64,000 nucleotides of DNA from Bacteroidota bacterium. Lineage in GTDB: Bacteria > Bacteroidota > Bacteroidia > Chitinophagales > Chitinophagaceae. Below the pieces are notes generated by a model that did no database searches, was not told the DNA's origin, and saw nothing but the letters and a program-made list of their open reading frames with translations. Positions within the stretch are counted from its first letter, which is position 1. Each line of letters opens with the position of its first letter. The position numbers and the translations under genes were made by a program. Location of the stretch: the NCBI GenBank assembly GCA_947460595.1, contig CANHGS010000014.1:1-64000 (forward strand), given 5' to 3'. Positions 1 through 64,000 of this stretch are shown here, piece by piece.

Positions 1-123
1 TTATTGAGGGAGTGCTCCTTCAGAACAGGATTACCTTCGGTGTTCCTCAAATGGAGGGCTTACCCAAACGCCTTCCACGCTGTCGCGTGGGGGCTTTTTT
101 ATTTATTCGCTTATGAAAGCGAG

Positions 124-176
124 CTTTCAACGCTTATAAATAAAAAAGCCCTTCCAACTTCGTTGGAAAGGCTTTT
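124..176 (-). terminator. Rho-independent terminator downstream of tRNA-Leu
   Basis: On the - strand, AAAGCCTTTCCAACGAAGTTGGAAGGGCTTTTTTATTT: strong hairpin followed by a T tract, just 3' of the tRNA. Confidence 0.75.
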
Positions 177-178
177 GT

Positions 179-261
179 GCCCAGAACAGGAATCGAACCT
201 GCACTACCTTGCGATAACAAGATTTTGAGTCTAGCGCGTCTACCAATTCCGCCATCTGGGC
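179..261 (-). tRNA. tRNA-Leu (anticodon CAA)
   Basis: Reverse complement GCCCAGATGGCGGAATTGGTAGACGCGCTAGACTCAAAATCTTGT...GGTTCGATTCCTGTTCTGGGC: pairing acceptor stem, long variable arm, TTCGATTC T-loop, anticodon loop CTCAAAA. Confidence 0.96.
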
Positions 262-361
262 TTTTCAGCTCAAAGCATTCAAGAAGATTGCTAAGTCAAG
301 GTGTAGAGGTTAGCCTCTGCTAACCAATCCGCTTTCGGCGGGATGCAATATTACGGTAACA

Positions 362-856
362 TTATAACTCAGCCAAAATCCTGTCTAAATATTTTTTACG
401 GAAATAATATTCTTTTACTTGCAACAGCTTTTCTTGGGTAAGCATATTGCCCGGATGATTTTCCAGAGTCGCTTTAACAGGTTCATAAATTTTGGTATTT
501 AATTGGTCAATGGCGGTTTTGATGGAGGATTTTGTCTCCGGCTCATCAGCGTCCATGAGTTGTTCGTTTAGATCCATGACTTCCATGAGAAAATCAGGAG
601 AGAGTTGGTATTTCTGGTCTTCTAGCTGGCCAGCTTCTTTTAAAACATATTTAACCAGCAGATCCTGATTTTGTAGGGTTTGATAGGCTTTATTGACAAG
701 GGCACTCATTTCAAGGGCCTTATCCTTTTCTTCCGCTGAGCCATTACCATAAAAGTCTGGATGGTACTGGCGGCTCAGTTGATAGAATTTCTTTTTAACC
801 AGGGCTTGGTCAGGTAAAAAGCTTTGTTCCAAATCAAATAATTCAAAATAGTTCAT
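362..856 (-). CDS. hscB: Fe-S cluster assembly co-chaperone HscB (J-domain protein)
   Basis: MNYFELFDLEQSFLPDQALVKKKFYQLSRQYHPDFYG: HscB J-domain with HPD motif; start trimmed from the 209-aa ORF to M at 856. Confidence 0.85.
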   Translation of the reverse strand: MNYFELFDLEQSFLPDQALVKKKFYQLSRQYHPDFYGNGSAEEKDKALEMSALVNKAYQTLQNQDLLVKYVLKEAGQLEDQKYQLSPDFLMEVMDLNEQLMDADEPETKSSIKTAIDQLNTKIYEPVKATLENHPGNMLTQEKLLQVKEYYFRKKYLDRILAEL

Positions 857-914
857 GAATGTCCACTTATGTTGCTGCCTGAGATGGCGTAACTTTATAC
901 GCAAATCTAACACA

Positions 915-2114
915 ATGCTGGTACTAGGGCTTATTAGAGAGGGAAAAATTCCTGCAGACAATCGCGTAGCACTAACTCCCGCCCAGTGCAAATTTTTGAC
1001 CGGCCATTTTCCTGATATTCAAATTAAAGTACAATCATCGCCCGATAGGTGTTTTAGTAACCAGGAATACTTGCACGCAGGTATGGAAATTACAGAAGAC
1101 CTAACTGACTGTGATGTATTATTGGGGATTAAAGAAGTGCCTATTAGCCAACTCATACCCAATAAGACCTATTTGTTTTTCTCGCATACCAAGAAAAAAC
1201 AGCCCTATAACCAAATCATGATGCATGCCATGATGGACAAGGGCATTACCCTCATTGACTATGAATGTTTGGAGCATAAAGACGGACAAAGAATTATTGG
1301 TTTTGGATTTTTTGCTGGAATTGTTGGTGCGCACAATGGCATCATGGCCTATGGCAATAGAACGGGTGCTTATCAGATTGGTAGGGTGGGTGATGTAAAA
1401 GATTATCGGGAATTAATCCATACTTATTTTGGGTTGAAGCTGCCGCCTATTAAGATTGCGGTTACTGGAAGTGGCAGGGTGGCCCATGGTATAGTAGAGA
1501 TCATGAACCTGATGGACGTGCAAGAAGTGGAGTCTGAAGATTACCTTGAAAGAGAATTTGACTATCCCGTGTATACGCATTTAAAAGGGAATGATCTTTA
1601 CAGGCACAAAACAAAGGGTACTTATTCCAGAGTCGAGTTCCATGAAAACCCAGACCAATTTGAATGCTTGTTTGTAGCTTATTTGTCCCAGACGGATGTA
1701 CTCATGAATGGCATTTATTGGGAGCCCCGGATTCCAAGATTGTTTGAGATGGAAGACTTGAAAAGGCCTGATTTTAGAATTCAGGCCATTGCCGACATCA
1801 CCGATGACAAAAACGGTTCCATTCCCTGTAACCTTGGCGATGCCACCATTCAAGATCCCATTTATGGGGTTAACAAAATCACGGGAGAAAAAACCGCAGC
1901 TTATCTGCAAGGTAGCGTTGACTTAATGGCTGTGGGTAATTTACCCAATGAACTACCCAGAGACGCCAGCCGATTTTTTGGAGAACAATTGATTAAACAC
2001 GTACTCAATCATATTAGAAATGGCGGTAGCCCCATTATAGCTAGTGCCACCATCCTAGATAAAGGGCAACTGACTGAAAATTTTAACTATTTATCAGATT
2101 ACGCAGCACACTAA
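915..2114 (+). CDS. Alanine dehydrogenase / saccharopine dehydrogenase-like NAD(P)-binding oxidoreductase
   Basis: MLVLGLIREGKIPADNRVALTPAQC N-terminus typical of AlaDH/PNT-N; Rossmann-like VTGSGRVAHG; start trimmed to 915. Confidence 0.75.
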   Translation: MLVLGLIREGKIPADNRVALTPAQCKFLTGHFPDIQIKVQSSPDRCFSNQEYLHAGMEITEDLTDCDVLLGIKEVPISQLIPNKTYLFFSHTKKKQPYNQIMMHAMMDKGITLIDYECLEHKDGQRIIGFGFFAGIVGAHNGIMAYGNRTGAYQIGRVGDVKDYRELIHTYFGLKLPPIKIAVTGSGRVAHGIVEIMNLMDVQEVESEDYLEREFDYPVYTHLKGNDLYRHKTKGTYSRVEFHENPDQFECLFVAYLSQTDVLMNGIYWEPRIPRLFEMEDLKRPDFRIQAIADITDDKNGSIPCNLGDATIQDPIYGVNKITGEKTAAYLQGSVDLMAVGNLPNELPRDASRFFGEQLIKHVLNHIRNGGSPIIASATILDKGQLTENFNYLSDYAAH

Positions 2115-2126
2115 GTAAAGGCCTAA

Positions 2127-2163
2127 AAAAAGCGGCTAATCAACAACTAGCCGCTTCTATTTT
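2127..2163 (+). terminator. Intrinsic terminator
   Basis: AGCGGCTA-N9-TAGCCGCT followed by TCTATTTT. Confidence 0.75.
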
Positions 2164-2175
2164 GTGTACATAAAT

Positions 2176-3729
2176 TTAAAGGTATTGGAACCACTGTTTG
2201 TTGGGATCCCAGCTTTCAAAAGCCTTGGCCACAGCCGTTAAGAAAGAAGCCCCAATGCTACCATCTACAATTCGGTGGTCATAACTCATGGAGAGGTACA
2301 TCATGTGACGGATAGCAATGATATCGCCTTCAGGCGTTTCCATAACCATGGGTCTTTTTTTAATGGCACCCACCGCTAGAATAGCCACTTGCGGTTGTGG
2401 AATAATGGGCGTACCCATCAGTGAACCAAAACTGCCCACATTGGTTAGCGTGAAAGTGCCACCCTGAGTATCTTCTGGCTTGAGTCTTGAGCTTCTGGCA
2501 GCATCGGCCAAGCCATTGACGGCCTTGCTCAAACCAACAATATTGAGTTGGTCAGCGCCTTTGATCACAGGCACAATTAGGTTGCCCGACGGTAGGGCAG
2601 TAGCCATACCAATATTAATATCCTTGCGTATGATCACATTGTCTCCATCAATAGAGCAATTAACTAATGGGAATTTTTTGATTACTTCTGCAATGCACTC
2701 CACAAACATGGGGGTGAAAGTTAGCTTGGTGCCTTCTCGTTTTTCAAACTCGTCTTTCACTTTTGTACGCCAGTTCACCATATTGGTTACATCGGCTTCT
2801 GTGAAGCTGGTTACGTGTGGGCTGATGTGCTTGCTGTCTACCATGTGCTTGGCAATCAGCTTGCGCATTCTGTCCATTTCCTGAATTTCAGTAGCACCGC
2901 TTAAGATTACTGAAGCAGGATTAGAGAGTTTTCCAGAACTAGCAACTGGTGCAGACAAAGGCACAGTTAATACTGGAGCCACAACAGAAATAGGAACAGC
3001 CACTGACGCAGTAGGAGACGGTGTTTGTGCCGCAACTGGAGCCATGTTTTCAATAGGTGCTGCTGCCAATATTGCCCCAGGTTGTTGATAGGAAAGTGAG
3101 GGAGTCTCTTGATGAACAGGAGCAGGTTGATAGACAGGAATTTTTCCTGCTTTCTTATCTGCCACATATTGCAAAATATCTTTTTTTGAAACCCGTCCTT
3201 CATTACCCGTGCCAGGAATTCTTTCTAATTCGCTCAAACTAATGCTCTCGCTATTAGCAATATTTAATACCAGGGGAGAATAAAACCGGTTGCCAATGGG
3301 CTTGTCGGGTAATTCGTATGCAGATGGTGTATAAGGAACCTGTGGTTCAGGTACTGGTGCAACAAATGTGGCAGCAGTTGGTGGTTCAACTGGAGCTTGA
3401 TTACTTTGAGGAGCAGGTGCAGCTACTGGTTCTGGTACAACTACTGGTTCAACAAGAGGAGCTGGAGCGCTAGGTGTAGCTTCTTCTACACTGGTTTGAA
3501 TACGTGCAATCACTGTGCCAATAGGCACCACATCGTTCACATTGAATAAAATTTCTAACAGAATCCCTTGTTCCGTAGATGGAACTTCACTATCCACTTT
3601 ATCAGTAGCAATGTCCAAAACGGTCTCATCATGTTTCACAAAATCGCCCACCTGTTTATGCCATTTCAAAATGGTGGCTTCCATGATACTTTCGCCCAAT
3701 TTGGGCATCACCAATTCAGCAATTGCCAT
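2176..3729 (-). CDS. 2-oxo acid dehydrogenase E2 subunit (dihydrolipoamide acyltransferase)
   Basis: N-terminal lipoyl domain (DIATDKVDSEVPS), Ala/Pro-rich linkers, peripheral subunit-binding domain, C-terminal catalytic YDHRIVDG. Confidence 0.92.
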   Translation of the reverse strand: MAIAELVMPKLGESIMEATILKWHKQVGDFVKHDETVLDIATDKVDSEVPSTEQGILLEILFNVNDVVPIGTVIARIQTSVEEATPSAPAPLVEPVVVPEPVAAPAPQSNQAPVEPPTAATFVAPVPEPQVPYTPSAYELPDKPIGNRFYSPLVLNIANSESISLSELERIPGTGNEGRVSKKDILQYVADKKAGKIPVYQPAPVHQETPSLSYQQPGAILAAAPIENMAPVAAQTPSPTASVAVPISVVAPVLTVPLSAPVASSGKLSNPASVILSGATEIQEMDRMRKLIAKHMVDSKHISPHVTSFTEADVTNMVNWRTKVKDEFEKREGTKLTFTPMFVECIAEVIKKFPLVNCSIDGDNVIIRKDINIGMATALPSGNLIVPVIKGADQLNIVGLSKAVNGLADAARSSRLKPEDTQGGTFTLTNVGSFGSLMGTPIIPQPQVAILAVGAIKKRPMVMETPEGDIIAIRHMMYLSMSYDHRIVDGSIGASFLTAVAKAFESWDPNKQWFQYL

Positions 3730-3822
3730 ACGATCGTCCTTTTTAATTTGGATAATTAATTATCCTAAAACCCTGAAACGCTTCCACAAAAATCAAGTAA
3801 CTAACAAATGTAGAAGTAAGTA

Positions 3823-5097
3823 TTATAAAATTGTTGAATGGTTATCCACAATTAACATTCTCAAGAGGTTTAATGCATTAGTGGCGGTAAGGGAAATATT
3901 TCTTTGTCTGTCAAATCGGAACTGAAAAGACTTAGCAATTACTTGTCTTTTATCGGCCACAGCCATCCATACCAAACCCACCGGTTTTTCTGCAGTACCC
4001 CCATCAGGCCCCATGATCCCACTAACGGCAATAGCATAATCAGTTTGCATAATTTCACGCACTTTGGTTGCCATTTGTTTTACCGTGGCTTGGCTCACAG
4101 CTCCATCCGTTTCCAATATTGCTTCTGAAACTTCTAACACATTGGTTTTGATACTATTGTCATAACTAACTACAGTTCCTTTGTAATAAGCAGATGCTCC
4201 TGGAGTACTAGTAATCAAATGGGCAATATAGCCGCCCGTACAACTTTCAGCAGTAGAAAGGGTACTGCCGCTCTTTTTCAATAATTGGGCCACCACAGTT
4301 TCCATTGACTCATCTTTGTCCGTGACCAAGAATTCCCCAACTGCTTTTTTTAGTATTTCAAAATGCTGCGCCACTTCATGTTGTAGCAAAGCTTTTTCAT
4401 AACCAAAAGCACTAAGACGCAAACGTACCATGCCATAATTGGGTAGGTAGGCCAATTTAATATGCTCTGGTAAAGCAGCTTCTTCTTTGGCAATTCTTTC
4501 TGCTAAAAAAGATTCTCCAATGCCATAAGTCAATAAGGTCTGGTGTTCTAGGTATCCTGTTTTAAAATAAGTGGGTAATAGGTCTAGTACATGATCCTTC
4601 ATCAATCCCTTCATTTCATGTGGCACACCGGGTAGAGAAATAAAAACTTTGCCTTCTTTTTCAAACCACATGCCAGGAGCCGTACCCTTTTCATTTTTGA
4701 GCACTTTGCAAACATCCGGTACTTCGGCCTGTTTGGCATTGCGTTCTATCATGGGTCTTTTAAGGATATTTTCAAAAATATGAATCACATGGGCTAGAGT
4801 GGGTTGATCCACCACCATCTTGCCGCCAAAATATTCACAAAGTAAGGGTTTGGTAATATCATCTGCCGTAGGACCCAAGCCGCCAGTAATAAAAATGATG
4901 GAAGCACGTTTGGCTTCTTGGTCTAGTGCTTCCCAAATATCGTCCCAATTGTCTCCAACTGCTACGCGATGGGTTACAGGAATCCCAATCTTATTGAGCT
5001 CCTGCGCCATCCAGGCACTATTGGTGTCTACCACTTGTCCAATCAATAATTCATCTCCAATAGTAATAATGGAAGCCAGAACTTTTTCCATAAACAT
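3823..5097 (-). CDS. cinA: CinA family nicotinamide-nucleotide amidohydrolase / competence-damage inducible protein
   Basis: ASIITIGDELLIGQVVDTNSAWMAQEL, GGLGPTADD, C-terminal STAESCTGG...VSGIMGPDGG. Confidence 0.93.
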   Translation of the reverse strand: MFMEKVLASIITIGDELLIGQVVDTNSAWMAQELNKIGIPVTHRVAVGDNWDDIWEALDQEAKRASIIFITGGLGPTADDITKPLLCEYFGGKMVVDQPTLAHVIHIFENILKRPMIERNAKQAEVPDVCKVLKNEKGTAPGMWFEKEGKVFISLPGVPHEMKGLMKDHVLDLLPTYFKTGYLEHQTLLTYGIGESFLAERIAKEEAALPEHIKLAYLPNYGMVRLRLSAFGYEKALLQHEVAQHFEILKKAVGEFLVTDKDESMETVVAQLLKKSGSTLSTAESCTGGYIAHLITSTPGASAYYKGTVVSYDNSIKTNVLEVSEAILETDGAVSQATVKQMATKVREIMQTDYAIAVSGIMGPDGGTAEKPVGLVWMAVADKRQVIAKSFQFRFDRQRNISLTATNALNLLRMLIVDNHSTIL

Positions 5098-5148
5098 GAT
5101 TTGAACTGCAAGTTAAGTGCTAGATTCGCTCAACTTAAAAAAATCGCT

Positions 5149-5577
5149 ATGCAAGATCAGAATTTTCAAAACCATTCCCGTTTGGTAACCCTATACCACA
5201 AAATTACTTATCCGGTTTTATTAGTAGTATTAGTAGGGTCAGTGATTAACCTAGGCAATAGTTCTAAAGACAATTTCATTGCTGCTTCTTTGATCTTTGC
5301 ATTGGCCTTGGTGGTTGCCATTACGCTTTTTTATGCCCGTGGTTTTGCCCTAAAAGCTAATGACCGCGCCATTAGGGCAGAAGAGAACTTTAGACATTAT
5401 TTATTAACAGGTAAGCCTTTGCCCAAGGGTTTGAAACTGTCTCAAATTGTAGCTTTGCGTTTTGCTTCTGACGAAGAGCTTCCGGGATTGGCCCAAGAAG
5501 CATTAGCCGATAACATGGGACAAAAAGCCATTAAAACTGCCATCAAAAACTGGAAGGCCGATTATGAAAGGGTCTGA
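5149..5577 (+). CDS. DUF6526-like two-TM membrane protein
   Basis: MQDQNFQNHSRLVTLYHKITYPVLL with two hydrophobic helices; start trimmed to 5149. Confidence 0.65.
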   Translation: MQDQNFQNHSRLVTLYHKITYPVLLVVLVGSVINLGNSSKDNFIAASLIFALALVVAITLFYARGFALKANDRAIRAEENFRHYLLTGKPLPKGLKLSQIVALRFASDEELPGLAQEALADNMGQKAIKTAIKNWKADYERV

Positions 5578-5990
5578 AAAAATGGTTCCAATTTAGACTT
5601 GAATTGGGGTGGCATGGCCACTCTTTTCATGGTTGCAATATCAATAAAATATAAAGTTACTTTCCCTGTGGTGAGTAACTTTTTCTTTTCATTAAAGACC
5701 TGGTGGTAAAAACTAATCTGGTGTTTATCAGGTAATTCTAGTAACTGGGTTTTAATAGTAATCAGGTCATCGTAGTGTGCCGGACGCAGAAAATTGGCAT
5801 GCATTTCTACCACCGGCATTTTCACGCCCATGGCCTCCATGTCTTTATAGGTAAATCCTAGGTCACGGATGCATTCTGATCTGCCTACTTCAAAATACTG
5901 GGCATAGTTACCGTAATAGACTATATCCATCTGGTCTGTCTCTGCATACCTGACCCTAATCTGTGTGCTGTGTTCGTACATAATTCCCAA
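5562..5990 (-). CDS. Acyl-CoA thioesterase, hotdog fold (YbgC/4HBT family)
   Basis: RVRYAETDQMDIVYYGNYAQYFEVGRSE: 4HBT active-site signature. Confidence 0.85.
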   Translation of the reverse strand: MGIMYEHSTQIRVRYAETDQMDIVYYGNYAQYFEVGRSECIRDLGFTYKDMEAMGVKMPVVEMHANFLRPAHYDDLITIKTQLLELPDKHQISFYHQVFNEKKKLLTTGKVTLYFIDIATMKRVAMPPQFKSKLEPFFQTLS

Positions 5991-6134
5991 TTTGTTGACA
6001 AACTTACGCCGCTTATCTGTTTTTCCACAAAACTTGGAACGGTGTTTGCATCAATTACACGAATCATACCTTTAAATACTTTTACTTTTTGTTTAGAAAT
6101 AAAGGGAAACCTTTGCTCAAAGCCTAATCCCAAT

Positions 6135-9100
6135 ATGAAGTCATTGATCCGTATAATTTTAGTCCTCTGCCTTTGGATAGGACAGCTTAATCACCTAGGG
6201 GCACAGTCAACCGCTATTTACAATGATCCAGACGCTAGTTTTAAACAGGCCAAAGATTGGTACCAACAAGAGCAATTTGGACTAGCCTATCCCTTGTTCA
6301 AATGGTTGAGTCAAAATGACCATGTAACAAGCCAGGTTCCAGACCAATTAAAAGCTGAATCACAGTTTTATGTCTTGGTTTGTGCGCTCAAGCAACAAGA
6401 CAAAACCCAGGAAAATGCGGCATTGGATTTTGCTTCCATGAATCAGCAAAAAACCTTAACGCAAAGAATGCACTATCACTTGGGGGAATACTATTTTCAA
6501 CAACAGGCTTTTGCTAAAGCACAGGAACAATATGAACAAACAGGTATTGACAATCTTTCCAATGCTGAAATTGCCAGTTTAAAATTTCATCAGGCTTATG
6601 GCTATTTTGTAATGAAAGATTTTAATAAAGCCAAACCACTTTTTAATGCTGTTAGACAATTAGAGCAGGATCCCAACAATATAGAAGCTAATTATTATTA
6701 TGGCTTTATCTGTTTTTACCAGAAAGATTATAAAGAAGCCCTGGCCGGATTTAGAATTTCAGAAAAAGATCCACGATATCAACTGGTAGTACCCTTTTAC
6801 TTATCAGAGATATATTATTTTAATGGTCAACCAGCATTGGCATTGCAAACAGCCCAGCAAGCTTTGCTAAAAGGCGGTCAGTTTTATGATTTGCAAATGA
6901 GGCAGTTGGCTGGTCATATTTTGTTTGAACAAAGATCCTATGACAAAGCATTGCCTTATTTGAAACAATATGTCAATGGCACGGAAAAAGTACGCAGAGA
7001 AGACCTTTATGAATTGTCTTATTGTTATTATGAAGCGGCCAATTGGCCCGGTGCTATTGAAGGCTTCAAGCAATTGGGGGGCGGGGCCGATTCCTTGGCG
7101 CAGAATAGCATGTACTTATTGGCCAATGCCTATTTAAAAATCAATGACAAGAACAATGCAAGAAATGCTTTTCAATTCTGCGCAGCCAATATTAGTAATG
7201 CGGTTCAAAAAGAAGTAGCCAGTTTTCACTATGCTAAACTGTCTTATGATTTAAATTTCATGGACCTGTCTTTGAAAGAATTGCAAGCATTTATGGCCAA
7301 GTATCCAAAGTCTGCGTACTTGCCAGAAGCCAGGGAATTGATGGTGAGTACGCTGAGCCATTCCAATAATTTTAAAGAGGCTTTGGTCTTGTATGAACAG
7401 ATTCCCAACAAAACAGAAAGCCTCAAGCAACTCTATCCATCCTTGGTCTTTGGTAGGGCAGTAGAGTATGTCAATGACCAACAATTACTCAAAGCAGATT
7501 CTTTATTTACAATTATTGAGCAATTGCCCAATAATAACCAACAATTGGCTTTGAGTCAGTTTTGGAAAGGTGAAATAGCTTACAGAATGGGAAAAAATGA
7601 AGCCGCTGTTTTGGAACTGAGTAGCTATTTGAAAAATCCTAGAACCAATGGACAAGCCACGGTACTGAATGCACAATATACCCTTGGTTATGCCCTGTTA
7701 AAGATGAATAACTATGCAGCAGCCAAAGCCAATTTTGAACCAGTAGCCAGTAGGGCTTCTGCAATTTCAAATACTATTGAACAAGACGCTTATCTGCGTT
7801 TAGCTGATTGCGAGTTCATGCTCAAGTTGTATAAAACAGCTTTAAAATCTTATGAACAAATTATTGCTTGGCAGTTGCCTGCTGCGGATTATGCGGCATT
7901 TCAAAAAACCATTATTACAGGGGCTTTAAACAGGCCTGCAGATAAATTGAATCAGTTAGAGCAATTCCAAAATCAATACCCACGCTCAACTTTGTTAGCA
8001 GATGTGCAAATGGAAATTGCCAATACCCAACTATCAAGTGAAAATTATGCTGGTGCCGTTGTAGCACTGGAAAAGATTTTGAACAATCCCAAAGCAACCA
8101 ACTATCATCCTGAAGTATTGCTCAAATTGGGTGTTGCCAATTTTAACTTAGACAAGAACACCGAGTCCTTGGATTATTTTAAGCAATTGGTTAAAAACTA
8201 TCCCAACGCATCTCAAAGTATTGATGCGGTAGATTATATCCGAAACCTGTTTGTAGCCAAACAACAGCCAGGTGATTATGTTAGTTTCATGAAAGAAAAC
8301 GGTAAAGACGTTTCTAACACCGAAGCCGATTCATTGAGTTATAAATCAGCCATCATCCGTTATGAGGCAAAAGATTTTATAGGTGCCCAACAAGGCTTTG
8401 AATTTTATTTAAAAGGGTTCCCACAAGGACGCTACCAAATGGAAGCACATTATTTTACGGCTGAAATTGCTTTGACCAATAAAAACAATACCCTTGCTTT
8501 GCAACAGTATCAAGCAGTTGCTGATCAAGCACCCAACAGGTATGCAGAGAGAAGTACTTTACAAGCAGCAAGAATCCTTTATTTTGACAATAAGGACTAT
8601 ACTAATGCCGCTAAATACTTTGGGCAATTAAAGTCAATGGCTTCTCAGCAAGAGAATAGATTAGAAGCCATGCGAGGTTTATTGCGCTGCCAATTCAAAA
8701 CAGAACAATGGCTTCAAGCGGCACCTAATGCCCAGGAGTTATTAGCTGAGAAAGGCATTGCCGCTGATGATAAAACCATGGCAAATCTAGTCTTGGCCAA
8801 GAACAACCAAATACAAGAATTATGGTTACCAGCAACTGAGGCCTACAAGACTGTTATTACAGCAGGAAGGTCTGAGTGGGCGGCGGAATCACAATATAGA
8901 TTGGCCGAGATTCAGTTTAAACAACACCGATTACCAGAAGCTGAAAAGGCCGCATTTGAAGTAATCAAGAAATGGGGGTCTTATGAAGCTTGGGTAACCA
9001 AGTCTTATTTACTCTTGGGCGATATTTATTTTGAACAAAAAGACCTCTTTAACGCAGAAGCCACATTTAAAAGTATTGTAGATAATGCTAGCACAGACGC

Positions 9101-9179
9101 TGTTAAAAAAGAAGCGCAATTAAAACTGGACCTAGTATTGGTAGAAAAAAATAAGACAAACAAAATTGAACAGCAGTAA
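6135..9179 (+). CDS. Large secreted tetratricopeptide repeat protein
   Basis: Signal peptide MKSLIRIILVLCLWIGQLNHLGAQ then many TPR-like helices (e.g. KALPYLKQYV, AALEYF-type repeats); start trimmed to 6135. Confidence 0.85.
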   Translation: MKSLIRIILVLCLWIGQLNHLGAQSTAIYNDPDASFKQAKDWYQQEQFGLAYPLFKWLSQNDHVTSQVPDQLKAESQFYVLVCALKQQDKTQENAALDFASMNQQKTLTQRMHYHLGEYYFQQQAFAKAQEQYEQTGIDNLSNAEIASLKFHQAYGYFVMKDFNKAKPLFNAVRQLEQDPNNIEANYYYGFICFYQKDYKEALAGFRISEKDPRYQLVVPFYLSEIYYFNGQPALALQTAQQALLKGGQFYDLQMRQLAGHILFEQRSYDKALPYLKQYVNGTEKVRREDLYELSYCYYEAANWPGAIEGFKQLGGGADSLAQNSMYLLANAYLKINDKNNARNAFQFCAANISNAVQKEVASFHYAKLSYDLNFMDLSLKELQAFMAKYPKSAYLPEARELMVSTLSHSNNFKEALVLYEQIPNKTESLKQLYPSLVFGRAVEYVNDQQLLKADSLFTIIEQLPNNNQQLALSQFWKGEIAYRMGKNEAAVLELSSYLKNPRTNGQATVLNAQYTLGYALLKMNNYAAAKANFEPVASRASAISNTIEQDAYLRLADCEFMLKLYKTALKSYEQIIAWQLPAADYAAFQKTIITGALNRPADKLNQLEQFQNQYPRSTLLADVQMEIANTQLSSENYAGAVVALEKILNNPKATNYHPEVLLKLGVANFNLDKNTESLDYFKQLVKNYPNASQSIDAVDYIRNLFVAKQQPGDYVSFMKENGKDVSNTEADSLSYKSAIIRYEAKDFIGAQQGFEFYLKGFPQGRYQMEAHYFTAEIALTNKNNTLALQQYQAVADQAPNRYAERSTLQAARILYFDNKDYTNAAKYFGQLKSMASQQENRLEAMRGLLRCQFKTEQWLQAAPNAQELLAEKGIAADDKTMANLVLAKNNQIQELWLPATEAYKTVITAGRSEWAAESQYRLAEIQFKQHRLPEAEKAAFEVIKKWGSYEAWVTKSYLLLGDIYFEQKDLFNAEATFKSIVDNASTDAVKKEAQLKLDLVLVEKNKTNKIEQQ

Positions 9180-9188
9180 ACTAAATAT

Positions 9189-11072
9189 ATGTCTATCCTA
9201 AAAAAAATATTGTTCTTGCTGGTGTTGCTCATCTCATTTGCTCCATTGCTAGATGCACAGAAAAAAAAATCAGCTACTAAGACTACTAAGAGCAGCAAAC
9301 AAAAAAGCGGTTCTAAAAAGAAGTCTTCTAAGAAATCCAGTTCCAAAAAGTCAAGCTCAAAAAATAGCGCTAAAAAGTCTTCTTCAAAAAATAGCGCTAA
9401 AAAGTCTTCTCAAAAAAATAGCAGCAAAAAATCAACTTCTAAAAAAGTAAATCAGAATGAGGCGGATTTTATAGCGGCAACATTGACCAAGGAGGCTTTG
9501 GAAGATACTAGTCATCCAAAAGAAGTAGTGATTACATCTGCTTTTAAACCCTCTTTGAAAACGGCTGCCAAAATTAATTTTACCGCTGCAACGTCTTTGG
9601 CAGATACAGCCAGGTTGCAATTATTATACAGGGTACCTGCACAGAATCTCTTCTTTTCTTACCAGCCTGTTCCTATCAAGCCCATTGCCATGGCTTCGGA
9701 CTCCATAGAGCCTTGGAAGAATAGCCGCTATGTAAAAGTGGGTGTAGGTAATTTTAGCACTCCCTTTGCAGAAATGGGTTTGTCATTTGGAGACGGCCTT
9801 ACTAATACCGTTAGTATTCTTGCCACACATCTTTCATCCAAAGGCAATCTTGCTTTTCAGGAATTTGGCAGAAACAAATTATCCGTACTGGCCAATTTTC
9901 AAAAAAGTACCATCCATGATTGGACAGCCCATGCTTTTTTTGATAATAGCAGACAATACCTATATGGCTTTCAACCCGCTACCATTCCTTATAACAAGGA
10001 TGATTTATTGCAAAGATTCAATACACTGGGTGTTGACCTGAGCATGCACAACAAAATGTTAGGAGAGAATGGCTTTAGTTATCAACCCAAGATTGGCTTC
10101 AGGTATTTTTCAGACAATCGTCAGTCTAGTGAAATCAATTTCATTGCCCAATTGCCTTTTACAAAAACCTTTAGTAGGGTATCTTCCTTTAAAATGGGAT
10201 TCAACGCAGATATAGCTACTTACAAAGCACCCATGATTCCCAACAGTCTGAATATTCAGAATAACCTATTTTATGTAGATCCCAGTTTTGAATTTAAAAC
10301 CCCCAATCTGCGTTTTAATTTGGGAGTAACTCCTAGTTGGGATAATGCCACTTTTAAAATGTTGCCCAACTTAACTGCAGAAGCCAGCATCAAAGAAACA
10401 GGTATGATGGTTGAATTGGGCTGGAAGGGTAGCTATCAGAAAAATGGGTATAGAACCCTAGCTGAGTTTAATCCCTATATTGACAGACCTGATACCCTTT
10501 GGAATACCCGTATAGCGGAACAATATTTGGGTTTAAAAGGAGCTCTTGGTAATCATTTTAGCTTTTCAGGAAGGTTGTCTTTTATGCAGTTCTTTAATCA
10601 ACCCTTATTTGTCAATACCTTTTCAGACGGAAGAGCTTTTAATATCATTTATGACGGCAGGGTAGAAGCGCTCAGGATTAAGGGAGAACTGGGTTATAGG
10701 GTACAAGAACAGTTTTCCTTGATGGCAGGGGTAAATATTACCCAGTACACCAAACTGTCTAGCCATGACAAGGCTTATGGGTTGGTTCCTATGGAATTAA
10801 CAGGTTCTTTAAAATGGAAACTGCTCAAAGACCTACAAATTAAGGCCGATGTTTATTTTAGAGATGGGGTTCCTTATTTGTCCAAATCTTTGGTGAGTCA
10901 AAAGCTGGATCCCGCAGCTGACTTGAATTTGGGTGCAGAATTTACCGTTTTGCCCAGGCTCAATATCTGGTTCCAAATGAATAATTTGCTCAACAATACT
11001 TATCAACGTTGGAACCAATATGAAGTGTTGGGATTCAATGTTTTGGGAGGAGTTGTATATTCGCTACAGTAA
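9189..11072 (+). CDS. Outer-membrane beta-barrel protein with Lys/Ser-rich N-terminal segment (TonB-receptor-like)
   Basis: Signal peptide, about 70 aa of KKSSKKSSSKNSA low complexity, then amphipathic strands ending MNNLLNNTYQRWNQYEVLGFNVLGGVVYSLQ. Confidence 0.7.
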   Translation: MSILKKILFLLVLLISFAPLLDAQKKKSATKTTKSSKQKSGSKKKSSKKSSSKKSSSKNSAKKSSSKNSAKKSSQKNSSKKSTSKKVNQNEADFIAATLTKEALEDTSHPKEVVITSAFKPSLKTAAKINFTAATSLADTARLQLLYRVPAQNLFFSYQPVPIKPIAMASDSIEPWKNSRYVKVGVGNFSTPFAEMGLSFGDGLTNTVSILATHLSSKGNLAFQEFGRNKLSVLANFQKSTIHDWTAHAFFDNSRQYLYGFQPATIPYNKDDLLQRFNTLGVDLSMHNKMLGENGFSYQPKIGFRYFSDNRQSSEINFIAQLPFTKTFSRVSSFKMGFNADIATYKAPMIPNSLNIQNNLFYVDPSFEFKTPNLRFNLGVTPSWDNATFKMLPNLTAEASIKETGMMVELGWKGSYQKNGYRTLAEFNPYIDRPDTLWNTRIAEQYLGLKGALGNHFSFSGRLSFMQFFNQPLFVNTFSDGRAFNIIYDGRVEALRIKGELGYRVQEQFSLMAGVNITQYTKLSSHDKAYGLVPMELTGSLKWKLLKDLQIKADVYFRDGVPYLSKSLVSQKLDPAADLNLGAEFTVLPRLNIWFQMNNLLNNTYQRWNQYEVLGFNVLGGVVYSLQ

Positions 11073-11083
11073 ATTCCTTTTTC

Positions 11084-11659
11084 ATGCACCAGTATTTGTT
11101 GAAATACCTTGTTTTACATAAGCAATTGCCCCTACCAAAACTAGGTGTATTCAGCATTGAACAGGTTAGTGCTCAAATTGATGCTACCAACCACTTGCTT
11201 TATCCGCCTTCACAGGTCATCAGATTTACTCAGGAAACCGTTGCTGCAGACAGGCATTTTTATGATTTTATTGTCAATGAAACCGGCTGGGAACTGGTAG
11301 ACGTGATACGCCATATTCAAAAATTTGCCCAGCAATTACTTAACCAAGCACAAGATAAAGAAGGCGCTATTTTAGAAGGCATTGGCACTTTAAAACAAGA
11401 AGCTGATGGGCACTTACTATTTTTTGCGGATCGACCCTTAGACTATTTATTTTCTCAGGTAAAGATTGATAAATCTGTCAGCTTGGCCAAAGCCGATACA
11501 CTAAAACAATCTGCCTATAAGGCCCAGGAATTGGAAGGAGATGAATTAAGAGAATTATTGGGTCAAGCTACTGATTCAGACGCTTCCGATAACTGGTGGG
11601 TCTACGCATTTGCTTTATTGCTCTTAGGTGTAGGTGCACTTTTGTTTTATTACGTTTAG
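11084..11659 (+). CDS. HU-CCDC81-like domain protein with C-terminal TM anchor
   Basis: N-terminus MHQYLLKYLVLHKQLPLPKLGVFSIEQVSAQ; C-terminal WWVYAFALLLLGVGALLFYYV. Confidence 0.6.
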   Translation: MHQYLLKYLVLHKQLPLPKLGVFSIEQVSAQIDATNHLLYPPSQVIRFTQETVAADRHFYDFIVNETGWELVDVIRHIQKFAQQLLNQAQDKEGAILEGIGTLKQEADGHLLFFADRPLDYLFSQVKIDKSVSLAKADTLKQSAYKAQELEGDELRELLGQATDSDASDNWWVYAFALLLLGVGALLFYYV

Positions 11660-11665
11660 TTCCAA

Positions 11666-12571
11666 ATGCTCATGGACCAGATCATACATTATCAACAATG
11701 CCCAGCCTGTGAAAGCGCTGATATTGAAAAAGTTTTAACCGCCAAAGACCATACGGTTTCTGGAGAAAACTTTGAGATCTGGCACTGCAATCATTGCTCT
11801 CTTAGATTTACCCAAGATATTCCAGTATTAGCGGCCATTGGACCCTATTACCAGTCTGAAGAATATGTTTCCCATTCAGATTCTCAAAAAGGGTTGATCA
11901 ATAGTTTATACCACCGGGTACGCAACCATACTTTACAAACCAAGCACCAACTTTTGGAAACCGTTACGGGCAAAAAGCAAGGAGCTTTACTTGATGTAGG
12001 TGCAGGTACAGGTGCTTTTACTAAAACCATGCAAGACGCTGGATGGCAGGTAACGGGTTTAGAGCCTGATGATACAGCAAGATCAAATGCCATGCAATTA
12101 CACGGGGTAGATTTACAGTCTCCTGATCAGATTTATTATTTAGCTGATGCACAGTTTGACGCTATCGCCCTTTGGCACGTACTAGAACATGTACACGATT
12201 TGCAAGGCTATTTAGCCAACTTTCATAGACTACTAAAAGCAACTGGGAAACTGGTTATTGCTGTTCCAAATTATACCAGTAAAGATGCATCTGCCTATGG
12301 TGCTTTTTGGGCGGCTTATGACGTACCCAGACATTTATACCATTTCTCGCCAGCTAGCATGGAGGCACTGGCCAAGTCTAAGGGGTTTCAAGTAGACCAA
12401 ATGCAACCCATGTGGTTTGATTCCGTGTATGTAAGTATGCTCAGTGAAAAATGTAAGACGGGTAGCACCAAATTAATACCAGCCATTTGGAATGGGCTGT
12501 TGTCAAATGCCAATGCCATTGGAAATGCTGCCAATTGTAGCTCGGTAATTTACATACTGTCTAAGCAATAG
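11666..12571 (+). CDS. Class I SAM-dependent methyltransferase with N-terminal Cys-rich motif
   Basis: CPACES...HCNHCSLRFT and LLDVGAGTGAFTKTM / WHVLEHVHDL. Confidence 0.85.
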   Translation: MLMDQIIHYQQCPACESADIEKVLTAKDHTVSGENFEIWHCNHCSLRFTQDIPVLAAIGPYYQSEEYVSHSDSQKGLINSLYHRVRNHTLQTKHQLLETVTGKKQGALLDVGAGTGAFTKTMQDAGWQVTGLEPDDTARSNAMQLHGVDLQSPDQIYYLADAQFDAIALWHVLEHVHDLQGYLANFHRLLKATGKLVIAVPNYTSKDASAYGAFWAAYDVPRHLYHFSPASMEALAKSKGFQVDQMQPMWFDSVYVSMLSEKCKTGSTKLIPAIWNGLLSNANAIGNAANCSSVIYILSKQ

Positions 12572-12572
12572 G

Positions 12573-13367
12573 TTAGTTGAACTTGATTTCAAACAAAGCT
12601 GGCCACCACTTACCCGTTATATAAAAGGTTTTACTAGTAGGATTATAGGCAATACCGTTTAATACGTCTGAACTGCTATCTGGTATATTGCTTTTCTTCA
12701 ACAAATTAGTAAAGTCTGCCTTGGCTTCTACCAAACCAGTTTGGGGATTGATTTTGATGATCTCATTGGTTTGCCAGATATTAGCATAAATAGATCCATC
12801 TACCCATTCCATTTCATTGATATTGGACACATAGCCATTGTTGTTACTTACACCCAATGTGCGTTCAATTTTAAAGGATTCGGGATTCACAAAATAGAGA
12901 TTGCTGCCACCGGTATTAATGATCAAAGATTTGCCATCGGTGGTCATACCCCAACCTTCATAAGGCCATTCAAATTCTTGGGGCAGTTTTTTAAAATTCA
13001 TATCATAGACAAAAACCTTATGCTCCTGATAAGTGAGTTGATAGATTTTGCCATTCAATATAGAAATGCCTTCACCAAAATAATCATAACTTAATTTGAC
13101 GCTTTTCTTAATCTTACCTGTTTTTACATCCACTTCCAAGAGCTTGCTGCGCCCCTTGTTTCCCGTACTTTCTAAAAATCTTCCTTCATGCAATAAAAGC
13201 CCCTCCGTAAAAGAACTGGTATCATGTGGATAAACATTTAACACGGTATAATTGAGTGTTGCTGGTGCAGAAATAGCTGGTAAGCTATGGTTACTGTTGG
13301 TATCTGTGTTGTTATTACAAGCTGCCAAACCAAGGGCTAAAACCAGGAGAGGAAAATAGTGCTTCAT
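12573..13367 (-). CDS. Glutaminyl-peptide cyclotransferase (lipoprotein)
   Basis: LAACNNN lipobox; YPHDTSSFTEGLLLHEGRFLESTGNKGRS and LNGIAYNP...FYITGKWWPALFEI. Confidence 0.85.
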   Translation of the reverse strand: MKHYFPLLVLALGLAACNNNTDTNSNHSLPAISAPATLNYTVLNVYPHDTSSFTEGLLLHEGRFLESTGNKGRSKLLEVDVKTGKIKKSVKLSYDYFGEGISILNGKIYQLTYQEHKVFVYDMNFKKLPQEFEWPYEGWGMTTDGKSLIINTGGSNLYFVNPESFKIERTLGVSNNNGYVSNINEMEWVDGSIYANIWQTNEIIKINPQTGLVEAKADFTNLLKKSNIPDSSSDVLNGIAYNPTSKTFYITGKWWPALFEIKFN

Positions 13368-13412
13368 AGAATTTGATTGCTTAAAAATAGGAAAGTTCCT
13401 GATTGAGAATCG

Positions 13413-14552
13413 TTAAAAATAGCGTAGCATTAATTCGGCTGCTTTTTCACCCATGATTGGGGTAAGCGCCACACCCATACCATTACAGGCAATTGCCACA
13501 AATACATTATCACTTACTTGGGTTAGTAGCGGCTTTTTGTTTTCTGTAAAGCCCATGATCCCACTCCAATGGTCTTCAATAGAATATTCATAGGAGTGGT
13601 GAATATGTTCTTTTAAAAAGCCAATCAATTTGTTTTTAATTAAATCAGTAACCGCTATTTCGGTAGTTTTTTCTCCTTCAAAATCTGTGTTACGTGCGCC
13701 TCCCAATAAGATTCTATTGCCAAGGTTGCGCCAATAATAGAAACCTTCGTCAAAATGAAATGTGCCAGATAATTTCAAACCCTCAATAGGAGAAGTGAGA
13801 ATGACTTGGCCCCTAGCAGGAGTAATATTTAAATCAGGAAACAAGGTATTGCTATAAGCATTGGTGCAGAACAAGACCTGGTTACAAGTAAAGCGTATTT
13901 GTTGGGTTGTATGCAAAATGATGCCTTGCGGTTTTTTCTCCCAAAAAACTACTTCCATGCCATTCAAAATAGACACACCAGCGGCCTGCACTTTTTGAAT
14001 CAGAGCGCTTACTAATTTGCCACTATGTAAACCACCTTCCAAACTATTTTCTACCATGGCATCAAAGCCCATCATGCCTTTTTCAGCAATGGCGGCATCT
14101 CTTCTAACAAATGTTTGATCCTGATCAGTCAAGTCTTTCAGGTGCTTATTTAAGTCCGCTATTTTTTCATCCAATTGGCCAAAATAAGCATAGTCTTTGT
14201 TAATACATTCATAGCCGCCACAAGGATCAAAGTCTATCTGTGCCATGTCAAAATGCGACTTGATTTTTTCAATACCTAAATAGCGCATTTTAACCACTTC
14301 CAAACTGGTGTCTAAACCCATCTGTTCTATATCATGTATGATTTCTGTAGGGCTGCCAAAGCAAGCAAAACCCGCATTACGGGTAGAAGCACCTAATGGA
14401 ATAGTATTCCTTTCTAAGATGGTAATTTTAAGATAGGGGTTCCTCTTTTTAAGTTCATAAGCCGTCCACAAACCCATCAATCCTCCACCTACTAGTATGA
14501 TGTCCTGGGTAGAATAAAAACTCTCTTTTTCCCAAACCGATAGATTGCTCAT
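13413..14552 (-). CDS. FAD-dependent oxidoreductase (DAO family)
   Basis: DIILVGGGLMGLWTAYELKKRNP dinucleotide-binding motif; NAGFACFG; C-terminal HWSGIMGFTENKKPLL. Confidence 0.85.
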   Translation of the reverse strand: MSNLSVWEKESFYSTQDIILVGGGLMGLWTAYELKKRNPYLKITILERNTIPLGASTRNAGFACFGSPTEIIHDIEQMGLDTSLEVVKMRYLGIEKIKSHFDMAQIDFDPCGGYECINKDYAYFGQLDEKIADLNKHLKDLTDQDQTFVRRDAAIAEKGMMGFDAMVENSLEGGLHSGKLVSALIQKVQAAGVSILNGMEVVFWEKKPQGIILHTTQQIRFTCNQVLFCTNAYSNTLFPDLNITPARGQVILTSPIEGLKLSGTFHFDEGFYYWRNLGNRILLGGARNTDFEGEKTTEIAVTDLIKNKLIGFLKEHIHHSYEYSIEDHWSGIMGFTENKKPLLTQVSDNVFVAIACNGMGVALTPIMGEKAAELMLRYF

Positions 14553-14573
14553 GAAACAAAGATAGTTAAATGA

Positions 14574-14608
14574 AAAAAGGAAGTACCAAGCGATACTTCC
14601 TTTTTATT
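14574..14608. terminator. Bidirectional intrinsic terminator (end of ychF on - strand)
   Basis: AAAAAGGAAGTA / TACTTCCTTTTT perfect 12-bp arms. Confidence 0.7.
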
Positions 14609-14622
14609 AGCACATTTTTGAA

Positions 14623-15726
14623 TTATACGTTAAACCTAAAATGCATTACGTCTCCGTCTTTTACCAGGTATTCCTTACCCTCAATGCGCAAACGTCCATT
14701 ATCACGGCAAGCTGCTTCACTACCGTATTTTACAAAGTCTTCATAGGCAATAACTTCTGCCTTGATAAAGCCTTTTTCAAAATCGGTATGGATCACACTG
14801 GCGGCTTGTGGCGCTTTCCAACCTTTGTGAATGGTCCAAGCTCGAACTTCTTGAACGCCAGCTGTAAAATAGGTATCCAGGTTTAGCAGTTTATAGGTAG
14901 TGCGAATCAAGCGGTTTAGAGCAGGCTCTACCATTTTGTATTCTTCCATAAACATCAGTTTATCTTCCTCAGCCTCCATTTCAGCAATCTGTGCTTCAAT
15001 ATTGTTGCACATAATAATTAGTTCCGCACCTTCCTTGGTAACGGCTTCTTTTAACATGTCTGAAAACTTATTTCCAGTATGCATGCTGGCTTCTTCTACA
15101 TTGGCCACATACAAAACGGGTTTGTCTGTGAGTAAAAACAAATCAGCAATGGCGTATTTTTCTTCCTTATCCAAGCCCAAAGAGTGAATGCTCTTACCTT
15201 TTTCCAAATGCTCTTTGCAACGGTTCAAGATATCAAATTCGGCCTTGGCCTTGGTATCAGTTCCCACACGAGCCATTTTCTCTACCCTAGACCATTTGCG
15301 TTCTACTGAATCTAAATCTTTTAACTGTAATTCGGTTTCAATAATTTCTTTATCGCTTATGGGGTTAATAGCACCTTCTTCTCTGAGTACATTCTCATCT
15401 TCAAAACAGCGAATCACATGAATAATGGCGTCTACTTCTCTAATATTGGCCAAGAATTTATTACCCAAACCCTCGCCCTTGCTGGCTCCACGCACCAAAC
15501 CTGCAATATCAACTATCTCTAGCTGGGTAGGAACTATTCTATTGGGTTGAACTAGTTCTGCTAATTTGGCCATACGCTCATCGGGTACGTCTACCAAACC
15601 CACATTGGGTTCAATGGTACAAAAACGATAGTTGCTAGCTTGTGCCTTGGCACTAATACTAACCGCATTAAATAAGGTTGATTTTCCAACATTGGGTAAA
15701 CCCACAATTCCTGCTTGTAAAGCCAT
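14623..15726 (-). CDS. ychF: Redox-regulated ATPase YchF
   Basis: MALQAGIVGLPNVGKSTLFNAVS; start trimmed to 15726; C-terminal TGS domain. Confidence 0.95.
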   Translation of the reverse strand: MALQAGIVGLPNVGKSTLFNAVSISAKAQASNYRFCTIEPNVGLVDVPDERMAKLAELVQPNRIVPTQLEIVDIAGLVRGASKGEGLGNKFLANIREVDAIIHVIRCFEDENVLREEGAINPISDKEIIETELQLKDLDSVERKWSRVEKMARVGTDTKAKAEFDILNRCKEHLEKGKSIHSLGLDKEEKYAIADLFLLTDKPVLYVANVEEASMHTGNKFSDMLKEAVTKEGAELIIMCNNIEAQIAEMEAEEDKLMFMEEYKMVEPALNRLIRTTYKLLNLDTYFTAGVQEVRAWTIHKGWKAPQAASVIHTDFEKGFIKAEVIAYEDFVKYGSEAACRDNGRLRIEGKEYLVKDGDVMHFRFNV

Positions 15727-15798
15727 GTTCAAAATTTTGAGCGGCAAATATAGCCCCATTTGCGCTTTCTTGGGGTAAAAAACGGATTGGTTCCAATT

Positions 15799-17133
15799 CT
15801 AGAGTACCAGCAGCACTTTAGTGCCTAAAATCTTGTACTGTTTGTCTCTATAAACCACTTGGTATCTTCCTTTTTGAAGGTAGAGATAATAATAGCCGTC
15901 TGGCGATGTGGCATAGGTTTGATCAGCGGGAACCAACAAACCCACAAGTTTGTCACTGTATTCCTTCTCGTAAAATGCCTGTACAAAGTACAGGTCTCTG
16001 AAAATGGGTTGTACCGCTGTTTCTTTTTTCCATCCATTCATGGTACTAAATAGTGGCCTACCGTTCTTGAATTTGGTAGGAGGATGGTAGACATAGATAT
16101 CAAATAAATGGTAGTCATAGAGGTCAACGGACTTAGCTGCTTTAAATGGCACCATGGGTATGTCATAAGCTAACCTAGGTGCGTATTGTTGGTACCAAAG
16201 CGCTCCATAAAGTCCATTACTACCTTCGGTCATGTTAGTCTGGTCAATGGTCAAGGGATCAATACCTGAGATGATTTTAAAATAGGCGGCCATGGGTATT
16301 CTACCGTCGCTTCCAGCGCCTTCTTCTAAACTTCCCTGGCCCGCGTGTACCAAGATTTTGGCCTTGGGTTCTTTCTCTAAAACGCGATAAATCTTTTGGG
16401 CCTGTGTATACGCTCGTTGGTTCACGGTATGGGTAGCACTGCTGTCTTCATAAGCTACTAACGTATAACCCAATTCCAATGCTTTGCGCACCAATTCTCC
16501 GGCCAATGGTTCGCAGGTATAATGCCCAAGTAGCATATTCACTTGTCTGAGAGATGCATTAGGAAAGGGGTTCAGGGTTTCCATGGCCAAATACCTAAAA
16601 CCCTGTTGGTGTAGTTCCTCTAACAAAGAAGCTGTAAATACCCGGTGCTGTGGTTTTTCGTGCGCTTCATTGATCATAACCACTTGTTGGTTGCTAGTTT
16701 TTTCTAAGATATAGGATTTAGCGTCTTTGAAACTAGCTCCAGCAAAGGGATTGCCCTGTTTGGCAATGGCTTTTTGTAAGGAATCGGTATAGGGTGAAAA
16801 CAATTCTATTTTTTCTATCTCTTGCACACCTGCATAGTCTCCTATAAAAGCAAGAGATTGTTGTAGATCTGCATAATAATCTGACCTGCCACTATTTTTA
16901 ATAAGCCAAGGTTCCTGTTTAAAAGACTTGTATAGCGGATAGAGATAGTGCAATTCCTGGTTATGATAAATGCTCAAGTATTGGCTACTGTCTAAAGCCA
17001 TTCCTTTCTGAGCCTGCACATATTCTTTGAGGTAATTGTAATTCTCACTCCACTGTGCTCTTAAAGTTTGTTGGGTAAGACATATCAGAACCAGCAAGAA
17101 AAAGGCTTTGCGCATGCGCGATATTTTTTGCAA
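15799..17133 (-). CDS. Secreted protein of the erythromycin-esterase/ChaN/TraB-like fold group (uncertain)
   Basis: Signal peptide; VVMINEAHEKPQHRVFTASLLEELHQQGFRYLAMETL resembles the EreA/ChaN-like E-x-H motif block. Confidence 0.4.
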   Translation of the reverse strand: MQKISRMRKAFFLLVLICLTQQTLRAQWSENYNYLKEYVQAQKGMALDSSQYLSIYHNQELHYLYPLYKSFKQEPWLIKNSGRSDYYADLQQSLAFIGDYAGVQEIEKIELFSPYTDSLQKAIAKQGNPFAGASFKDAKSYILEKTSNQQVVMINEAHEKPQHRVFTASLLEELHQQGFRYLAMETLNPFPNASLRQVNMLLGHYTCEPLAGELVRKALELGYTLVAYEDSSATHTVNQRAYTQAQKIYRVLEKEPKAKILVHAGQGSLEEGAGSDGRIPMAAYFKIISGIDPLTIDQTNMTEGSNGLYGALWYQQYAPRLAYDIPMVPFKAAKSVDLYDYHLFDIYVYHPPTKFKNGRPLFSTMNGWKKETAVQPIFRDLYFVQAFYEKEYSDKLVGLLVPADQTYATSPDGYYYLYLQKGRYQVVYRDKQYKILGTKVLLVL

Positions 17134-17196
17134 GATTAAGCTTCTCCCTGTTAACGTGAACCAAATAATGGAACTAACAAAAAGCTTTAACAGTTG

Positions 17197-17607
17197 CTAT
17201 ATGGTCTTGGCGTATTGAAGTACTATTTCCCATTCTTCTGGTTTCACTGTTTGAACAGAAAGTCTACCCAAACGAATCAAGTCCATATTGGTGAGTCTGG
17301 GATCTTGTTTGAGTACCTGTAAGGACACAGGAACTTTGAGTTTTTTAAGGGGTTTAAAATCAACTACCAACCAGGCCGGATTATCTGTTGTGGGATCTTG
17401 ATAAGCTTCTTTAACCACTTTGGCAATACCTACAATTTCCATTCCCTCATTGCTATGATACCAAAAAGCCAGGTCGCCTTTTTTCATGGAACGCAGGTTA
17501 TTACGAGCACCATAATTACGCACCCCGTCCCACATGGTCAGGCCTTCTTGTTCAAACTGTTCCCAACTATACTTGAAAGGTTCTGATTTGATAAGCCAGT
17601 AGTTCAT
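17197..17607 (-). CDS. EVE domain-containing protein
   Basis: MNYWLIKSEPFKYSWEQFEQEGLTMWDGVRNYGARNNLRSMKKGDLAFWYHS; start trimmed to 17607. Confidence 0.92.
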   Translation of the reverse strand: MNYWLIKSEPFKYSWEQFEQEGLTMWDGVRNYGARNNLRSMKKGDLAFWYHSNEGMEIVGIAKVVKEAYQDPTTDNPAWLVVDFKPLKKLKVPVSLQVLKQDPRLTNMDLIRLGRLSVQTVKPEEWEIVLQYAKTI

Positions 17608-17610
17608 ATA

Positions 17611-17634
17611 AAAAAATTCAAAAGTCAAAAAGGT
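17611..17634 (-). repeat. Short TTTTGAC/TTTTGAA heptamer pair
   Basis: Reverse complement contains TTTTGACTTTTGAATTTT, identical 18-mer also at about 58966-58983. Confidence 0.6.
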
Positions 17635-17684
17635 ATGGGAAAGGAAAAAAATAAATATTAAAATTGAAATACAATAATCTAAAA

Positions 17685-18404
17685 TTAATACCCACTTGCC
17701 AATACATCGGCCAAATGAAGGGTCTGCATATTGGAACCATGATTTTGCAAACAACCATTAATGTGCATGAGACAACTCATGTCAGTGCTAATCAAATAAT
17801 CAGCACCAGTGGCACCTGCATTGGTAATTTTTTGTTCGCCCATAGCCACGCTAATGGGCTCAAATTTAACGGCAAATGTACCTCCAAAACCACAGCAGGT
17901 TTCTACGTCATTCATCTCTACTATTTCTAAACCAGCCACCTTACTCAATAATTGTCTAGGACCTTGTTTAATCTTGCATTCACGCAGGGCGGCACAACTA
18001 TCATGGTATGTGGCCTTGCCTTCAAATTTGGCGCCAAGATCATCTATTTTAAGAATGTCTATCAAGAATTCAGAGAGTTCAAAAATGCGAGTTCTGATTT
18101 TTTGAGCTTGTTGTAAGTGTGCAGAATTTTCAAAGAGTTTGGCGTATTCGTTGCGCACAAAACCAACACAAGAAGCAGAGGGAGCAACTATGTATTCAGC
18201 CCCTTCAAAATCGTTTAAAAATTTGGTGCAAACTTCTTTCGATTCCCCCCAGAACCCAGCATTAAAAGCGGGTTGACCACAACAGGTTTGTTGGGCATTG
18301 TACTTAACCTCGCAACCTGCTTTTTCCAATACTTTGACCATATTAAAAGCAACAGTAGGGTAGAGTTGGTCTACAAAACAAGGAACAAAGATTTGCACTT
18401 TCAT
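17685..18404 (-). CDS. (Fe-S)-binding protein, LutA/GlpC-type CCG-domain protein
   Basis: Two cysteine-rich CCG domains: QTCCGQPAFN...SCVGFV and SCAALRE...ETCCGFGGTFAVKF. Confidence 0.85.
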   Translation of the reverse strand: MKVQIFVPCFVDQLYPTVAFNMVKVLEKAGCEVKYNAQQTCCGQPAFNAGFWGESKEVCTKFLNDFEGAEYIVAPSASCVGFVRNEYAKLFENSAHLQQAQKIRTRIFELSEFLIDILKIDDLGAKFEGKATYHDSCAALRECKIKQGPRQLLSKVAGLEIVEMNDVETCCGFGGTFAVKFEPISVAMGEQKITNAGATGADYLISTDMSCLMHINGCLQNHGSNMQTLHLADVLASGY

Positions 18405-18416
18405 ATCCTAAATGGT

Positions 18417-18896
18417 TTATTTCAATTTTCTATTCAAAGCAATCATCTTGATAGCAGTTACAGCAGCTTCCTCACCCTTGTGTCCGTGTTTTCCGCCCAC
18501 GCGTTCTAAAGCCTGTTGCTCATTCTCTAGGGTTAAAACACCAAAGATCACGGGAACATCTAAACTTAGATTGAGTTGTAATACGCCATCTGTCACCGCT
18601 TTGCATACATAGTCAAAGTGTGGTGTGTCTCCACGAATCACTGTGCCTAAAGTAATATAGGCATCGGGAGGAGTCTTGCAATAGGCGTAATGATTTTTAA
18701 CAGCAAAAGGAATTTCAAATGCTCCTGGAACGGTTAGTGTTTTACAGGCAATTCCTTGTGCTTTTAAAACGCGTTTAACACCTGCTTCTAGTTTATTGAT
18801 GATAGAAGCATTCCATTCTGTTTTCACTATAACAACAAAGGCATCCTTGATAACAGGGATGCCTTTGCTTAATGCAGTATTACTTTGAGTAGCCAT
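18417..18896 (-). CDS. ribH: 6,7-dimethyl-8-ribityllumazine synthase
   Basis: VPGAFEIPFAVK, ALGTVIRGDTPHFDYVC-like TLGTVIRGDTPHFDYVCKAV, FGVLTLENEQQALER. Confidence 0.95.
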   Translation of the reverse strand: MATQSNTALSKGIPVIKDAFVVIVKTEWNASIINKLEAGVKRVLKAQGIACKTLTVPGAFEIPFAVKNHYAYCKTPPDAYITLGTVIRGDTPHFDYVCKAVTDGVLQLNLSLDVPVIFGVLTLENEQQALERVGGKHGHKGEEAAVTAIKMIALNRKLK

Positions 18897-18902
18897 TAGC
18901 TA

Positions 18903-19586
18903 TTAGTCGTTTTTTTCAACACTTAAACGGTAAATATATTTATCAGCCTGGAAACCTTTGTCGGTTTTAGGGAATTTGGTTTTGATTTCTTTATACAGAT
19001 CCAAAGCTTCCTTGTTTTTACCCAATGTTTCACTTAACAAAGCAGCACGGAATAGGTATTCAGAAGAATTGGCTTCGTCTGTATCAAAAGAAGCGCCTGC
19101 TTTTTTATAAGTAGCAATGGCGTCGTCATTTTGCTTTAATTCAGCATAAGCATCACCTAAATTACCCAAGGCCAATAATTGAATTTGCTTAGCATCGGTA
19201 GAAAAATCTTTTAGGTATTTAACAGCGTTACTAAAATCGCCCAAGTGCAAATAACTTACACCTGCATAATATTTAGCAAGGTTAGCAGTTTTGGTACCAC
19301 TAAAATTATTGATAATGTATAAAGCCCCTTTGCTTTGGCCATCGCCATTCAATACTAGGTTAGAAGAATCCATCATAAAATAGCCTTGTACTTTAATGAT
19401 GGCTTCAGCAGCTTTATCTTCCTTTGGTTTAACTATGTATTGGGTATATCCAATCCATCCAGCAACTATAACCAATATGGCTACTAATACGCCCAACATG
19501 GTTTTGCCATTCTGTTGTAAAAAATGTTGTGCTTTTGCTACTGGTTCCTGTTCCAAATGGGTATGTTCTTTGTGATGCTCGCTCAT
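18903..19586 (-). CDS. Tetratricopeptide repeat protein with single TM (YfgM-like)
   Basis: TM TMLGVLVAILVIVAGWIGYTQYIV then TPR units ending KFPKTDKGFQADKYIYRL. Confidence 0.8.
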   Translation of the reverse strand: MSEHHKEHTHLEQEPVAKAQHFLQQNGKTMLGVLVAILVIVAGWIGYTQYIVKPKEDKAAEAIIKVQGYFMMDSSNLVLNGDGQSKGALYIINNFSGTKTANLAKYYAGVSYLHLGDFSNAVKYLKDFSTDAKQIQLLALGNLGDAYAELKQNDDAIATYKKAGASFDTDEANSSEYLFRAALLSETLGKNKEALDLYKEIKTKFPKTDKGFQADKYIYRLSVEKND

Positions 19587-19619
19587 GATTGTATTTTATA
19601 AAATAATTTATTAATGGGA

Positions 19620-20609
19620 TTAGTCCACAATAAAGGGATAGTTAGCGTCTATATAAACGTCTTTGTAAACTTCGCTATCATCTGGCCATGGGCTTTCTTC
19701 AGCAAATTTTACGCTCTGGTCCACAACTGCGTTAATTCTATCATCAATGGTTTTAAGGTCTTCTTCAGTTCCAAATCCATTTTCTAAAATGGTGTTTTTA
19801 ACCTTGATAATTGGATCTTGGTCTTTATACTCTTCTACTTCTTCCTTGGAGCGGTATTTCTGAGGATCAGATACAGAGTGACCTTTATAACGATAGGTTT
19901 TTAATTCTAATAGGGTTGGACCATCACCTTCACGAGCCCTTTTCACGGCGCGTGCAACAGCTTCATGAACAGCTTCAGGTGTCATTCCATCTACTTTATC
20001 AGCAGGCATTTCATAGGCGTCTGCTAATTTGTAAATATCAATTACGTTAGAAGTTCTTTCAATGCTCGTACCCATGGCGTAGTTATTGTTCTCGCAGATA
20101 AACACTACTGGCAATTTCCACAACATGGCGAGGTTAAAAGTTTCGTGCAACATACCTTGACGGGCAGCGCCATCTCCAAAATAAGTCAAACATACATTAT
20201 CTGTACCCTTGTATTTTTCAGCAAAAGCCAGACCCGCACCAGTACCAATTTGGGCACCTACAATACCGTGTCCGCCAAAGAAAAAATGTTCAGCGCTAAA
20301 AAAGTGCATGCTTCCACCCTTGCCCTTAGAGCAACCAGTGGCTTTTCCATATAATTCAGCCATACAAGCATCCGCAGATACACCCTTAGCCAAGGCCAAA
20401 CCGTGGTCACGATAAGCCGTAATAAAAGGATCAGACTGTTGGGTGGCTGTCATACAACCGGCTGCAATGGCTTCTTGTCCAATATAAGCATGGAAGAATC
20501 CGCGGATTTTTCCTGCCATTTTGTACATTTCTTCCGACTTCAATTCAAACTGACGAATCAGTTGCATCAGTTCGTACCAGTAGAGGTAGGTTTCTTTTGA
20601 GAATTTCAT
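19620..20609 (-). CDS. pdhA: Pyruvate dehydrogenase E1 component subunit alpha
   Basis: FFHAYIGQEAIAAG, YGKATGCSKGKGGSMHFF, YFGDGAARQGMLHE, YRYKGHSVSDP; start trimmed to 20609. Confidence 0.95.
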   Translation of the reverse strand: MKFSKETYLYWYELMQLIRQFELKSEEMYKMAGKIRGFFHAYIGQEAIAAGCMTATQQSDPFITAYRDHGLALAKGVSADACMAELYGKATGCSKGKGGSMHFFSAEHFFFGGHGIVGAQIGTGAGLAFAEKYKGTDNVCLTYFGDGAARQGMLHETFNLAMLWKLPVVFICENNNYAMGTSIERTSNVIDIYKLADAYEMPADKVDGMTPEAVHEAVARAVKRAREGDGPTLLELKTYRYKGHSVSDPQKYRSKEEVEEYKDQDPIIKVKNTILENGFGTEEDLKTIDDRINAVVDQSVKFAEESPWPDDSEVYKDVYIDANYPFIVD

Positions 20610-20703
20610 GGACAATCTTGCAAATTTTGGACGCAAATATAGGGGTTAGTTGCTAAAAAAGCCCCGATTGTGGAAAAGCCTTAGCCTATGAACCTGAATT
20701 TAA

Positions 20704-21177
20704 TTAGAAGCTATATGCGCCTTCAGGAATAGCATTAGGATCAGGGATGCGTATTTGTGCTAAAAATTGGTTTTCCAAGAGCTGAGCATAGGTATTAAAA
20801 TAAACAATCACGTCTTCCCGCTGGTTTCTTTTTAACCACCTAAAACCACCCGGCAATTGTTCCAAAACTTCTCGGTTATTCAAATATTCAAGGTGATGTA
20901 TGTCTGTAGGGGTAAGACTAATTTCTTCTAATTTTTTCAAAAGAAGTGAAAAAGGAGCATGTGACACAGCACAAGACTCTTGGCTTAATTCTGTCCATTC
21001 CCCAATTCCAGTATGCGCATAGGTCAAAATTTCTTCCTGACTTAATTGGGCTACTACTTGTAATAGATTCCCACAATTGCAAGCCCCATGATTACCCCAA
21101 GCATAGTGGACCCCAGTAGATAGACGTGTGGCAGTAAGTCTTAAAGCATCAATTAGAGCAAGGTTTGGATAGGCCAT
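20704..21177 (-). CDS. Conserved hypothetical protein
   Basis: 157-aa ORF MAYPNLALIDALRLTATRLSTGVHYAWGNHGACNCGNLLQ; family not recognised. Confidence 0.6.
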   Translation of the reverse strand: MAYPNLALIDALRLTATRLSTGVHYAWGNHGACNCGNLLQVVAQLSQEEILTYAHTGIGEWTELSQESCAVSHAPFSLLLKKLEEISLTPTDIHHLEYLNNREVLEQLPGGFRWLKRNQREDVIVYFNTYAQLLENQFLAQIRIPDPNAIPEGAYSF

Positions 21178-21325
21178 AGTTGTTAATTTTTTAAATAACA
21201 CCTGATTTTTTAAAAAGTTGTAAAAAAAGTATCAGACTATCTTTTACCATTCAAAATAAAAAATAGGGTTTTCTGAACCATATCTATGTTTAACCGTTAG
21301 AGATGTATAATTAAACAAAATTAAT

Positions 21326-21838
21326 ATGAAAATGAAATTTTTAGCCACATTGATGATTGCCGTAGTAGGTTTATTTGGAACCGTATCTGCACAAAAAACG
21401 GTTGTTGATATTGCTGTAGGATCTAAAGACCATAGCACTTTAGTTGCAGCGGTAAAAGCAGCTGGTTTGGTTGAAACCTTACAGAGCGCTGGACCCTTTA
21501 CCGTATTTGCACCAACAAATGCAGCTTTTGCAAAATTGCCTGCTGGAACTGTTGAGACTTTATTAAAAGCAGAGAACAAAGCAACCCTTGCTAAAATCTT
21601 GACTTACCACGTGGTAGCTGGAAACTTAGATGCTGCAGCAGTTGTAGCAGCTATTAAAGCTGGTAATGGTAAAGCCGTAGTGAAAACAGTAAGTGGTGGT
21701 TCTTTAACTGCTTCTATTAAAGAAGGAAAAGTTATCCTAACAGATGAAAAAGGTGGTGTTGCAACTGTAGTTGCTACTGATCTTAAAGCTGGTAATGGTA
21801 TTGTACACGTGATTGACACCGTAGTATTGCCTAAATAA
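21326..21838 (+). CDS. Secreted fasciclin domain protein
   Basis: Signal peptide; LVEТ[21 protein letters not shown]-type and [13 protein letters not shown] fasciclin motifs. Confidence 0.95.
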
Positions 21839-21860
21839 TTGGTTGGTTTGATACTTATTA

Positions 21861-21896
21861 AAAAGGGTAAGCAATTTGTTTTGCTTACCCTTTTTT
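21861..21896. terminator. Intrinsic terminator between convergent genes
   Basis: AAAAGGGTAAGCAA / TTGCTTACCCTTTTTT. Confidence 0.85.
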
Positions 21897-21910
21897 AGCT
21901 TTATATACAA

Positions 21911-23542
21911 TTATGCTTCATTCAAAAACGCATAGCGATAGTCAGTAGGCGGATTGAAGGTTTCTTTAATAGTTCTAGCACTTAACCAACGATATAGGTT
22001 CAATTGGCTACCTGCTTTGTCATTGGTACCAGAAGCTCTTGCTCCACCAAATGGTTGCTGACCAACCACAGCACCTGTTGGTTTGTCATTGATATAGAAA
22101 TTACCAGCAGCATTGCGCAACTTATTGGTAGCCAGTTCAACAGCGGCCCTATCTTGACTTAAAATAGCACCAGTTAAGGCGTAATTAGAAGTGCCATCTA
22201 ATAGTTCCAAAGTGGCTTCAAATTTCTCAGCATCGTAAACATAGAGGGTTAGTACTGGCCCAAAGATTTCTTCACACATGGTAGTGTATTTTGGATCCTT
22301 GGTTACAATTACCGTAGGTTCTACAAAATAACCCTTGGTCTTGCTATAACCACCACCCACTAGAATACTGGCTTTCTTATTTTTCTTTACGTTATTGATA
22401 TAGCGCGTGATATTGGTAAATGATTTTTCATCAATCACGGCGTTCACAAAATTGCTAAAGTCTTCTACTGTACCCATTTTCATGCTCTTGATAGCAGCCA
22501 CCAATTTGGTCTTTACTTCTTCTGCCATGTTGCTTGGAATATAGGCTCTTGATGCTGCAGAACATTTTTGACCTTGGTATTCAAATGCACCACGAGCAAG
22601 GGCTGTTACCACTGCGTCTACATTGGCACTCTTGTGCGCAATTACAAAATCCTTACCACCGGTTTCACCTACAATACGAGGATAGCTACGGTACTTGCCC
22701 ATATTCTCACCAATGGTCTTCCACATATTGTTGAAGACACCAGTAGAACCAGTAAAATGCACCCCAGCAAAATCGCGGTGATTAAAACAAATAGATCCAA
22801 TGGTTGGACCATCCACATAAATTAGGTTGATCACACCATCTGGTAGACCTGCCTCTTTTAAAATACGCATAAATAATTGTGCAGAATAGATTTGGGTATT
22901 GGCTGGTTTCCAAACCACCACATTGCCACACATTGCAGCAGATGTTGGAAGGTTACCACCAATGGCAGTAAAATTGAAAGGAGTAATGGCTAATACAAAA
23001 CCTTCCAATGGACGCCATTCCAAACGGTTGTGCATGCCTGGGGCAGAAAGGGGTTGTTCTTTATAAATATTGCTTAAGAAATGCACGTTAAAACGCAAGA
23101 AGTCAATGAGCTCGCAAGCAGCATCAATCTCTGCTTGATACGCATTCTTACTTTGCCCCAACATAGTTGCCGCATTCATTTGAAAGCGATACTTGGTAGC
23201 CAATAAATCAGCGGCTTTCAAGAAAATATGAGCACGGTTTTCCCAACTCATATCGGCCCAAGCCTGTTTGGCTTTTAAAGCTGCATCAATGGCTTGGTTT
23301 ACATGGGTTGCATTACCTGCATGAAAGGTTCCCAAAGTATGGGCCAATTCATGTGGGGGATGAATATCGTGTTTAACACCTGTTCTAACAGATTTAGAAC
23401 CAATATACATGGGAATGTCAATTGGTTTCTTTTTCAAATCGGCCAAAGCCTTTTTTAAACTGGCTCTTTCAGTACTTCCGGGAGCATAATTCAATACCGG
23501 CTCGTTGGCAGGCATGGGATAGGAAAAATATCCAAGACTCAT
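21911..23542 (-). CDS. pruA: L-glutamate gamma-semialdehyde dehydrogenase (1-pyrroline-5-carboxylate dehydrogenase)
   Basis: GGKDFVIAHKSANVDAVVTALARGAFEYQGQKCSAASRAY; aldehyde dehydrogenase catalytic Cys. Confidence 0.93.
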   Translation of the reverse strand: MSLGYFSYPMPANEPVLNYAPGSTERASLKKALADLKKKPIDIPMYIGSKSVRTGVKHDIHPPHELAHTLGTFHAGNATHVNQAIDAALKAKQAWADMSWENRAHIFLKAADLLATKYRFQMNAATMLGQSKNAYQAEIDAACELIDFLRFNVHFLSNIYKEQPLSAPGMHNRLEWRPLEGFVLAITPFNFTAIGGNLPTSAAMCGNVVVWKPANTQIYSAQLFMRILKEAGLPDGVINLIYVDGPTIGSICFNHRDFAGVHFTGSTGVFNNMWKTIGENMGKYRSYPRIVGETGGKDFVIAHKSANVDAVVTALARGAFEYQGQKCSAASRAYIPSNMAEEVKTKLVAAIKSMKMGTVEDFSNFVNAVIDEKSFTNITRYINNVKKNKKASILVGGGYSKTKGYFVEPTVIVTKDPKYTTMCEEIFGPVLTLYVYDAEKFEATLELLDGTSNYALTGAILSQDRAAVELATNKLRNAAGNFYINDKPTGAVVGQQPFGGARASGTNDKAGSQLNLYRWLSARTIKETFNPPTDYRYAFLNEA

Positions 23543-23603
23543 GGTAATTGGTTTAGTTTAGGTGCGCAAGTTAAGAAACAAAATGAATCCTTAAATTTGT
23601 AGT

Positions 23604-24764
23604 ATGGCATTGATTCTTTTTGACCCAACAATTAGGGAATCTCTTTTTCCCTTAACCAGCACCAAGGCTTTTGCCAGTTTAAGATTTGGTATTTTTTCCA
23701 TCGCGGAACGCTGGCAATGGAAAACCCAAAAAGAAATATTTGTACATACAGCAACCTATTTACAACCCTTATACACCGTTCCATCTGAAGCAGCCCATTA
23801 CTGGGTAAACGCTGCAGTAATGCCCGATGATGCGCTAATAGAGCGCATTTTGGATCTGCCTTTGGAACACTGTCTTTGTGATGAAAACGGATTGATTGCT
23901 GCTAAATCAACTATAGCATTTGCAGACTTTCAGGCAAAAGCTGCCCAGTTTCAGCAGTGCCACCCTTATCAAATAGTTAAGCGTTTGCAGCATCCTTGGG
24001 AAATGATGTTGTGGAACGATGCCATGATTAGGGAAGACTTTAAACTAGTCACCAAGGGGAGGGCTTCACAACCCATTTCTCCCACAGTGAATGTATTGCA
24101 ACAGGCTGATATTTTTATTGAAGAAGGAGCCAAGATTGAGTTCTGTACCCTCAATTCAACAACAGGCCCCATTTATATTGGTAAGGACGCGGAGATCATG
24201 GAAGGGTCTTCTATTAGAGGACCATTTGCACTTGGAACCAATGCCCTGGTAAAAATGAATAGTCGCATTTATGGTGCTACCTCATTAGGCCCTGGCGTAC
24301 TGGGCGGGGGAGAGATTAAGAATTCTGTGATCATGGGTTTTACTAATAAAGCACACGATGGTTATCTGGGCGATGCCGTAATTGGTGAGTGGTGTAATTT
24401 TGGCGCAGGTACTTCCAATAGCAATGTAAAAAATACCGCGGCTGACGTGAAAGTTTGGGACTATGGTACCAATACTTACCAATCAGTTGGACAAAAATGT
24501 GGATTGATTATGGGAGACTATAGCCGTATTTCTATCAATAGTTCCATTAACACAGGATCACTAATAGGCGTGAGTTGTAACGTGTTTGGAGCAGGGTTGT
24601 TACCCACTATTATTGAAGATTTTAGTTGGGGTGCCAGTGGTAACCGATACGATTTTCAAAAAGCCTTACATGCCATTGACAATTGGAAGAAAATGAAAGG
24701 TTCCTCTCTCTCAGAGGAGGAATCTAGCGTTTTGAAAGTTATCTTTGACAAAGTTCAACACTGA
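23604..24764 (+). CDS. GlmU-like putative sugar nucleotidyltransferase/acyltransferase with left-handed beta-helix
   Basis: MALILFDPTIRESLFPLTSTKAFASLRFGIFSIAERW and hexapeptide repeats IEEGAKIEFCTLNS...IYIGKDAEIMEGSSI. Confidence 0.85.
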   Translation: MALILFDPTIRESLFPLTSTKAFASLRFGIFSIAERWQWKTQKEIFVHTATYLQPLYTVPSEAAHYWVNAAVMPDDALIERILDLPLEHCLCDENGLIAAKSTIAFADFQAKAAQFQQCHPYQIVKRLQHPWEMMLWNDAMIREDFKLVTKGRASQPISPTVNVLQQADIFIEEGAKIEFCTLNSTTGPIYIGKDAEIMEGSSIRGPFALGTNALVKMNSRIYGATSLGPGVLGGGEIKNSVIMGFTNKAHDGYLGDAVIGEWCNFGAGTSNSNVKNTAADVKVWDYGTNTYQSVGQKCGLIMGDYSRISINSSINTGSLIGVSCNVFGAGLLPTIIEDFSWGASGNRYDFQKALHAIDNWKKMKGSSLSEEESSVLKVIFDKVQH

Positions 24765-24793
24765 TTTTTATTTAGCACTTATATACATAGATT

Positions 24794-25555
24794 ATGAGAC
24801 AACAAATTGCCGCAGCAAACTGGAAAATGAATTTGACCCTACAACAGGGAGAACAATTGTTAAACGAGATTCTTGCAAAACCACATAGTTTGTCTGCGCA
24901 TCAGTCAGCCGTATTTGCGGTTCCTTTTCCATACCTGCCCATGTCCCAGGCCAAATTGGTTGGTAAAACCAATGTATTTGTTGCCGCACAAAATTGTTCT
25001 AACAAAAAATCTGGCGCATACACAGGTGAAGTTTCTGTAGAGATATTACAATCAGTAGGTATTCAATATGTGGTATTAGGTCACTCAGAAAGAAGGGAAT
25101 ATTTTTTGGAGAGCAATCAGTTGTTAGCTGAAAAGTTAGACATCTGTTTAGCTAATGGTATGAAGCCTATTTTCTGCTGCGGAGAACCTCTAGAAATTAG
25201 AGAAGCTGGAACACAAAATGAATTTGTAGCCAAACAATTGGCAGAGTCTTTATACCATTTGAGTGCAGAACAATTACAACAAGTGGTCATAGCTTACGAA
25301 CCCATCTGGGCTATTGGTACTGGTAAAACTGCAAGTAGCGCACAGGCACAAGAAATTCACGCCTTTATCCGCGCAGAATTGGCTGCCAAATATGGCGTTG
25401 AAGTTGCCAATAATATAAGCATCTTATATGGCGGTAGCGTAAAAGCATCCAATGCCCTAGAACTGTTTTCTCAACAAGATGTAGACGGGGGGCTTGTTGG
25501 TGGAGCTTCCTTAATTGCAGACGAATTTGTAGCTATCATCAACGCACTTAAATAA
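24794..25555 (+). CDS. tpiA: Triose-phosphate isomerase
   Basis: AANWKMN, VVLGHSERREYF, VIAYEPIWAIGTGKTA, YGGSVKASNA. Confidence 0.97.
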   Translation: MRQQIAAANWKMNLTLQQGEQLLNEILAKPHSLSAHQSAVFAVPFPYLPMSQAKLVGKTNVFVAAQNCSNKKSGAYTGEVSVEILQSVGIQYVVLGHSERREYFLESNQLLAEKLDICLANGMKPIFCCGEPLEIREAGTQNEFVAKQLAESLYHLSAEQLQQVVIAYEPIWAIGTGKTASSAQAQEIHAFIRAELAAKYGVEVANNISILYGGSVKASNALELFSQQDVDGGLVGGASLIADEFVAIINALK

Positions 25556-25623
25556 TGGCTTTATATAGAAATCAAGACCTGCAACCCTTAAGCAGGTAAA
25601 ATTCTTGTGAATTTTGGGAATAA

Positions 25624-26583
25624 TTATTTATGTAAGGCTTGGGCTCTTTCTAAACGGTCATTGATGGCCCTTCCCAAACCCTTGTCAGGAAAGCGTTCTG
25701 CAATAATTAAGTCAAAACCAAGTTCATCAATGCTGCGCATCACCGAAAAAAGCTGTTGCGCAGCTTCATTGATATCAGATTTGGGAGAAAGAATGAATTG
25801 CTGCCCGCTAATTAAACCTTCATAAAACGTACAAAAAGAAATGGTAGCCACATGTTTGTTGGCATGTTGCCTTAATAGGGTTGGTATATCACCCAAGTAC
25901 AAGGGCGTTTTGGTAGCATAATGGCTTTTGAGTTGACCCGGGGTATCAATCTTGGTTTCTTGCATTTTACGAACCACTTTTAATCCCGTTACCGCTTCCA
26001 TTTCTTCTGCTGTAACTGCGCCAAGGCGATGCAACATAATCTGACCATCTACTACTTCTGCAATAGTAGATTCAACCCCTACTTGACAGGGGCCACCATC
26101 TAAAATATAGTCTACACGGTTATTCAAACCGTCCAATACATGTTTGGCATTGGTGGGACTCACATATCCAAAGGGATTAGCACTTGGTGCCGCCAAGGGG
26201 AAATTGAGTTTGTGTAATAATTGTAAGGCAAGCGGATGCTTAGGAATACGCACTGCTACTTTAGCACTACCAGCGGTAACCAAATCAGGAATAATCAATT
26301 TTTTGGGAAGTAGTAAAGTAAAGGGACCAGGCATAAATGCATCTGCCAATTGTTGACTAATACGGTCTAGTGCTGCATAATCTTTAATGGCTGCTACCGT
26401 TGGAACATGAATGATCAAAGGGTTAAAACTAGGTCTGTCTTTTGCACTATAAATTTTAACTACGGCTGCTTCACTCAATGCATTACCAGCCAATCCATAC
26501 ACGGTTTCTGTTGGTATGGCTACCAGCTCATTTCTACTTAAAATAGCTACTGCAATTTCTATATTTTTTCCAACCGTAGTCAT
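25624..26583 (-). CDS. L-threonylcarbamoyladenylate synthase (Sua5/YrdC)
   Basis: IPTETVYGLAGNA, AKDRPSFNPLIIHV, PSANPFGYVSPT; C-terminal Sua5 domain PGQLKSHYAT. Confidence 0.93.
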   Translation of the reverse strand: MTTVGKNIEIAVAILSRNELVAIPTETVYGLAGNALSEAAVVKIYSAKDRPSFNPLIIHVPTVAAIKDYAALDRISQQLADAFMPGPFTLLLPKKLIIPDLVTAGSAKVAVRIPKHPLALQLLHKLNFPLAAPSANPFGYVSPTNAKHVLDGLNNRVDYILDGGPCQVGVESTIAEVVDGQIMLHRLGAVTAEEMEAVTGLKVVRKMQETKIDTPGQLKSHYATKTPLYLGDIPTLLRQHANKHVATISFCTFYEGLISGQQFILSPKSDINEAAQQLFSVMRSIDELGFDLIIAERFPDKGLGRAINDRLERAQALHK

Positions 26584-26588
26584 CTATA

Positions 26589-27554
26589 TTAATATTGAAT
26601 GGATAATTCCGCAGGGGCAAAATGATCCAGTTTATCCAATTCCAAAACGGTTCCGGTTCCTGCTTCATTGGGATGATACATGGGTACAAATCTGGCCCCA
26701 TATACAAATTCCTCAAACCTGTAGGAGGCTTTTGAAATAACCGTATTGGAAAAACTCTCGTCAAAACCTTGTACAAAAATTAATAATTCTGTTTCTGCAG
26801 CCTCTAAATCTAACTTGCTCAATTGATACAATGGGCTTTCTTCATTAATAGGATGCACCAGTGTCCAGTTAGTAGTCATGGTACTGGCTTTGGCAATATC
26901 TAGAGGCATATTAAAAAATTGATTCTTGATCACCCCATCTTCCTGCACTTTCATGGCAATGGTTACTTTCACTTCTACATTCACCAAATAGTTCTTGGTA
27001 TAGGGTGCCATTCTAAACATGAGTGCCACACCATCTTTAAATGGAGTAAATAGGGCATTATTACTAAATCTAATAAAAGACCTAGGACGGGAAAAGCGGC
27101 CATAGATCATTCCGGTAACCAGGGCAAAACTCATTAAACCGGTTAGGGCTTCAAAACTGGCTACAAAACTGGTCAGAAATCCTACGGGATTAATTCTTCC
27201 ATAACCCACGGTGGTAAAAGTCTGGGCACTAAAAAAGAAGGCTTCTCCAAACTGCTCACCCATGGTATTAGCCACCAGGCCACTTAAGTGTTCCAGACCA
27301 ATAAGCAAGTAAATTCCGGCAAAAATCAGGTTGATGCCAATAAAGAATAGCATGATATAGGCTAGGAATTTCCACCTTTTCATGCTCAGCATGGTATGGA
27401 AGAGGTTTAATCTTTGCCAAAAATGCAATCCCCTTACTTCAATATTGGCCCTGCCGTCTTTGGCAAAAAAACGGCCGCCACTCAAGCTAGTATTGGTTCC
27501 CAAGCCAGTTTCATGGTTGATTTGGGCCCGTCTATTGAGTTTTCTAAAAGCCAT
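26589..27554 (-). CDS. Inward-rectifier-type potassium channel (KirBac-like)
   Basis: EAFFFSAQTFTTVGYGRINP selectivity filter between two TMs; C-terminal Kir-like cytoplasmic domain. Confidence 0.88.
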   Translation of the reverse strand: MAFRKLNRRAQINHETGLGTNTSLSGGRFFAKDGRANIEVRGLHFWQRLNLFHTMLSMKRWKFLAYIMLFFIGINLIFAGIYLLIGLEHLSGLVANTMGEQFGEAFFFSAQTFTTVGYGRINPVGFLTSFVASFEALTGLMSFALVTGMIYGRFSRPRSFIRFSNNALFTPFKDGVALMFRMAPYTKNYLVNVEVKVTIAMKVQEDGVIKNQFFNMPLDIAKASTMTTNWTLVHPINEESPLYQLSKLDLEAAETELLIFVQGFDESFSNTVISKASYRFEEFVYGARFVPMYHPNEAGTGTVLELDKLDHFAPAELSIQY

Positions 27555-27629
27555 TCTAGGAAATTGATTTGTTTCAAAAATAATGCCTTTCTGCAAATTC
27601 TAGATAATCCTGTCTTTAATGACTAATTG

Positions 27630-27660
27630 TTTCGTTTTCTGCTTCCTGCTCCTATCTTTG
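27630..27660 (+). promoter_or_regulatory. Bacteroidota-type promoter for lepA
   Basis: TTTC-N19-TATCTTTG, close to the known TTTG-N19-TANNTTTG consensus, 7 nt before ATG at 27668. Confidence 0.5.
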
Positions 27661-27667
27661 CAGCCTT

Positions 27668-29452
27668 ATGAAAAATATCAGGAATTTTTGCATTATTGCG
27701 CATATTGACCATGGTAAGAGTACTTTGGCCGATAGGTTATTGGAACATACCAAGACCATCGGTGAAAGAGACATGATGAACCAAGTGTTAGATGATATGG
27801 ATTTGGAGCGGGAAAAAGGCATCACCATCAAGAGTCACGCCATTCAAATCAACTATCCCTTCAAAGGGGAGCAATACGTGTTCAACCTCATTGATACACC
27901 CGGTCACGTAGACTTTAGCTATGAAGTAAGCCGTGCCTTAGCTGCTTGTGAAGGAGCCTTGCTTTTAGTGGATGCTTCTCAAGGGATTCAAGCACAGACT
28001 ATTTCTAATTTGTATTTGGCCATTGATAATAATTTGGAAATCATTCCTGTAATCAACAAGATTGACATGGATGGTGCCAAGATTCCAGAAGTAACGGATC
28101 AAATTGTAGACCTAATTGGTTGCAAGGCAGAAGATATTTTATTAGCCAGTGGAAAAAGTGGCATTGGCATTGACGAGATTCTAGCTGCCATTGTTGAACG
28201 TATTCCAGCCCCTCAGGGTAGTTATGAAGCGCCATTACAAGCATTGATTTTTGATTCGGTTTTCAATAGTTTCCGTGGAATCATTGTTTACTACCGTATC
28301 ATGAACGGGGTTTTGAAAAAAGGTGACAAGATTCGTTTTGTAGCATCCGGACAGGATTATATAGCCGATGAAGTGGGCGTATTGAAACTCAGTATGACAC
28401 CCAAGGATGAAGTGAAAGCGGGAGACGTGGGCTATATTATAACCGGTATTAAAGTAGCACGTGAAGTAAAAGTAGGAGATACCATTACACTAGCTAATAA
28501 TCCAGGACTAATGATCCATGGATTTGAAGAAGTAAAACCCATGGTATTTGCAGGAATCTATCCTGTAAACACAGATGAGTTTGAAGAATTGCGCGAATGC
28601 ATGGACAAACTGCAGTTAAATGATGCTTCACTCACTTTTGAACTAGAAACTTCACAAGCCCTGGGCTTTGGATTCCGTTGCGGATTCTTAGGCCTCCTGC
28701 ACATGGAGATTATTCAAGAGCGTTTAGAAAGAGAGTTTAACCAAACCGTGATTACTACGGTACCAAACGTGAGCTTCTTGGCGTACACTTCAAAAGGAGA
28801 CAAGCTAATCGTGAACAATCCTTCTGAAATGCCTGATCCAACCAAATTGGATAAGATTGAAGAGCCCTTTATTAGGGCACAGATTATTACCGTTTCTGAT
28901 TATATTGGAAATATTATGACCCTTTGCTTGGGCAAACGCGGAATCCTGATTGGTCAAACTTATTTGACCCCAACTAGGGTAGAACTTACTTTTGAAATGC
29001 CATTAACTGAGATTGTATTTGACTTTTATGATAAATTAAAAAGTCAGACCAGGGGTTATGCCTCATTTGACTATTCACCCATTGGCTATAGAGATGCCGA
29101 TATTGTGAAAATGGATATCCTCTTGAACAATGAAAAAGTGGATGCTTTAAGTGCATTGATTCACCGCAGCCGCGCTACCGATTTTGGCCGCAAGCTTTGC
29201 GAGAAATTAAAGGAACTCTTAACCAAACAACAATTCCAAATTGCCATTCAAGCTGCTATTGGTGCCAAAGTAATTGCGCGTGAAAATATCAGTGCTTTAC
29301 GCAAAGACGTAACTGCCAAATGTTATGGCGGTGACGTTAGCCGTAAGCGTAAACTCTTGGAGAAGCAGAAAGAAGGTAAGAAAAGGATGCGCTTGGTTGG
29401 TAACGTAGAAGTTCCGCAAGAAGCTTTTTTAGCGGTCTTGAAACTGGACTAA
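27668..29452 (+). CDS. lepA: Translation elongation factor 4 (LepA)
   Basis: [43 protein letters not shown]-terminal [20 protein letters not shown]. Confidence 0.98.
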
Positions 29453-29458
29453 TCTTAA

Positions 29459-29578
29459 AGTGAAGAGGAAGAAAGTGAAGAGATAAGAGGAGGAAAGTGA
29501 AGAGTGAAGAGTGGAGGAAGAAAGTGAAAAGTGAAAGAAGAAAGTGAAGAGATAAGAGTGAAGAATGGAAAGAAGAAA
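29459..29578 (+). repeat. GTGAAGA heptamer-based purine-rich array (locus 1)
   Basis: agtgaagaggaagaaagtgaagagataagagg...gtgaagagtgaagagtggaggaagaaagtg..., starting 6 nt after the lepA stop. Confidence 0.9.
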
Positions 29579-29604
29579 CTGATTCGTATAACCTAGGGCT
29601 TTGG

Positions 29605-30492
29605 TTATTGGGTAATAGGAACCGGTTTGGGATCTAATTCATCCACGTTTTTCTCGTGAATCCATTTCCCATTCTGCCAACGGAAACCCTCATAAGTGCC
29701 ATAAGGAATTAGGCTATAGCGTTCCTTTACCTCACCTGTTTCACTAACCAAGTGAGCAAAGACAATCTTGTCTAGTTCTGGGTCATAATTAAACTTGGCA
29801 CCAGCTTGTTTTTTAAACTCCAAACAGAAGCGAAACGCGGGTTGCGGGGGTTTAATGCTGTCTTGTGTATAGGTGAAAAATTTGCCTCCAAACAAGGGTT
29901 TTCCCTGTGCATCAAAATGTAATACTTCCATCCATTTTTTAGTACTACGAGCATTACTCTCATCATATCCCAACAGGGTATAGTACTGTTTGTTGTTAAA
30001 TGATTTCTGCACAATGCCATAGTACACTGCACCAATCCAATTGGCAGGAGTACGAATAGAATCAATAGGATTCTCACTATAATCAGAATGGTCAAATAAG
30101 GGGAAGAGTTTTAAAGAACCATCATTGGTGCGCATCTGAATAGCGCCATGTTGTCTATAAGCAGAAAAGTCTTTCATGACCTGCCAGGTAAAAATTCTAA
30201 AACTACTATCTGGTGCATATACTTTGGAAATAGTAGTTAAGGAATCAAAGCGATAATGAAAACTATTAGGCTGACGTAGTGCTTGCACCAAACCACGAGT
30301 AAACAAACTATCGGCCCTAAAGCGATCAATCATATCTTCTGCATTCATGATACCCAGTGCATAATCCTTGATGCTTTCCTCTATTTGTGCAATGGCACTT
30401 AAAGGAGCAACCACTGCTTTTGAATCAGACTTGCGCTGAGCAGACATTTGCAAACAAAACATTACCAGAACTAAAGAAAGAAAAGGCTTCAT
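29605..30492 (-). CDS. Secreted conserved hypothetical protein
   Basis: Signal peptide MKPFLSLVLVMFCLQMSAQ; 295 aa, no recognised domain. Confidence 0.75.
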   Translation of the reverse strand: MKPFLSLVLVMFCLQMSAQRKSDSKAVVAPLSAIAQIEESIKDYALGIMNAEDMIDRFRADSLFTRGLVQALRQPNSFHYRFDSLTTISKVYAPDSSFRIFTWQVMKDFSAYRQHGAIQMRTNDGSLKLFPLFDHSDYSENPIDSIRTPANWIGAVYYGIVQKSFNNKQYYTLLGYDESNARSTKKWMEVLHFDAQGKPLFGGKFFTYTQDSIKPPQPAFRFCLEFKKQAGAKFNYDPELDKIVFAHLVSETGEVKERYSLIPYGTYEGFRWQNGKWIHEKNVDELDPKPVPITQ

Positions 30493-30531
30493 GGCACTAA
30501 GTTAAAGCAATGCGCTATACCCAAACATGTT

Positions 30532-31107
30532 TTAGGATTTTCTTAAAGCTGCAATAGATTGGGCAAATTCCAAGAGGTTATTGAAACGAAAGTCTATCTG
30601 AGGGTGTGGATCTTCCGTTTGCGGATGCGTTGTGGCTACAAATACAGTATGCATCCCGGCGTTTTTTCCAAAAGCCATATCAGAAGGTCTATTCCCTACC
30701 ATAATGCTCTTAGTAAAATCAACTTCAGGGTAGAGGTGCTTTGCCTGAAAAGCCATGCCAGGATTGGGTTTACGGTTTGGCGATTCAGTTTCTATATCAG
30801 CACAAAAAAACAAATGATCCAAATTGCCACCCTTTTCTTGAATAGCGGCCAACATATTGGCGTGAATATTTTCCAAATCTTCTAAACTCATCAAACCCTT
30901 ACCAACCCCTTTTTGATTGGTCACTAAAAAAATCCTTGCAAATTGATTGCGCAATAAGGCCAATGCTTCTAGGGTAGTAGGATAAAATTGAAACTCCTCC
31001 CAATTCATTATATAGTCATTCTCCTTTTCAACATTAATCACGCCATCCCTGTCCAAGAACAATATCCAATCAGTTGAAATTTCTCTTAAATCCATAATCA
31101 CATTCAA
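30532..31107 (-). CDS. gmhB: HAD-IIIA phosphatase, D-glycero-D-manno-heptose-1,7-bisphosphate 7-phosphatase-like
   Basis: WILFLDRDGVINVEKENDYI, FLVTNQKGVGKG, SIMVGNRPSDMAFGKNAGM. Confidence 0.8.
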   Translation of the reverse strand: MNVIMDLREISTDWILFLDRDGVINVEKENDYIMNWEEFQFYPTTLEALALLRNQFARIFLVTNQKGVGKGLMSLEDLENIHANMLAAIQEKGGNLDHLFFCADIETESPNRKPNPGMAFQAKHLYPEVDFTKSIMVGNRPSDMAFGKNAGMHTVFVATTHPQTEDPHPQIDFRFNNLLEFAQSIAALRKS

Positions 31108-31130
31108 TTCTTTTTTTTCATCGCAATCAT

Positions 31131-31246
31131 CACTTTCTTCTTCCTCATCTCTTCACTCTTCACTCTTCACTCTTCACTCTTCACTCTTCACTCTTCACTC
31201 TTCACTCTTCACTTTCTTCCTCCACTCTTCACTCTTCACTCTTCAC
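31131..31246 (-). repeat. GTGAAGA (TCTTCAC on + strand) heptamer array (locus 2)
   Basis: Nine perfect tandem TCTTCAC copies at 31150-31212 and three more at 31226-31246, joined by a variant spacer; array merges with the TAG stop of the upstream gene. Confidence 0.97.
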
Positions 31247-31827
31247 TAATCTTCAAAGAAGATAGCCGCTTCTACAAGTTCGCATACAATATGACCAATC
31301 ATCATATGTGCTTCCTGAATTCGAGGTGTAACACTTGAAGGTACATTGATTAAATAATCGCTTAAGCCTTTCATGTCACCGCCGCTTTCTCCCGTTAAAC
31401 CAACGGTGATAATACCCTTGGCCCTTGCGGTTTCAAAAGCTTTGACAATATTTTTAGAATTTCCAGATGTGCTAATGCCAATCAATACATCGCCTTTTTC
31501 CATAATGCCATCTACTAGCCTAGCATAAATCATATCATAGCTATAATCATTGGCCACAGCTGTTAAATAAGAAGTATTGCAATGCAGGGCTTCAGATGGA
31601 AGTGCCCTGCGATTTTTGTAAAACCTACCAGAGAATTCAGCCGCCAAGTGTTGTGCATCGGCAGCGGAACCGCCATTTCCACAGAAATGTACCCTCTGCC
31701 CATTATTAAAAGCAGGTACTATCATTTTAATGACACTGTCAATAGTTGTTACCAATTCCTCATCTTCCAATATGGCTTGCTTCAGTTCTATGGAAGCCTT
31801 CATTAATTTTTTGATTGCTACTTTCAT
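31246..31827 (-). CDS. gmhA: SIS-domain phosphoheptose isomerase
   Basis: VHFCGNGGSAADAQHLAAEFSGRF, LIGISTSGNSKNIVKA, IQEAHMMIGHIVCELVE. Confidence 0.88.
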   Translation of the reverse strand: MKVAIKKLMKASIELKQAILEDEELVTTIDSVIKMIVPAFNNGQRVHFCGNGGSAADAQHLAAEFSGRFYKNRRALPSEALHCNTSYLTAVANDYSYDMIYARLVDGIMEKGDVLIGISTSGNSKNIVKAFETARAKGIITVGLTGESGGDMKGLSDYLINVPSSVTPRIQEAHMMIGHIVCELVEAAIFFED

Positions 31828-31832
31828 GATAT

Positions 31833-32978
31833 TTATTTTTCCGCCAAATCTTCAATAGTCTGCACCAATTGGGGCCAACCATATTTGATTTTCTCTGCAC
31901 GAAGTTGGGGCAAAAAATGTTTTTCTCCTAATGAATACAGATTTTTAATGCCTTCAGCAATAGCTTTAACATTTGGTTCTACAACTAATCCTACTTGACC
32001 ATTTGGTACTAGTTCAGCCAGTCCTCCAACATTGGTCACCAGCATAGGTTTTTCAAAATGATAGGCTAGGGGAGTTACCCCTGATTGGGTAGCATGTTTA
32101 TAAGGTTGAATCACAAAATCAGCCGCGCTCAAATAATAACGCACTTGATCATCGGCAATAAAATCTGTTTTCAAGATCAAAAGGTCTCTTATATTTAATT
32201 GGTCAATCTGTTCTTGATAGCCTTTTTCATCGTCATAGAATTCTCCGGCTACCAAGAGCTTGGGCACTAACATTTCTGGAATAGACCGAGCCTCTTTTTT
32301 TAATTGAGCCATGGCGTCTAACAACAAATCTAATCCTTTGTATTTGCGTATAAAACCAAAGAATAATATAATGGGTTGCTCCACTTCAATGCCCAAATGT
32401 TTCTTGGCCATGGCCTTATCCAAAGGATCCCCAAAATTATCATACAGTGGGTGAACCGATTGAATGGCGGAGGTTTGGGTGAATTGTTTCAGGTCTGCTA
32501 AAACCTTGGCACTCATGGTCACAAAACCATCCATGGGCCCTACAAAATATTGGGTAAAGGTTTTGTCACCCGGCCTTTTCTCGTGTGGAATAATATTGTC
32601 TGCAATGCAAATGAGTTTGGAGTGTTTGTTTCTCTTGATGATTCTTAAAATGGTACCCAAACAAGGCCCCATGAGTGGTAACCAATATCTGACCAGTACT
32701 AGGTCTGGTTTGGTGTCTCTGATTTTTCTGCCCACGCTTATCCAGTTCAAAGGATTCATGCTATTGATGCAAACCTCAATGGTCAAATCTTTAGGAGCGG
32801 GCTGATCACTATATTGTGTCTTACCTGGAAACAAAAAACTAGGGTATTGTAAGCTAAAAGTATAAATGGTAACTTGATAGCCTTGGGCCTGAAACTGCCG
32901 GGCCAGACGCTCATTAAAACTGGCAATGCCGCCACCTCTAAAAGGCCAGGAGGTTCCAATAAGGGCCAGTTTTTTCAT
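31833..32978 (-). CDS. Glycosyltransferase family 4
   Basis: GTSWPFRGGGIASFNERLARQFQAQGYQVTIYT and C-terminal GVTPLAYHFEKPMLVTNVGGLAELV. Confidence 0.88.
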   Translation of the reverse strand: MKKLALIGTSWPFRGGGIASFNERLARQFQAQGYQVTIYTFSLQYPSFLFPGKTQYSDQPAPKDLTIEVCINSMNPLNWISVGRKIRDTKPDLVLVRYWLPLMGPCLGTILRIIKRNKHSKLICIADNIIPHEKRPGDKTFTQYFVGPMDGFVTMSAKVLADLKQFTQTSAIQSVHPLYDNFGDPLDKAMAKKHLGIEVEQPIILFFGFIRKYKGLDLLLDAMAQLKKEARSIPEMLVPKLLVAGEFYDDEKGYQEQIDQLNIRDLLILKTDFIADDQVRYYLSAADFVIQPYKHATQSGVTPLAYHFEKPMLVTNVGGLAELVPNGQVGLVVEPNVKAIAEGIKNLYSLGEKHFLPQLRAEKIKYGWPQLVQTIEDLAEK

Positions 32979-32988
32979 ACCCTTGGTT

Positions 32989-33936
32989 TTAGTCTTGGAT
33001 GCTCAATTTACTAGCAATCAGGTACACATTTCTTTCAGGAGCATTTCTAGCTACCAGCTCAGCAATAAAGCCAGCTAAGAAGAGCTGCATGCCAATGACC
33101 ATGGTAGTTAGGGCAATAAAAAAAGCAGGTTTATTAGTGAGTGCAAATTCTGCATCTATGAATTTCTCTACTATTAAGTAAGCACTAGAACCCAGCCCCA
33201 TCATAAAAAATAAAGTGCCCAACAATCCAAATAATTGCATGGGACGTTTACCAAATTTACCCAAGAACATAATGGTAGCCAGATCCAAAAAACCATTTAC
33301 AAAACGCTGCCATCCAAATTTGGTGACGCCATATTTACGTGGCCTATGTTCTACTACTTTCTCTCCAATCTTTCTAAATCCACTCCATTTAGCCAAAATA
33401 GGAATATAGCGGTGCATCTCACCATAAACTTCAATGCTTTTAACCACATTGTGCTGATAGGCTTTGAGACCACAGTTGAAATCATTTAATTGAATACCTG
33501 ATGCCCATCGCGCTACCGCGTTAAATAATTTTGAAGGAATATTCTTGGTGAGGGTATTGTCATAACGCACTTTTTTCCAGCCGCTAACCATATCATAACC
33601 CTCATTGATTATCATATTTCTAAGTCCTGGAATTTCATCGGGAGAGTCTTGCATATCCGCATCCATGGTTATTACCACATTTCCCAAAGCAGCTTTAAAC
33701 CCCTCATTCAATGCGGCAGATTTACCATAGTTGCGGCGGAATCGAATGCCTTTGAATGCTTGATTATTTTGTGCAATACCTTCTATTACTTTCCAGCTAT
33801 TATCGGTGCTACCATCATCTACCATGATCACTTCAAAGCTCCATTGGTTTTCGTGCATCACGCGTTCAATCCAGGCACAGAGCTCCGGTAAAGATTCGTC
33901 TTCATTCAATAATGGTACAACAACACTTAGATCCAT
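32989..33936 (-). CDS. Glycosyltransferase family 2 with C-terminal TMs
   Basis: LSVVVPLLNEDESLPELC, MVDDGSTDNSW, TMDADMQDSPDEIP; two C-terminal TM helices. Confidence 0.92.
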   Translation of the reverse strand: MDLSVVVPLLNEDESLPELCAWIERVMHENQWSFEVIMVDDGSTDNSWKVIEGIAQNNQAFKGIRFRRNYGKSAALNEGFKAALGNVVITMDADMQDSPDEIPGLRNMIINEGYDMVSGWKKVRYDNTLTKNIPSKLFNAVARWASGIQLNDFNCGLKAYQHNVVKSIEVYGEMHRYIPILAKWSGFRKIGEKVVEHRPRKYGVTKFGWQRFVNGFLDLATIMFLGKFGKRPMQLFGLLGTLFFMMGLGSSAYLIVEKFIDAEFALTNKPAFFIALTTMVIGMQLFLAGFIAELVARNAPERNVYLIASKLSIQD

Positions 33937-33954
33937 AACAGTACTTAAATCTTA

Positions 33955-34464
33955 TTAGAAAGGATTTTGCTTAGGGGTCTTTTTAGCCACACCTGCGCCA
34001 ATGGCAGAAGAAATGGCACCTAAAAAACCATACATCAAAATAATGCCACCAATGGCAAAAGGCATCATGAATTTACGGGTCATATCTAAAGCTGCTTTCA
34101 CTTGATCATCCGTTAGCTTTTGGTTCTTTTCCATTTCTGTAGCAGCATTTTCAATAATCTTATCGGTCATTTCTGGGAAAAGTACTTTCATGGATAATAC
34201 AGTATAGATAACTGTAATTACAATTAAAGTTGCAGTTACTTTAAAACCATGTGCAAATACATTTCCATAAGTAACATCGCCCTGCATTTGCTTGGCATAG
34301 TGAATACAAGACCAGATAATTCCAGCTATCACTACAACCCAGCTTATAGCACCCAATGCCTTGTTCTGCATTTGGTCAGTTAAATACAATGCTACACTGA
34401 TAACTATAGTAATTAAACTTAAGATGAGCCCTTTCATCCAGGGTTGTACAATTTTTTCTTCCAT
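33955..34464 (-). CDS. DUF4199-like membrane protein
   Basis: Four hydrophobic segments, QMQGDVTYGNVFAHGFKVTATLIVITVIYTVLS. Confidence 0.7.
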   Translation of the reverse strand: MEEKIVQPWMKGLILSLITIVISVALYLTDQMQNKALGAISWVVVIAGIIWSCIHYAKQMQGDVTYGNVFAHGFKVTATLIVITVIYTVLSMKVLFPEMTDKIIENAATEMEKNQKLTDDQVKAALDMTRKFMMPFAIGGIILMYGFLGAISSAIGAGVAKKTPKQNPF

Positions 34465-34475
34465 TTTGGTTGCTT

Positions 34476-35738
34476 TTAATTGGTGAATAGTTTGCCCTTA
34501 TGAACAATAGCTATTGCCTTACCTGTTAGGGGCTTATCTAGGAATGGACTATTGGCCGATTTACTTTGGTTGTTTCCAGAATTCAACAAGGTTTCAGCCG
34601 TTCTGGAAAACAAAGTCAGTTCCGCCTTGGAACCAACCGACACATGGGTAGTTGGAAGATCGAAAATATTACGGGCATTCCCGCTAAATAGCTTGATTAT
34701 TTTTTCGTTACTCAAATTGGGTAAAACAGTATTCACTACGGCAAATGCTGTTTGCAAACCAATCATCCCGCTCTTAGCGTATTCAAATTCACAAATTTTA
34801 TTGTCCCAATTCTGAGGCAAATGGTGGGTTGCAATACAATCTACCAATCCATTTTCCACCGCCTCTCTCAAAGCCGCTCTATCACTCACCGTTCTGAGCG
34901 GCGGATTCAATTTTAAATTGGTATCATAGCTCACCAGATCCTCATCTGCAAAGTACAAGTGATAGGGGGTAACGCTACAACTAATCTGCAAACCCTCTTG
35001 TTTTGCCTGGGCAATCAAGTCAATACTGGTCTTGGTAGACACCCCAGTAATATGCAGTTTAGACCCCGTATACCTAGCCAAATCAATATCTCTCTTAATA
35101 ATGGTCTCTTCACTAATAGCAGGAATACCTGGCAAACCCAATTGTGTAGAGATAATCCCCTCATTGATCAGTCCACCCGCACCAATGCTCTTATCAATGG
35201 GAATCTGAATCAGCACACCGTCAAAAGCTTTTACATATTGCAATGCTTTCAGAAATAGTCCAGCTGTTTGCACCGGAACCAATCCATCAGAAAAAGCCAC
35301 AGCCCCGCTATTCTTCATATCATACATCTCGGCCAAGTCCTTACCCTCCAATTTCTTAGTAATGGCGCCAATAGGGTGGATGCTCACCGGCAAACAAGCC
35401 GATTGCTGCACCACATAACTCACCTGGCTTTTATTATCCACCACTGGGTCTGTATTGGGCATGCTAAACACACGAGTGTAACCACCCGCTGCTGCTGCAT
35501 TAGCCCCAGTTTCCAAAGTCTCTTTATACTCAATACCCGGATCACAAAAATGGGAGAAAGGATCTACCCAACCACCACTGACCAACAAATCTTCACCAGC
35601 CACAACCTGTGCGTCCTGTTGGTCAATTTTGTCTTCAATGCTGGAAATGATTCCGTCTGTAATTAGAATATCTTTTGTCTGGCCATTATATGGCGAAGAG
35701 CTATCAATGATTTTCGCTTGCCTAAGGAGAATTTGCAT
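34476..35738 (-). CDS. pyrC: Dihydroorotase
   Basis: MQILLRQAKIIDSSSPYNGQTKDILITDGIISSIED; GWVDPFSHFCDPGIEYKETLETGANAAAAGGYTRV; start trimmed to 35738. His residues of the usual DxHxH are partly replaced (see findings). Confidence 0.85.
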   Translation of the reverse strand: MQILLRQAKIIDSSSPYNGQTKDILITDGIISSIEDKIDQQDAQVVAGEDLLVSGGWVDPFSHFCDPGIEYKETLETGANAAAAGGYTRVFSMPNTDPVVDNKSQVSYVVQQSACLPVSIHPIGAITKKLEGKDLAEMYDMKNSGAVAFSDGLVPVQTAGLFLKALQYVKAFDGVLIQIPIDKSIGAGGLINEGIISTQLGLPGIPAISEETIIKRDIDLARYTGSKLHITGVSTKTSIDLIAQAKQEGLQISCSVTPYHLYFADEDLVSYDTNLKLNPPLRTVSDRAALREAVENGLVDCIATHHLPQNWDNKICEFEYAKSGMIGLQTAFAVVNTVLPNLSNEKIIKLFSGNARNIFDLPTTHVSVGSKAELTLFSRTAETLLNSGNNQSKSANSPFLDKPLTGKAIAIVHKGKLFTN

Positions 35739-35867
35739 GCTGCTGCGATAAAATTTAGTGCAATATAACCTGAAAATTTCTTTTACCCCTATATTTGCAC
35801 CCAATTAATAAGGAAAACGCTTTGTTTTACCCCCAGTTATCAAAGCTTTAAACCCTGATGGACAGTT

Positions 35868-35944
35868 CGGGACGTAGCGCAGCCCGGTAGCGCACACGTC
35901 TGGGGGGCGTGGGGTCGCAAGTTCAAATCTTGTCGTCCCGACCA
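35868..35944 (+). tRNA. tRNA-Pro (anticodon GGG), encoded CCA
   Basis: CGGGACGTAGCGCAGCCCGGTAGCGCACACGTCTGGGGGGCGTGGGGTCGCAAGTTCAAATCTTGTCGTCCCGACCA: cloverleaf, CTGGGGG anticodon loop, GTTCAAATC T-loop. Confidence 0.96.
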
Positions 35945-35966
35945 ATGAAACCGGAAACGGAAACCG

Positions 35967-35998
35967 CCGCCAGCTAAAGCTGGCGGTATTTTTTTGCG
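35967..35998 (+). terminator. Terminator downstream of tRNA-Pro
   Basis: CCGCCAGC-TAAA-GCTGGCGG then ATTTTTTT. Confidence 0.85.
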
Positions 35999-36043
35999 CA
36001 GACGTGTCCCGAATTCATTCGGGTAAACGGATGCGCAAAAAAA
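35989..36043. repeat. Inverted repeat with nested hairpin
   Basis: TTTTTTTGCGCA (35989-36000) and TGCGCAAAAAAA (36032-36043) around CCCGAATTCATTCGGG. Confidence 0.85.
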
Positions 36044-36072
36044 TACAAACCGCGCAGGGCGCGGTGCGGTTT

Positions 36073-36312
36073 TTTCTGATCTAGGTTTTATTGAGCTCCC
36101 CCCTAACAGCGATTCGCGAGCTCCGCGAGCAAATCTAAACATCTTAGGAACGGGCGGCGGTTTCTGATCTAGGTTACATTGAGCTCCCCCCTAACAGCGA
36201 TTCGCGAGCCCCGCGAGCAAATCTAAACATCTTAGGAACGGGCGGCGGTTTCTGATCTAGGTTTTATTGAGCTCCCCCCTAACAGCGATTCGCGAGCCCC
36301 GCGAGCAAATCT
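36073..36312. repeat. 88-bp tandem repeat, about 2.7 copies
   Basis: tttctgatctaggtt[tt/ac]attgagctcccccctaacagcgattcgcgag[c/t]ccgcgagcaaatctaaacatcttaggaacgggcggcgg at 36073-36160, 36161-36248, partial 36249-36312. Confidence 0.95.
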
Positions 36313-36754
36313 GATATTCATTCAAAATCTCAATTTTTTTGCGAATGAACTCCGAGCCCCGCGAGCCCCGCGAGCAAATCTGAAGAGCCCCTTATAAAAA
36401 CATAAAAAATTATAAAATAGAATCAATTAATTATATAACAGATTCATTCTTTCTAAAGATTGCTCTTTCTTATAAATCATTAACTATTTGATTAATAAAT
36501 TGCTAGAAATAATTGGTTAAAAGTATTATGACTTGATGATATAACTAGTTTACTAATTAAAATATTTAGGAGTCATTTCAATAGACTCAAAATAAGACTA
36601 TAATAGGTTTCGCGTCTTGGTGGTTTATTGTTCCTATTAATACAAAGATGAATTTATAGGAATTGCTGAATGGTATTAGCTTTAACTATTTTGAATTATA
36701 AATTTTATAAGATTTTATAATAATTATTCTCTTACTTTCTATTTAATCATTTCA

Positions 36755-37105
36755 ATGAATATTTTAAAATTACCGTTTACATTTAAAAATCGTTTAAATG
36801 ATGCTGAATCGCTTAATGAAATTCATCTGGCATTAAATATTTCTTTTTATACATCTGGTCAAGTAAAATATACTGATGCAAGTGGCAGATCAAAAATCAT
36901 TGAATTTTTTGGATCAAATTGGAGTATAGATTTACTTTTAAAAAAAGGAGCTGATACAAGTTTTAGCGTATTTATTAATAATCCTAAAAAGATTGAAAAT
37001 CAAATATTAACTCTTACAAAAAAAATTAACACAAAAATCACTGCAGATAAAACTTTTGAAATATCCATTTTGAACGATTACGATGGTTGGTTTAAATTGG
37101 ATTAA
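36755..37105 (+). CDS. Orphan hypothetical protein in AT-rich segment
   Basis: 116-aa ORF MNILKLPFTFKNRLNDAESLNEIHLALNISFYTSGQVKYTDASGRSK, no recognised family. Confidence 0.55.
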   Translation: MNILKLPFTFKNRLNDAESLNEIHLALNISFYTSGQVKYTDASGRSKIIEFFGSNWSIDLLLKKGADTSFSVFINNPKKIENQILTLTKKINTKITADKTFEISILNDYDGWFKLD

Positions 37106-37134
37106 ACAAATATAAACCATCGCCACAGGCAAAA

Positions 37135-38019
37135 TTACCCTACCTCTATCTTATACCCAATCCCCCTCACCGCCACAATCTTCACCCTTTCATCCATCTC
37201 TAATTTCTTCCGCAACTTAGAAATAAACATATCCAAACTCCTCCCTACAATCACCCCCTCATCTTCCCAAATCTCTTTCTGAATCCTATTTCTTTCAATA
37301 ACCAGATTCGGGCTCTCCGCAAAAATCCTGAGCACCCTAGACTCTGTAGCAGTTAAGTCAACAGTTAGTTCCTTCATCACCAATTTCCTCAGTTTAGCAT
37401 CAAATAAAATTCCACCCAACTGAAACTGATCAACATCATGAATAACCTCATCCTCCTTCTTAGTCTTAGCCGTTCTAAAAAACAGTAAACCAATAAAAGC
37501 CAAAATAGGCAGACTACCCAGAAGGTATCCACTCTTAGCACTGATCCAAGCATCTTTAAATTGAATACTAATCACATAACAAGCTTTAGGAAGCCTTCTC
37601 CCTTTACAGGATACAATGGTTTCCTTTTCTTTATTGGAAATGGCATATCCATAAGCCACTTTCTGGGTTCCGCAGTTCAGTACATTTACCACATAATCGG
37701 GGACTCCAGCATCCTTACCCAATAAACCTAAAGTGGTGTTCACCAAAGAATCTGGTAAAAACCCAAACTCCCGCTCAAAACTCAACTGGAATTCATTGTC
37801 CGATATTATATTCACAGGCAGTACCCTAGAAACACTATCGCCAGATTGTAAGAGCAGTTCATGCCCAACTTTACGAATCAAAATTTCCCTTCTGGCTATT
37901 TCAAAATCGTCAGTAACCGTAAAGCTAAACGCCAAACAAATACCAGCAACCAATAGCAGGGAAACTGATCCAAACAGGTATTTATCATTACTAAAAAGCT
38001 TATTTTGACGCTGAGACAT
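37135..38019 (-). CDS. Membrane-anchored transcriptional regulator with C-terminal OmpR-type winged helix
   Basis: TM YLFGSVSLLLVAGICLAFSF, TM GYLLGSLPILAFIGLLFF, C-terminal LTVDLTATESRVLRIFAESPNLVIERNRIQKEIWEDEGVIVGRSLDMFISKLRKKL...VRGIGYKIEV. Confidence 0.88.
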   Translation of the reverse strand: MSQRQNKLFSNDKYLFGSVSLLLVAGICLAFSFTVTDDFEIARREILIRKVGHELLLQSGDSVSRVLPVNIISDNEFQLSFEREFGFLPDSLVNTTLGLLGKDAGVPDYVVNVLNCGTQKVAYGYAISNKEKETIVSCKGRRLPKACYVISIQFKDAWISAKSGYLLGSLPILAFIGLLFFRTAKTKKEDEVIHDVDQFQLGGILFDAKLRKLVMKELTVDLTATESRVLRIFAESPNLVIERNRIQKEIWEDEGVIVGRSLDMFISKLRKKLEMDERVKIVAVRGIGYKIEVG

Positions 38020-38134
38020 AGTTTTTACGCAATATTTACAAAGTTGACAGTTTTATTTACAATACAAATTCCCTTTGATGAAAGGTACCGAACTACTTTA
38101 GCCAAGTCAATTTTAAAAGGATAAAAATCTAACT

Positions 38135-39703
38135 ATGAATTACAAAAACCTACTTGCGCTAATCTTAATCCCCGTTTTGTATGTTTCCTGTAAAGAAAAG
38201 CAAAGCACTGTTACCCTGACTCTGGAAATCATCCAACCCGCTGTCAAAAACCTAGTCAGTGCCTACGGCCCAACCAGAATGGTACGCAGCGTAAAACAAG
38301 CAAAGAACGGAGACATTTTAATAGCTTCTTACACTGGCCTATGGCGATATGATGGAAAAATGTTCACCAATATCACCACCACCATTGCTGTTCCCAGCAT
38401 TTGGGATGTATTGGAAGACAAGAAGGGAAATCTTTGGATAGGCACCAAGGATTCAGGTCTCTATTATTATGATGGAAAATCCTTTCTGCATTATACCACC
38501 CGTCAGGGACTTCCCTCTAATATGGCGCTGCATTTATATGAAGACAGGGCTGGTAATATTTGGACAAATGCCGGAGGCGCCACCCGTTTTGACGGAAAAT
38601 CCTTTAAAACCTATACCACCAAAGACGGGCTTCCCGATAATGCTGTAAATACATTCATGGAAGATAAAGACGGTAAAATATGGATAGGCACTAGGGGAGA
38701 TGCTTGTTATTTTGATGGCAAAACCTTTATTATTTTAAAAAACAACGAAGGCAAACCATTTCACAATGTCTGGTCAATAGTAGAAGATCAAAAAGGTACT
38801 ATTTGGTTTGGTGCAGAAATCATCAAAGAAATTAAAAACAGTACCTATTATATGGATGGAGCTCCCGGCCTATGGCGATATGATGGGACTAACTATGCCA
38901 AAGTATCGGAAATGAGCGCATCTGCAATTATGCAAGACAAGCAAGGAAATATCTGGACTACCGGTGCTGAAAAAAATATTGGAATGAGCGCTTGGAAACT
39001 GTTGCGTTATGATCAAAGCACATTAAACAATGAAAAGCCTGCTGTAACTGAAATGGCATCCATAGATAAAATGCTTTGCAGAATTATTGAAGCTACAGAT
39101 GGCAGCATTTGGTTTGGATCCATCAACGGAGTTTACCGGTTTGATGGAAAAGACCTCACAAACTTTCAAGGAAAACAAGAACAGGTTTACAATATTGATC
39201 AAAAGGAAAGCCGAATTACCTGGAAGGGCTCTATGAAAATTTCTGCAGCAGAAAAGCATGTAGGTTATGTATCTATCTCAAAAGGAGAGCTTTGGGTAGA
39301 AAATAATCGCTTAGTTGGTGGAGCCGCTACCATAGACATGAACGCTATGGAATTTGCAGATAAGAATGATAAAAATAACCCCATTCAACACTTACAATCG
39401 GCTGACTATTTTGATGTAAAAAGATTCCCATTTGCTACTATTGAAATTTCACAAGTAGATTCCTTAACTGATAAAACAGTTCAAATTACCGGTTACTTAA
39501 CCATTAAAACAGTTTCACGATTGGTGAGTTTTCCAGCAACCATTGAAGTTAAAAGTGGAATATTGAACGCCAATGCTAAACTCACTATTGATAGAACCAA
39601 TTGGGGGATCAATTTTCAATCTGGAAAGTTTTATAAAAAAATGGCGGATCAAATTGTTTCTGATGAGATTGATTTTGAAATTAAAATAGTGGCAAAGAAA
39701 TAA
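38135..39703 (+). CDS. Lipoprotein: two-component-regulator propeller repeats fused to C-terminal YceI-like domain
   Basis: LYVSCKEK lipobox; repeated EDKKGNLWIGTKDSGLYYYDGKSF units; C-terminal SRITWKGSMKISAAEKHVGYVSISKGELWVEN...LTIDRTNWGINFQSGKFYKKMADQIVSDEIDFEIKIVAK. Confidence 0.82.
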   Translation: MNYKNLLALILIPVLYVSCKEKQSTVTLTLEIIQPAVKNLVSAYGPTRMVRSVKQAKNGDILIASYTGLWRYDGKMFTNITTTIAVPSIWDVLEDKKGNLWIGTKDSGLYYYDGKSFLHYTTRQGLPSNMALHLYEDRAGNIWTNAGGATRFDGKSFKTYTTKDGLPDNAVNTFMEDKDGKIWIGTRGDACYFDGKTFIILKNNEGKPFHNVWSIVEDQKGTIWFGAEIIKEIKNSTYYMDGAPGLWRYDGTNYAKVSEMSASAIMQDKQGNIWTTGAEKNIGMSAWKLLRYDQSTLNNEKPAVTEMASIDKMLCRIIEATDGSIWFGSINGVYRFDGKDLTNFQGKQEQVYNIDQKESRITWKGSMKISAAEKHVGYVSISKGELWVENNRLVGGAATIDMNAMEFADKNDKNNPIQHLQSADYFDVKRFPFATIEISQVDSLTDKTVQITGYLTIKTVSRLVSFPATIEVKSGILNANAKLTIDRTNWGINFQSGKFYKKMADQIVSDEIDFEIKIVAKK

Positions 39704-39759
39704 GCTGGAGAAACTGATTTTGAGTAAATTGAATTTTCAATGAAATTCAAATCACCCAC

Positions 39760-41253
39760 ATGAAGTCTCTAAAATCATCACTGTCATTCACTTTAGTTTG
39801 TTTAGTTCTATTGATGTTCAATGATTCAATAGCCCAATCTTCCAAATCCAATGGTGCTCAAACCTTTGAAAAATACATAGATGCTAATCAAGACGCCCAT
39901 TTAAAAGAATTTTTAGAACTGATTTCCATACCCAGTATTTCATCCATTCCTGCCAATAAACCAGATGTTCAAAGAGCAGCGGTTTGGATAGTGAACAAAC
40001 TAAAATCCATTGGAATTAGTAATGCCCAAGTAATACCAACGGCTGGTCAACCAGCTGTATTTGGTTCCTGGGAAAATGCACCAGGTAAACCCACTGTGCT
40101 CATTTATGCGCATTACGATGTACAACCCGTTAAAGAATCAGAATGGCTTATCCCTCCATTTGCCCCACAAATAAAAGACGGCAAAATATTTGGACGTGGC
40201 GCCAGTGATGATAAATCCGGTGTAATGATGAGCATTTGGGCAGTAGAAGCCATGCTCAAAACAAATGGCAAATTACCCGTGAATGTCAAGTTTATTTTTG
40301 AAGGTGAAGAAGAAGCTGGTAGTCCCAATTTCAAAAATATGGCCATAGCCAACAAGGCATTATTGAAAGCCGATTTTGGGCTAAATGCCGATGGAGGACA
40401 GTACGATGAAAATACCCCTGAAATCTTGATGAGTTTAAGAGGAACAGCTGCCATGGAATTTTCTATTAAGACCGCGGATATAGACGCGCATTCTGGACAA
40501 TTTGGTGGTAAGACCCTTAACTCAGCTTTAATTTTGTCTCAAATAATATCCTCTTTTTATACCAAGGAAGGTAATGTAGCAGTAGCCGGATTTTATGATA
40601 AAGTAATACCACCAACGGCAAAGGAAAAAGCCATGATGCAAAAAGTACCTTATAACAAAGAAGAAGATAGAAAGATCTTGGGTTCTACTGCAGAAACAGG
40701 AGACACTACCTATTCTGCTTTAGAGCGTATTTGGTATAGGCCCACCTTAGAAATCATTGGCATGCAAAGTGGTTATACTGCAGCTGAAGGACATTCCAAC
40801 ATCATTCCAGGTAACGCCATGGCTAGGATTACTTGTAGACTGGTGAATAATCAAGATCCTTCAGAGATTCAAGATTTGATTGTAAAACATGTCAATAGTC
40901 ACTTGCCCACTGGTGCAACGGCTAGTTTCAAATTTACCAGGGGCAAAGGTGGCGCAAGTCCCATGAAATTTCCCTCTGATACCAAAGAATACAAGTATGT
41001 AACTGATGTTTTAGAGAAAGTATATGGCAAACAACCTATTCAGGTGGGAACAGGTGGTAGCATTGGCTCCTTGATTTCTGTCAAAGACATTTTGGGTATT
41101 TATATGTATTCTATGGGTTTGGAACAAAAAGATGAAAAATGGCATGCATCAAATGAGTTCTTTAAAATTGCCAGCGTGCGGAAAGGGCAAATACTGTATT
41201 GTAATTATTTTGAGCACTTGGCTCTAGAGGAAGCTAAATTGAAAAAGCAGTAA
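39760..41253 (+). CDS. M20-family dipeptidase (secreted)
   Basis: Signal peptide; VLIYAHYDVQPVKESEW, GRGASDDKSGVMMS, FEGEEEAGSPNF. Confidence 0.93.
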   Translation: MKSLKSSLSFTLVCLVLLMFNDSIAQSSKSNGAQTFEKYIDANQDAHLKEFLELISIPSISSIPANKPDVQRAAVWIVNKLKSIGISNAQVIPTAGQPAVFGSWENAPGKPTVLIYAHYDVQPVKESEWLIPPFAPQIKDGKIFGRGASDDKSGVMMSIWAVEAMLKTNGKLPVNVKFIFEGEEEAGSPNFKNMAIANKALLKADFGLNADGGQYDENTPEILMSLRGTAAMEFSIKTADIDAHSGQFGGKTLNSALILSQIISSFYTKEGNVAVAGFYDKVIPPTAKEKAMMQKVPYNKEEDRKILGSTAETGDTTYSALERIWYRPTLEIIGMQSGYTAAEGHSNIIPGNAMARITCRLVNNQDPSEIQDLIVKHVNSHLPTGATASFKFTRGKGGASPMKFPSDTKEYKYVTDVLEKVYGKQPIQVGTGGSIGSLISVKDILGIYMYSMGLEQKDEKWHASNEFFKIASVRKGQILYCNYFEHLALEEAKLKKQ

Positions 41254-41303
41254 TTACACAATCCCATTCAAAACCTATATCAACTTTTAATCATCAATTT
41301 TTT

Positions 41304-41498
41304 ATGAATAGTTTTTATCTAGTACTTATCATCATTAGTTCTATAACACTTAAAAAAAGGATAAAAGCATTGAATCTATCTATTAAATCAGGTAACAAAG
41401 AAATGATTAAAATGGAATGGCTCTTTTTAGGATTAACTGTAACCTTAATTTTAGGTTTAATTTTTATAAAGAATTACAGCTTTTTTAAAAGTATCTAG
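41304..41498 (+). CDS. Small two-TM hypothetical protein
   Basis: 64-aa ORF with hydrophobic N- and C-terminal segments. Confidence 0.4.
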   Translation: MNSFYLVLIIISSITLKKRIKALNLSIKSGNKEMIKMEWLFLGLTVTLILGLIFIKNYSFFKSI

Positions 41499-41594
41499 TA
41501 ATATAATCCCATGCTCCTCAAACAATATCGTCAACCTGAATAGATTTCCCCAATCCCCCCATCTAACGTAAATTCATGCTCCATTCAACCAAGC

Positions 41595-44500
41595 ATGAAA
41601 AAAACAGCCAAAACAAGCTCACAGCTTCTATTAGCCGCCGCACTGTTGACCCTATCGGCGCAGGCCCAACATCAAAACCGTGATTATCCCATACAGCCCG
41701 TGACTTTTAACCATGTTCATGTAAATGATCAATTCTGGGCGCCACGCATAGATATTAATGCAGACATTACCATTCCTTATGTATTGCAGAAATGCCGCGA
41801 ACAGGGACGCATTGACAATTTCTTAAAAGCTGCCGGCAAAAAGGATCCAACCAATATTACTGAATACCCTTTTGACGATACTGATATCTATAAGCTTATT
41901 GAAGGTGCTTCCTATTCCTTACAAGTAAAACCTAATCCTTCACTGGAGCGCAGCATTGATACCCTCATAGGCATCATTGCCGACGCCCAAGAACCAGATG
42001 GGTATCTATATACGTTTAGAACCATGAAACCCCAGAAGCTACATCCTTGGGTAGGAGCTAAGCGTTGGGAAAAAGATCCTGACCTAAGCCACGAATTATA
42101 CAATAGCGGACATTTATACGAAGCCGCAACGGCACACTATATTTCTACTGGTAAGAAATCCTTATTGAATATTGCCATCAAGAATGCGGATTTGCTTGTC
42201 AAAGATTTTGGCCCAGGCAAAGCCGATTATTTTCCTGGTCACCAAGTAGTAGAAATGGGGCTGGCGCGATTGTATAGAGTAACAGGCAAACAAGCCTACC
42301 TAGATTTAGCCAAATTCTTTTTAGATACTAGGGGCAAGGGTGCAGGGAAATATTCAGAATACAACCAATCACAAAAGCCCGTAACTCAGCAACACGAAGC
42401 CGTTGGACACGCAGTACGTGCAGCCTATATGTATACAGGCATGGCCGATGTGGCAGCCTTAACAGGCGATGCTTCTTATATAAAAGCCATTGACGATATC
42501 TGGACAGATGTAGTGAGTAAGAAAATGTACCTAACTGGAGGTATTGGCGCTACCGGTGCTGGTGAAGCATTTGGCGCGGCTTATCACTTACCCAATATGA
42601 GTGCTTATGCAGAAACCTGTGCATCCATTGCCAACGTGTACTGGAATAACCGTATGTTTTTATTGCATGGCGATGCTAGTTATATAGACGTGATGGAGCG
42701 GGTCATGTACAATGGATTATTATCTGGTGTTTCTCAAAACGGCACCAAATTTTTTTATCCCAATCCGCTAGCTTCCATGGGGCAGCACCAACGCAGTGCT
42801 TGGTTTGGCTGTGCTTGTTGCATTTCTAATATGACCAGGTTTATGCCATCGATTCCAGGTTATGTATATGCCCAAAATGCCAATAACCTCTATGTCAATC
42901 TCTTTATGTCTAACCAGTCAGACATCAAACTGCCTGCAGGTAAACTGAGTATTGCCCAAGAAACGGCTTATCCTTGGAAGGGTAAAGTGACCTTAAAAAT
43001 TGATCCTGCAAAATCAATGGATTTTGTATTGCGTGTGCGTATTCCGGGTTGGGCCAGACAGGAAGCAGTGCCCAGTAATTTGTATCGCTTTGCGGATACC
43101 AAATTGGTAACTATTCCCATTAGCATCAATGGCAAAACCCAAGAATACATTGTTGAAAAAGGCTACGCTGTTTTTAGCCGCACTTGGAAAAAAGGTGATC
43201 TAGTAGAAATAGATCTTCCCATGGAAGTAGAAAAAGTATTGGCCAATGAAAATGTAAAAGAAGATAAGGGCAGATTTGCTTTTCAAAAAGGGCCACTGGT
43301 CTATTGCTTAGAAGGACCAGATAACCAAGGTGGTACGGTGCAGAATATTGTGATGAGTAAAGACGCTTCCATCTCTGAAAACTATGAGCAACAATTACTC
43401 AATGGTGTCTTGGTATTAAGTGGGCAAGGGGTTGCTACCAAAAGACAGGTAGCTAGTACAGAATTGCAAACAACACCTCTACAAGCCAAAGCCATTCCTT
43501 ACTATGCATGGAATAATAGGGAAGCTTCTGAAATGCAGGTCTGGATTCCTTTTGAAACATCCGCTGCAAGACCTAGCCCAGCTGCTACCATTGCTTCTAA
43601 AAGTGTAGTTTCCGCTTCTATTAACAACAAAAGAATGTTGTCTGCTTTGAATGACCAATTTGAACCGGCTTCTTCTGAAGATAAATCTGGTTTGTATATG
43701 CATTGGTGGCCCAAGAAAGACACCAAGGAATGGATTCAATATGATTTTGACAAAGCTTATACCGTGTCTGAATCCAAAGTCTATTGGTATGACGATGCGC
43801 CTTTTGGTGGTTGCAGAATTCCAGCAAACTACACCATCTTATATAAGCAGGGGGATGCTTGGGTTCCTGTTAAAAATTTGACACCCTATACACCAGTAAA
43901 AGATACATACGATGTGCTGAAATTTGAACCTGTTAGTACCACAGCTATTCGTATGGAAATTCAACTACCCAAAGATCATGCAACAGGTGTACACGAGTGG
44001 ATTATTCAAAATCCGCGACCTGAAAGAAAGCAGGAAGAATTACCAAAGTTTGCAGAGAACTATCCCCAATTATACAATGCCTTTTTAACCAGTGTGGCTG
44101 ATGTTAAACTGAGTACAAATCTTGGTGTTTTACCAACCCTTCCTAGTTATTTGAATGGAACTTATTCGGGGATTCAACAAGGCCCTCCAGTAAGGGTTAT
44201 TTGGCCTGCACCTAGTGATAATTCATCTGTACTTAAACCCGGAACTTATTCCATTGAAGGTCGCGTTCCCGGTACCACATTAAAACCAAAAGCCATTGTT
44301 ACGGTTAAAGCAAGTTTTGATCAGATAGCATCGCCGAAGGCAAAATTGGTAACTTTTAATTTGAACCAGGTTTCTTTAAATACCAATACACTTGGTCAAC
44401 AAACAAAATTTACGGAGAACAGGGATAAGTTTGTTCAAACCTTAGCCAAGACTGACCCCAATGCTTTTTTATACATGTTTCGTCATGCTTTTGGCCAGCC

Positions 44501-46301
44501 ACAACCTTCTGGTACCAAGGCTTTAGGCGTTTGGGATAGCAAGGATACCAAATTAAGAGGTCATGCAACGGGTCATTATCTATCTGCATTAGCTCAAGCT
44601 TATGCTGGCACAGGATATGACAAAAACCTTCAGCAGATATTTGCTCAAAAAATGGATTACATGGTTAATGCCTTGTATGATTTGGCGCAATTATCAGGCA
44701 AATCAAAAGAAGCAGACGGCCCCTTTGTAGCCGATGCTAGATGGGTACCCATGGGTCCTGGTAAGAAAAGCTATGACTCTGATATTAGCGATACAGGTAT
44801 TAGAAACGATTATTGGAATTGGGGCAAGGGCTTTATCAGCGCCTATCCGCCAGACCAATTTATTATGTTAGAAGCGGGTGCTAAATATGGTACCCAACCC
44901 ACTCAAATCTGGGCGCCTTATTATACCCTACACAAAATCTTGGCTGGCTTAATTGACATCTATGAAGTGAGAGGCAACAAAAAAGCTTTGGATATTGCCA
45001 CAGGGATGAGCAATTGGGTCTATGCCCGTTTGAGTCAAGTGCCCACCAATACTAGGATCAGCATGTGGAATACTTATATAGCCGGAGAATTTGGAGGCAT
45101 GAATGAAGTAATGGCGCATTTATACCGCATTACCAAAGAGCCTAATTATCTAAAAACCGCACAATTGTTTGACAATATTAAAGTATTCTTTGGCGATACC
45201 ACACATAACAGTGGGCTAGCCAAAAATGTTGACTTGTTTAGGGGTTTACACGCCAACCAACATATTCCTCAAATGGTGGGTAGTATGGAAACCTATCGCG
45301 TTTCTATTAATCCTGAATATTACCAAGTGGCTAATAATTTTTGGCACAAAGCTGTTTACGATTATTCCTATAGCATTGGGGGAGTAGCTGGTGCTAGTAA
45401 TCCCAATAACCCAGAATGTTTTACCAGTGAGCCTGGTACCCTCTATGCAAATGGTCTTTCTGCGGGTGGACAAAATGAAACATGCGCCACTTATAATATG
45501 CTCAAATTAACAAGTGATATATTTCAGTATGACCAGCGAGGTGAACTGATGGATTATTATGAACGCGCTTTATACAATGATATCCTGGCTTCTGTTGCAG
45601 AACATAGTCCTGCTAACACATACCATATTCCGCTCAGACCTGGATCTGAAAAAGATTTTGGCAACCCCAATATGGATGGTTTTACCTGCTGCAATGGAAC
45701 TGCCATGGAGAGCAATACCAAGTTTCAAAATAGCATTTATTTTAAATCTATTGATGGCAAAGCCTTGTACGTGAATCTCTTTATTCCATCTACTTTAAAT
45801 TGGAGTAATAAGAAGGTAACCGTTGAACAGAAAACTAATTTTCCAATAGAAGACAATACCCAACTCTTGATTAAGGGTAGTGGTAGTTTTAATCTATTGG
45901 TTCGCGTACCGGGATGGGCTACCAAGGGATTCATGATAACCATTAATGGCATAGCTCAGGCATTAGAAGCAATTCCTGGAACCTATCTGACAATTGGTCG
46001 TAAATGGAAAGACGGTGACATCATTGAACTAAAAATGCCATTTCAATTTCATTTAGAACCTTTGATGGATCAGCAAAATATTGCCAGTCTATTTTATGGC
46101 CCCATTTTGTTGGCAGCTCAAGAAACAGAGGCTAGAAAGGATTTTCGCAAAATTACGCTCAACGCCAATGACTTGGGTAAGACCATTAAAGGAGATGCCC
46201 AACAATTGCAGTTTAGTATTGACAACGTTCCATTCAAACCTTTTTACGATACTTTTGGGAGGCATTCGGTGTATCTAGACGTTGCCTTAACAAAGGAATA
46301 A
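41595..46301 (+). CDS. Secreted multimodular glycoside hydrolase with two GH127-type (DUF1680/beta-L-arabinofuranosidase-like) modules
   Basis: Module 1 PVTFNHVHVNDQFWAPRIDIN...AETCASIANVYW...WFGCACCISNMTRF; module 2 TFNLNQVSLNTNTLGQQ...NETCATYNMLKLT...GFTCCNGTAMES; intervening discoidin-like and Ig-like segments. Confidence 0.88.
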   Translation: MKKTAKTSSQLLLAAALLTLSAQAQHQNRDYPIQPVTFNHVHVNDQFWAPRIDINADITIPYVLQKCREQGRIDNFLKAAGKKDPTNITEYPFDDTDIYKLIEGASYSLQVKPNPSLERSIDTLIGIIADAQEPDGYLYTFRTMKPQKLHPWVGAKRWEKDPDLSHELYNSGHLYEAATAHYISTGKKSLLNIAIKNADLLVKDFGPGKADYFPGHQVVEMGLARLYRVTGKQAYLDLAKFFLDTRGKGAGKYSEYNQSQKPVTQQHEAVGHAVRAAYMYTGMADVAALTGDASYIKAIDDIWTDVVSKKMYLTGGIGATGAGEAFGAAYHLPNMSAYAETCASIANVYWNNRMFLLHGDASYIDVMERVMYNGLLSGVSQNGTKFFYPNPLASMGQHQRSAWFGCACCISNMTRFMPSIPGYVYAQNANNLYVNLFMSNQSDIKLPAGKLSIAQETAYPWKGKVTLKIDPAKSMDFVLRVRIPGWARQEAVPSNLYRFADTKLVTIPISINGKTQEYIVEKGYAVFSRTWKKGDLVEIDLPMEVEKVLANENVKEDKGRFAFQKGPLVYCLEGPDNQGGTVQNIVMSKDASISENYEQQLLNGVLVLSGQGVATKRQVASTELQTTPLQAKAIPYYAWNNREASEMQVWIPFETSAARPSPAATIASKSVVSASINNKRMLSALNDQFEPASSEDKSGLYMHWWPKKDTKEWIQYDFDKAYTVSESKVYWYDDAPFGGCRIPANYTILYKQGDAWVPVKNLTPYTPVKDTYDVLKFEPVSTTAIRMEIQLPKDHATGVHEWIIQNPRPERKQEELPKFAENYPQLYNAFLTSVADVKLSTNLGVLPTLPSYLNGTYSGIQQGPPVRVIWPAPSDNSSVLKPGTYSIEGRVPGTTLKPKAIVTVKASFDQIASPKAKLVTFNLNQVSLNTNTLGQQTKFTENRDKFVQTLAKTDPNAFLYMFRHAFGQPQPSGTKALGVWDSKDTKLRGHATGHYLSALAQAYAGTGYDKNLQQIFAQKMDYMVNALYDLAQLSGKSKEADGPFVADARWVPMGPGKKSYDSDISDTGIRNDYWNWGKGFISAYPPDQFIMLEAGAKYGTQPTQIWAPYYTLHKILAGLIDIYEVRGNKKALDIATGMSNWVYARLSQVPTNTRISMWNTYIAGEFGGMNEVMAHLYRITKEPNYLKTAQLFDNIKVFFGDTTHNSGLAKNVDLFRGLHANQHIPQMVGSMETYRVSINPEYYQVANNFWHKAVYDYSYSIGGVAGASNPNNPECFTSEPGTLYANGLSAGGQNETCATYNMLKLTSDIFQYDQRGELMDYYERALYNDILASVAEHSPANTYHIPLRPGSEKDFGNPNMDGFTCCNGTAMESNTKFQNSIYFKSIDGKALYVNLFIPSTLNWSNKKVTVEQKTNFPIEDNTQLLIKGSGSFNLLVRVPGWATKGFMITINGIAQALEAIPGTYLTIGRKWKDGDIIELKMPFQFHLEPLMDQQNIASLFYGPILLAAQETEARKDFRKITLNANDLGKTIKGDAQQLQFSIDNVPFKPFYDTFGRHSVYLDVALTKE

Positions 46302-46388
46302 AATGACTATCAAACTTCAGGGTATGGCATTCATTGGCCTTTAATAGATGAAGATTTAGTAGCAGATGCTAATTTAAAATCAATTTAA
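46302..46388 (+). pseudogene. C-terminal remnant resembling a DUF2442 protein
   Basis: Codons after the GH127 stop read NDYQTSGYGIHWPLIDEDLVADANLKSI* in frame, with no start or N-terminal portion. Confidence 0.55.
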
Positions 46389-48085
46389 ATGTCACCTCTT
46401 TTCAAAGCCTTTACCGCATAATCACAGGCCCTTGCGGTAAGCGCCATAAAAGTAATGGATGGATTCACGCAGGAGATGGAACTCATGCAAGACCCATCAG
46501 TAATAAAGACATTTTTTACCGCGTGCATTTGGTTAAAACTGTTGAGCACGGAGGTCTTAGGGTCCTTACCCATTCGGGCCGTACCCATCTCGTGATTGGC
46601 ATTACCTGGTGCAGCAATAGCACTATTGTCTTTTACATTTTTATATCCAACGGTAGAAAGAATTTCTACTCCGGTTTCACGCATATTTTTATGCATGGCC
46701 AGTTCATTTTCTTTAAAACTGCAGTCAATGCTTAATTGCGGACGGCCATAGATATCTTGCTTAGAAGTATGGAGCGTAATACGATTATCAGCATAGGGCA
46801 AACACTCGCCATAGGCATATAAGTTCATATGCCATTTACCCGCTTCCGTCATGGATTCCTTTAATTGCACACCAATCCCATTGCTGCCATTGCCTCTGCC
46901 TCGGTTAGCATTGCCAGCCAAATGAAATCCTCTAAGAAAATCCTTTTCTTGACTAAACAAATTCTTAAACCTGGGAATATAAATATTGGTAGGTCTTCTT
47001 CCAGAATAATAACTGTCTTCAAAACCCTCTACATCTGCATTTATAGAAACGCCCTTGTGGTGATCCATTAAATTTCTACCCACTTGATCACTATCATTTC
47101 CCAATCCATTCGGGAATCTATGAGAAGTTGAATTCAACAAGATAAAAGTAGTGGCAACCGTTGCTGCATTCAGAAATAGGATCTTGGCGTGAAAGACTTC
47201 TGTTTGCTTGGTCTGTGTATCAAGAATCTCTACTCCGGTAGCCCTTTGTAATTGCTCATCATAAATAACGCGGTTAACCAAAGAATAAGGTCTTAACGTT
47301 AAATTACCCGTTTCAAAAGCTGCTGGCAGGGTAGAGGAATTGGTACTAAAATAAGCACCAAATGGACAACCACGATGGCAGAGATTTCTAGCCTGACAAA
47401 CCCCACGTCCTTTTACCGGTGCCGTTAAATTAGCAGACCTACCCATAATCACATGTCTATCTGAAAATTTGGAAGTCACTCTTTTTTGAAAATCCTTCTC
47501 CACCATATTCATCTCAAATGCGGGCTGGGTTTCACTATCGTTAAAATAGGAGAGTTTGTCTTTATTACCATTAACGCCTACAAATCGTTCTACATAACTA
47601 TACCAAGTTTCCAAATCCTTGTATCTAATGGGCCAATCAACCCCATAACCATCTTTGGCATTGGCTTCAAAATCAGTTTCTGTCCAACGGTAAGAAGCCC
47701 TAGCCCACAAAAGGGAGCGGCCACCTACTACGTTTGGTCTAATCCAATCAAAGCGTTTAATCTCTTCGTAAGGATTTTCCTTATCCTTGATATAAAAATG
47801 CTTGGTATCTTCTTTAAATGAATAGTGTCTACTCTGCACATATTGATCCCAAGCTTCTTGCTTGGTAACTGCTCCTCTATGTGGAAACTCCCAAGGATCC
47901 ATGCTAGTAGTAGGGTAATTGGGATGCACCATGGGGCCACCTCTTTCTAATAACAATACCTTCAAACCCTTTTCACTGAGTTCTTTGGCAGCCCAGCCGC
48001 CACTGATGCCGGATCCAACCACAATGGCATCAAAGGTGTTTTTTTCTTTTGCAGATGTATTTAAGTAACTAGAATCGCCGGGCAT
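46385..48085 (-). CDS. GMC-family FAD oxidoreductase
   Basis: DAIVVGSGISGGWAAKELSEKGLKVLLLERG; GGRSLLWARASYRW; C-terminal NHEMGTARMGKDPKTSVLNSFNQMHAVKNVFITDGSCMSS. Confidence 0.93.
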   Translation of the reverse strand: MPGDSSYLNTSAKEKNTFDAIVVGSGISGGWAAKELSEKGLKVLLLERGGPMVHPNYPTTSMDPWEFPHRGAVTKQEAWDQYVQSRHYSFKEDTKHFYIKDKENPYEEIKRFDWIRPNVVGGRSLLWARASYRWTETDFEANAKDGYGVDWPIRYKDLETWYSYVERFVGVNGNKDKLSYFNDSETQPAFEMNMVEKDFQKRVTSKFSDRHVIMGRSANLTAPVKGRGVCQARNLCHRGCPFGAYFSTNSSTLPAAFETGNLTLRPYSLVNRVIYDEQLQRATGVEILDTQTKQTEVFHAKILFLNAATVATTFILLNSTSHRFPNGLGNDSDQVGRNLMDHHKGVSINADVEGFEDSYYSGRRPTNIYIPRFKNLFSQEKDFLRGFHLAGNANRGRGNGSNGIGVQLKESMTEAGKWHMNLYAYGECLPYADNRITLHTSKQDIYGRPQLSIDCSFKENELAMHKNMRETGVEILSTVGYKNVKDNSAIAAPGNANHEMGTARMGKDPKTSVLNSFNQMHAVKNVFITDGSCMSSISCVNPSITFMALTARACDYAVKALKRGDI

Positions 48086-48118
48086 AGTGGGAATATTTCT
48101 ACCGCATAAATATAAGCC

Positions 48119-49036
48119 TTAGTAGCCAAAATGCTTTTGCATCTTAACAGGAAAATCGGCCAAAGCCAATTCTGGTTCGGGGATTTCTGGATGCCAAAGC
48201 TTCTCCCACTCAAAACTAAAATAGCTTTTGTAACCATCTTTGACTAAAAGATCCATAGCCTGAAAAATAGGCACTTCGCCTTCTCCCAGAAAACGGAAAT
48301 CTAGTTTGCCCTCTTTTTTAGCGGCATCCTTAATATGGGTATGATGGATATAGGGTTTAAGAGCAGCATATACTTGTTTGGGGTCTTCACCCGTTTCTAG
48401 CCACATATTGGCAATATCCCAAATCAGCCCCACTTGTGGGTGATTGGCCGCTTGCATAATGCTTTGTAGGTCTGCATAATGAACCACTTCTCCATGCGTT
48501 TCCATGAGCACTTTTACCTTCATGCCTTTGGCGTAATCCGCTAGTTCTAACAATCCCTTAGTAATCAAATCCATGGTCTGTTGTTTGCTTTGCTCCTTTG
48601 GAAACTTATTGGGATAGACACGCACATTGGGGCAGTTGATGGCAGCTGCCAAGTCTAGAAAACGCTTGCCCTCATCAATGTTTTTTTGCCTTTCTGCACC
48701 TTCTGCAAAATGGAGGTTACAAGAAGAACCAAGGTCTACAAACTGCAATTGTTTGTCGGCCATTTCTTGGCAAGTTGTTTTAATGGCTGAAGCCGATGCA
48801 AATTCCGGACACTTGGGCAAATACAATTCTTTAAGTATGCCACGCATCTCCAGTCCTTGATACCCATGTGCTTTGGCAAAATTGGTAATTTGAGTAAAAT
48901 TCCAAGCGGGGCATCCCAAAGTAGAAAAACTCAGTAAGGGTCTTTTTACCTTATTGGTCAATGACATTCCCGCCATGGCACCAGTCAGGAGTATACCAGA
49001 CTGAAGCAAAAAATCTTTTCTAACAATCTTTTTCAT
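48119..49036 (-). CDS. Exported sugar phosphate isomerase/epimerase (TIM barrel, AP-endonuclease-2 superfamily)
   Basis: Signal-like N-terminus IVRKDFLLQSGILLTGAMAG; MRGILKE, LMETHGEVVHYADLQ, GLIWDIANMWLE, HHTHIKDA, FSFEWEKLWHPE. Confidence 0.88.
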   Translation of the reverse strand: MKKIVRKDFLLQSGILLTGAMAGMSLTNKVKRPLLSFSTLGCPAWNFTQITNFAKAHGYQGLEMRGILKELYLPKCPEFASASAIKTTCQEMADKQLQFVDLGSSCNLHFAEGAERQKNIDEGKRFLDLAAAINCPNVRVYPNKFPKEQSKQQTMDLITKGLLELADYAKGMKVKVLMETHGEVVHYADLQSIMQAANHPQVGLIWDIANMWLETGEDPKQVYAALKPYIHHTHIKDAAKKEGKLDFRFLGEGEVPIFQAMDLLVKDGYKSYFSFEWEKLWHPEIPEPELALADFPVKMQKHFGY

Positions 49037-49124
49037 GATAGCAATTTACAAATTAGTTAGCCAATTAATAATAGTTATGATGCCAAACTGGATGCAATTC
49101 AAGGGGGGTTTATATTGAAATGGT

Positions 49125-50303
49125 TTATGATTTCACAGCTAATGATTGTTTTAAAATAACTGTTTTCATGGCATCAAACAATTGATCCAAATCTGATTGA
49201 CTATTAAAGCCTTGCAAGGAATACCTCAAATAGAATTGTCCTTCATGTGATGGAACTGGTACTTGTATTTTATAGGTGGCATACAAGTGGTCATGCAATT
49301 TTTCTGGATGAGAAATCTCAATAGGAATAGAAAATAATTGCCCAATAAAATGGTCGTTGATAGGACTTTTTGGCTTAGTACCCATTAAATCACAAAACCT
49401 TAGCGCATTGTCTTGGCAAAGTTGTCTGCAATAGGCATTAACCTGATTCCATTGATGTGTTTGCATAAATTCAATAGCTTTTGGAATGGTTAAAAATGCA
49501 GCATAATCTCTTGTTCCTTGCAATTGATGATTGTCTATTAACAATGACCCAGACGGATTTGCAGTTTTGTATCCCCAACTAATCACGAGTGGTTCAAATA
49601 AATGATGCAATGATTTTTTTACATACAGAAAAGAAGAACCCTTGGGTGTCATCATCCATTTATGACAAGCGCCAGTATAAATATCTGCTCCTAATTTTTC
49701 AAGATCAATGGGTAATTGTCCTGGCGCATGAGCACCATCTACAAATACCATAATGCCACGCTCATTGGCAATGGCACATATTTCTTCTACGGGTAATCTT
49801 AAAGCCGTAGAACTAGTTAAATGACTGATAAAAATGAGTTTGGTCTTAGCGCTGATGCCAGCACAAAACTGTGCAATAAAATCTTCCTTACTTTCAAGTG
49901 GAAACCTGATTTTCTGTCTTATATAAGTTGCACCAGTTTGTTCACAATAAAAGTTTAAAGTTTTATCGCAAGGACCATATTCCAAATTAGTGGTGAGTAT
50001 TTCATCACCTGGGCCAATTTGCAAACTCTTGGCAATAATATTTACAGCATAAGAGGGGTTGGTTATATACACTAATTCATCTGCCTGGCAGTGTAAATAA
50101 GTGGCCAATGCCTCTCTGGCAGTTTTTAAATAGGCTGGCCCAGTTTCATTGACAAATACCGTTGGTTCTGTTTCTAGTTCTAACTGAAACTGTTGGTATG
50201 CTTCAAAAATGGGTTTTGGGCAGGAACCATAAGCTCCAAAATTCAAATAGGTAATGTCTTTTTTAATCAGGAATAATTCCTTTAACGCAGCTGAATCAAT
50301 CAT
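49125..50303 (-). CDS. Class V PLP-dependent aminotransferase
   Basis: YLNFGAYGSCPKPI, FVDGAHAPGQLPIDLEKLGADIYTGACHKWMMTPKGSSFLYV. Confidence 0.92.
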   Translation of the reverse strand: MIDSAALKELFLIKKDITYLNFGAYGSCPKPIFEAYQQFQLELETEPTVFVNETGPAYLKTAREALATYLHCQADELVYITNPSYAVNIIAKSLQIGPGDEILTTNLEYGPCDKTLNFYCEQTGATYIRQKIRFPLESKEDFIAQFCAGISAKTKLIFISHLTSSTALRLPVEEICAIANERGIMVFVDGAHAPGQLPIDLEKLGADIYTGACHKWMMTPKGSSFLYVKKSLHHLFEPLVISWGYKTANPSGSLLIDNHQLQGTRDYAAFLTIPKAIEFMQTHQWNQVNAYCRQLCQDNALRFCDLMGTKPKSPINDHFIGQLFSIPIEISHPEKLHDHLYATYKIQVPVPSHEGQFYLRYSLQGFNSQSDLDQLFDAMKTVILKQSLAVKS

Positions 50304-50304
50304 A

Positions 50305-50772
50305 CTATTTATTTTGAGCTAAAATGTCTTGAACAATCTTTAAATGATGCTGGTTGTGAACAAACAAAAAACGGATAGTAGTTTTTAAATTCAGCATTCC
50401 AAAAAATGGGTGTTGAAAATTGGCATTGGGGTGTAATTGGGTTAGAGATGCCAATTTCAATTTCAAACCAGGAATCCTTTGTTTTAATTCCTCAGCTGTT
50501 TGATTTCCTTCGGGTCTAGCCGTTTTTGGCGCTTTTGCCTTTCCCCTTGGGATATTATTAGTGAATAAGACTACCGTTTTATGCCAATTAAAGCTCCATT
50601 GATAATTTGCCGGATTGGATTGTTTCAAAGCTTCTGCAATCCTGCCATTCACCAAAATCAAATGTTCCAAATGCCATCCTACAGATGCCTCTGAAACAGA
50701 TGGAGCTTTTGAATCAAATTCACTTAATAATTCACTGATGGTATCAAGTTGGTGATATACAGGTTGTAGCAT
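50305..50772 (-). CDS. DUF1569/DinB-like protein
   Basis: HLEHLILVNGRIAEALK...HPFFGMLNLKTTIRFLFVHNQHHLKIVQDIL; start trimmed to 50772. Confidence 0.75.
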   Translation of the reverse strand: MLQPVYHQLDTISELLSEFDSKAPSVSEASVGWHLEHLILVNGRIAEALKQSNPANYQWSFNWHKTVVLFTNNIPRGKAKAPKTARPEGNQTAEELKQRIPGLKLKLASLTQLHPNANFQHPFFGMLNLKTTIRFLFVHNQHHLKIVQDILAQNK

Positions 50773-50774
50773 AT

Positions 50775-51935
50775 TTACTTGTTTTTTAAATGCAAAGCAG
50801 TCAAACCAAAAATGGGACCGATTGCTAAAACAAGATACAAAAACCTGGGTGCTACCAAAATCGATAATTGTTGAACGGTTAAGATGCTCAAAATAGTAAT
50901 GCCAAATCCAATACAATTAACAATAGTTAAGGCGGAGCCCCTGCTTTGGATTGGGGCATATTTGGCAACCAAACTTGAAAACAAGGGAGAATCAGCTATG
51001 ACCATCATGCTCCAGAAAAATAGAAATCCTATAAATATTATGGGACTTGATTGTTCTAAGAATAAGGGAGAGGTCAAACAACAAATTCCAGAACAGGCTA
51101 AAGCAATACTTGCAATAGTTTTAGCGCCATATTTAATTGACAATTGACCACTGATCACACAGGCGGGAAAACCAAGCGCTATGACTAAAAAGGAAACTAA
51201 TGGAATATTGAGTTGTTGACCTGAATATTGGTTCCATGCCTGTAAGATCCAAGGCAGAAAAGCCCAAAAACTATAGAGTTCCCACATATGTCCAAAATAG
51301 CCAAAGGCTGCAGATCTAAAAGCAGACAAACGAAAACCTTCTAAAAAAGCAGTGAATTTTAAAGTAGCAGGCATCGCCGCTGGCTGATTGGGTTTGACCA
51401 ATAAAAACATCAACCATCCACCCAATATGGCCAAGGCCGATGTGCTGGCAAAGACCCATTGCCATGGAAGGGCATGTGTAAAAGATTTGACTAAGTGCGG
51501 AAAAGCCGTTCCCAAAACTAGGGCACCCACCAACCATCCAAGAACGGCACCTAATTTTTCCTTAAAATGGTCTGCGGCAATTTTCATTCCCACAGGGTAG
51601 ATTCCTGCCAAGAAAAATCCTGTTCCAAAGCGCAATACAAAAATGGTTTCAGGATCAATTAAGGTAAACAGAAGCCCTAGATTAAATGCAGCAGCTATAA
51701 TTGCAGAAACAAAATAAACCTTGGTTGCTGCAATCCTATCTGAAAGCGCCAACAAAGCAAAAACCAGGGTTCCTGCTACGAACCCTAACTGAACAGCGCT
51801 AGTAGCCTGAGCCAAAAACTGGGGTGCAACCCCCATCTCTTGTATCAGGTCTGGCATGACTGCATTACCCGCAAACCAAAGCGATGTGCAAAGGAATTGC
51901 GTAACAACAATGGTGGGTAATACTGCTTTGGACAA
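50775..51935 (-). CDS. MFS transporter
   Basis: About 12 hydrophobic segments; TSAVQLGFVAGTLVFALLALSDRIAATKVYF. Confidence 0.9.
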   Translation of the reverse strand: MSKAVLPTIVVTQFLCTSLWFAGNAVMPDLIQEMGVAPQFLAQATSAVQLGFVAGTLVFALLALSDRIAATKVYFVSAIIAAAFNLGLLFTLIDPETIFVLRFGTGFFLAGIYPVGMKIAADHFKEKLGAVLGWLVGALVLGTAFPHLVKSFTHALPWQWVFASTSALAILGGWLMFLLVKPNQPAAMPATLKFTAFLEGFRLSAFRSAAFGYFGHMWELYSFWAFLPWILQAWNQYSGQQLNIPLVSFLVIALGFPACVISGQLSIKYGAKTIASIALACSGICCLTSPLFLEQSSPIIFIGFLFFWSMMVIADSPLFSSLVAKYAPIQSRGSALTIVNCIGFGITILSILTVQQLSILVAPRFLYLVLAIGPIFGLTALHLKNK

Positions 51936-51938
51936 GGA

Positions 51939-52301
51939 TTAAGATTGTTTTATCAAGGCCGATTTAAAACGTAAGCCCTGTTCATCATCCACCACTTTTT
52001 TCATGATTTTTTGCAATCCAATAGGAATTTGCTCGGTTTCTTTTTCATTCAGCACATGGGTTAGTTCATGAAACTCATCTTCATCGTCATAATATCCCAG
52101 GAATAGGTCAAAATGCTTGTCTAAATGCAAACGCAGAGAAATTTCTAGGTCTTCTTCATACTGATGCATACTCACAACAGACCATTGGTCTTCATCCTGA
52201 AAGTCAAAATGTACTTCAACAGATTCTTCTCCTAATACATGCACCAACAGCTGGTCAATCAGCTTGTCTGCATGGTTATTCATCAGTTCTTCGTACTTCA
52301 T
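51939..52301 (-). CDS. Hypothetical acidic protein
   Basis: MKYEELMNNHADKLIDQLLVHVLGEESVEVHFDFQDEDQW; start trimmed. Confidence 0.6.
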   Translation of the reverse strand: MKYEELMNNHADKLIDQLLVHVLGEESVEVHFDFQDEDQWSVVSMHQYEEDLEISLRLHLDKHFDLFLGYYDDEDEFHELTHVLNEKETEQIPIGLQKIMKKVVDDEQGLRFKSALIKQS

Positions 52302-52394
52302 AAAGGCGTTTTGGCAAATTAACAACAAAACTGCGAGCTTTGCTTTGTGACTTCTGTTACCAAACAGCCCATTAGGGTATTGTATTTTTGATGT

Positions 52395-52634
52395 ATGAAA
52401 AACCTATTGATCAATTGGAACCTGATGCGTGCCTTACGTTTGGTATTGGGTCTCATCATTTTGGTTCAAGGCATTCAGGCGCATGAAACCATGTATGCCA
52501 TTGCTGGATTGCTCTTGAGTGGCATGGCCTTAGCCAATATTGGTTGTTGTGGCCCTGGCGGTTGTGGAGTGTCTCAGCGTCCTATCAATTCTAAAGAACC
52601 GGTTAAAGACATTGAATATGAAGAAATTCGTTAA
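52395..52634 (+). CDS. Small membrane protein with C-terminal CCGPGGC motif (DUF2892-like)
   Basis: MKNLLINWNLMRALRLVLGLIILVQGIQAHETMYAIAGLLLSGMALANIGCCGPGGCGV. Confidence 0.7.
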   Translation: MKNLLINWNLMRALRLVLGLIILVQGIQAHETMYAIAGLLLSGMALANIGCCGPGGCGVSQRPINSKEPVKDIEYEEIR

Positions 52635-52645
52635 ATATAAAACCC

Positions 52646-52957
52646 ATGCCCAACAATAGTTTTCAAGACCTAATTAACGGAGACAAACCCGTATTGGTAG
52701 ATTTTACAGCCACTTGGTGTGGACCTTGTAAAATGCAAGCACCCATTCTCAAAGAATTAAAAGATCAGGTACAGGATGCTGTAACCATTATCAAGATTGA
52801 CGTGGATAAAAATCCCCAAGCAGCTCAGGCCTATCAAGTGCAAGGGGTTCCAACCTTAATTGTGTTCCAAAAAGGACAGATCCTTTGGCGTAAATCAGGT
52901 GTTAGTACTGCTAAAGAACTCAAACAGGTTTTGGATACCAAAACGCTTCCTGTTTAG
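52646..52957 (+). CDS. trxA: Thioredoxin
   Basis: VLVDFTATWCGPCKMQAPILKEL, VQGVPTLIVFQKGQ. Confidence 0.95.
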   Translation: MPNNSFQDLINGDKPVLVDFTATWCGPCKMQAPILKELKDQVQDAVTIIKIDVDKNPQAAQAYQVQGVPTLIVFQKGQILWRKSGVSTAKELKQVLDTKTLPV

Positions 52958-53028
52958 ATTCAGGATGAAACAGGATGCCAAGGCCGTCATCTGCCAGTAA
53001 TTTACAGGTTGATTGCAAAATAGCTTTT

Positions 53029-55332
53029 ATGAGAAAATCCTGTTTGTTGCTGGTACTGATCGGCTTTCTAACCTTACCAAGTTTTGCCCAAAGAACCATT
53101 ACTGATTTTGACTTGGATTGGAAATTTATCCAATCAGATATTACTGGCGCAGAAGCAACTGTATTTAATGATGCTGCTTGGAGATCTCTAAGGGTACCAC
53201 ATGACTGGATGATAGAAGGGCCCTATGACCGCAACAATCCCACCAATAGAGGTGGGGGTTATTTGCCTTCTGGGATTGGTTGGTATAGAAAAACATTCAC
53301 TATTCCAGCTTCAGAATCCAATAAAAAAATCAGCATTGAATTTGATGGCGTCATGGCCAATTCCGAGGTTTGGATCAATGGTAAATCCTTGGGAAAAAGA
53401 CCTTATGGTTATATCAGTTTTGCTTTTGACCTAACACCCTATTTGAACTTTGGCAAACCCAATACCATTGCAGTTAGAGCAGATAATTTAGTACAACCTG
53501 CATCGCGCTATTATACTGGTGCAGGCATTTATAGACATACCAGACTTGTTAGTACTAACCCCTCTCATTTTGATCATTGGGGTGTGTTTGTAACCACGCC
53601 AGAAGCATCGGCCCAGCAGGCCTTAGTTAAACTCTCCTTGAAAATTATTCAGGAAACCAAACCGCAGTCAGGGTTGTGGGCTCAAACGGTTTTATTAGAT
53701 GCTAATCAACAACAGGTGGCTATTTCAGAGAAAACCAATCTCTCTACACTCAGCATCCAAACAGTTTTTCATCAAATCAAATTAAACCAACCCAAATTAT
53801 GGAGTCTGGAAAATACCCATCTCTACACTGCGGTAACCAAACTGTATTTAAAAAACCAATTGATTGACCAGCAGTCAACAGCTTTTGGTGTTCGTGATGC
53901 CAAATTTGAAGCAGCTACTGGATTCTGGCTGAATGGCAAGAATATCAAACTCAAAGGAGTTTGTTTGCACCACGACGGAGGAGCCGTGGGTGCTGCTGTA
54001 CCATTGGGTGTTTGGGAAGAAAGATTTAAACTATTAAAGCAAGCAGGGGTAAATGCCATTAGAACTTCTCATAATCCAGTGGCTCCAGAGTTTTTAGACC
54101 TCTGTGACAAAATGGGATTCCTAGTTATGGATGAAACATTTGATACTTGGACTGCCCCCAAACACAATGGTGAAAAGGGTTATAATCTCATCTTTAGAGA
54201 ATGGTGGGAAAGAGATACTAGAGATATGGTGCTGCGCGATAGAAATCACCCATCCATTGTTATTTACAGTGTGGGTAATGAAATTCACGATGACTTAAGC
54301 TATCCCAAAGGCTATGAACTATATAAGGCTCAACAGGACAAAATCCATGAATTTGATAGTACTAGGCCGGTAACGATGGCGCTATTTAGACCAGCCAATT
54401 CTAAAGTTTATTTTAGTGGCTATGCCGAGCATATGGAAGTAGTGGGACAGAATTATCGTGAGAAAGAATTGATTGTAGCACATGAAAATAATCCACACTG
54501 GAAAGTGATTGGTACTGAAAATACCCATGTATTAGACCAGTGGCTAGCCCTGCGTGACAAGCCTTATATGGCTGGACAATTTCTTTGGACGGGCATAGAT
54601 TATTTGGGTGAAGAAGACTGGCCTGCAGTAACTAATAGCCAAGGCTTATTTGATAGAGCCGGTAATTGGAAACAGCAAAGTTTGCAAAGACAAAGCTGGT
54701 GGTTAGATCAACCGGTAGTGCACTTGATGCGAAAATCTGATAATGCGGGAGCAGGTGTTTGGGTCAATAATTGGACGCCCACAGACTTTGATACTTATGA
54801 TAATGCCAAGCTCAATATTTATACCAATTGTGAAGAAGTAGAACTTTTTTTGAATGGCAAGTCTCAGGGCAAAAAAATCAAGAATGCCAATGATGCTCCT
54901 ATTGATTGGGAATTAGCTTTTGAGAAAGGGACCATTGAAGTGGTTGGATTCAACAAAGGAAAAGAAGCTGTAAGAGAAACATTGAAAACCGCTGGCAAAC
55001 CTGCTCAATTAAAGATTCAACTAAGTAAATCCAATTTGAAAAATCATTGGGATGATGTGGTGATGGCACAAGTTCAAGTTTTGGATGAAGCTGGTTTGCC
55101 CTGCCCTAATGCTGACAACCTGATTCAATTTGAACTTACGGGCAATGGACAAATTGCTGGCGTTGATAATGGAGACATTAATAGCCATGAATCCTACCAA
55201 GGCAAACAAAGAACTGCTTATAAGGGTAAAACTTTGGTTATCTTAAAAGCAACTGCTTCAAAAGGAAGCATTGGGTTTACGGCTAGTTCAAATGGATTAA
55301 TGGCAGCAAGCGCCGTTATAACCATCAATTAG
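53029..55332 (+). CDS. Glycoside hydrolase family 2 (beta-galactosidase-like)
   Basis: Signal peptide; VPHDWMIEGPYDRNNPTNRGGGYLPSGIGWYRKTF, VCLHHDGGAVGAAVP, AIRTSHNPVAPEFLDLCDKMGFLVMDETFD, YSVGNEIHD, GTENTH. Confidence 0.93.
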   Translation: MRKSCLLLVLIGFLTLPSFAQRTITDFDLDWKFIQSDITGAEATVFNDAAWRSLRVPHDWMIEGPYDRNNPTNRGGGYLPSGIGWYRKTFTIPASESNKKISIEFDGVMANSEVWINGKSLGKRPYGYISFAFDLTPYLNFGKPNTIAVRADNLVQPASRYYTGAGIYRHTRLVSTNPSHFDHWGVFVTTPEASAQQALVKLSLKIIQETKPQSGLWAQTVLLDANQQQVAISEKTNLSTLSIQTVFHQIKLNQPKLWSLENTHLYTAVTKLYLKNQLIDQQSTAFGVRDAKFEAATGFWLNGKNIKLKGVCLHHDGGAVGAAVPLGVWEERFKLLKQAGVNAIRTSHNPVAPEFLDLCDKMGFLVMDETFDTWTAPKHNGEKGYNLIFREWWERDTRDMVLRDRNHPSIVIYSVGNEIHDDLSYPKGYELYKAQQDKIHEFDSTRPVTMALFRPANSKVYFSGYAEHMEVVGQNYREKELIVAHENNPHWKVIGTENTHVLDQWLALRDKPYMAGQFLWTGIDYLGEEDWPAVTNSQGLFDRAGNWKQQSLQRQSWWLDQPVVHLMRKSDNAGAGVWVNNWTPTDFDTYDNAKLNIYTNCEEVELFLNGKSQGKKIKNANDAPIDWELAFEKGTIEVVGFNKGKEAVRETLKTAGKPAQLKIQLSKSNLKNHWDDVVMAQVQVLDEAGLPCPNADNLIQFELTGNGQIAGVDNGDINSHESYQGKQRTAYKGKTLVILKATASKGSIGFTASSNGLMAASAVITIN

Positions 55333-55428
55333 TCCTTGTTTTTATTCTAAACTAAAGATTCCTAATACTGGCAACAAATGACCATTAAAATGTGTCCATT
55401 TTCACAAATTGAACTGAAAAAGGATTAA

Positions 55429-56460
55429 CTAATTTCTACTTGTAGACTTTCTTACCTGTAATTCTGTGGGAATAGACACCTGTTTAAAACTGGTAACTGG
55501 GCGTTTACTCTCTACTAGTTCTAACAGTAATTCCATGGCCTGTTTACCCATTTCAAAAGCAGGTTGTTTTACGGTAGTCAATCCAGGATTAAAAAGTTGG
55601 GGGGCGCTAAAATTGCTAAACCCTGCAAAAGCTAATTGATCAGGTATTTTAATTCCTTTTTGTTGCAAATAATCAAAGCTGGACAAACTAATCAAATCGG
55701 ATGCCGCAAAAATTGCATCTGGCGGATTATCCAATTCCAGTAAGGTGGACAATTGTTTTTCAACTTCCTTGGTATCAACACCACCCTGTTCGCAATACCT
55801 AATCAGATGTTGATCAAATGGAATTCCTGCTAGTTTTAGTGCATCGGTATAACCAGTTAAACGTGCTTTGGTAGTGAAAATTTCTTCTGAACTGGTAATA
55901 TGTGCTATGCGTTTGAAGCCCTGATCAATTAAATGTTTGGTCAAGTCAAATGCGCCCTGGTGATTGTCTGCAATCACAGTATGTGTTTCTAGTTCATTGG
56001 TAATCCTATCAAAAAAAACAATGGGTGTTCCAGATTCCTGAATGGATTTAAACTGAGAAAAATTGGTGGTCTGTGCAGAAATAGAAACTAATAAACCATC
56101 AATGGAACGCCAGGTCAGTTGATCAAGGTTATTCTTTTCCTTTTCAAAATTCTCCATACTCTGGGTAATAATTACGTGATAATCTTTAGCAGATGCTACA
56201 GATTCAATACCAGTAATTACTTCAGCAAAAAAGACCTTTGAAACAGAACTAAGAATGACACCAATACTTCTTGTCTTTTGGTTTTTAAGACCCTGAGCCA
56301 TCAAGTTGGGATGATAATTATGCGCTTTGGCGTAAGCTTTTACCCTTTTCTTGGTCTCTTCACCAATTTGATAACTATCTTTTAAGGCACGAGAAATAGT
56401 GGAATGAGACAGTTTGAGTGCCTTAGCAATATCCTTAATGGTAATAGATGCTTTACTCAT
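55429..56460 (-). CDS. LacI-family transcriptional regulator
   Basis: ASITIKDIAKALKLSHSTISRALKDSYQIGEETKKRVKAYAKAHNYHPNLMAQGLKNQKTRSIGVIL. Confidence 0.95.
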   Translation of the reverse strand: MSKASITIKDIAKALKLSHSTISRALKDSYQIGEETKKRVKAYAKAHNYHPNLMAQGLKNQKTRSIGVILSSVSKVFFAEVITGIESVASAKDYHVIITQSMENFEKEKNNLDQLTWRSIDGLLVSISAQTTNFSQFKSIQESGTPIVFFDRITNELETHTVIADNHQGAFDLTKHLIDQGFKRIAHITSSEEIFTTKARLTGYTDALKLAGIPFDQHLIRYCEQGGVDTKEVEKQLSTLLELDNPPDAIFAASDLISLSSFDYLQQKGIKIPDQLAFAGFSNFSAPQLFNPGLTTVKQPAFEMGKQAMELLLELVESKRPVTSFKQVSIPTELQVRKSTSRN

Positions 56461-57293
56461 ATAAATTGTTTGCGATAGGCCGATGGAGCCATTCCTTTAA
56501 TCTGTTTGAATTGTTTGCTAAAATGGGCCCAACTATTGTATCCGCTATTATAACAGATCTCCAAAATAGGCTTTTCAGTATCGTTTAACAATTTACAAGC
56601 ATGCCCAATGCGCAATTCTTGTAAGAAATTAAAATAAGTCTTCTTAATATTTTTCTTAAAAAACCTACAAAATCCAGGAACACTCATTTCTGCAACAGTT
56701 GCAATTTCTGTTAAACTAATGGGTTCTAAAAAATGCTTGAAGGAATAAGCAATAATCTTTTCTATAGCTGGATTGGTTTTTTCATTGGCAATATTAAAAT
56801 TGCTACTTAATACCTTGTATTCTTTTGAAATTGCTAAGTCTAAAATGGTTTGCAACAGCAGGAGCATTCGCTGAAAACCTTGGGCTGTAGCAATCTTATC
56901 TAAATTAAGGGGTATAGTTTGCAATAATTTCTCCTCCAATGCAATAGCATCTTTTCTTTGTAAAAATTGTTGCATGCCCTTCCATTCTGGAAAACCATCA
57001 AATGCTTCTAACAAAATAGCTGGTTTGCATTGTAAAACTTTGGCGGCACCTATTTGTTTAGTATCGGCTTTGCGGAACCAGTGGGGTAGGTTACCAGCAA
57101 TAAAGAAAGTATCGCCAGGAGCATATGTACCTACATAATCCCCAATCATGGCCGTACCCGTACCTTCTATTATACTAATCAGTTCAAACTCTTCATGGGT
57201 ATGCCAACTGGTTTCAAACTCTGGCGTACGATAAGTTCTACAAGCAAATGAATGCTGCGGATCCACATGTACTTTCTGTAAAAGGGTTTGCAT
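56457..57293 (-). CDS. AraC-family transcriptional regulator with N-terminal cupin
   Basis: SWHTHEEFELISIIEGTGTAMIGDYVGTYAPGDTFFIAGNLPHWF and C-terminal VAEMSVPGFCRFFKKNIKKTYFNFLQELRIGHACKLL...YNSWAHFSKQFKQIKGMAPSAYR. Confidence 0.93.
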   Translation of the reverse strand: MQTLLQKVHVDPQHSFACRTYRTPEFETSWHTHEEFELISIIEGTGTAMIGDYVGTYAPGDTFFIAGNLPHWFRKADTKQIGAAKVLQCKPAILLEAFDGFPEWKGMQQFLQRKDAIALEEKLLQTIPLNLDKIATAQGFQRMLLLLQTILDLAISKEYKVLSSNFNIANEKTNPAIEKIIAYSFKHFLEPISLTEIATVAEMSVPGFCRFFKKNIKKTYFNFLQELRIGHACKLLNDTEKPILEICYNSGYNSWAHFSKQFKQIKGMAPSAYRKQFI

Positions 57294-57431
57294 AAAACAG
57301 CCGTTATCTTATCCTTAAATCTAACAAATATAACTGAATAGGGTTAAGATAGCATATTTGATGTCAAAAATAGCAGTTGTAATTAGCGCTGGAAAGGTGA
57401 AATTTTACTGAATTGTTAAAGCCATAGCACC

Positions 57432-58910
57432 ATGTTATTATTAGGATTAGATATAGGAACTTCTTCCATTAAAGTAGCCATTGTAGACGCTCAAACCCAG
57501 CAAACCATTGTTACTGTTCAGTATCCGGATAAGGAAACACCCATTATTTCTTTACAAAAAGGTTGGGCGGAACAATCACCCAATGATTGGTGGGAACACG
57601 CCAAACTGGCCATAAAAAAAGCACATGCCACCAATTTGTACCATGCTTCCGAGATTGGAGCTATTGGTATTGCTTATCAAATGCATGGTCTAGTATGTGT
57701 AGACAAGCAAGGCCATTTGCTGCGCGATAGTATTATCTGGTGTGATAGCCGAGCTGTTGCATTGGGTAATCAAGCATTTGACAGCATTGGTCATGAACAA
57801 GCCCTTTCTCATTTACTCAATTCACCGGGTAATTTTACTGCATCCAAACTGGCTTGGGTTAAACAACAGGAACCTGAAGTTTATAGAAAGATTGCACAAG
57901 TGATGTTACCGGGAGATTATATAGCCTTACAATTAACCGGCAATGCTACCACTAGCATTGCTTCTTTGAGTGAAGGCATTTTTTGGGATTTTCAAACCAA
58001 GTCTTTATCTAAAGACGTATTCCAATATTATGGTCTTGATAAAACCCATATTCCAGCTATTCAAAATGTTTTTTCTGAACATGGGCTGGTATCTGCTTCA
58101 GTAGCAGTAGAATTGGGTTTAAAAGCAGGTATTCCTGTCTCCTACAAAGCAGGAGACCAACCCAATAATGCTTTATCCTTAAATGTTTTGGAGCCGGGTG
58201 AAGTTGCTGCCACGGCAGGAACTTCCGGAGTTATTTATGGTGTTACTGATCAATTACGCTATGACCAACAATCAAGGGTCAATAGTTTTGCACACGTAAA
58301 TCATACCAGCGCAAATCCAAGAATTGGCGTATTACTTTGCATTAATGGTACGGGTATTTTGAATAGTTGGATCAAACAAATTGCAGGTGCAGGAATGTCT
58401 TACGCCGCAATGAACCAAGCTGCTACTAGTGTTGCACCAGGATCCGATGGGTTGTATTTATTACCCTTTGGAAATGGAGCAGAAAGAATGCTAGAAAACA
58501 AAACCATTGACGCGCATATGAGTCATATTAACTTGAACAAACATGGTGCAGCCCATTTATTCCGTGCGGCCCAAGAAGGCATAGCATTTGCCTTTAGGTA
58601 CGGACTAGATATTATGCGTTCTAATGGTATGCAACCCGCAGTGATTAGAGCAGGTAAAGCCAATATGTTCTTGAGTAATGTTTTTATCAAAGCTTTTGTG
58701 AATGCTACCAATACCAAAGTAGAATTGCATGACTGTGATGGTAGTGTAGGTGCCGCTATTGGAGCAGGCATTGGAGCAGGTGTTTTCAAAAACGCACAGG
58801 AGGCTTTTAGTTTGAAAAAAGCTTTGGAAACTATTGAACCTGATCAAGCATCTGCCTATGATCAATTATACGGTGAATGGTTGCAAGTGCTAAACAAACA
58901 ATTACATTAA
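57432..58910 (+). CDS. xylB: Xylulokinase (FGGY family)
   Basis: LLLGLDIGTSSIKVAIVDAQTQ, AYQMHGLVCVDKQGHLLRDSIIWCDSRA; adjacent to xylA. Confidence 0.93.
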   Translation: MLLLGLDIGTSSIKVAIVDAQTQQTIVTVQYPDKETPIISLQKGWAEQSPNDWWEHAKLAIKKAHATNLYHASEIGAIGIAYQMHGLVCVDKQGHLLRDSIIWCDSRAVALGNQAFDSIGHEQALSHLLNSPGNFTASKLAWVKQQEPEVYRKIAQVMLPGDYIALQLTGNATTSIASLSEGIFWDFQTKSLSKDVFQYYGLDKTHIPAIQNVFSEHGLVSASVAVELGLKAGIPVSYKAGDQPNNALSLNVLEPGEVAATAGTSGVIYGVTDQLRYDQQSRVNSFAHVNHTSANPRIGVLLCINGTGILNSWIKQIAGAGMSYAAMNQAATSVAPGSDGLYLLPFGNGAERMLENKTIDAHMSHINLNKHGAAHLFRAAQEGIAFAFRYGLDIMRSNGMQPAVIRAGKANMFLSNVFIKAFVNATNTKVELHDCDGSVGAAIGAGIGAGVFKNAQEAFSLKKALETIEPDQASAYDQLYGEWLQVLNKQLH

Positions 58911-58956
58911 AGTTTTATTTTAATTATTTTTTCATCCATTTTCACAACCCCTTTCA

Positions 58957-58984
58957 TTTTTGAATTTTGACTTTTGAATTTTAT
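58957..58984 (+). repeat. Short TTTTGAA/TTTTGAC heptamer run upstream of xylA
   Basis: TTTTTGAATTTTGACTTTTGAATTTT (three 7-nt units); 18-mer shared with 17611-17634. Confidence 0.65.
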
Positions 58985-59005
58985 AACATTCTAAATTAAA
59001 CAATC

Positions 59006-60337
59006 ATGAGTATCGTACTTGGAGACAAATCCTATTTTAAATCTGTTGGCCAGATCAATTATGAAGGCCCTGATTCCGATAACCCATTGGCATTTCAATA
59101 TTACAAGGCTTCACAAGTGGTAGCAGGAAAAACCATGCAAGAATGGTTGCGTTTTGCTTGTGCTTACTGGCATAGTTTTGTAGGAAATGGAGGAGATCCA
59201 TTTGGTGAACCCACCCATATTTATCCATGGAATGCTGCTTCCGATGCCATTGGTAGGGCAAAAGACAAGGCCGATGCCGCTTTTGAATTCATGACCAAAT
59301 TAGGCCTGCCTTATTACTGTTTTCACGATGTTGATGTTGTAGAATATACCAATGACATTGCAGACAATGAAAAACGCTTAGCTACTATTACTGCTTACTT
59401 AAAAGAAAAACAAGCAGCTAGTGGGGTTAAATTACTTTGGGGCACTGCAAACCTATTTTCCAACAGGCGTTATATGAATGGTGCATCTACCAATCCTGAT
59501 TTTAGTGTATTGGCGCATGGTGGTGCTCAAGTAAAAGCCGCTCTGGATGCTACTATAGCACTAGGAGGGGAGAACTATGTATTCTGGGGTGGAAGAGAAG
59601 GTTATATGACTTTACTCAACACCAATATGAAACGCGAGAAAGAACATTTGGCTCGTTTTTTACAAACTGCTAGAGACTATGCACGCAAACAAGGTTTTAA
59701 AGGAACCTTTTTTATTGAACCAAAACCGTGTGAGCCAAGCAAACACCAATATGATTATGACGTTGAAACCGTTATTGGTTTTTTGCGTCAATATGATTTG
59801 CTCAATGACTTTAAATTAAATATAGAAGTAAACCATGCAACCCTAGCAGGTCATACCTTCCAACACGAATTACAAGTGGCTGCAGATGCTGGTTTATTGG
59901 GCAGTATGGATGCCAACCGTGGTGACTATCAAAATGGATGGGATACCGATCAATTTCCTACCAATATCAATGAATTAGTAGAAGCTATGTTGATTATCTT
60001 GGACGCTGGTGGTTTTGCAGGTGGTGGTATTAACTTTGACGCCAAACGCCGCAGAAATAGTACCGATGAACAAGACCTGTTTTATGCCCATATTGGAGGA
60101 ATGGATGCATTTGCCCGTTCTTTAATTATTGCAGACAATATTTTACAAAAATCGGACTACCAAAAAATCCGTTCAGACCGATATGCCTCTTTTGATAGCG
60201 GTAAGGGTAAAGATTTTGAAAATGGCTTATTGAGTTTGGAAGACCTCCGCAATCTGGCAGTAGCTGCTGGTGAACCAGCAGTAATTAGTGGAAAGCAGGA
60301 GTACTTAGAGAATTTAATTAATAGGTACATCAAGTAA
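59006..60337 (+). CDS. xylA: Xylose isomerase
   Basis: [76 protein letters not shown]. Confidence 0.98.
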
Positions 60338-60392
60338 GTGAAGAGAAGAAATAGAAGAAAGTGAAGAGTGAAGAGTGAAGAATGAAGAGTGA
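60338..60392 (+). repeat. GTGAAGA heptamer array (locus 3)
   Basis: gtgaagagaagaaatagaagaaagtgaagagtgaagagtgaagaatgaagagtg directly after the xylA TAA. Confidence 0.9.
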
Positions 60393-60410
60393 TTTTATTA
60401 GACTAAACAA

Positions 60411-60443
60411 AGAAACCCTTGGCGTTGCCAAGGGTTTCTCTTT
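60411..60443. terminator. Terminator-like hairpin after xylA
   Basis: AGAAACCCTTGGC-GTT-GCCAAGGGTTTCT, perfect 13-bp stem followed by CTTT. Confidence 0.7.
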
Positions 60444-60513
60444 AGGAATAAGTTTGCCTGTTTTTAATAAAACCTAGGCACAGCCTAGGTAAACTCGTTT
60501 ACTTAGATCAACG

Positions 60514-60547
60514 TCCATTCTTCACTCTTAACTCTTATCTCTTCACT
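60514..60547 (-). repeat. GTGAAGA-family element (locus 4)
   Basis: Reverse complement AGTGAAGAGATAAGAGTTAAGAGTGAAGAATGGA. Confidence 0.85.
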
Positions 60548-60613
60548 AAATCTTTCTTATATATGTACCAAGTATTTCAATAAGACAATATAAAAGTTAA
60601 GTTGATTAGTAAA

Positions 60614-60646
60614 AAAAAGCCGTCTCGAATATCGGGACGGCTTTTT
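60614..60646. terminator. Terminator of ndk
   Basis: AAAAAGCCGTC...GACGGCTTTTT. Confidence 0.8.
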
Positions 60647-60662
60647 CAATAAGGATCTATGA

Positions 60663-61079
60663 TTAGAAACGCTCTAACTTAGAGAAGAAGAAATCTCCTT
60701 CAATCATGGCATTCTCATCGCTATCACTTCCGTGAACTGCATTTTCTCCAATAGAAGCGGCAAAGTTTTTACGGATAGTACCTTCTGCAGCATTGGCTGG
60801 ATTGGTAGCTCCAATTAGTTCTCTAAAATCAGCAACTGCATTCTCTTTTTCCAAAATGGCAGCCACAATAGGTCCGCTGCTCATAAAATTAACTAGTTCA
60901 CCAAAAAATGGTCTTTCACGGTGAATATCATAGAAAAGACCTGCTTGTTCTTCAGACAATTTGATCCATTTCATGGCTTTAATGGAAAAACCGGCTTTAA
61001 TGATTTGGTCAAGAATGGCACCAGTATAACCCTTAGAAGTGGCATCCGGCTTAATCATGGTAAAAGTTCTGTTACTCAT
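60663..61079 (-). CDS. ndk: Nucleoside diphosphate kinase
   Basis: [49 protein letters not shown]. Confidence 0.97.
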
Positions 61080-61210
61080 ATATTATAAATTTCGTATGCA
61101 AATTTACGAACAAATCCCCGAAGAATGCTGCAGATTTGCTTTGTTTTTGTTAATTAGGGATAAATTGTTTTGATATAATAAGTTCAAACCCGCAATTTTG
61201 CGGCCAATCT

Positions 61211-62218
61211 ATGCAAGACATCAGTCAATTTTATCACTTACTCAACACCCCCAAAAAAGCGGTTATTACCATGCATCAAAAGCCAGACGGCGATGCCATG
61301 GGCTCTGCGCTGGGATTGTATCATTTTTTGGTGGCCTTGGGCCACGATGTTCAAGTGATTTCTCCCACTAACTGGGCTGATTTTTTAGACTGGATGCCTG
61401 GGGTAAAAACATTGATTGACTTTGAAAGAAATCGAGAAAAGTGTTTAAATATTATAGAAACCACCGATTGGTTGTTCTGTTTAGATTTTAATGTGCTGCA
61501 TAGAACCAAGCACATGGAAAAGCCCTTAACAGAAGCCAAATGTGTAAAAATCTTGATAGACCATCATGAACAGCCACAGGTTGCTGCATTTGATTATGGA
61601 GTAAGTATTACGTCTAAAAGCTCCACATGTGAGATGGTTTATGACTTTATCATGGCATCCGGCCATGGCCCATTATTAGATACCACTATGGCGCAATGCC
61701 TCTATACTGGTTTGATGACCGATACGGGTTCTTTTCGTTTTCCTGCAACTACTGCATCTGTTCATAGGGCTATTGCTCATTTTAAAGACCTTGGTTTAGA
61801 CCATCGTCAGATTCATGAAGAGATTTATGACAATTTCTTAGAAAGCAGGTTGCGATTTATTGGCTATGCATTGTTGAACAGAATGGAAGTTTTGTATGAA
61901 TACAATACGGCAATTATGTATATCACTCACGCAGATTTACATAAATTTGATATCAAGACAGGAGATACAGAAGGGTTGGTAAATTATTTATTAACCATTA
62001 AGGGTATCCGTTTTGGCGCAATTTGTATAGATAGGGATGAAGAAAGAAAGTGGAGCTTTAGAAGCAAGGGTGGTTTTGACGTAAATACCTTTGCAAGAAA
62101 GCATTTTGAAGGTGGCGGACATTTTAATGCTTCTGGCGGTAGAAGCAGTGATAGTTTGGAAAATACCGTATTGAAATTTAAACAAGTAATAAAAGAATAT
62201 CAAAATCAACTCCAGTAA
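61211..62218 (+). CDS. nrnA: DHH-family bifunctional oligoribonuclease/PAP phosphatase (NrnA-like)
   Basis: AVITMHQKPDGDAMGSALGLYHFL, LIDHHEQP, MTDTGSFRFP, FARKHFEGGGHFNASGG. Confidence 0.9.
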   Translation: MQDISQFYHLLNTPKKAVITMHQKPDGDAMGSALGLYHFLVALGHDVQVISPTNWADFLDWMPGVKTLIDFERNREKCLNIIETTDWLFCLDFNVLHRTKHMEKPLTEAKCVKILIDHHEQPQVAAFDYGVSITSKSSTCEMVYDFIMASGHGPLLDTTMAQCLYTGLMTDTGSFRFPATTASVHRAIAHFKDLGLDHRQIHEEIYDNFLESRLRFIGYALLNRMEVLYEYNTAIMYITHADLHKFDIKTGDTEGLVNYLLTIKGIRFGAICIDRDEERKWSFRSKGGFDVNTFARKHFEGGGHFNASGGRSSDSLENTVLKFKQVIKEYQNQLQ

Positions 62219-62219
62219 C

Positions 62220-63146
62220 ATGATCAAAAACACCATCAAGCTTTTATTAGCAATTGTATTGTTTGCAAGTTGTAACCAATATGAAAAATCTCCTAGCGGC
62301 CTTGCTTACAAAATAACTAAGGGCAATGGAAAAGAGAAATTGAAACACGGACAAGCTATTAAATTGAACATTCAATACAAACTGCCCGCAAAAGACAGCA
62401 TATTGAGCTCTTCTTTTGAGCATATTCCCGTTTATTTTGTGCTTGATACCGCCAATTTGGGTAAATACAATTTCACTGAATTATTGACTTCTGTTTCTGA
62501 AGGAGATAAAATTGAATTCCGTTTGAGCATTGATACCTTAAAGAAAATGGGTATGGTAGAATACAATACTATTTTCCACAAAGGCGATTTTATTGCCGGT
62601 AAAGTAGATATTGTTAAAACATTCCCAGGTCAACCAGAAATGATGGCCGATTATACCAAGGAAGTTGAAGCAGAAAAGCAAAAAGAAATTGCTGCTTTAA
62701 AAGCGTATACTGATAAAAAAGGTATCAAAACGCAGTCTACTCCAGGTGGTGTATTGGTAGAAATCATTACTCCAGGTGAAGGAGCAAAAGCCGATTCTGG
62801 AATGCAAGCATCTGTATTGTACAGAGGTGCGTTCTTAGATAGCAAAAAGGCATTTGATTCCAATATGGTTAACGGTGCTGGTCAACCATATGACGTAGTG
62901 GTTGGTTCACATAGTGTTATTCAAGGTTGGGAAGAAGGTTTGAAATTGTTGAGCAAGGGCGCCAAAGCTCGTTTCTTTATCCCAGCAATGCTAGCTTATG
63001 GACCACAAGGTTCTCAGCCAGTGATTCCTCCTTATGCTAATCTAACTTTTGACATTCAGATAACTGATGTTAAAGTGCCAGCACCTAAACCAGCACAACA
63101 AACCATGCCAGGGGCACAACCGCAAGGTCAACCGGTTGGTAAATAA
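62220..63146 (+). CDS. FKBP-type peptidyl-prolyl cis-trans isomerase lipoprotein
   Basis: LFASCNQYEKS lipobox; VVVGSHSVIQGWEEGLKLLSKGAKARFFIPAMLAYGPQGSQPVIPPYANLTFDIQITDV. Confidence 0.92.
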   Translation: MIKNTIKLLLAIVLFASCNQYEKSPSGLAYKITKGNGKEKLKHGQAIKLNIQYKLPAKDSILSSSFEHIPVYFVLDTANLGKYNFTELLTSVSEGDKIEFRLSIDTLKKMGMVEYNTIFHKGDFIAGKVDIVKTFPGQPEMMADYTKEVEAEKQKEIAALKAYTDKKGIKTQSTPGGVLVEIITPGEGAKADSGMQASVLYRGAFLDSKKAFDSNMVNGAGQPYDVVVGSHSVIQGWEEGLKLLSKGAKARFFIPAMLAYGPQGSQPVIPPYANLTFDIQITDVKVPAPKPAQQTMPGAQPQGQPVGK

Positions 63147-63167
63147 TTCTGACAGATGATTTTTATG

Positions 63168-63206
63168 ATAGGTCCCTCCGGAATTCCGGAGGGACCTATT
63201 TTTATT
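63168..63206. terminator. Perfect 32-nt palindromic terminator
   Basis: ATAGGTCCCTCCGGAATTCCGGAGGGACCTAT then TTTTATTTT. Confidence 0.9.
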
Positions 63207-64000
63207 TTAAGTAAGTAGTGAGTGTAATAGCTTCCTTAGCTTCCTTTACATCATGTACACGTAATAGATTAGCACCTGCTAATAATCCAGCTGTATGTAA
63301 TACGGTTGTTCCATTTAAGGCTTCTGCTGCGCTTACTCCCAAAGTTTTATAAATGCTGGATTTGCGTGAAACACCTAATAAAATAGGACAGTCTAGTATT
63401 TTTAATAATCCTAGGTCTCTGATCAATTGAAAATTTTCTTCTGCGGTATTACCAAATCCAAAACCTGGATCAATGATCACATCTTTTATTCCAGCAGCAA
63501 TACAAGCAGCTTTTCTTTCAATGAAAAAATCTAGCACGGTTTGGCTAATATTATCTGTTGGTTTTCTACGGTGCATATTTTCCATACTTCCTCCCATATG
63601 CATAGCTATATAGGGGGTATTTAAAGCAGCAACTGTAGAAAGCATCTCAGGATAAAAGAGACCCGCACTAATATCATTGACTATATCGGCTCCAGCCATT
63701 ACGGCTTCCTGAACCACAGCAGGGTAGAAGCTATCAATAGAGATTAGAACCTGAGGATAAGCTAATTTAAGGGCATTGATCAGTGGTACAACCCTACTAA
63801 TTTCCATATCTGGCCCTACCATCTCTGCGCCAGGCCTAGTACTTTGCCCCCCAATATCTAAAATGACTGCTCCGGCTGTAATCATGGTTTGAGCCCTCTC
63901 CAAAACGGTATTCAAAGCAGTTCTGCTCTCGGCATGGAAACTGTCTGGGGTGGCATTGAGAATGCCCATTATTTGGGCAGTTGGCCAATGAACCAATCTT
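63202..64000 (-). CDS. folP: Dihydropteroate synthase (5' end probably outside window)
   Basis: QIMGILNATPDSFHAESR, ILDIGGQSTRPGAE, VNDISAGLF, DVIIDPGFGFGNTAEENFQLI; the only in-window start is a TTG at 63996. Confidence 0.93.
   Translation of the reverse strand, partial: RLVHWPTAQIMGILNATPDSFHAESRTALNTVLERAQTMITAGAVILDIGGQSTRPGAEMVGPDMEISRVVPLINALKLAYPQVLISIDSFYPAVVQEAVMAGADIVNDISAGLFYPEMLSTVAALNTPYIAMHMGGSMENMHRRKPTDNISQTVLDFFIERKAACIAAGIKDVIIDPGFGFGNTAEENFQLIRDLGLLKILDCPILLGVSRKSSIYKTLGVSAAEALNGTTVLHTAGLLAGANLLRVHDVKEAKEAITLTTYLK

What the first reader, a model, noticed from the sequence alone, without database searches (positions are those of the whole stretch)
37135..38019. Two-TM regulator with C-terminal winged helix, divergent from the propeller-YceI gene
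The layout is TM, about 115-aa extracytoplasmic domain, TM, cytoplasmic OmpR-type winged helix. It resembles ToxR/CadC one-component signalling but with the DNA-binding domain at the C-terminus. It is divergently transcribed from the sensor-like lipoprotein across a 115-bp spacer. A sensor lipoprotein / membrane transcription factor pair without kinase or sigma factor is a plausible uncharacterised signalling unit.
Basis: partly seen in the sequence, partly recalled or inferred. Interest (0 to 1): 0.65.

Follow-up and report, generated by a model that had tools for sequence, protein, structure and literature searches.

The report
Membrane gene switch with exchangeable targets
This gene encodes a membrane-spanning gene switch, apparently built by fusing the sensor of one two-component signalling system to its DNA-binding part, and across many soil and water bacteria it sits beside an almost unique 30-base DNA site that marks it and a small set of interchangeable secreted proteins, many of which end in a single cysteine.

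Summary
The 294-aa gene at 37135-38019 has two membrane segments around a ~130-aa extracytoplasmic domain and a C-terminal OmpR/PhoB-type winged helix, and lies 115 bp from a divergent Reg_prop-YceI lipoprotein gene. It is a real family. Across Bacteroidia, 83 of 85 close relatives carry the same 30-bp triple-repeat site (here 38034-38063), typically 14-16 bp from the regulator start, and a Bacteroidetes-type -7 box follows at fixed spacing. The site is nearly unique per genome. Of 18 copies with no regulator beside them, 17 precede the same gene families found next to regulators, so this is a small regulon. Unrelated families replace each other next to near-identical regulators, so the lipoprotein is best read as the controlled output, not a dedicated sensor. 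The sensor domain is homologous to that of RprX-like histidine kinases, and the DNA-binding domain is nearest RprY, so the protein looks like a two-component system collapsed into one chain. Unexpectedly, at least six unrelated target families include members ending in a C-terminal cysteine (53/90 partners versus 1/405 flanking ORFs), while the sensor keeps one invariant, probably unpaired cysteine. DNA binding, direction of control and signal are inferred. No published description was found in the papers searched.

The parts
37135..38019 (-). Membrane one-component regulator CDS (294 aa, P0001)
37921..37983 (-). First membrane segment, about residues 13-33
   Evidence: hydropathy; AF2 helix 12-31
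37534..37914 (-). Extracytoplasmic sensor domain, about residues 36-162. R49, D61, C138 and R141 are invariant in 104/104; C116 and C147 are kept or lost together
   Evidence: homologous to RprX-like kinase sensor domain
37468..37533 (-). Second membrane segment, about residues 163-184
37150..37365 (-). Cytoplasmic OmpR/PhoB-type winged helix (PF00486)
   Evidence: nearest NCBIfam model RprY, below its cut-off
38034..38063 (+). 30-bp operator ATTTACAAAGTTGACAGTTTTATTTACAAT, three direct TTTACA-like repeats; 2 mismatches to family consensus; the only copy in this genome
38094..38101 (+). TACTTTAG, a TAnnTTnG-type -7 box of the divergent promoter, 60 nt from operator start as in 81 of 104 sites
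38135..39703 (+). Divergent target: probable lipoprotein, Reg_prop beta-propeller fused to YceI domain (522 aa, P0002)
   Evidence: fusions of the same architecture behind orphan operators in L158, L199, L203, L205

Best explanation
The gene encodes a single-chain, membrane-bound transcription factor. SHOWN by sequence: sensor domain outside, a membrane crossing into a cytoplasmic OmpR/PhoB-type winged helix, no kinase and no receiver domain; a conserved 30-bp triple-repeat site between it and the divergent gene; the same site, nearly genome-unique, in front of the same small set of secreted protein families elsewhere. INFERRED: the sensor domain reads a condition or molecule outside the inner membrane. 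The signal changes dimerisation or orientation of the winged helices, which bind head-to-tail to the three repeats at about -41 to -71 and activate the target promoter, while the same site, 14-16 bp upstream of the regulator's own start codon, lets it control itself. The divergent Reg_prop-YceI lipoprotein is the output. The regulator arose by collapse of an RprX/RprY-like two-component system: kinase sensor domain joined directly to the DNA-binding domain.
For: Family: 80 full-length relatives. Operator in 83 of 85 close relatives within 3 mismatches; distant relatives keep two or three TTTACA repeats 10-11 bp apart, the usual spacing for OmpR/PhoB-type proteins. Operator found in 8 of 396 surveyed genomes: all 7 with a close regulator and one with a distant one; none matched the reversed-pattern control. 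48 of 50 genomes behind the relatives have 1-3 copies; the two apparent misses carry a one-base insertion. 17 of 18 orphan copies precede the same families: ~180-aa protein ending in Cys x10, Reg_prop-YceI fusion x4, Reg_prop x2, WD40-like propeller x1. -7 box at fixed spacing in 96 of 104 sites. Where the regulator lacks a divergent partner (L093, L095), its operator is still kept. Sensor homology to RprX-like kinases: hhalign 96.7%, E 3.6e-10; those kinases carry HisKA and HATPase_c and adjoin RprY-like regulators. Partner class changes at least 34 times on the regulator tree (shuffled mean 50).
Against: No binding or expression data. Direction of control is read only from site position. The signal is unknown and the sensor fold matches nothing solved. 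Two records of one genome (L097 and L122) have a regulator without the adjacent site. One orphan site (L196, 3 mismatches) precedes no family member. The collapse direction (two-component to one-component) is inferred, not rooted.
Confidence: 0.78

Rival explanations
1. Co-component signalling: the divergent lipoprotein is a true co-sensor that binds the regulator's extracytoplasmic domain, like ToxS with ToxR.
For: Conserved divergent pairing; C-terminal cysteines in several partner families and one invariant, probably free cysteine in the sensor would allow a shared contact.
Against: Unrelated folds occupy the partner position next to near-identical regulators; partners also occur far from the regulator; the window's own partner lacks a C-terminal cysteine.
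Confidence: 0.15
2. Repressor rather than activator: the regulator holds the target off and is released by signal.
For: A repressor role has been proposed for RprY in P. gingivalis (PMC3646045).
Against: The repeats end about 30 bp upstream of the -7 box, the usual place for an OmpR/PhoB-type activator.
Confidence: 0.2
3. A degenerate response regulator that lost its receiver domain and gained hydrophobic segments by chance; a decaying gene.
For: Winged helix is RprY-like.
Against: Full-length conservation across orders, residues invariant in 104/104 sequences of the sensor, operator conservation.
Confidence: 0.02

Closest known systems
SusR and SusR-like regulators of Bacteroides (PMC3878776)
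   Same: Membrane protein with periplasmic sensor and cytoplasmic DNA-binding domain near the C-terminus; predicted direct-repeat sites; Bacteroidota
   Different: The SusR DNA-binding domain is described as unlike other factors, its predicted sites are 67 or 77 bp apart and its targets are starch/dextran genes; here an OmpR-type winged helix, three repeats 9-12 bp apart, and small secreted proteins
ToxR/CadC membrane one-component regulators
   Same: OmpR-type winged helix tethered to the membrane and an extracytoplasmic input domain; Foldseek matches to ToxR and CadC winged helices
   Different: ToxR/CadC carry the winged helix at the N-terminus (established knowledge); here it is C-terminal, after the second membrane segment
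RprX/RprY two-component system
   Same: Sensor domain homologous to RprX-like kinases; winged helix scores best with RprY
   Different: No HisKA, HATPase or receiver domain; C138, C147 and R141 of the sensor have no counterpart in the kinase alignment
Transmembrane transcription regulators as surveyed in PMC10269533
   Same: DNA-binding domain plus transmembrane segment; survey reports enrichment in Bacteroidota
   Different: The passages read do not describe this family, its operator or its targets; the survey's supplementary files were not examined

Membership tests
Transmembrane transcription regulator (TTR) | DNA-binding domain and at least one transmembrane segment in one chain | tested here: met
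ToxR/CadC-like | N-terminal cytoplasmic winged helix followed by one TM and a C-terminal periplasmic domain | tested here: not met
   winged helix is C-terminal, residues 219-290
OmpR/PhoB response regulator | N-terminal receiver domain | tested here: not met
   only PF00486 found
OmpR/PhoB-type DNA-binding domain | PF00486 above the curated cut-off | tested here: met
   62.4 bits against 26.2
RprX/RprY two-component system | HisKA and HATPase_c kinase core with a separate RprY regulator | tested here: not met
   RprY model 67 bits against cut-off 370
RprX-like sensor domain | Homologous extracytoplasmic domain | tested here: met
   hhalign 96.7%, E 3.6e-10 over 114 columns
SusR-like | SusR sensor and SusR-type C-terminal DNA-binding domain | tested here: inconclusive
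   PF00486 present here whereas the SusR domain is described as unlike other factors; no direct sequence comparison made
Any of the above | Binding of the regulator to the operator | not testable with these tools
   needs EMSA, DNase footprint or ChIP-seq

The most novel reading that the evidence does not exclude
The C-terminal cysteine that appears in members of at least six unrelated target families is a shared tag read by the sensor domain. The invariant, probably unpaired C138 would form a mixed disulfide with the tail cysteine and an invariant arginine (R49 or R141) would hold the terminal carboxylate, so the regulator senses the redox state or amount of its own secreted products as feedback. 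A thiol-tail feedback loop of this kind would be a new way for a membrane transcription factor to be controlled. Against it: C138 is also invariant where partners lack the tail, including the window.
Probability: 0.2. Interest if true: 0.82.

Novelty: new variant of a known kind. Interest (0 to 1): 0.6.

Why it matters
It gives a widespread, apparently undescribed signalling family of environmental Bacteroidota a testable operator, promoter layout and target list. It offers a clear case of a two-component system reduced to one membrane protein. It also shows the same promoter serving different secreted proteins, with C-terminal cysteines arising repeatedly in unrelated families, which demands an explanation and can be tested with single point mutants.

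Tried and rejected
PDB sequence search with the sensor profile and Foldseek of the sensor model (best E 0.02, TM below 0.45): no meaningful match. Foldseek of the full model found only winged helices. Plasmids: no full-length relative, so no plasmid link. Pfam/NCBIfam on the ~180-aa family ending in Cys: nothing. Own genome searched for that family: absent. Eight paper searches found no description of this regulator or its operator; the held library covers open-licence papers only. Decaying response regulator rejected because of conservation. Lipoprotein as dedicated co-sensor downgraded because of partner exchange and orphan operators. One fetched region (L253) was irrelevant.

Full report
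WHAT IS THERE. Window 37135-38019 (minus strand) is a 294-aa ORF. Two hydrophobic segments (residues 13-37 and 163-184) flank an extracytoplasmic domain of about 130 aa, followed by a C-terminal PF00486 winged helix at 219-290. There is no receiver and no kinase domain. AlphaFold2 on a 104-sequence alignment gives pLDDT 79 for the whole protein and 85, pTM 0.80, for the sensor alone. The divergent gene at 38135-39703 encodes a probable lipoprotein with five Reg_prop stretches and a YceI domain.

A REAL FAMILY. In a survey of 396 genomes about 25 had a match extending over the sensor, all in the window's class (my count from the table). Within the window's genus it is patchy: one of 36 relatives, plus G209. 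That suggests horizontal transfer or frequent loss. It was not found full length on plasmids.

THE OPERATOR. The spacer holds ATTTACAAAGTTTACATTTTTATTTACAAT (window: ATTTACAAAGTTGACAGTTTTATTTACAAT, 38034-38063), three direct TTTACA-like repeats, within 3 mismatches in 83 of 85 close relatives and typically 14-16 bp from the regulator's start codon (counts are mine from the table). Distant relatives keep two or three TTTACA repeats 10-11 bp apart (for example L009, L123, L124, L127, L129, L130). Expected chance matches are about 5e-5 per 5-Mb genome. The window's genome has exactly one. In the 396-genome survey 8 genomes have it: the 7 with a close regulator and one (G317) with a distant one. 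In the 50 genomes behind the relatives 48 have 1-3 copies and the reversed pattern has none. The two misses, L047 and L066, carry a one-base insertion. A TAnnTTnG box stands 59-60 nt from the operator start in 96 of 104 sites; from general knowledge this resembles the -7 element of Bacteroidetes promoters. It places the repeats at about -41 to -71, where OmpR/PhoB-type activators normally bind. That is an inference about direction, not a test.

THE REGULON. Eighteen operator copies had no regulator beside them. Seventeen precede members of the families seen next to regulators: the ~180-aa secreted protein ending in Cys (10: L157, L159, L160, L194, L195, L197, L202, L206, L207, L209), Reg_prop-YceI fusions of the window's own architecture (4: L158, L199, L203, L205), Reg_prop (2: L193, a remnant, and L200) and a WD40-like propeller (1: L208). 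One (L196, 3 mismatches) precedes nothing related. Some regulators without a divergent partner (L093, L095) keep their own operator, and in those genomes the targets lie elsewhere. The ~180-aa family occurs in 8 of 396 genomes, 7 of which have a sensor-type regulator (Fisher p 1e-8, which ignores shared ancestry).

OUTPUT, NOT SENSOR. On the regulator tree the class of the divergent gene changes at least 34 times among 86 labelled rows (shuffled labels: mean 50, minimum 43), often between well-supported sisters such as L094 and L100. In some cases promoter and signal peptide are shared while the protein body differs: L055 (YceI) and L113 (Reg_prop) are 94% identical in the spacer, 85% over the first 84 coding bases and 47% beyond. 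An unchanged sensor domain cannot easily have specific contacts with YceI, Reg_prop, BNR and unrelated folds alike. The targets, including the window's lipoprotein, are therefore best read as output. Fused and separate Reg_prop and YceI genes in these loci suggest that those two act together.

ORIGIN. A class-wide search with the sensor profile found, besides the one-component family, weaker matches in ORFs of about 410-440 aa. Three were read in full and are followed by RprY-like response regulators; the two scanned against Pfam carry HisKA and HATPase_c, so they are histidine kinases. Profile comparison of the two sensor domains gives 96.7% probability, E 3.6e-10, collinear over 114 columns. 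The winged helix also scores best with RprY. The simplest reading is a two-component system whose sensor domain was joined directly to the DNA-binding domain. Direction is not proven. In P. gingivalis RprY is linked to sodium and oxidative stress (PMC3646045); whether any of that carries over is unknown.

THE CYSTEINES. C138, R141, R49 and D61 are invariant in 104 sequences. C116 and C147 are always kept or lost together (90 both, 14 neither; about 10 changes each on the tree), so they probably form a disulfide and leave C138 unpaired. Only four of the independent contrasts lie on well-supported branches, so the formal test is weak. Among partners, 53 of 90 end in Cys against 1 of 405 other flanking ORFs: the ~180-aa family 30/30, BNR propellers 15/15, the CL5 family 4/4, TonB_C-like proteins 2/3 (the third is a split ORF whose second half ends in GC), one YceI and one Reg_prop. 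A further unnamed family ending in GC lies near distant regulators in L221 and L225. Relatedness inflates the raw p-value; the real weight is the repeated appearance in unrelated families. Whether the tail contacts C138 is untested, and the window's own partner lacks it.

VERDICT. The pairing is a conserved regulatory unit, but the lipoprotein is most likely the controlled gene rather than the sensor. The family is a new variant of the membrane one-component regulator, with inverted domain order relative to ToxR/CadC and a probable two-component origin.

Noticed in passing
window 41595-46301: 1568-aa ORF with two GH127 beta-L-arabinofuranosidase catalytic stretches and an F5/8 type C-like domain between them
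   Followed up: partly
window 35840-36142 and 35868-35944: tRNA-Pro (ggg) overlapped by a probably spurious 100-aa ORF on the other strand
   Followed up: no
L221 2597-3061, L225 2662-3090: Unnamed 142-155-aa secreted family ending in GC near distant regulators; no Pfam match for the one scanned
   Followed up: partly
L227, L228, L230, L231 regulator N-termini: Lipobox-like N-termini (for example ..FTLGCSS in L230), suggesting that some relatives may be lipid-anchored transcription factors with one membrane crossing
   Followed up: no
L205 3050 and 12373; L201 3016: One Pedobacter contig carries the regulator and a separate Reg_prop-YceI operon 9 kb apart; the L062 genome has a second complete regulator-target pair
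   Followed up: partly
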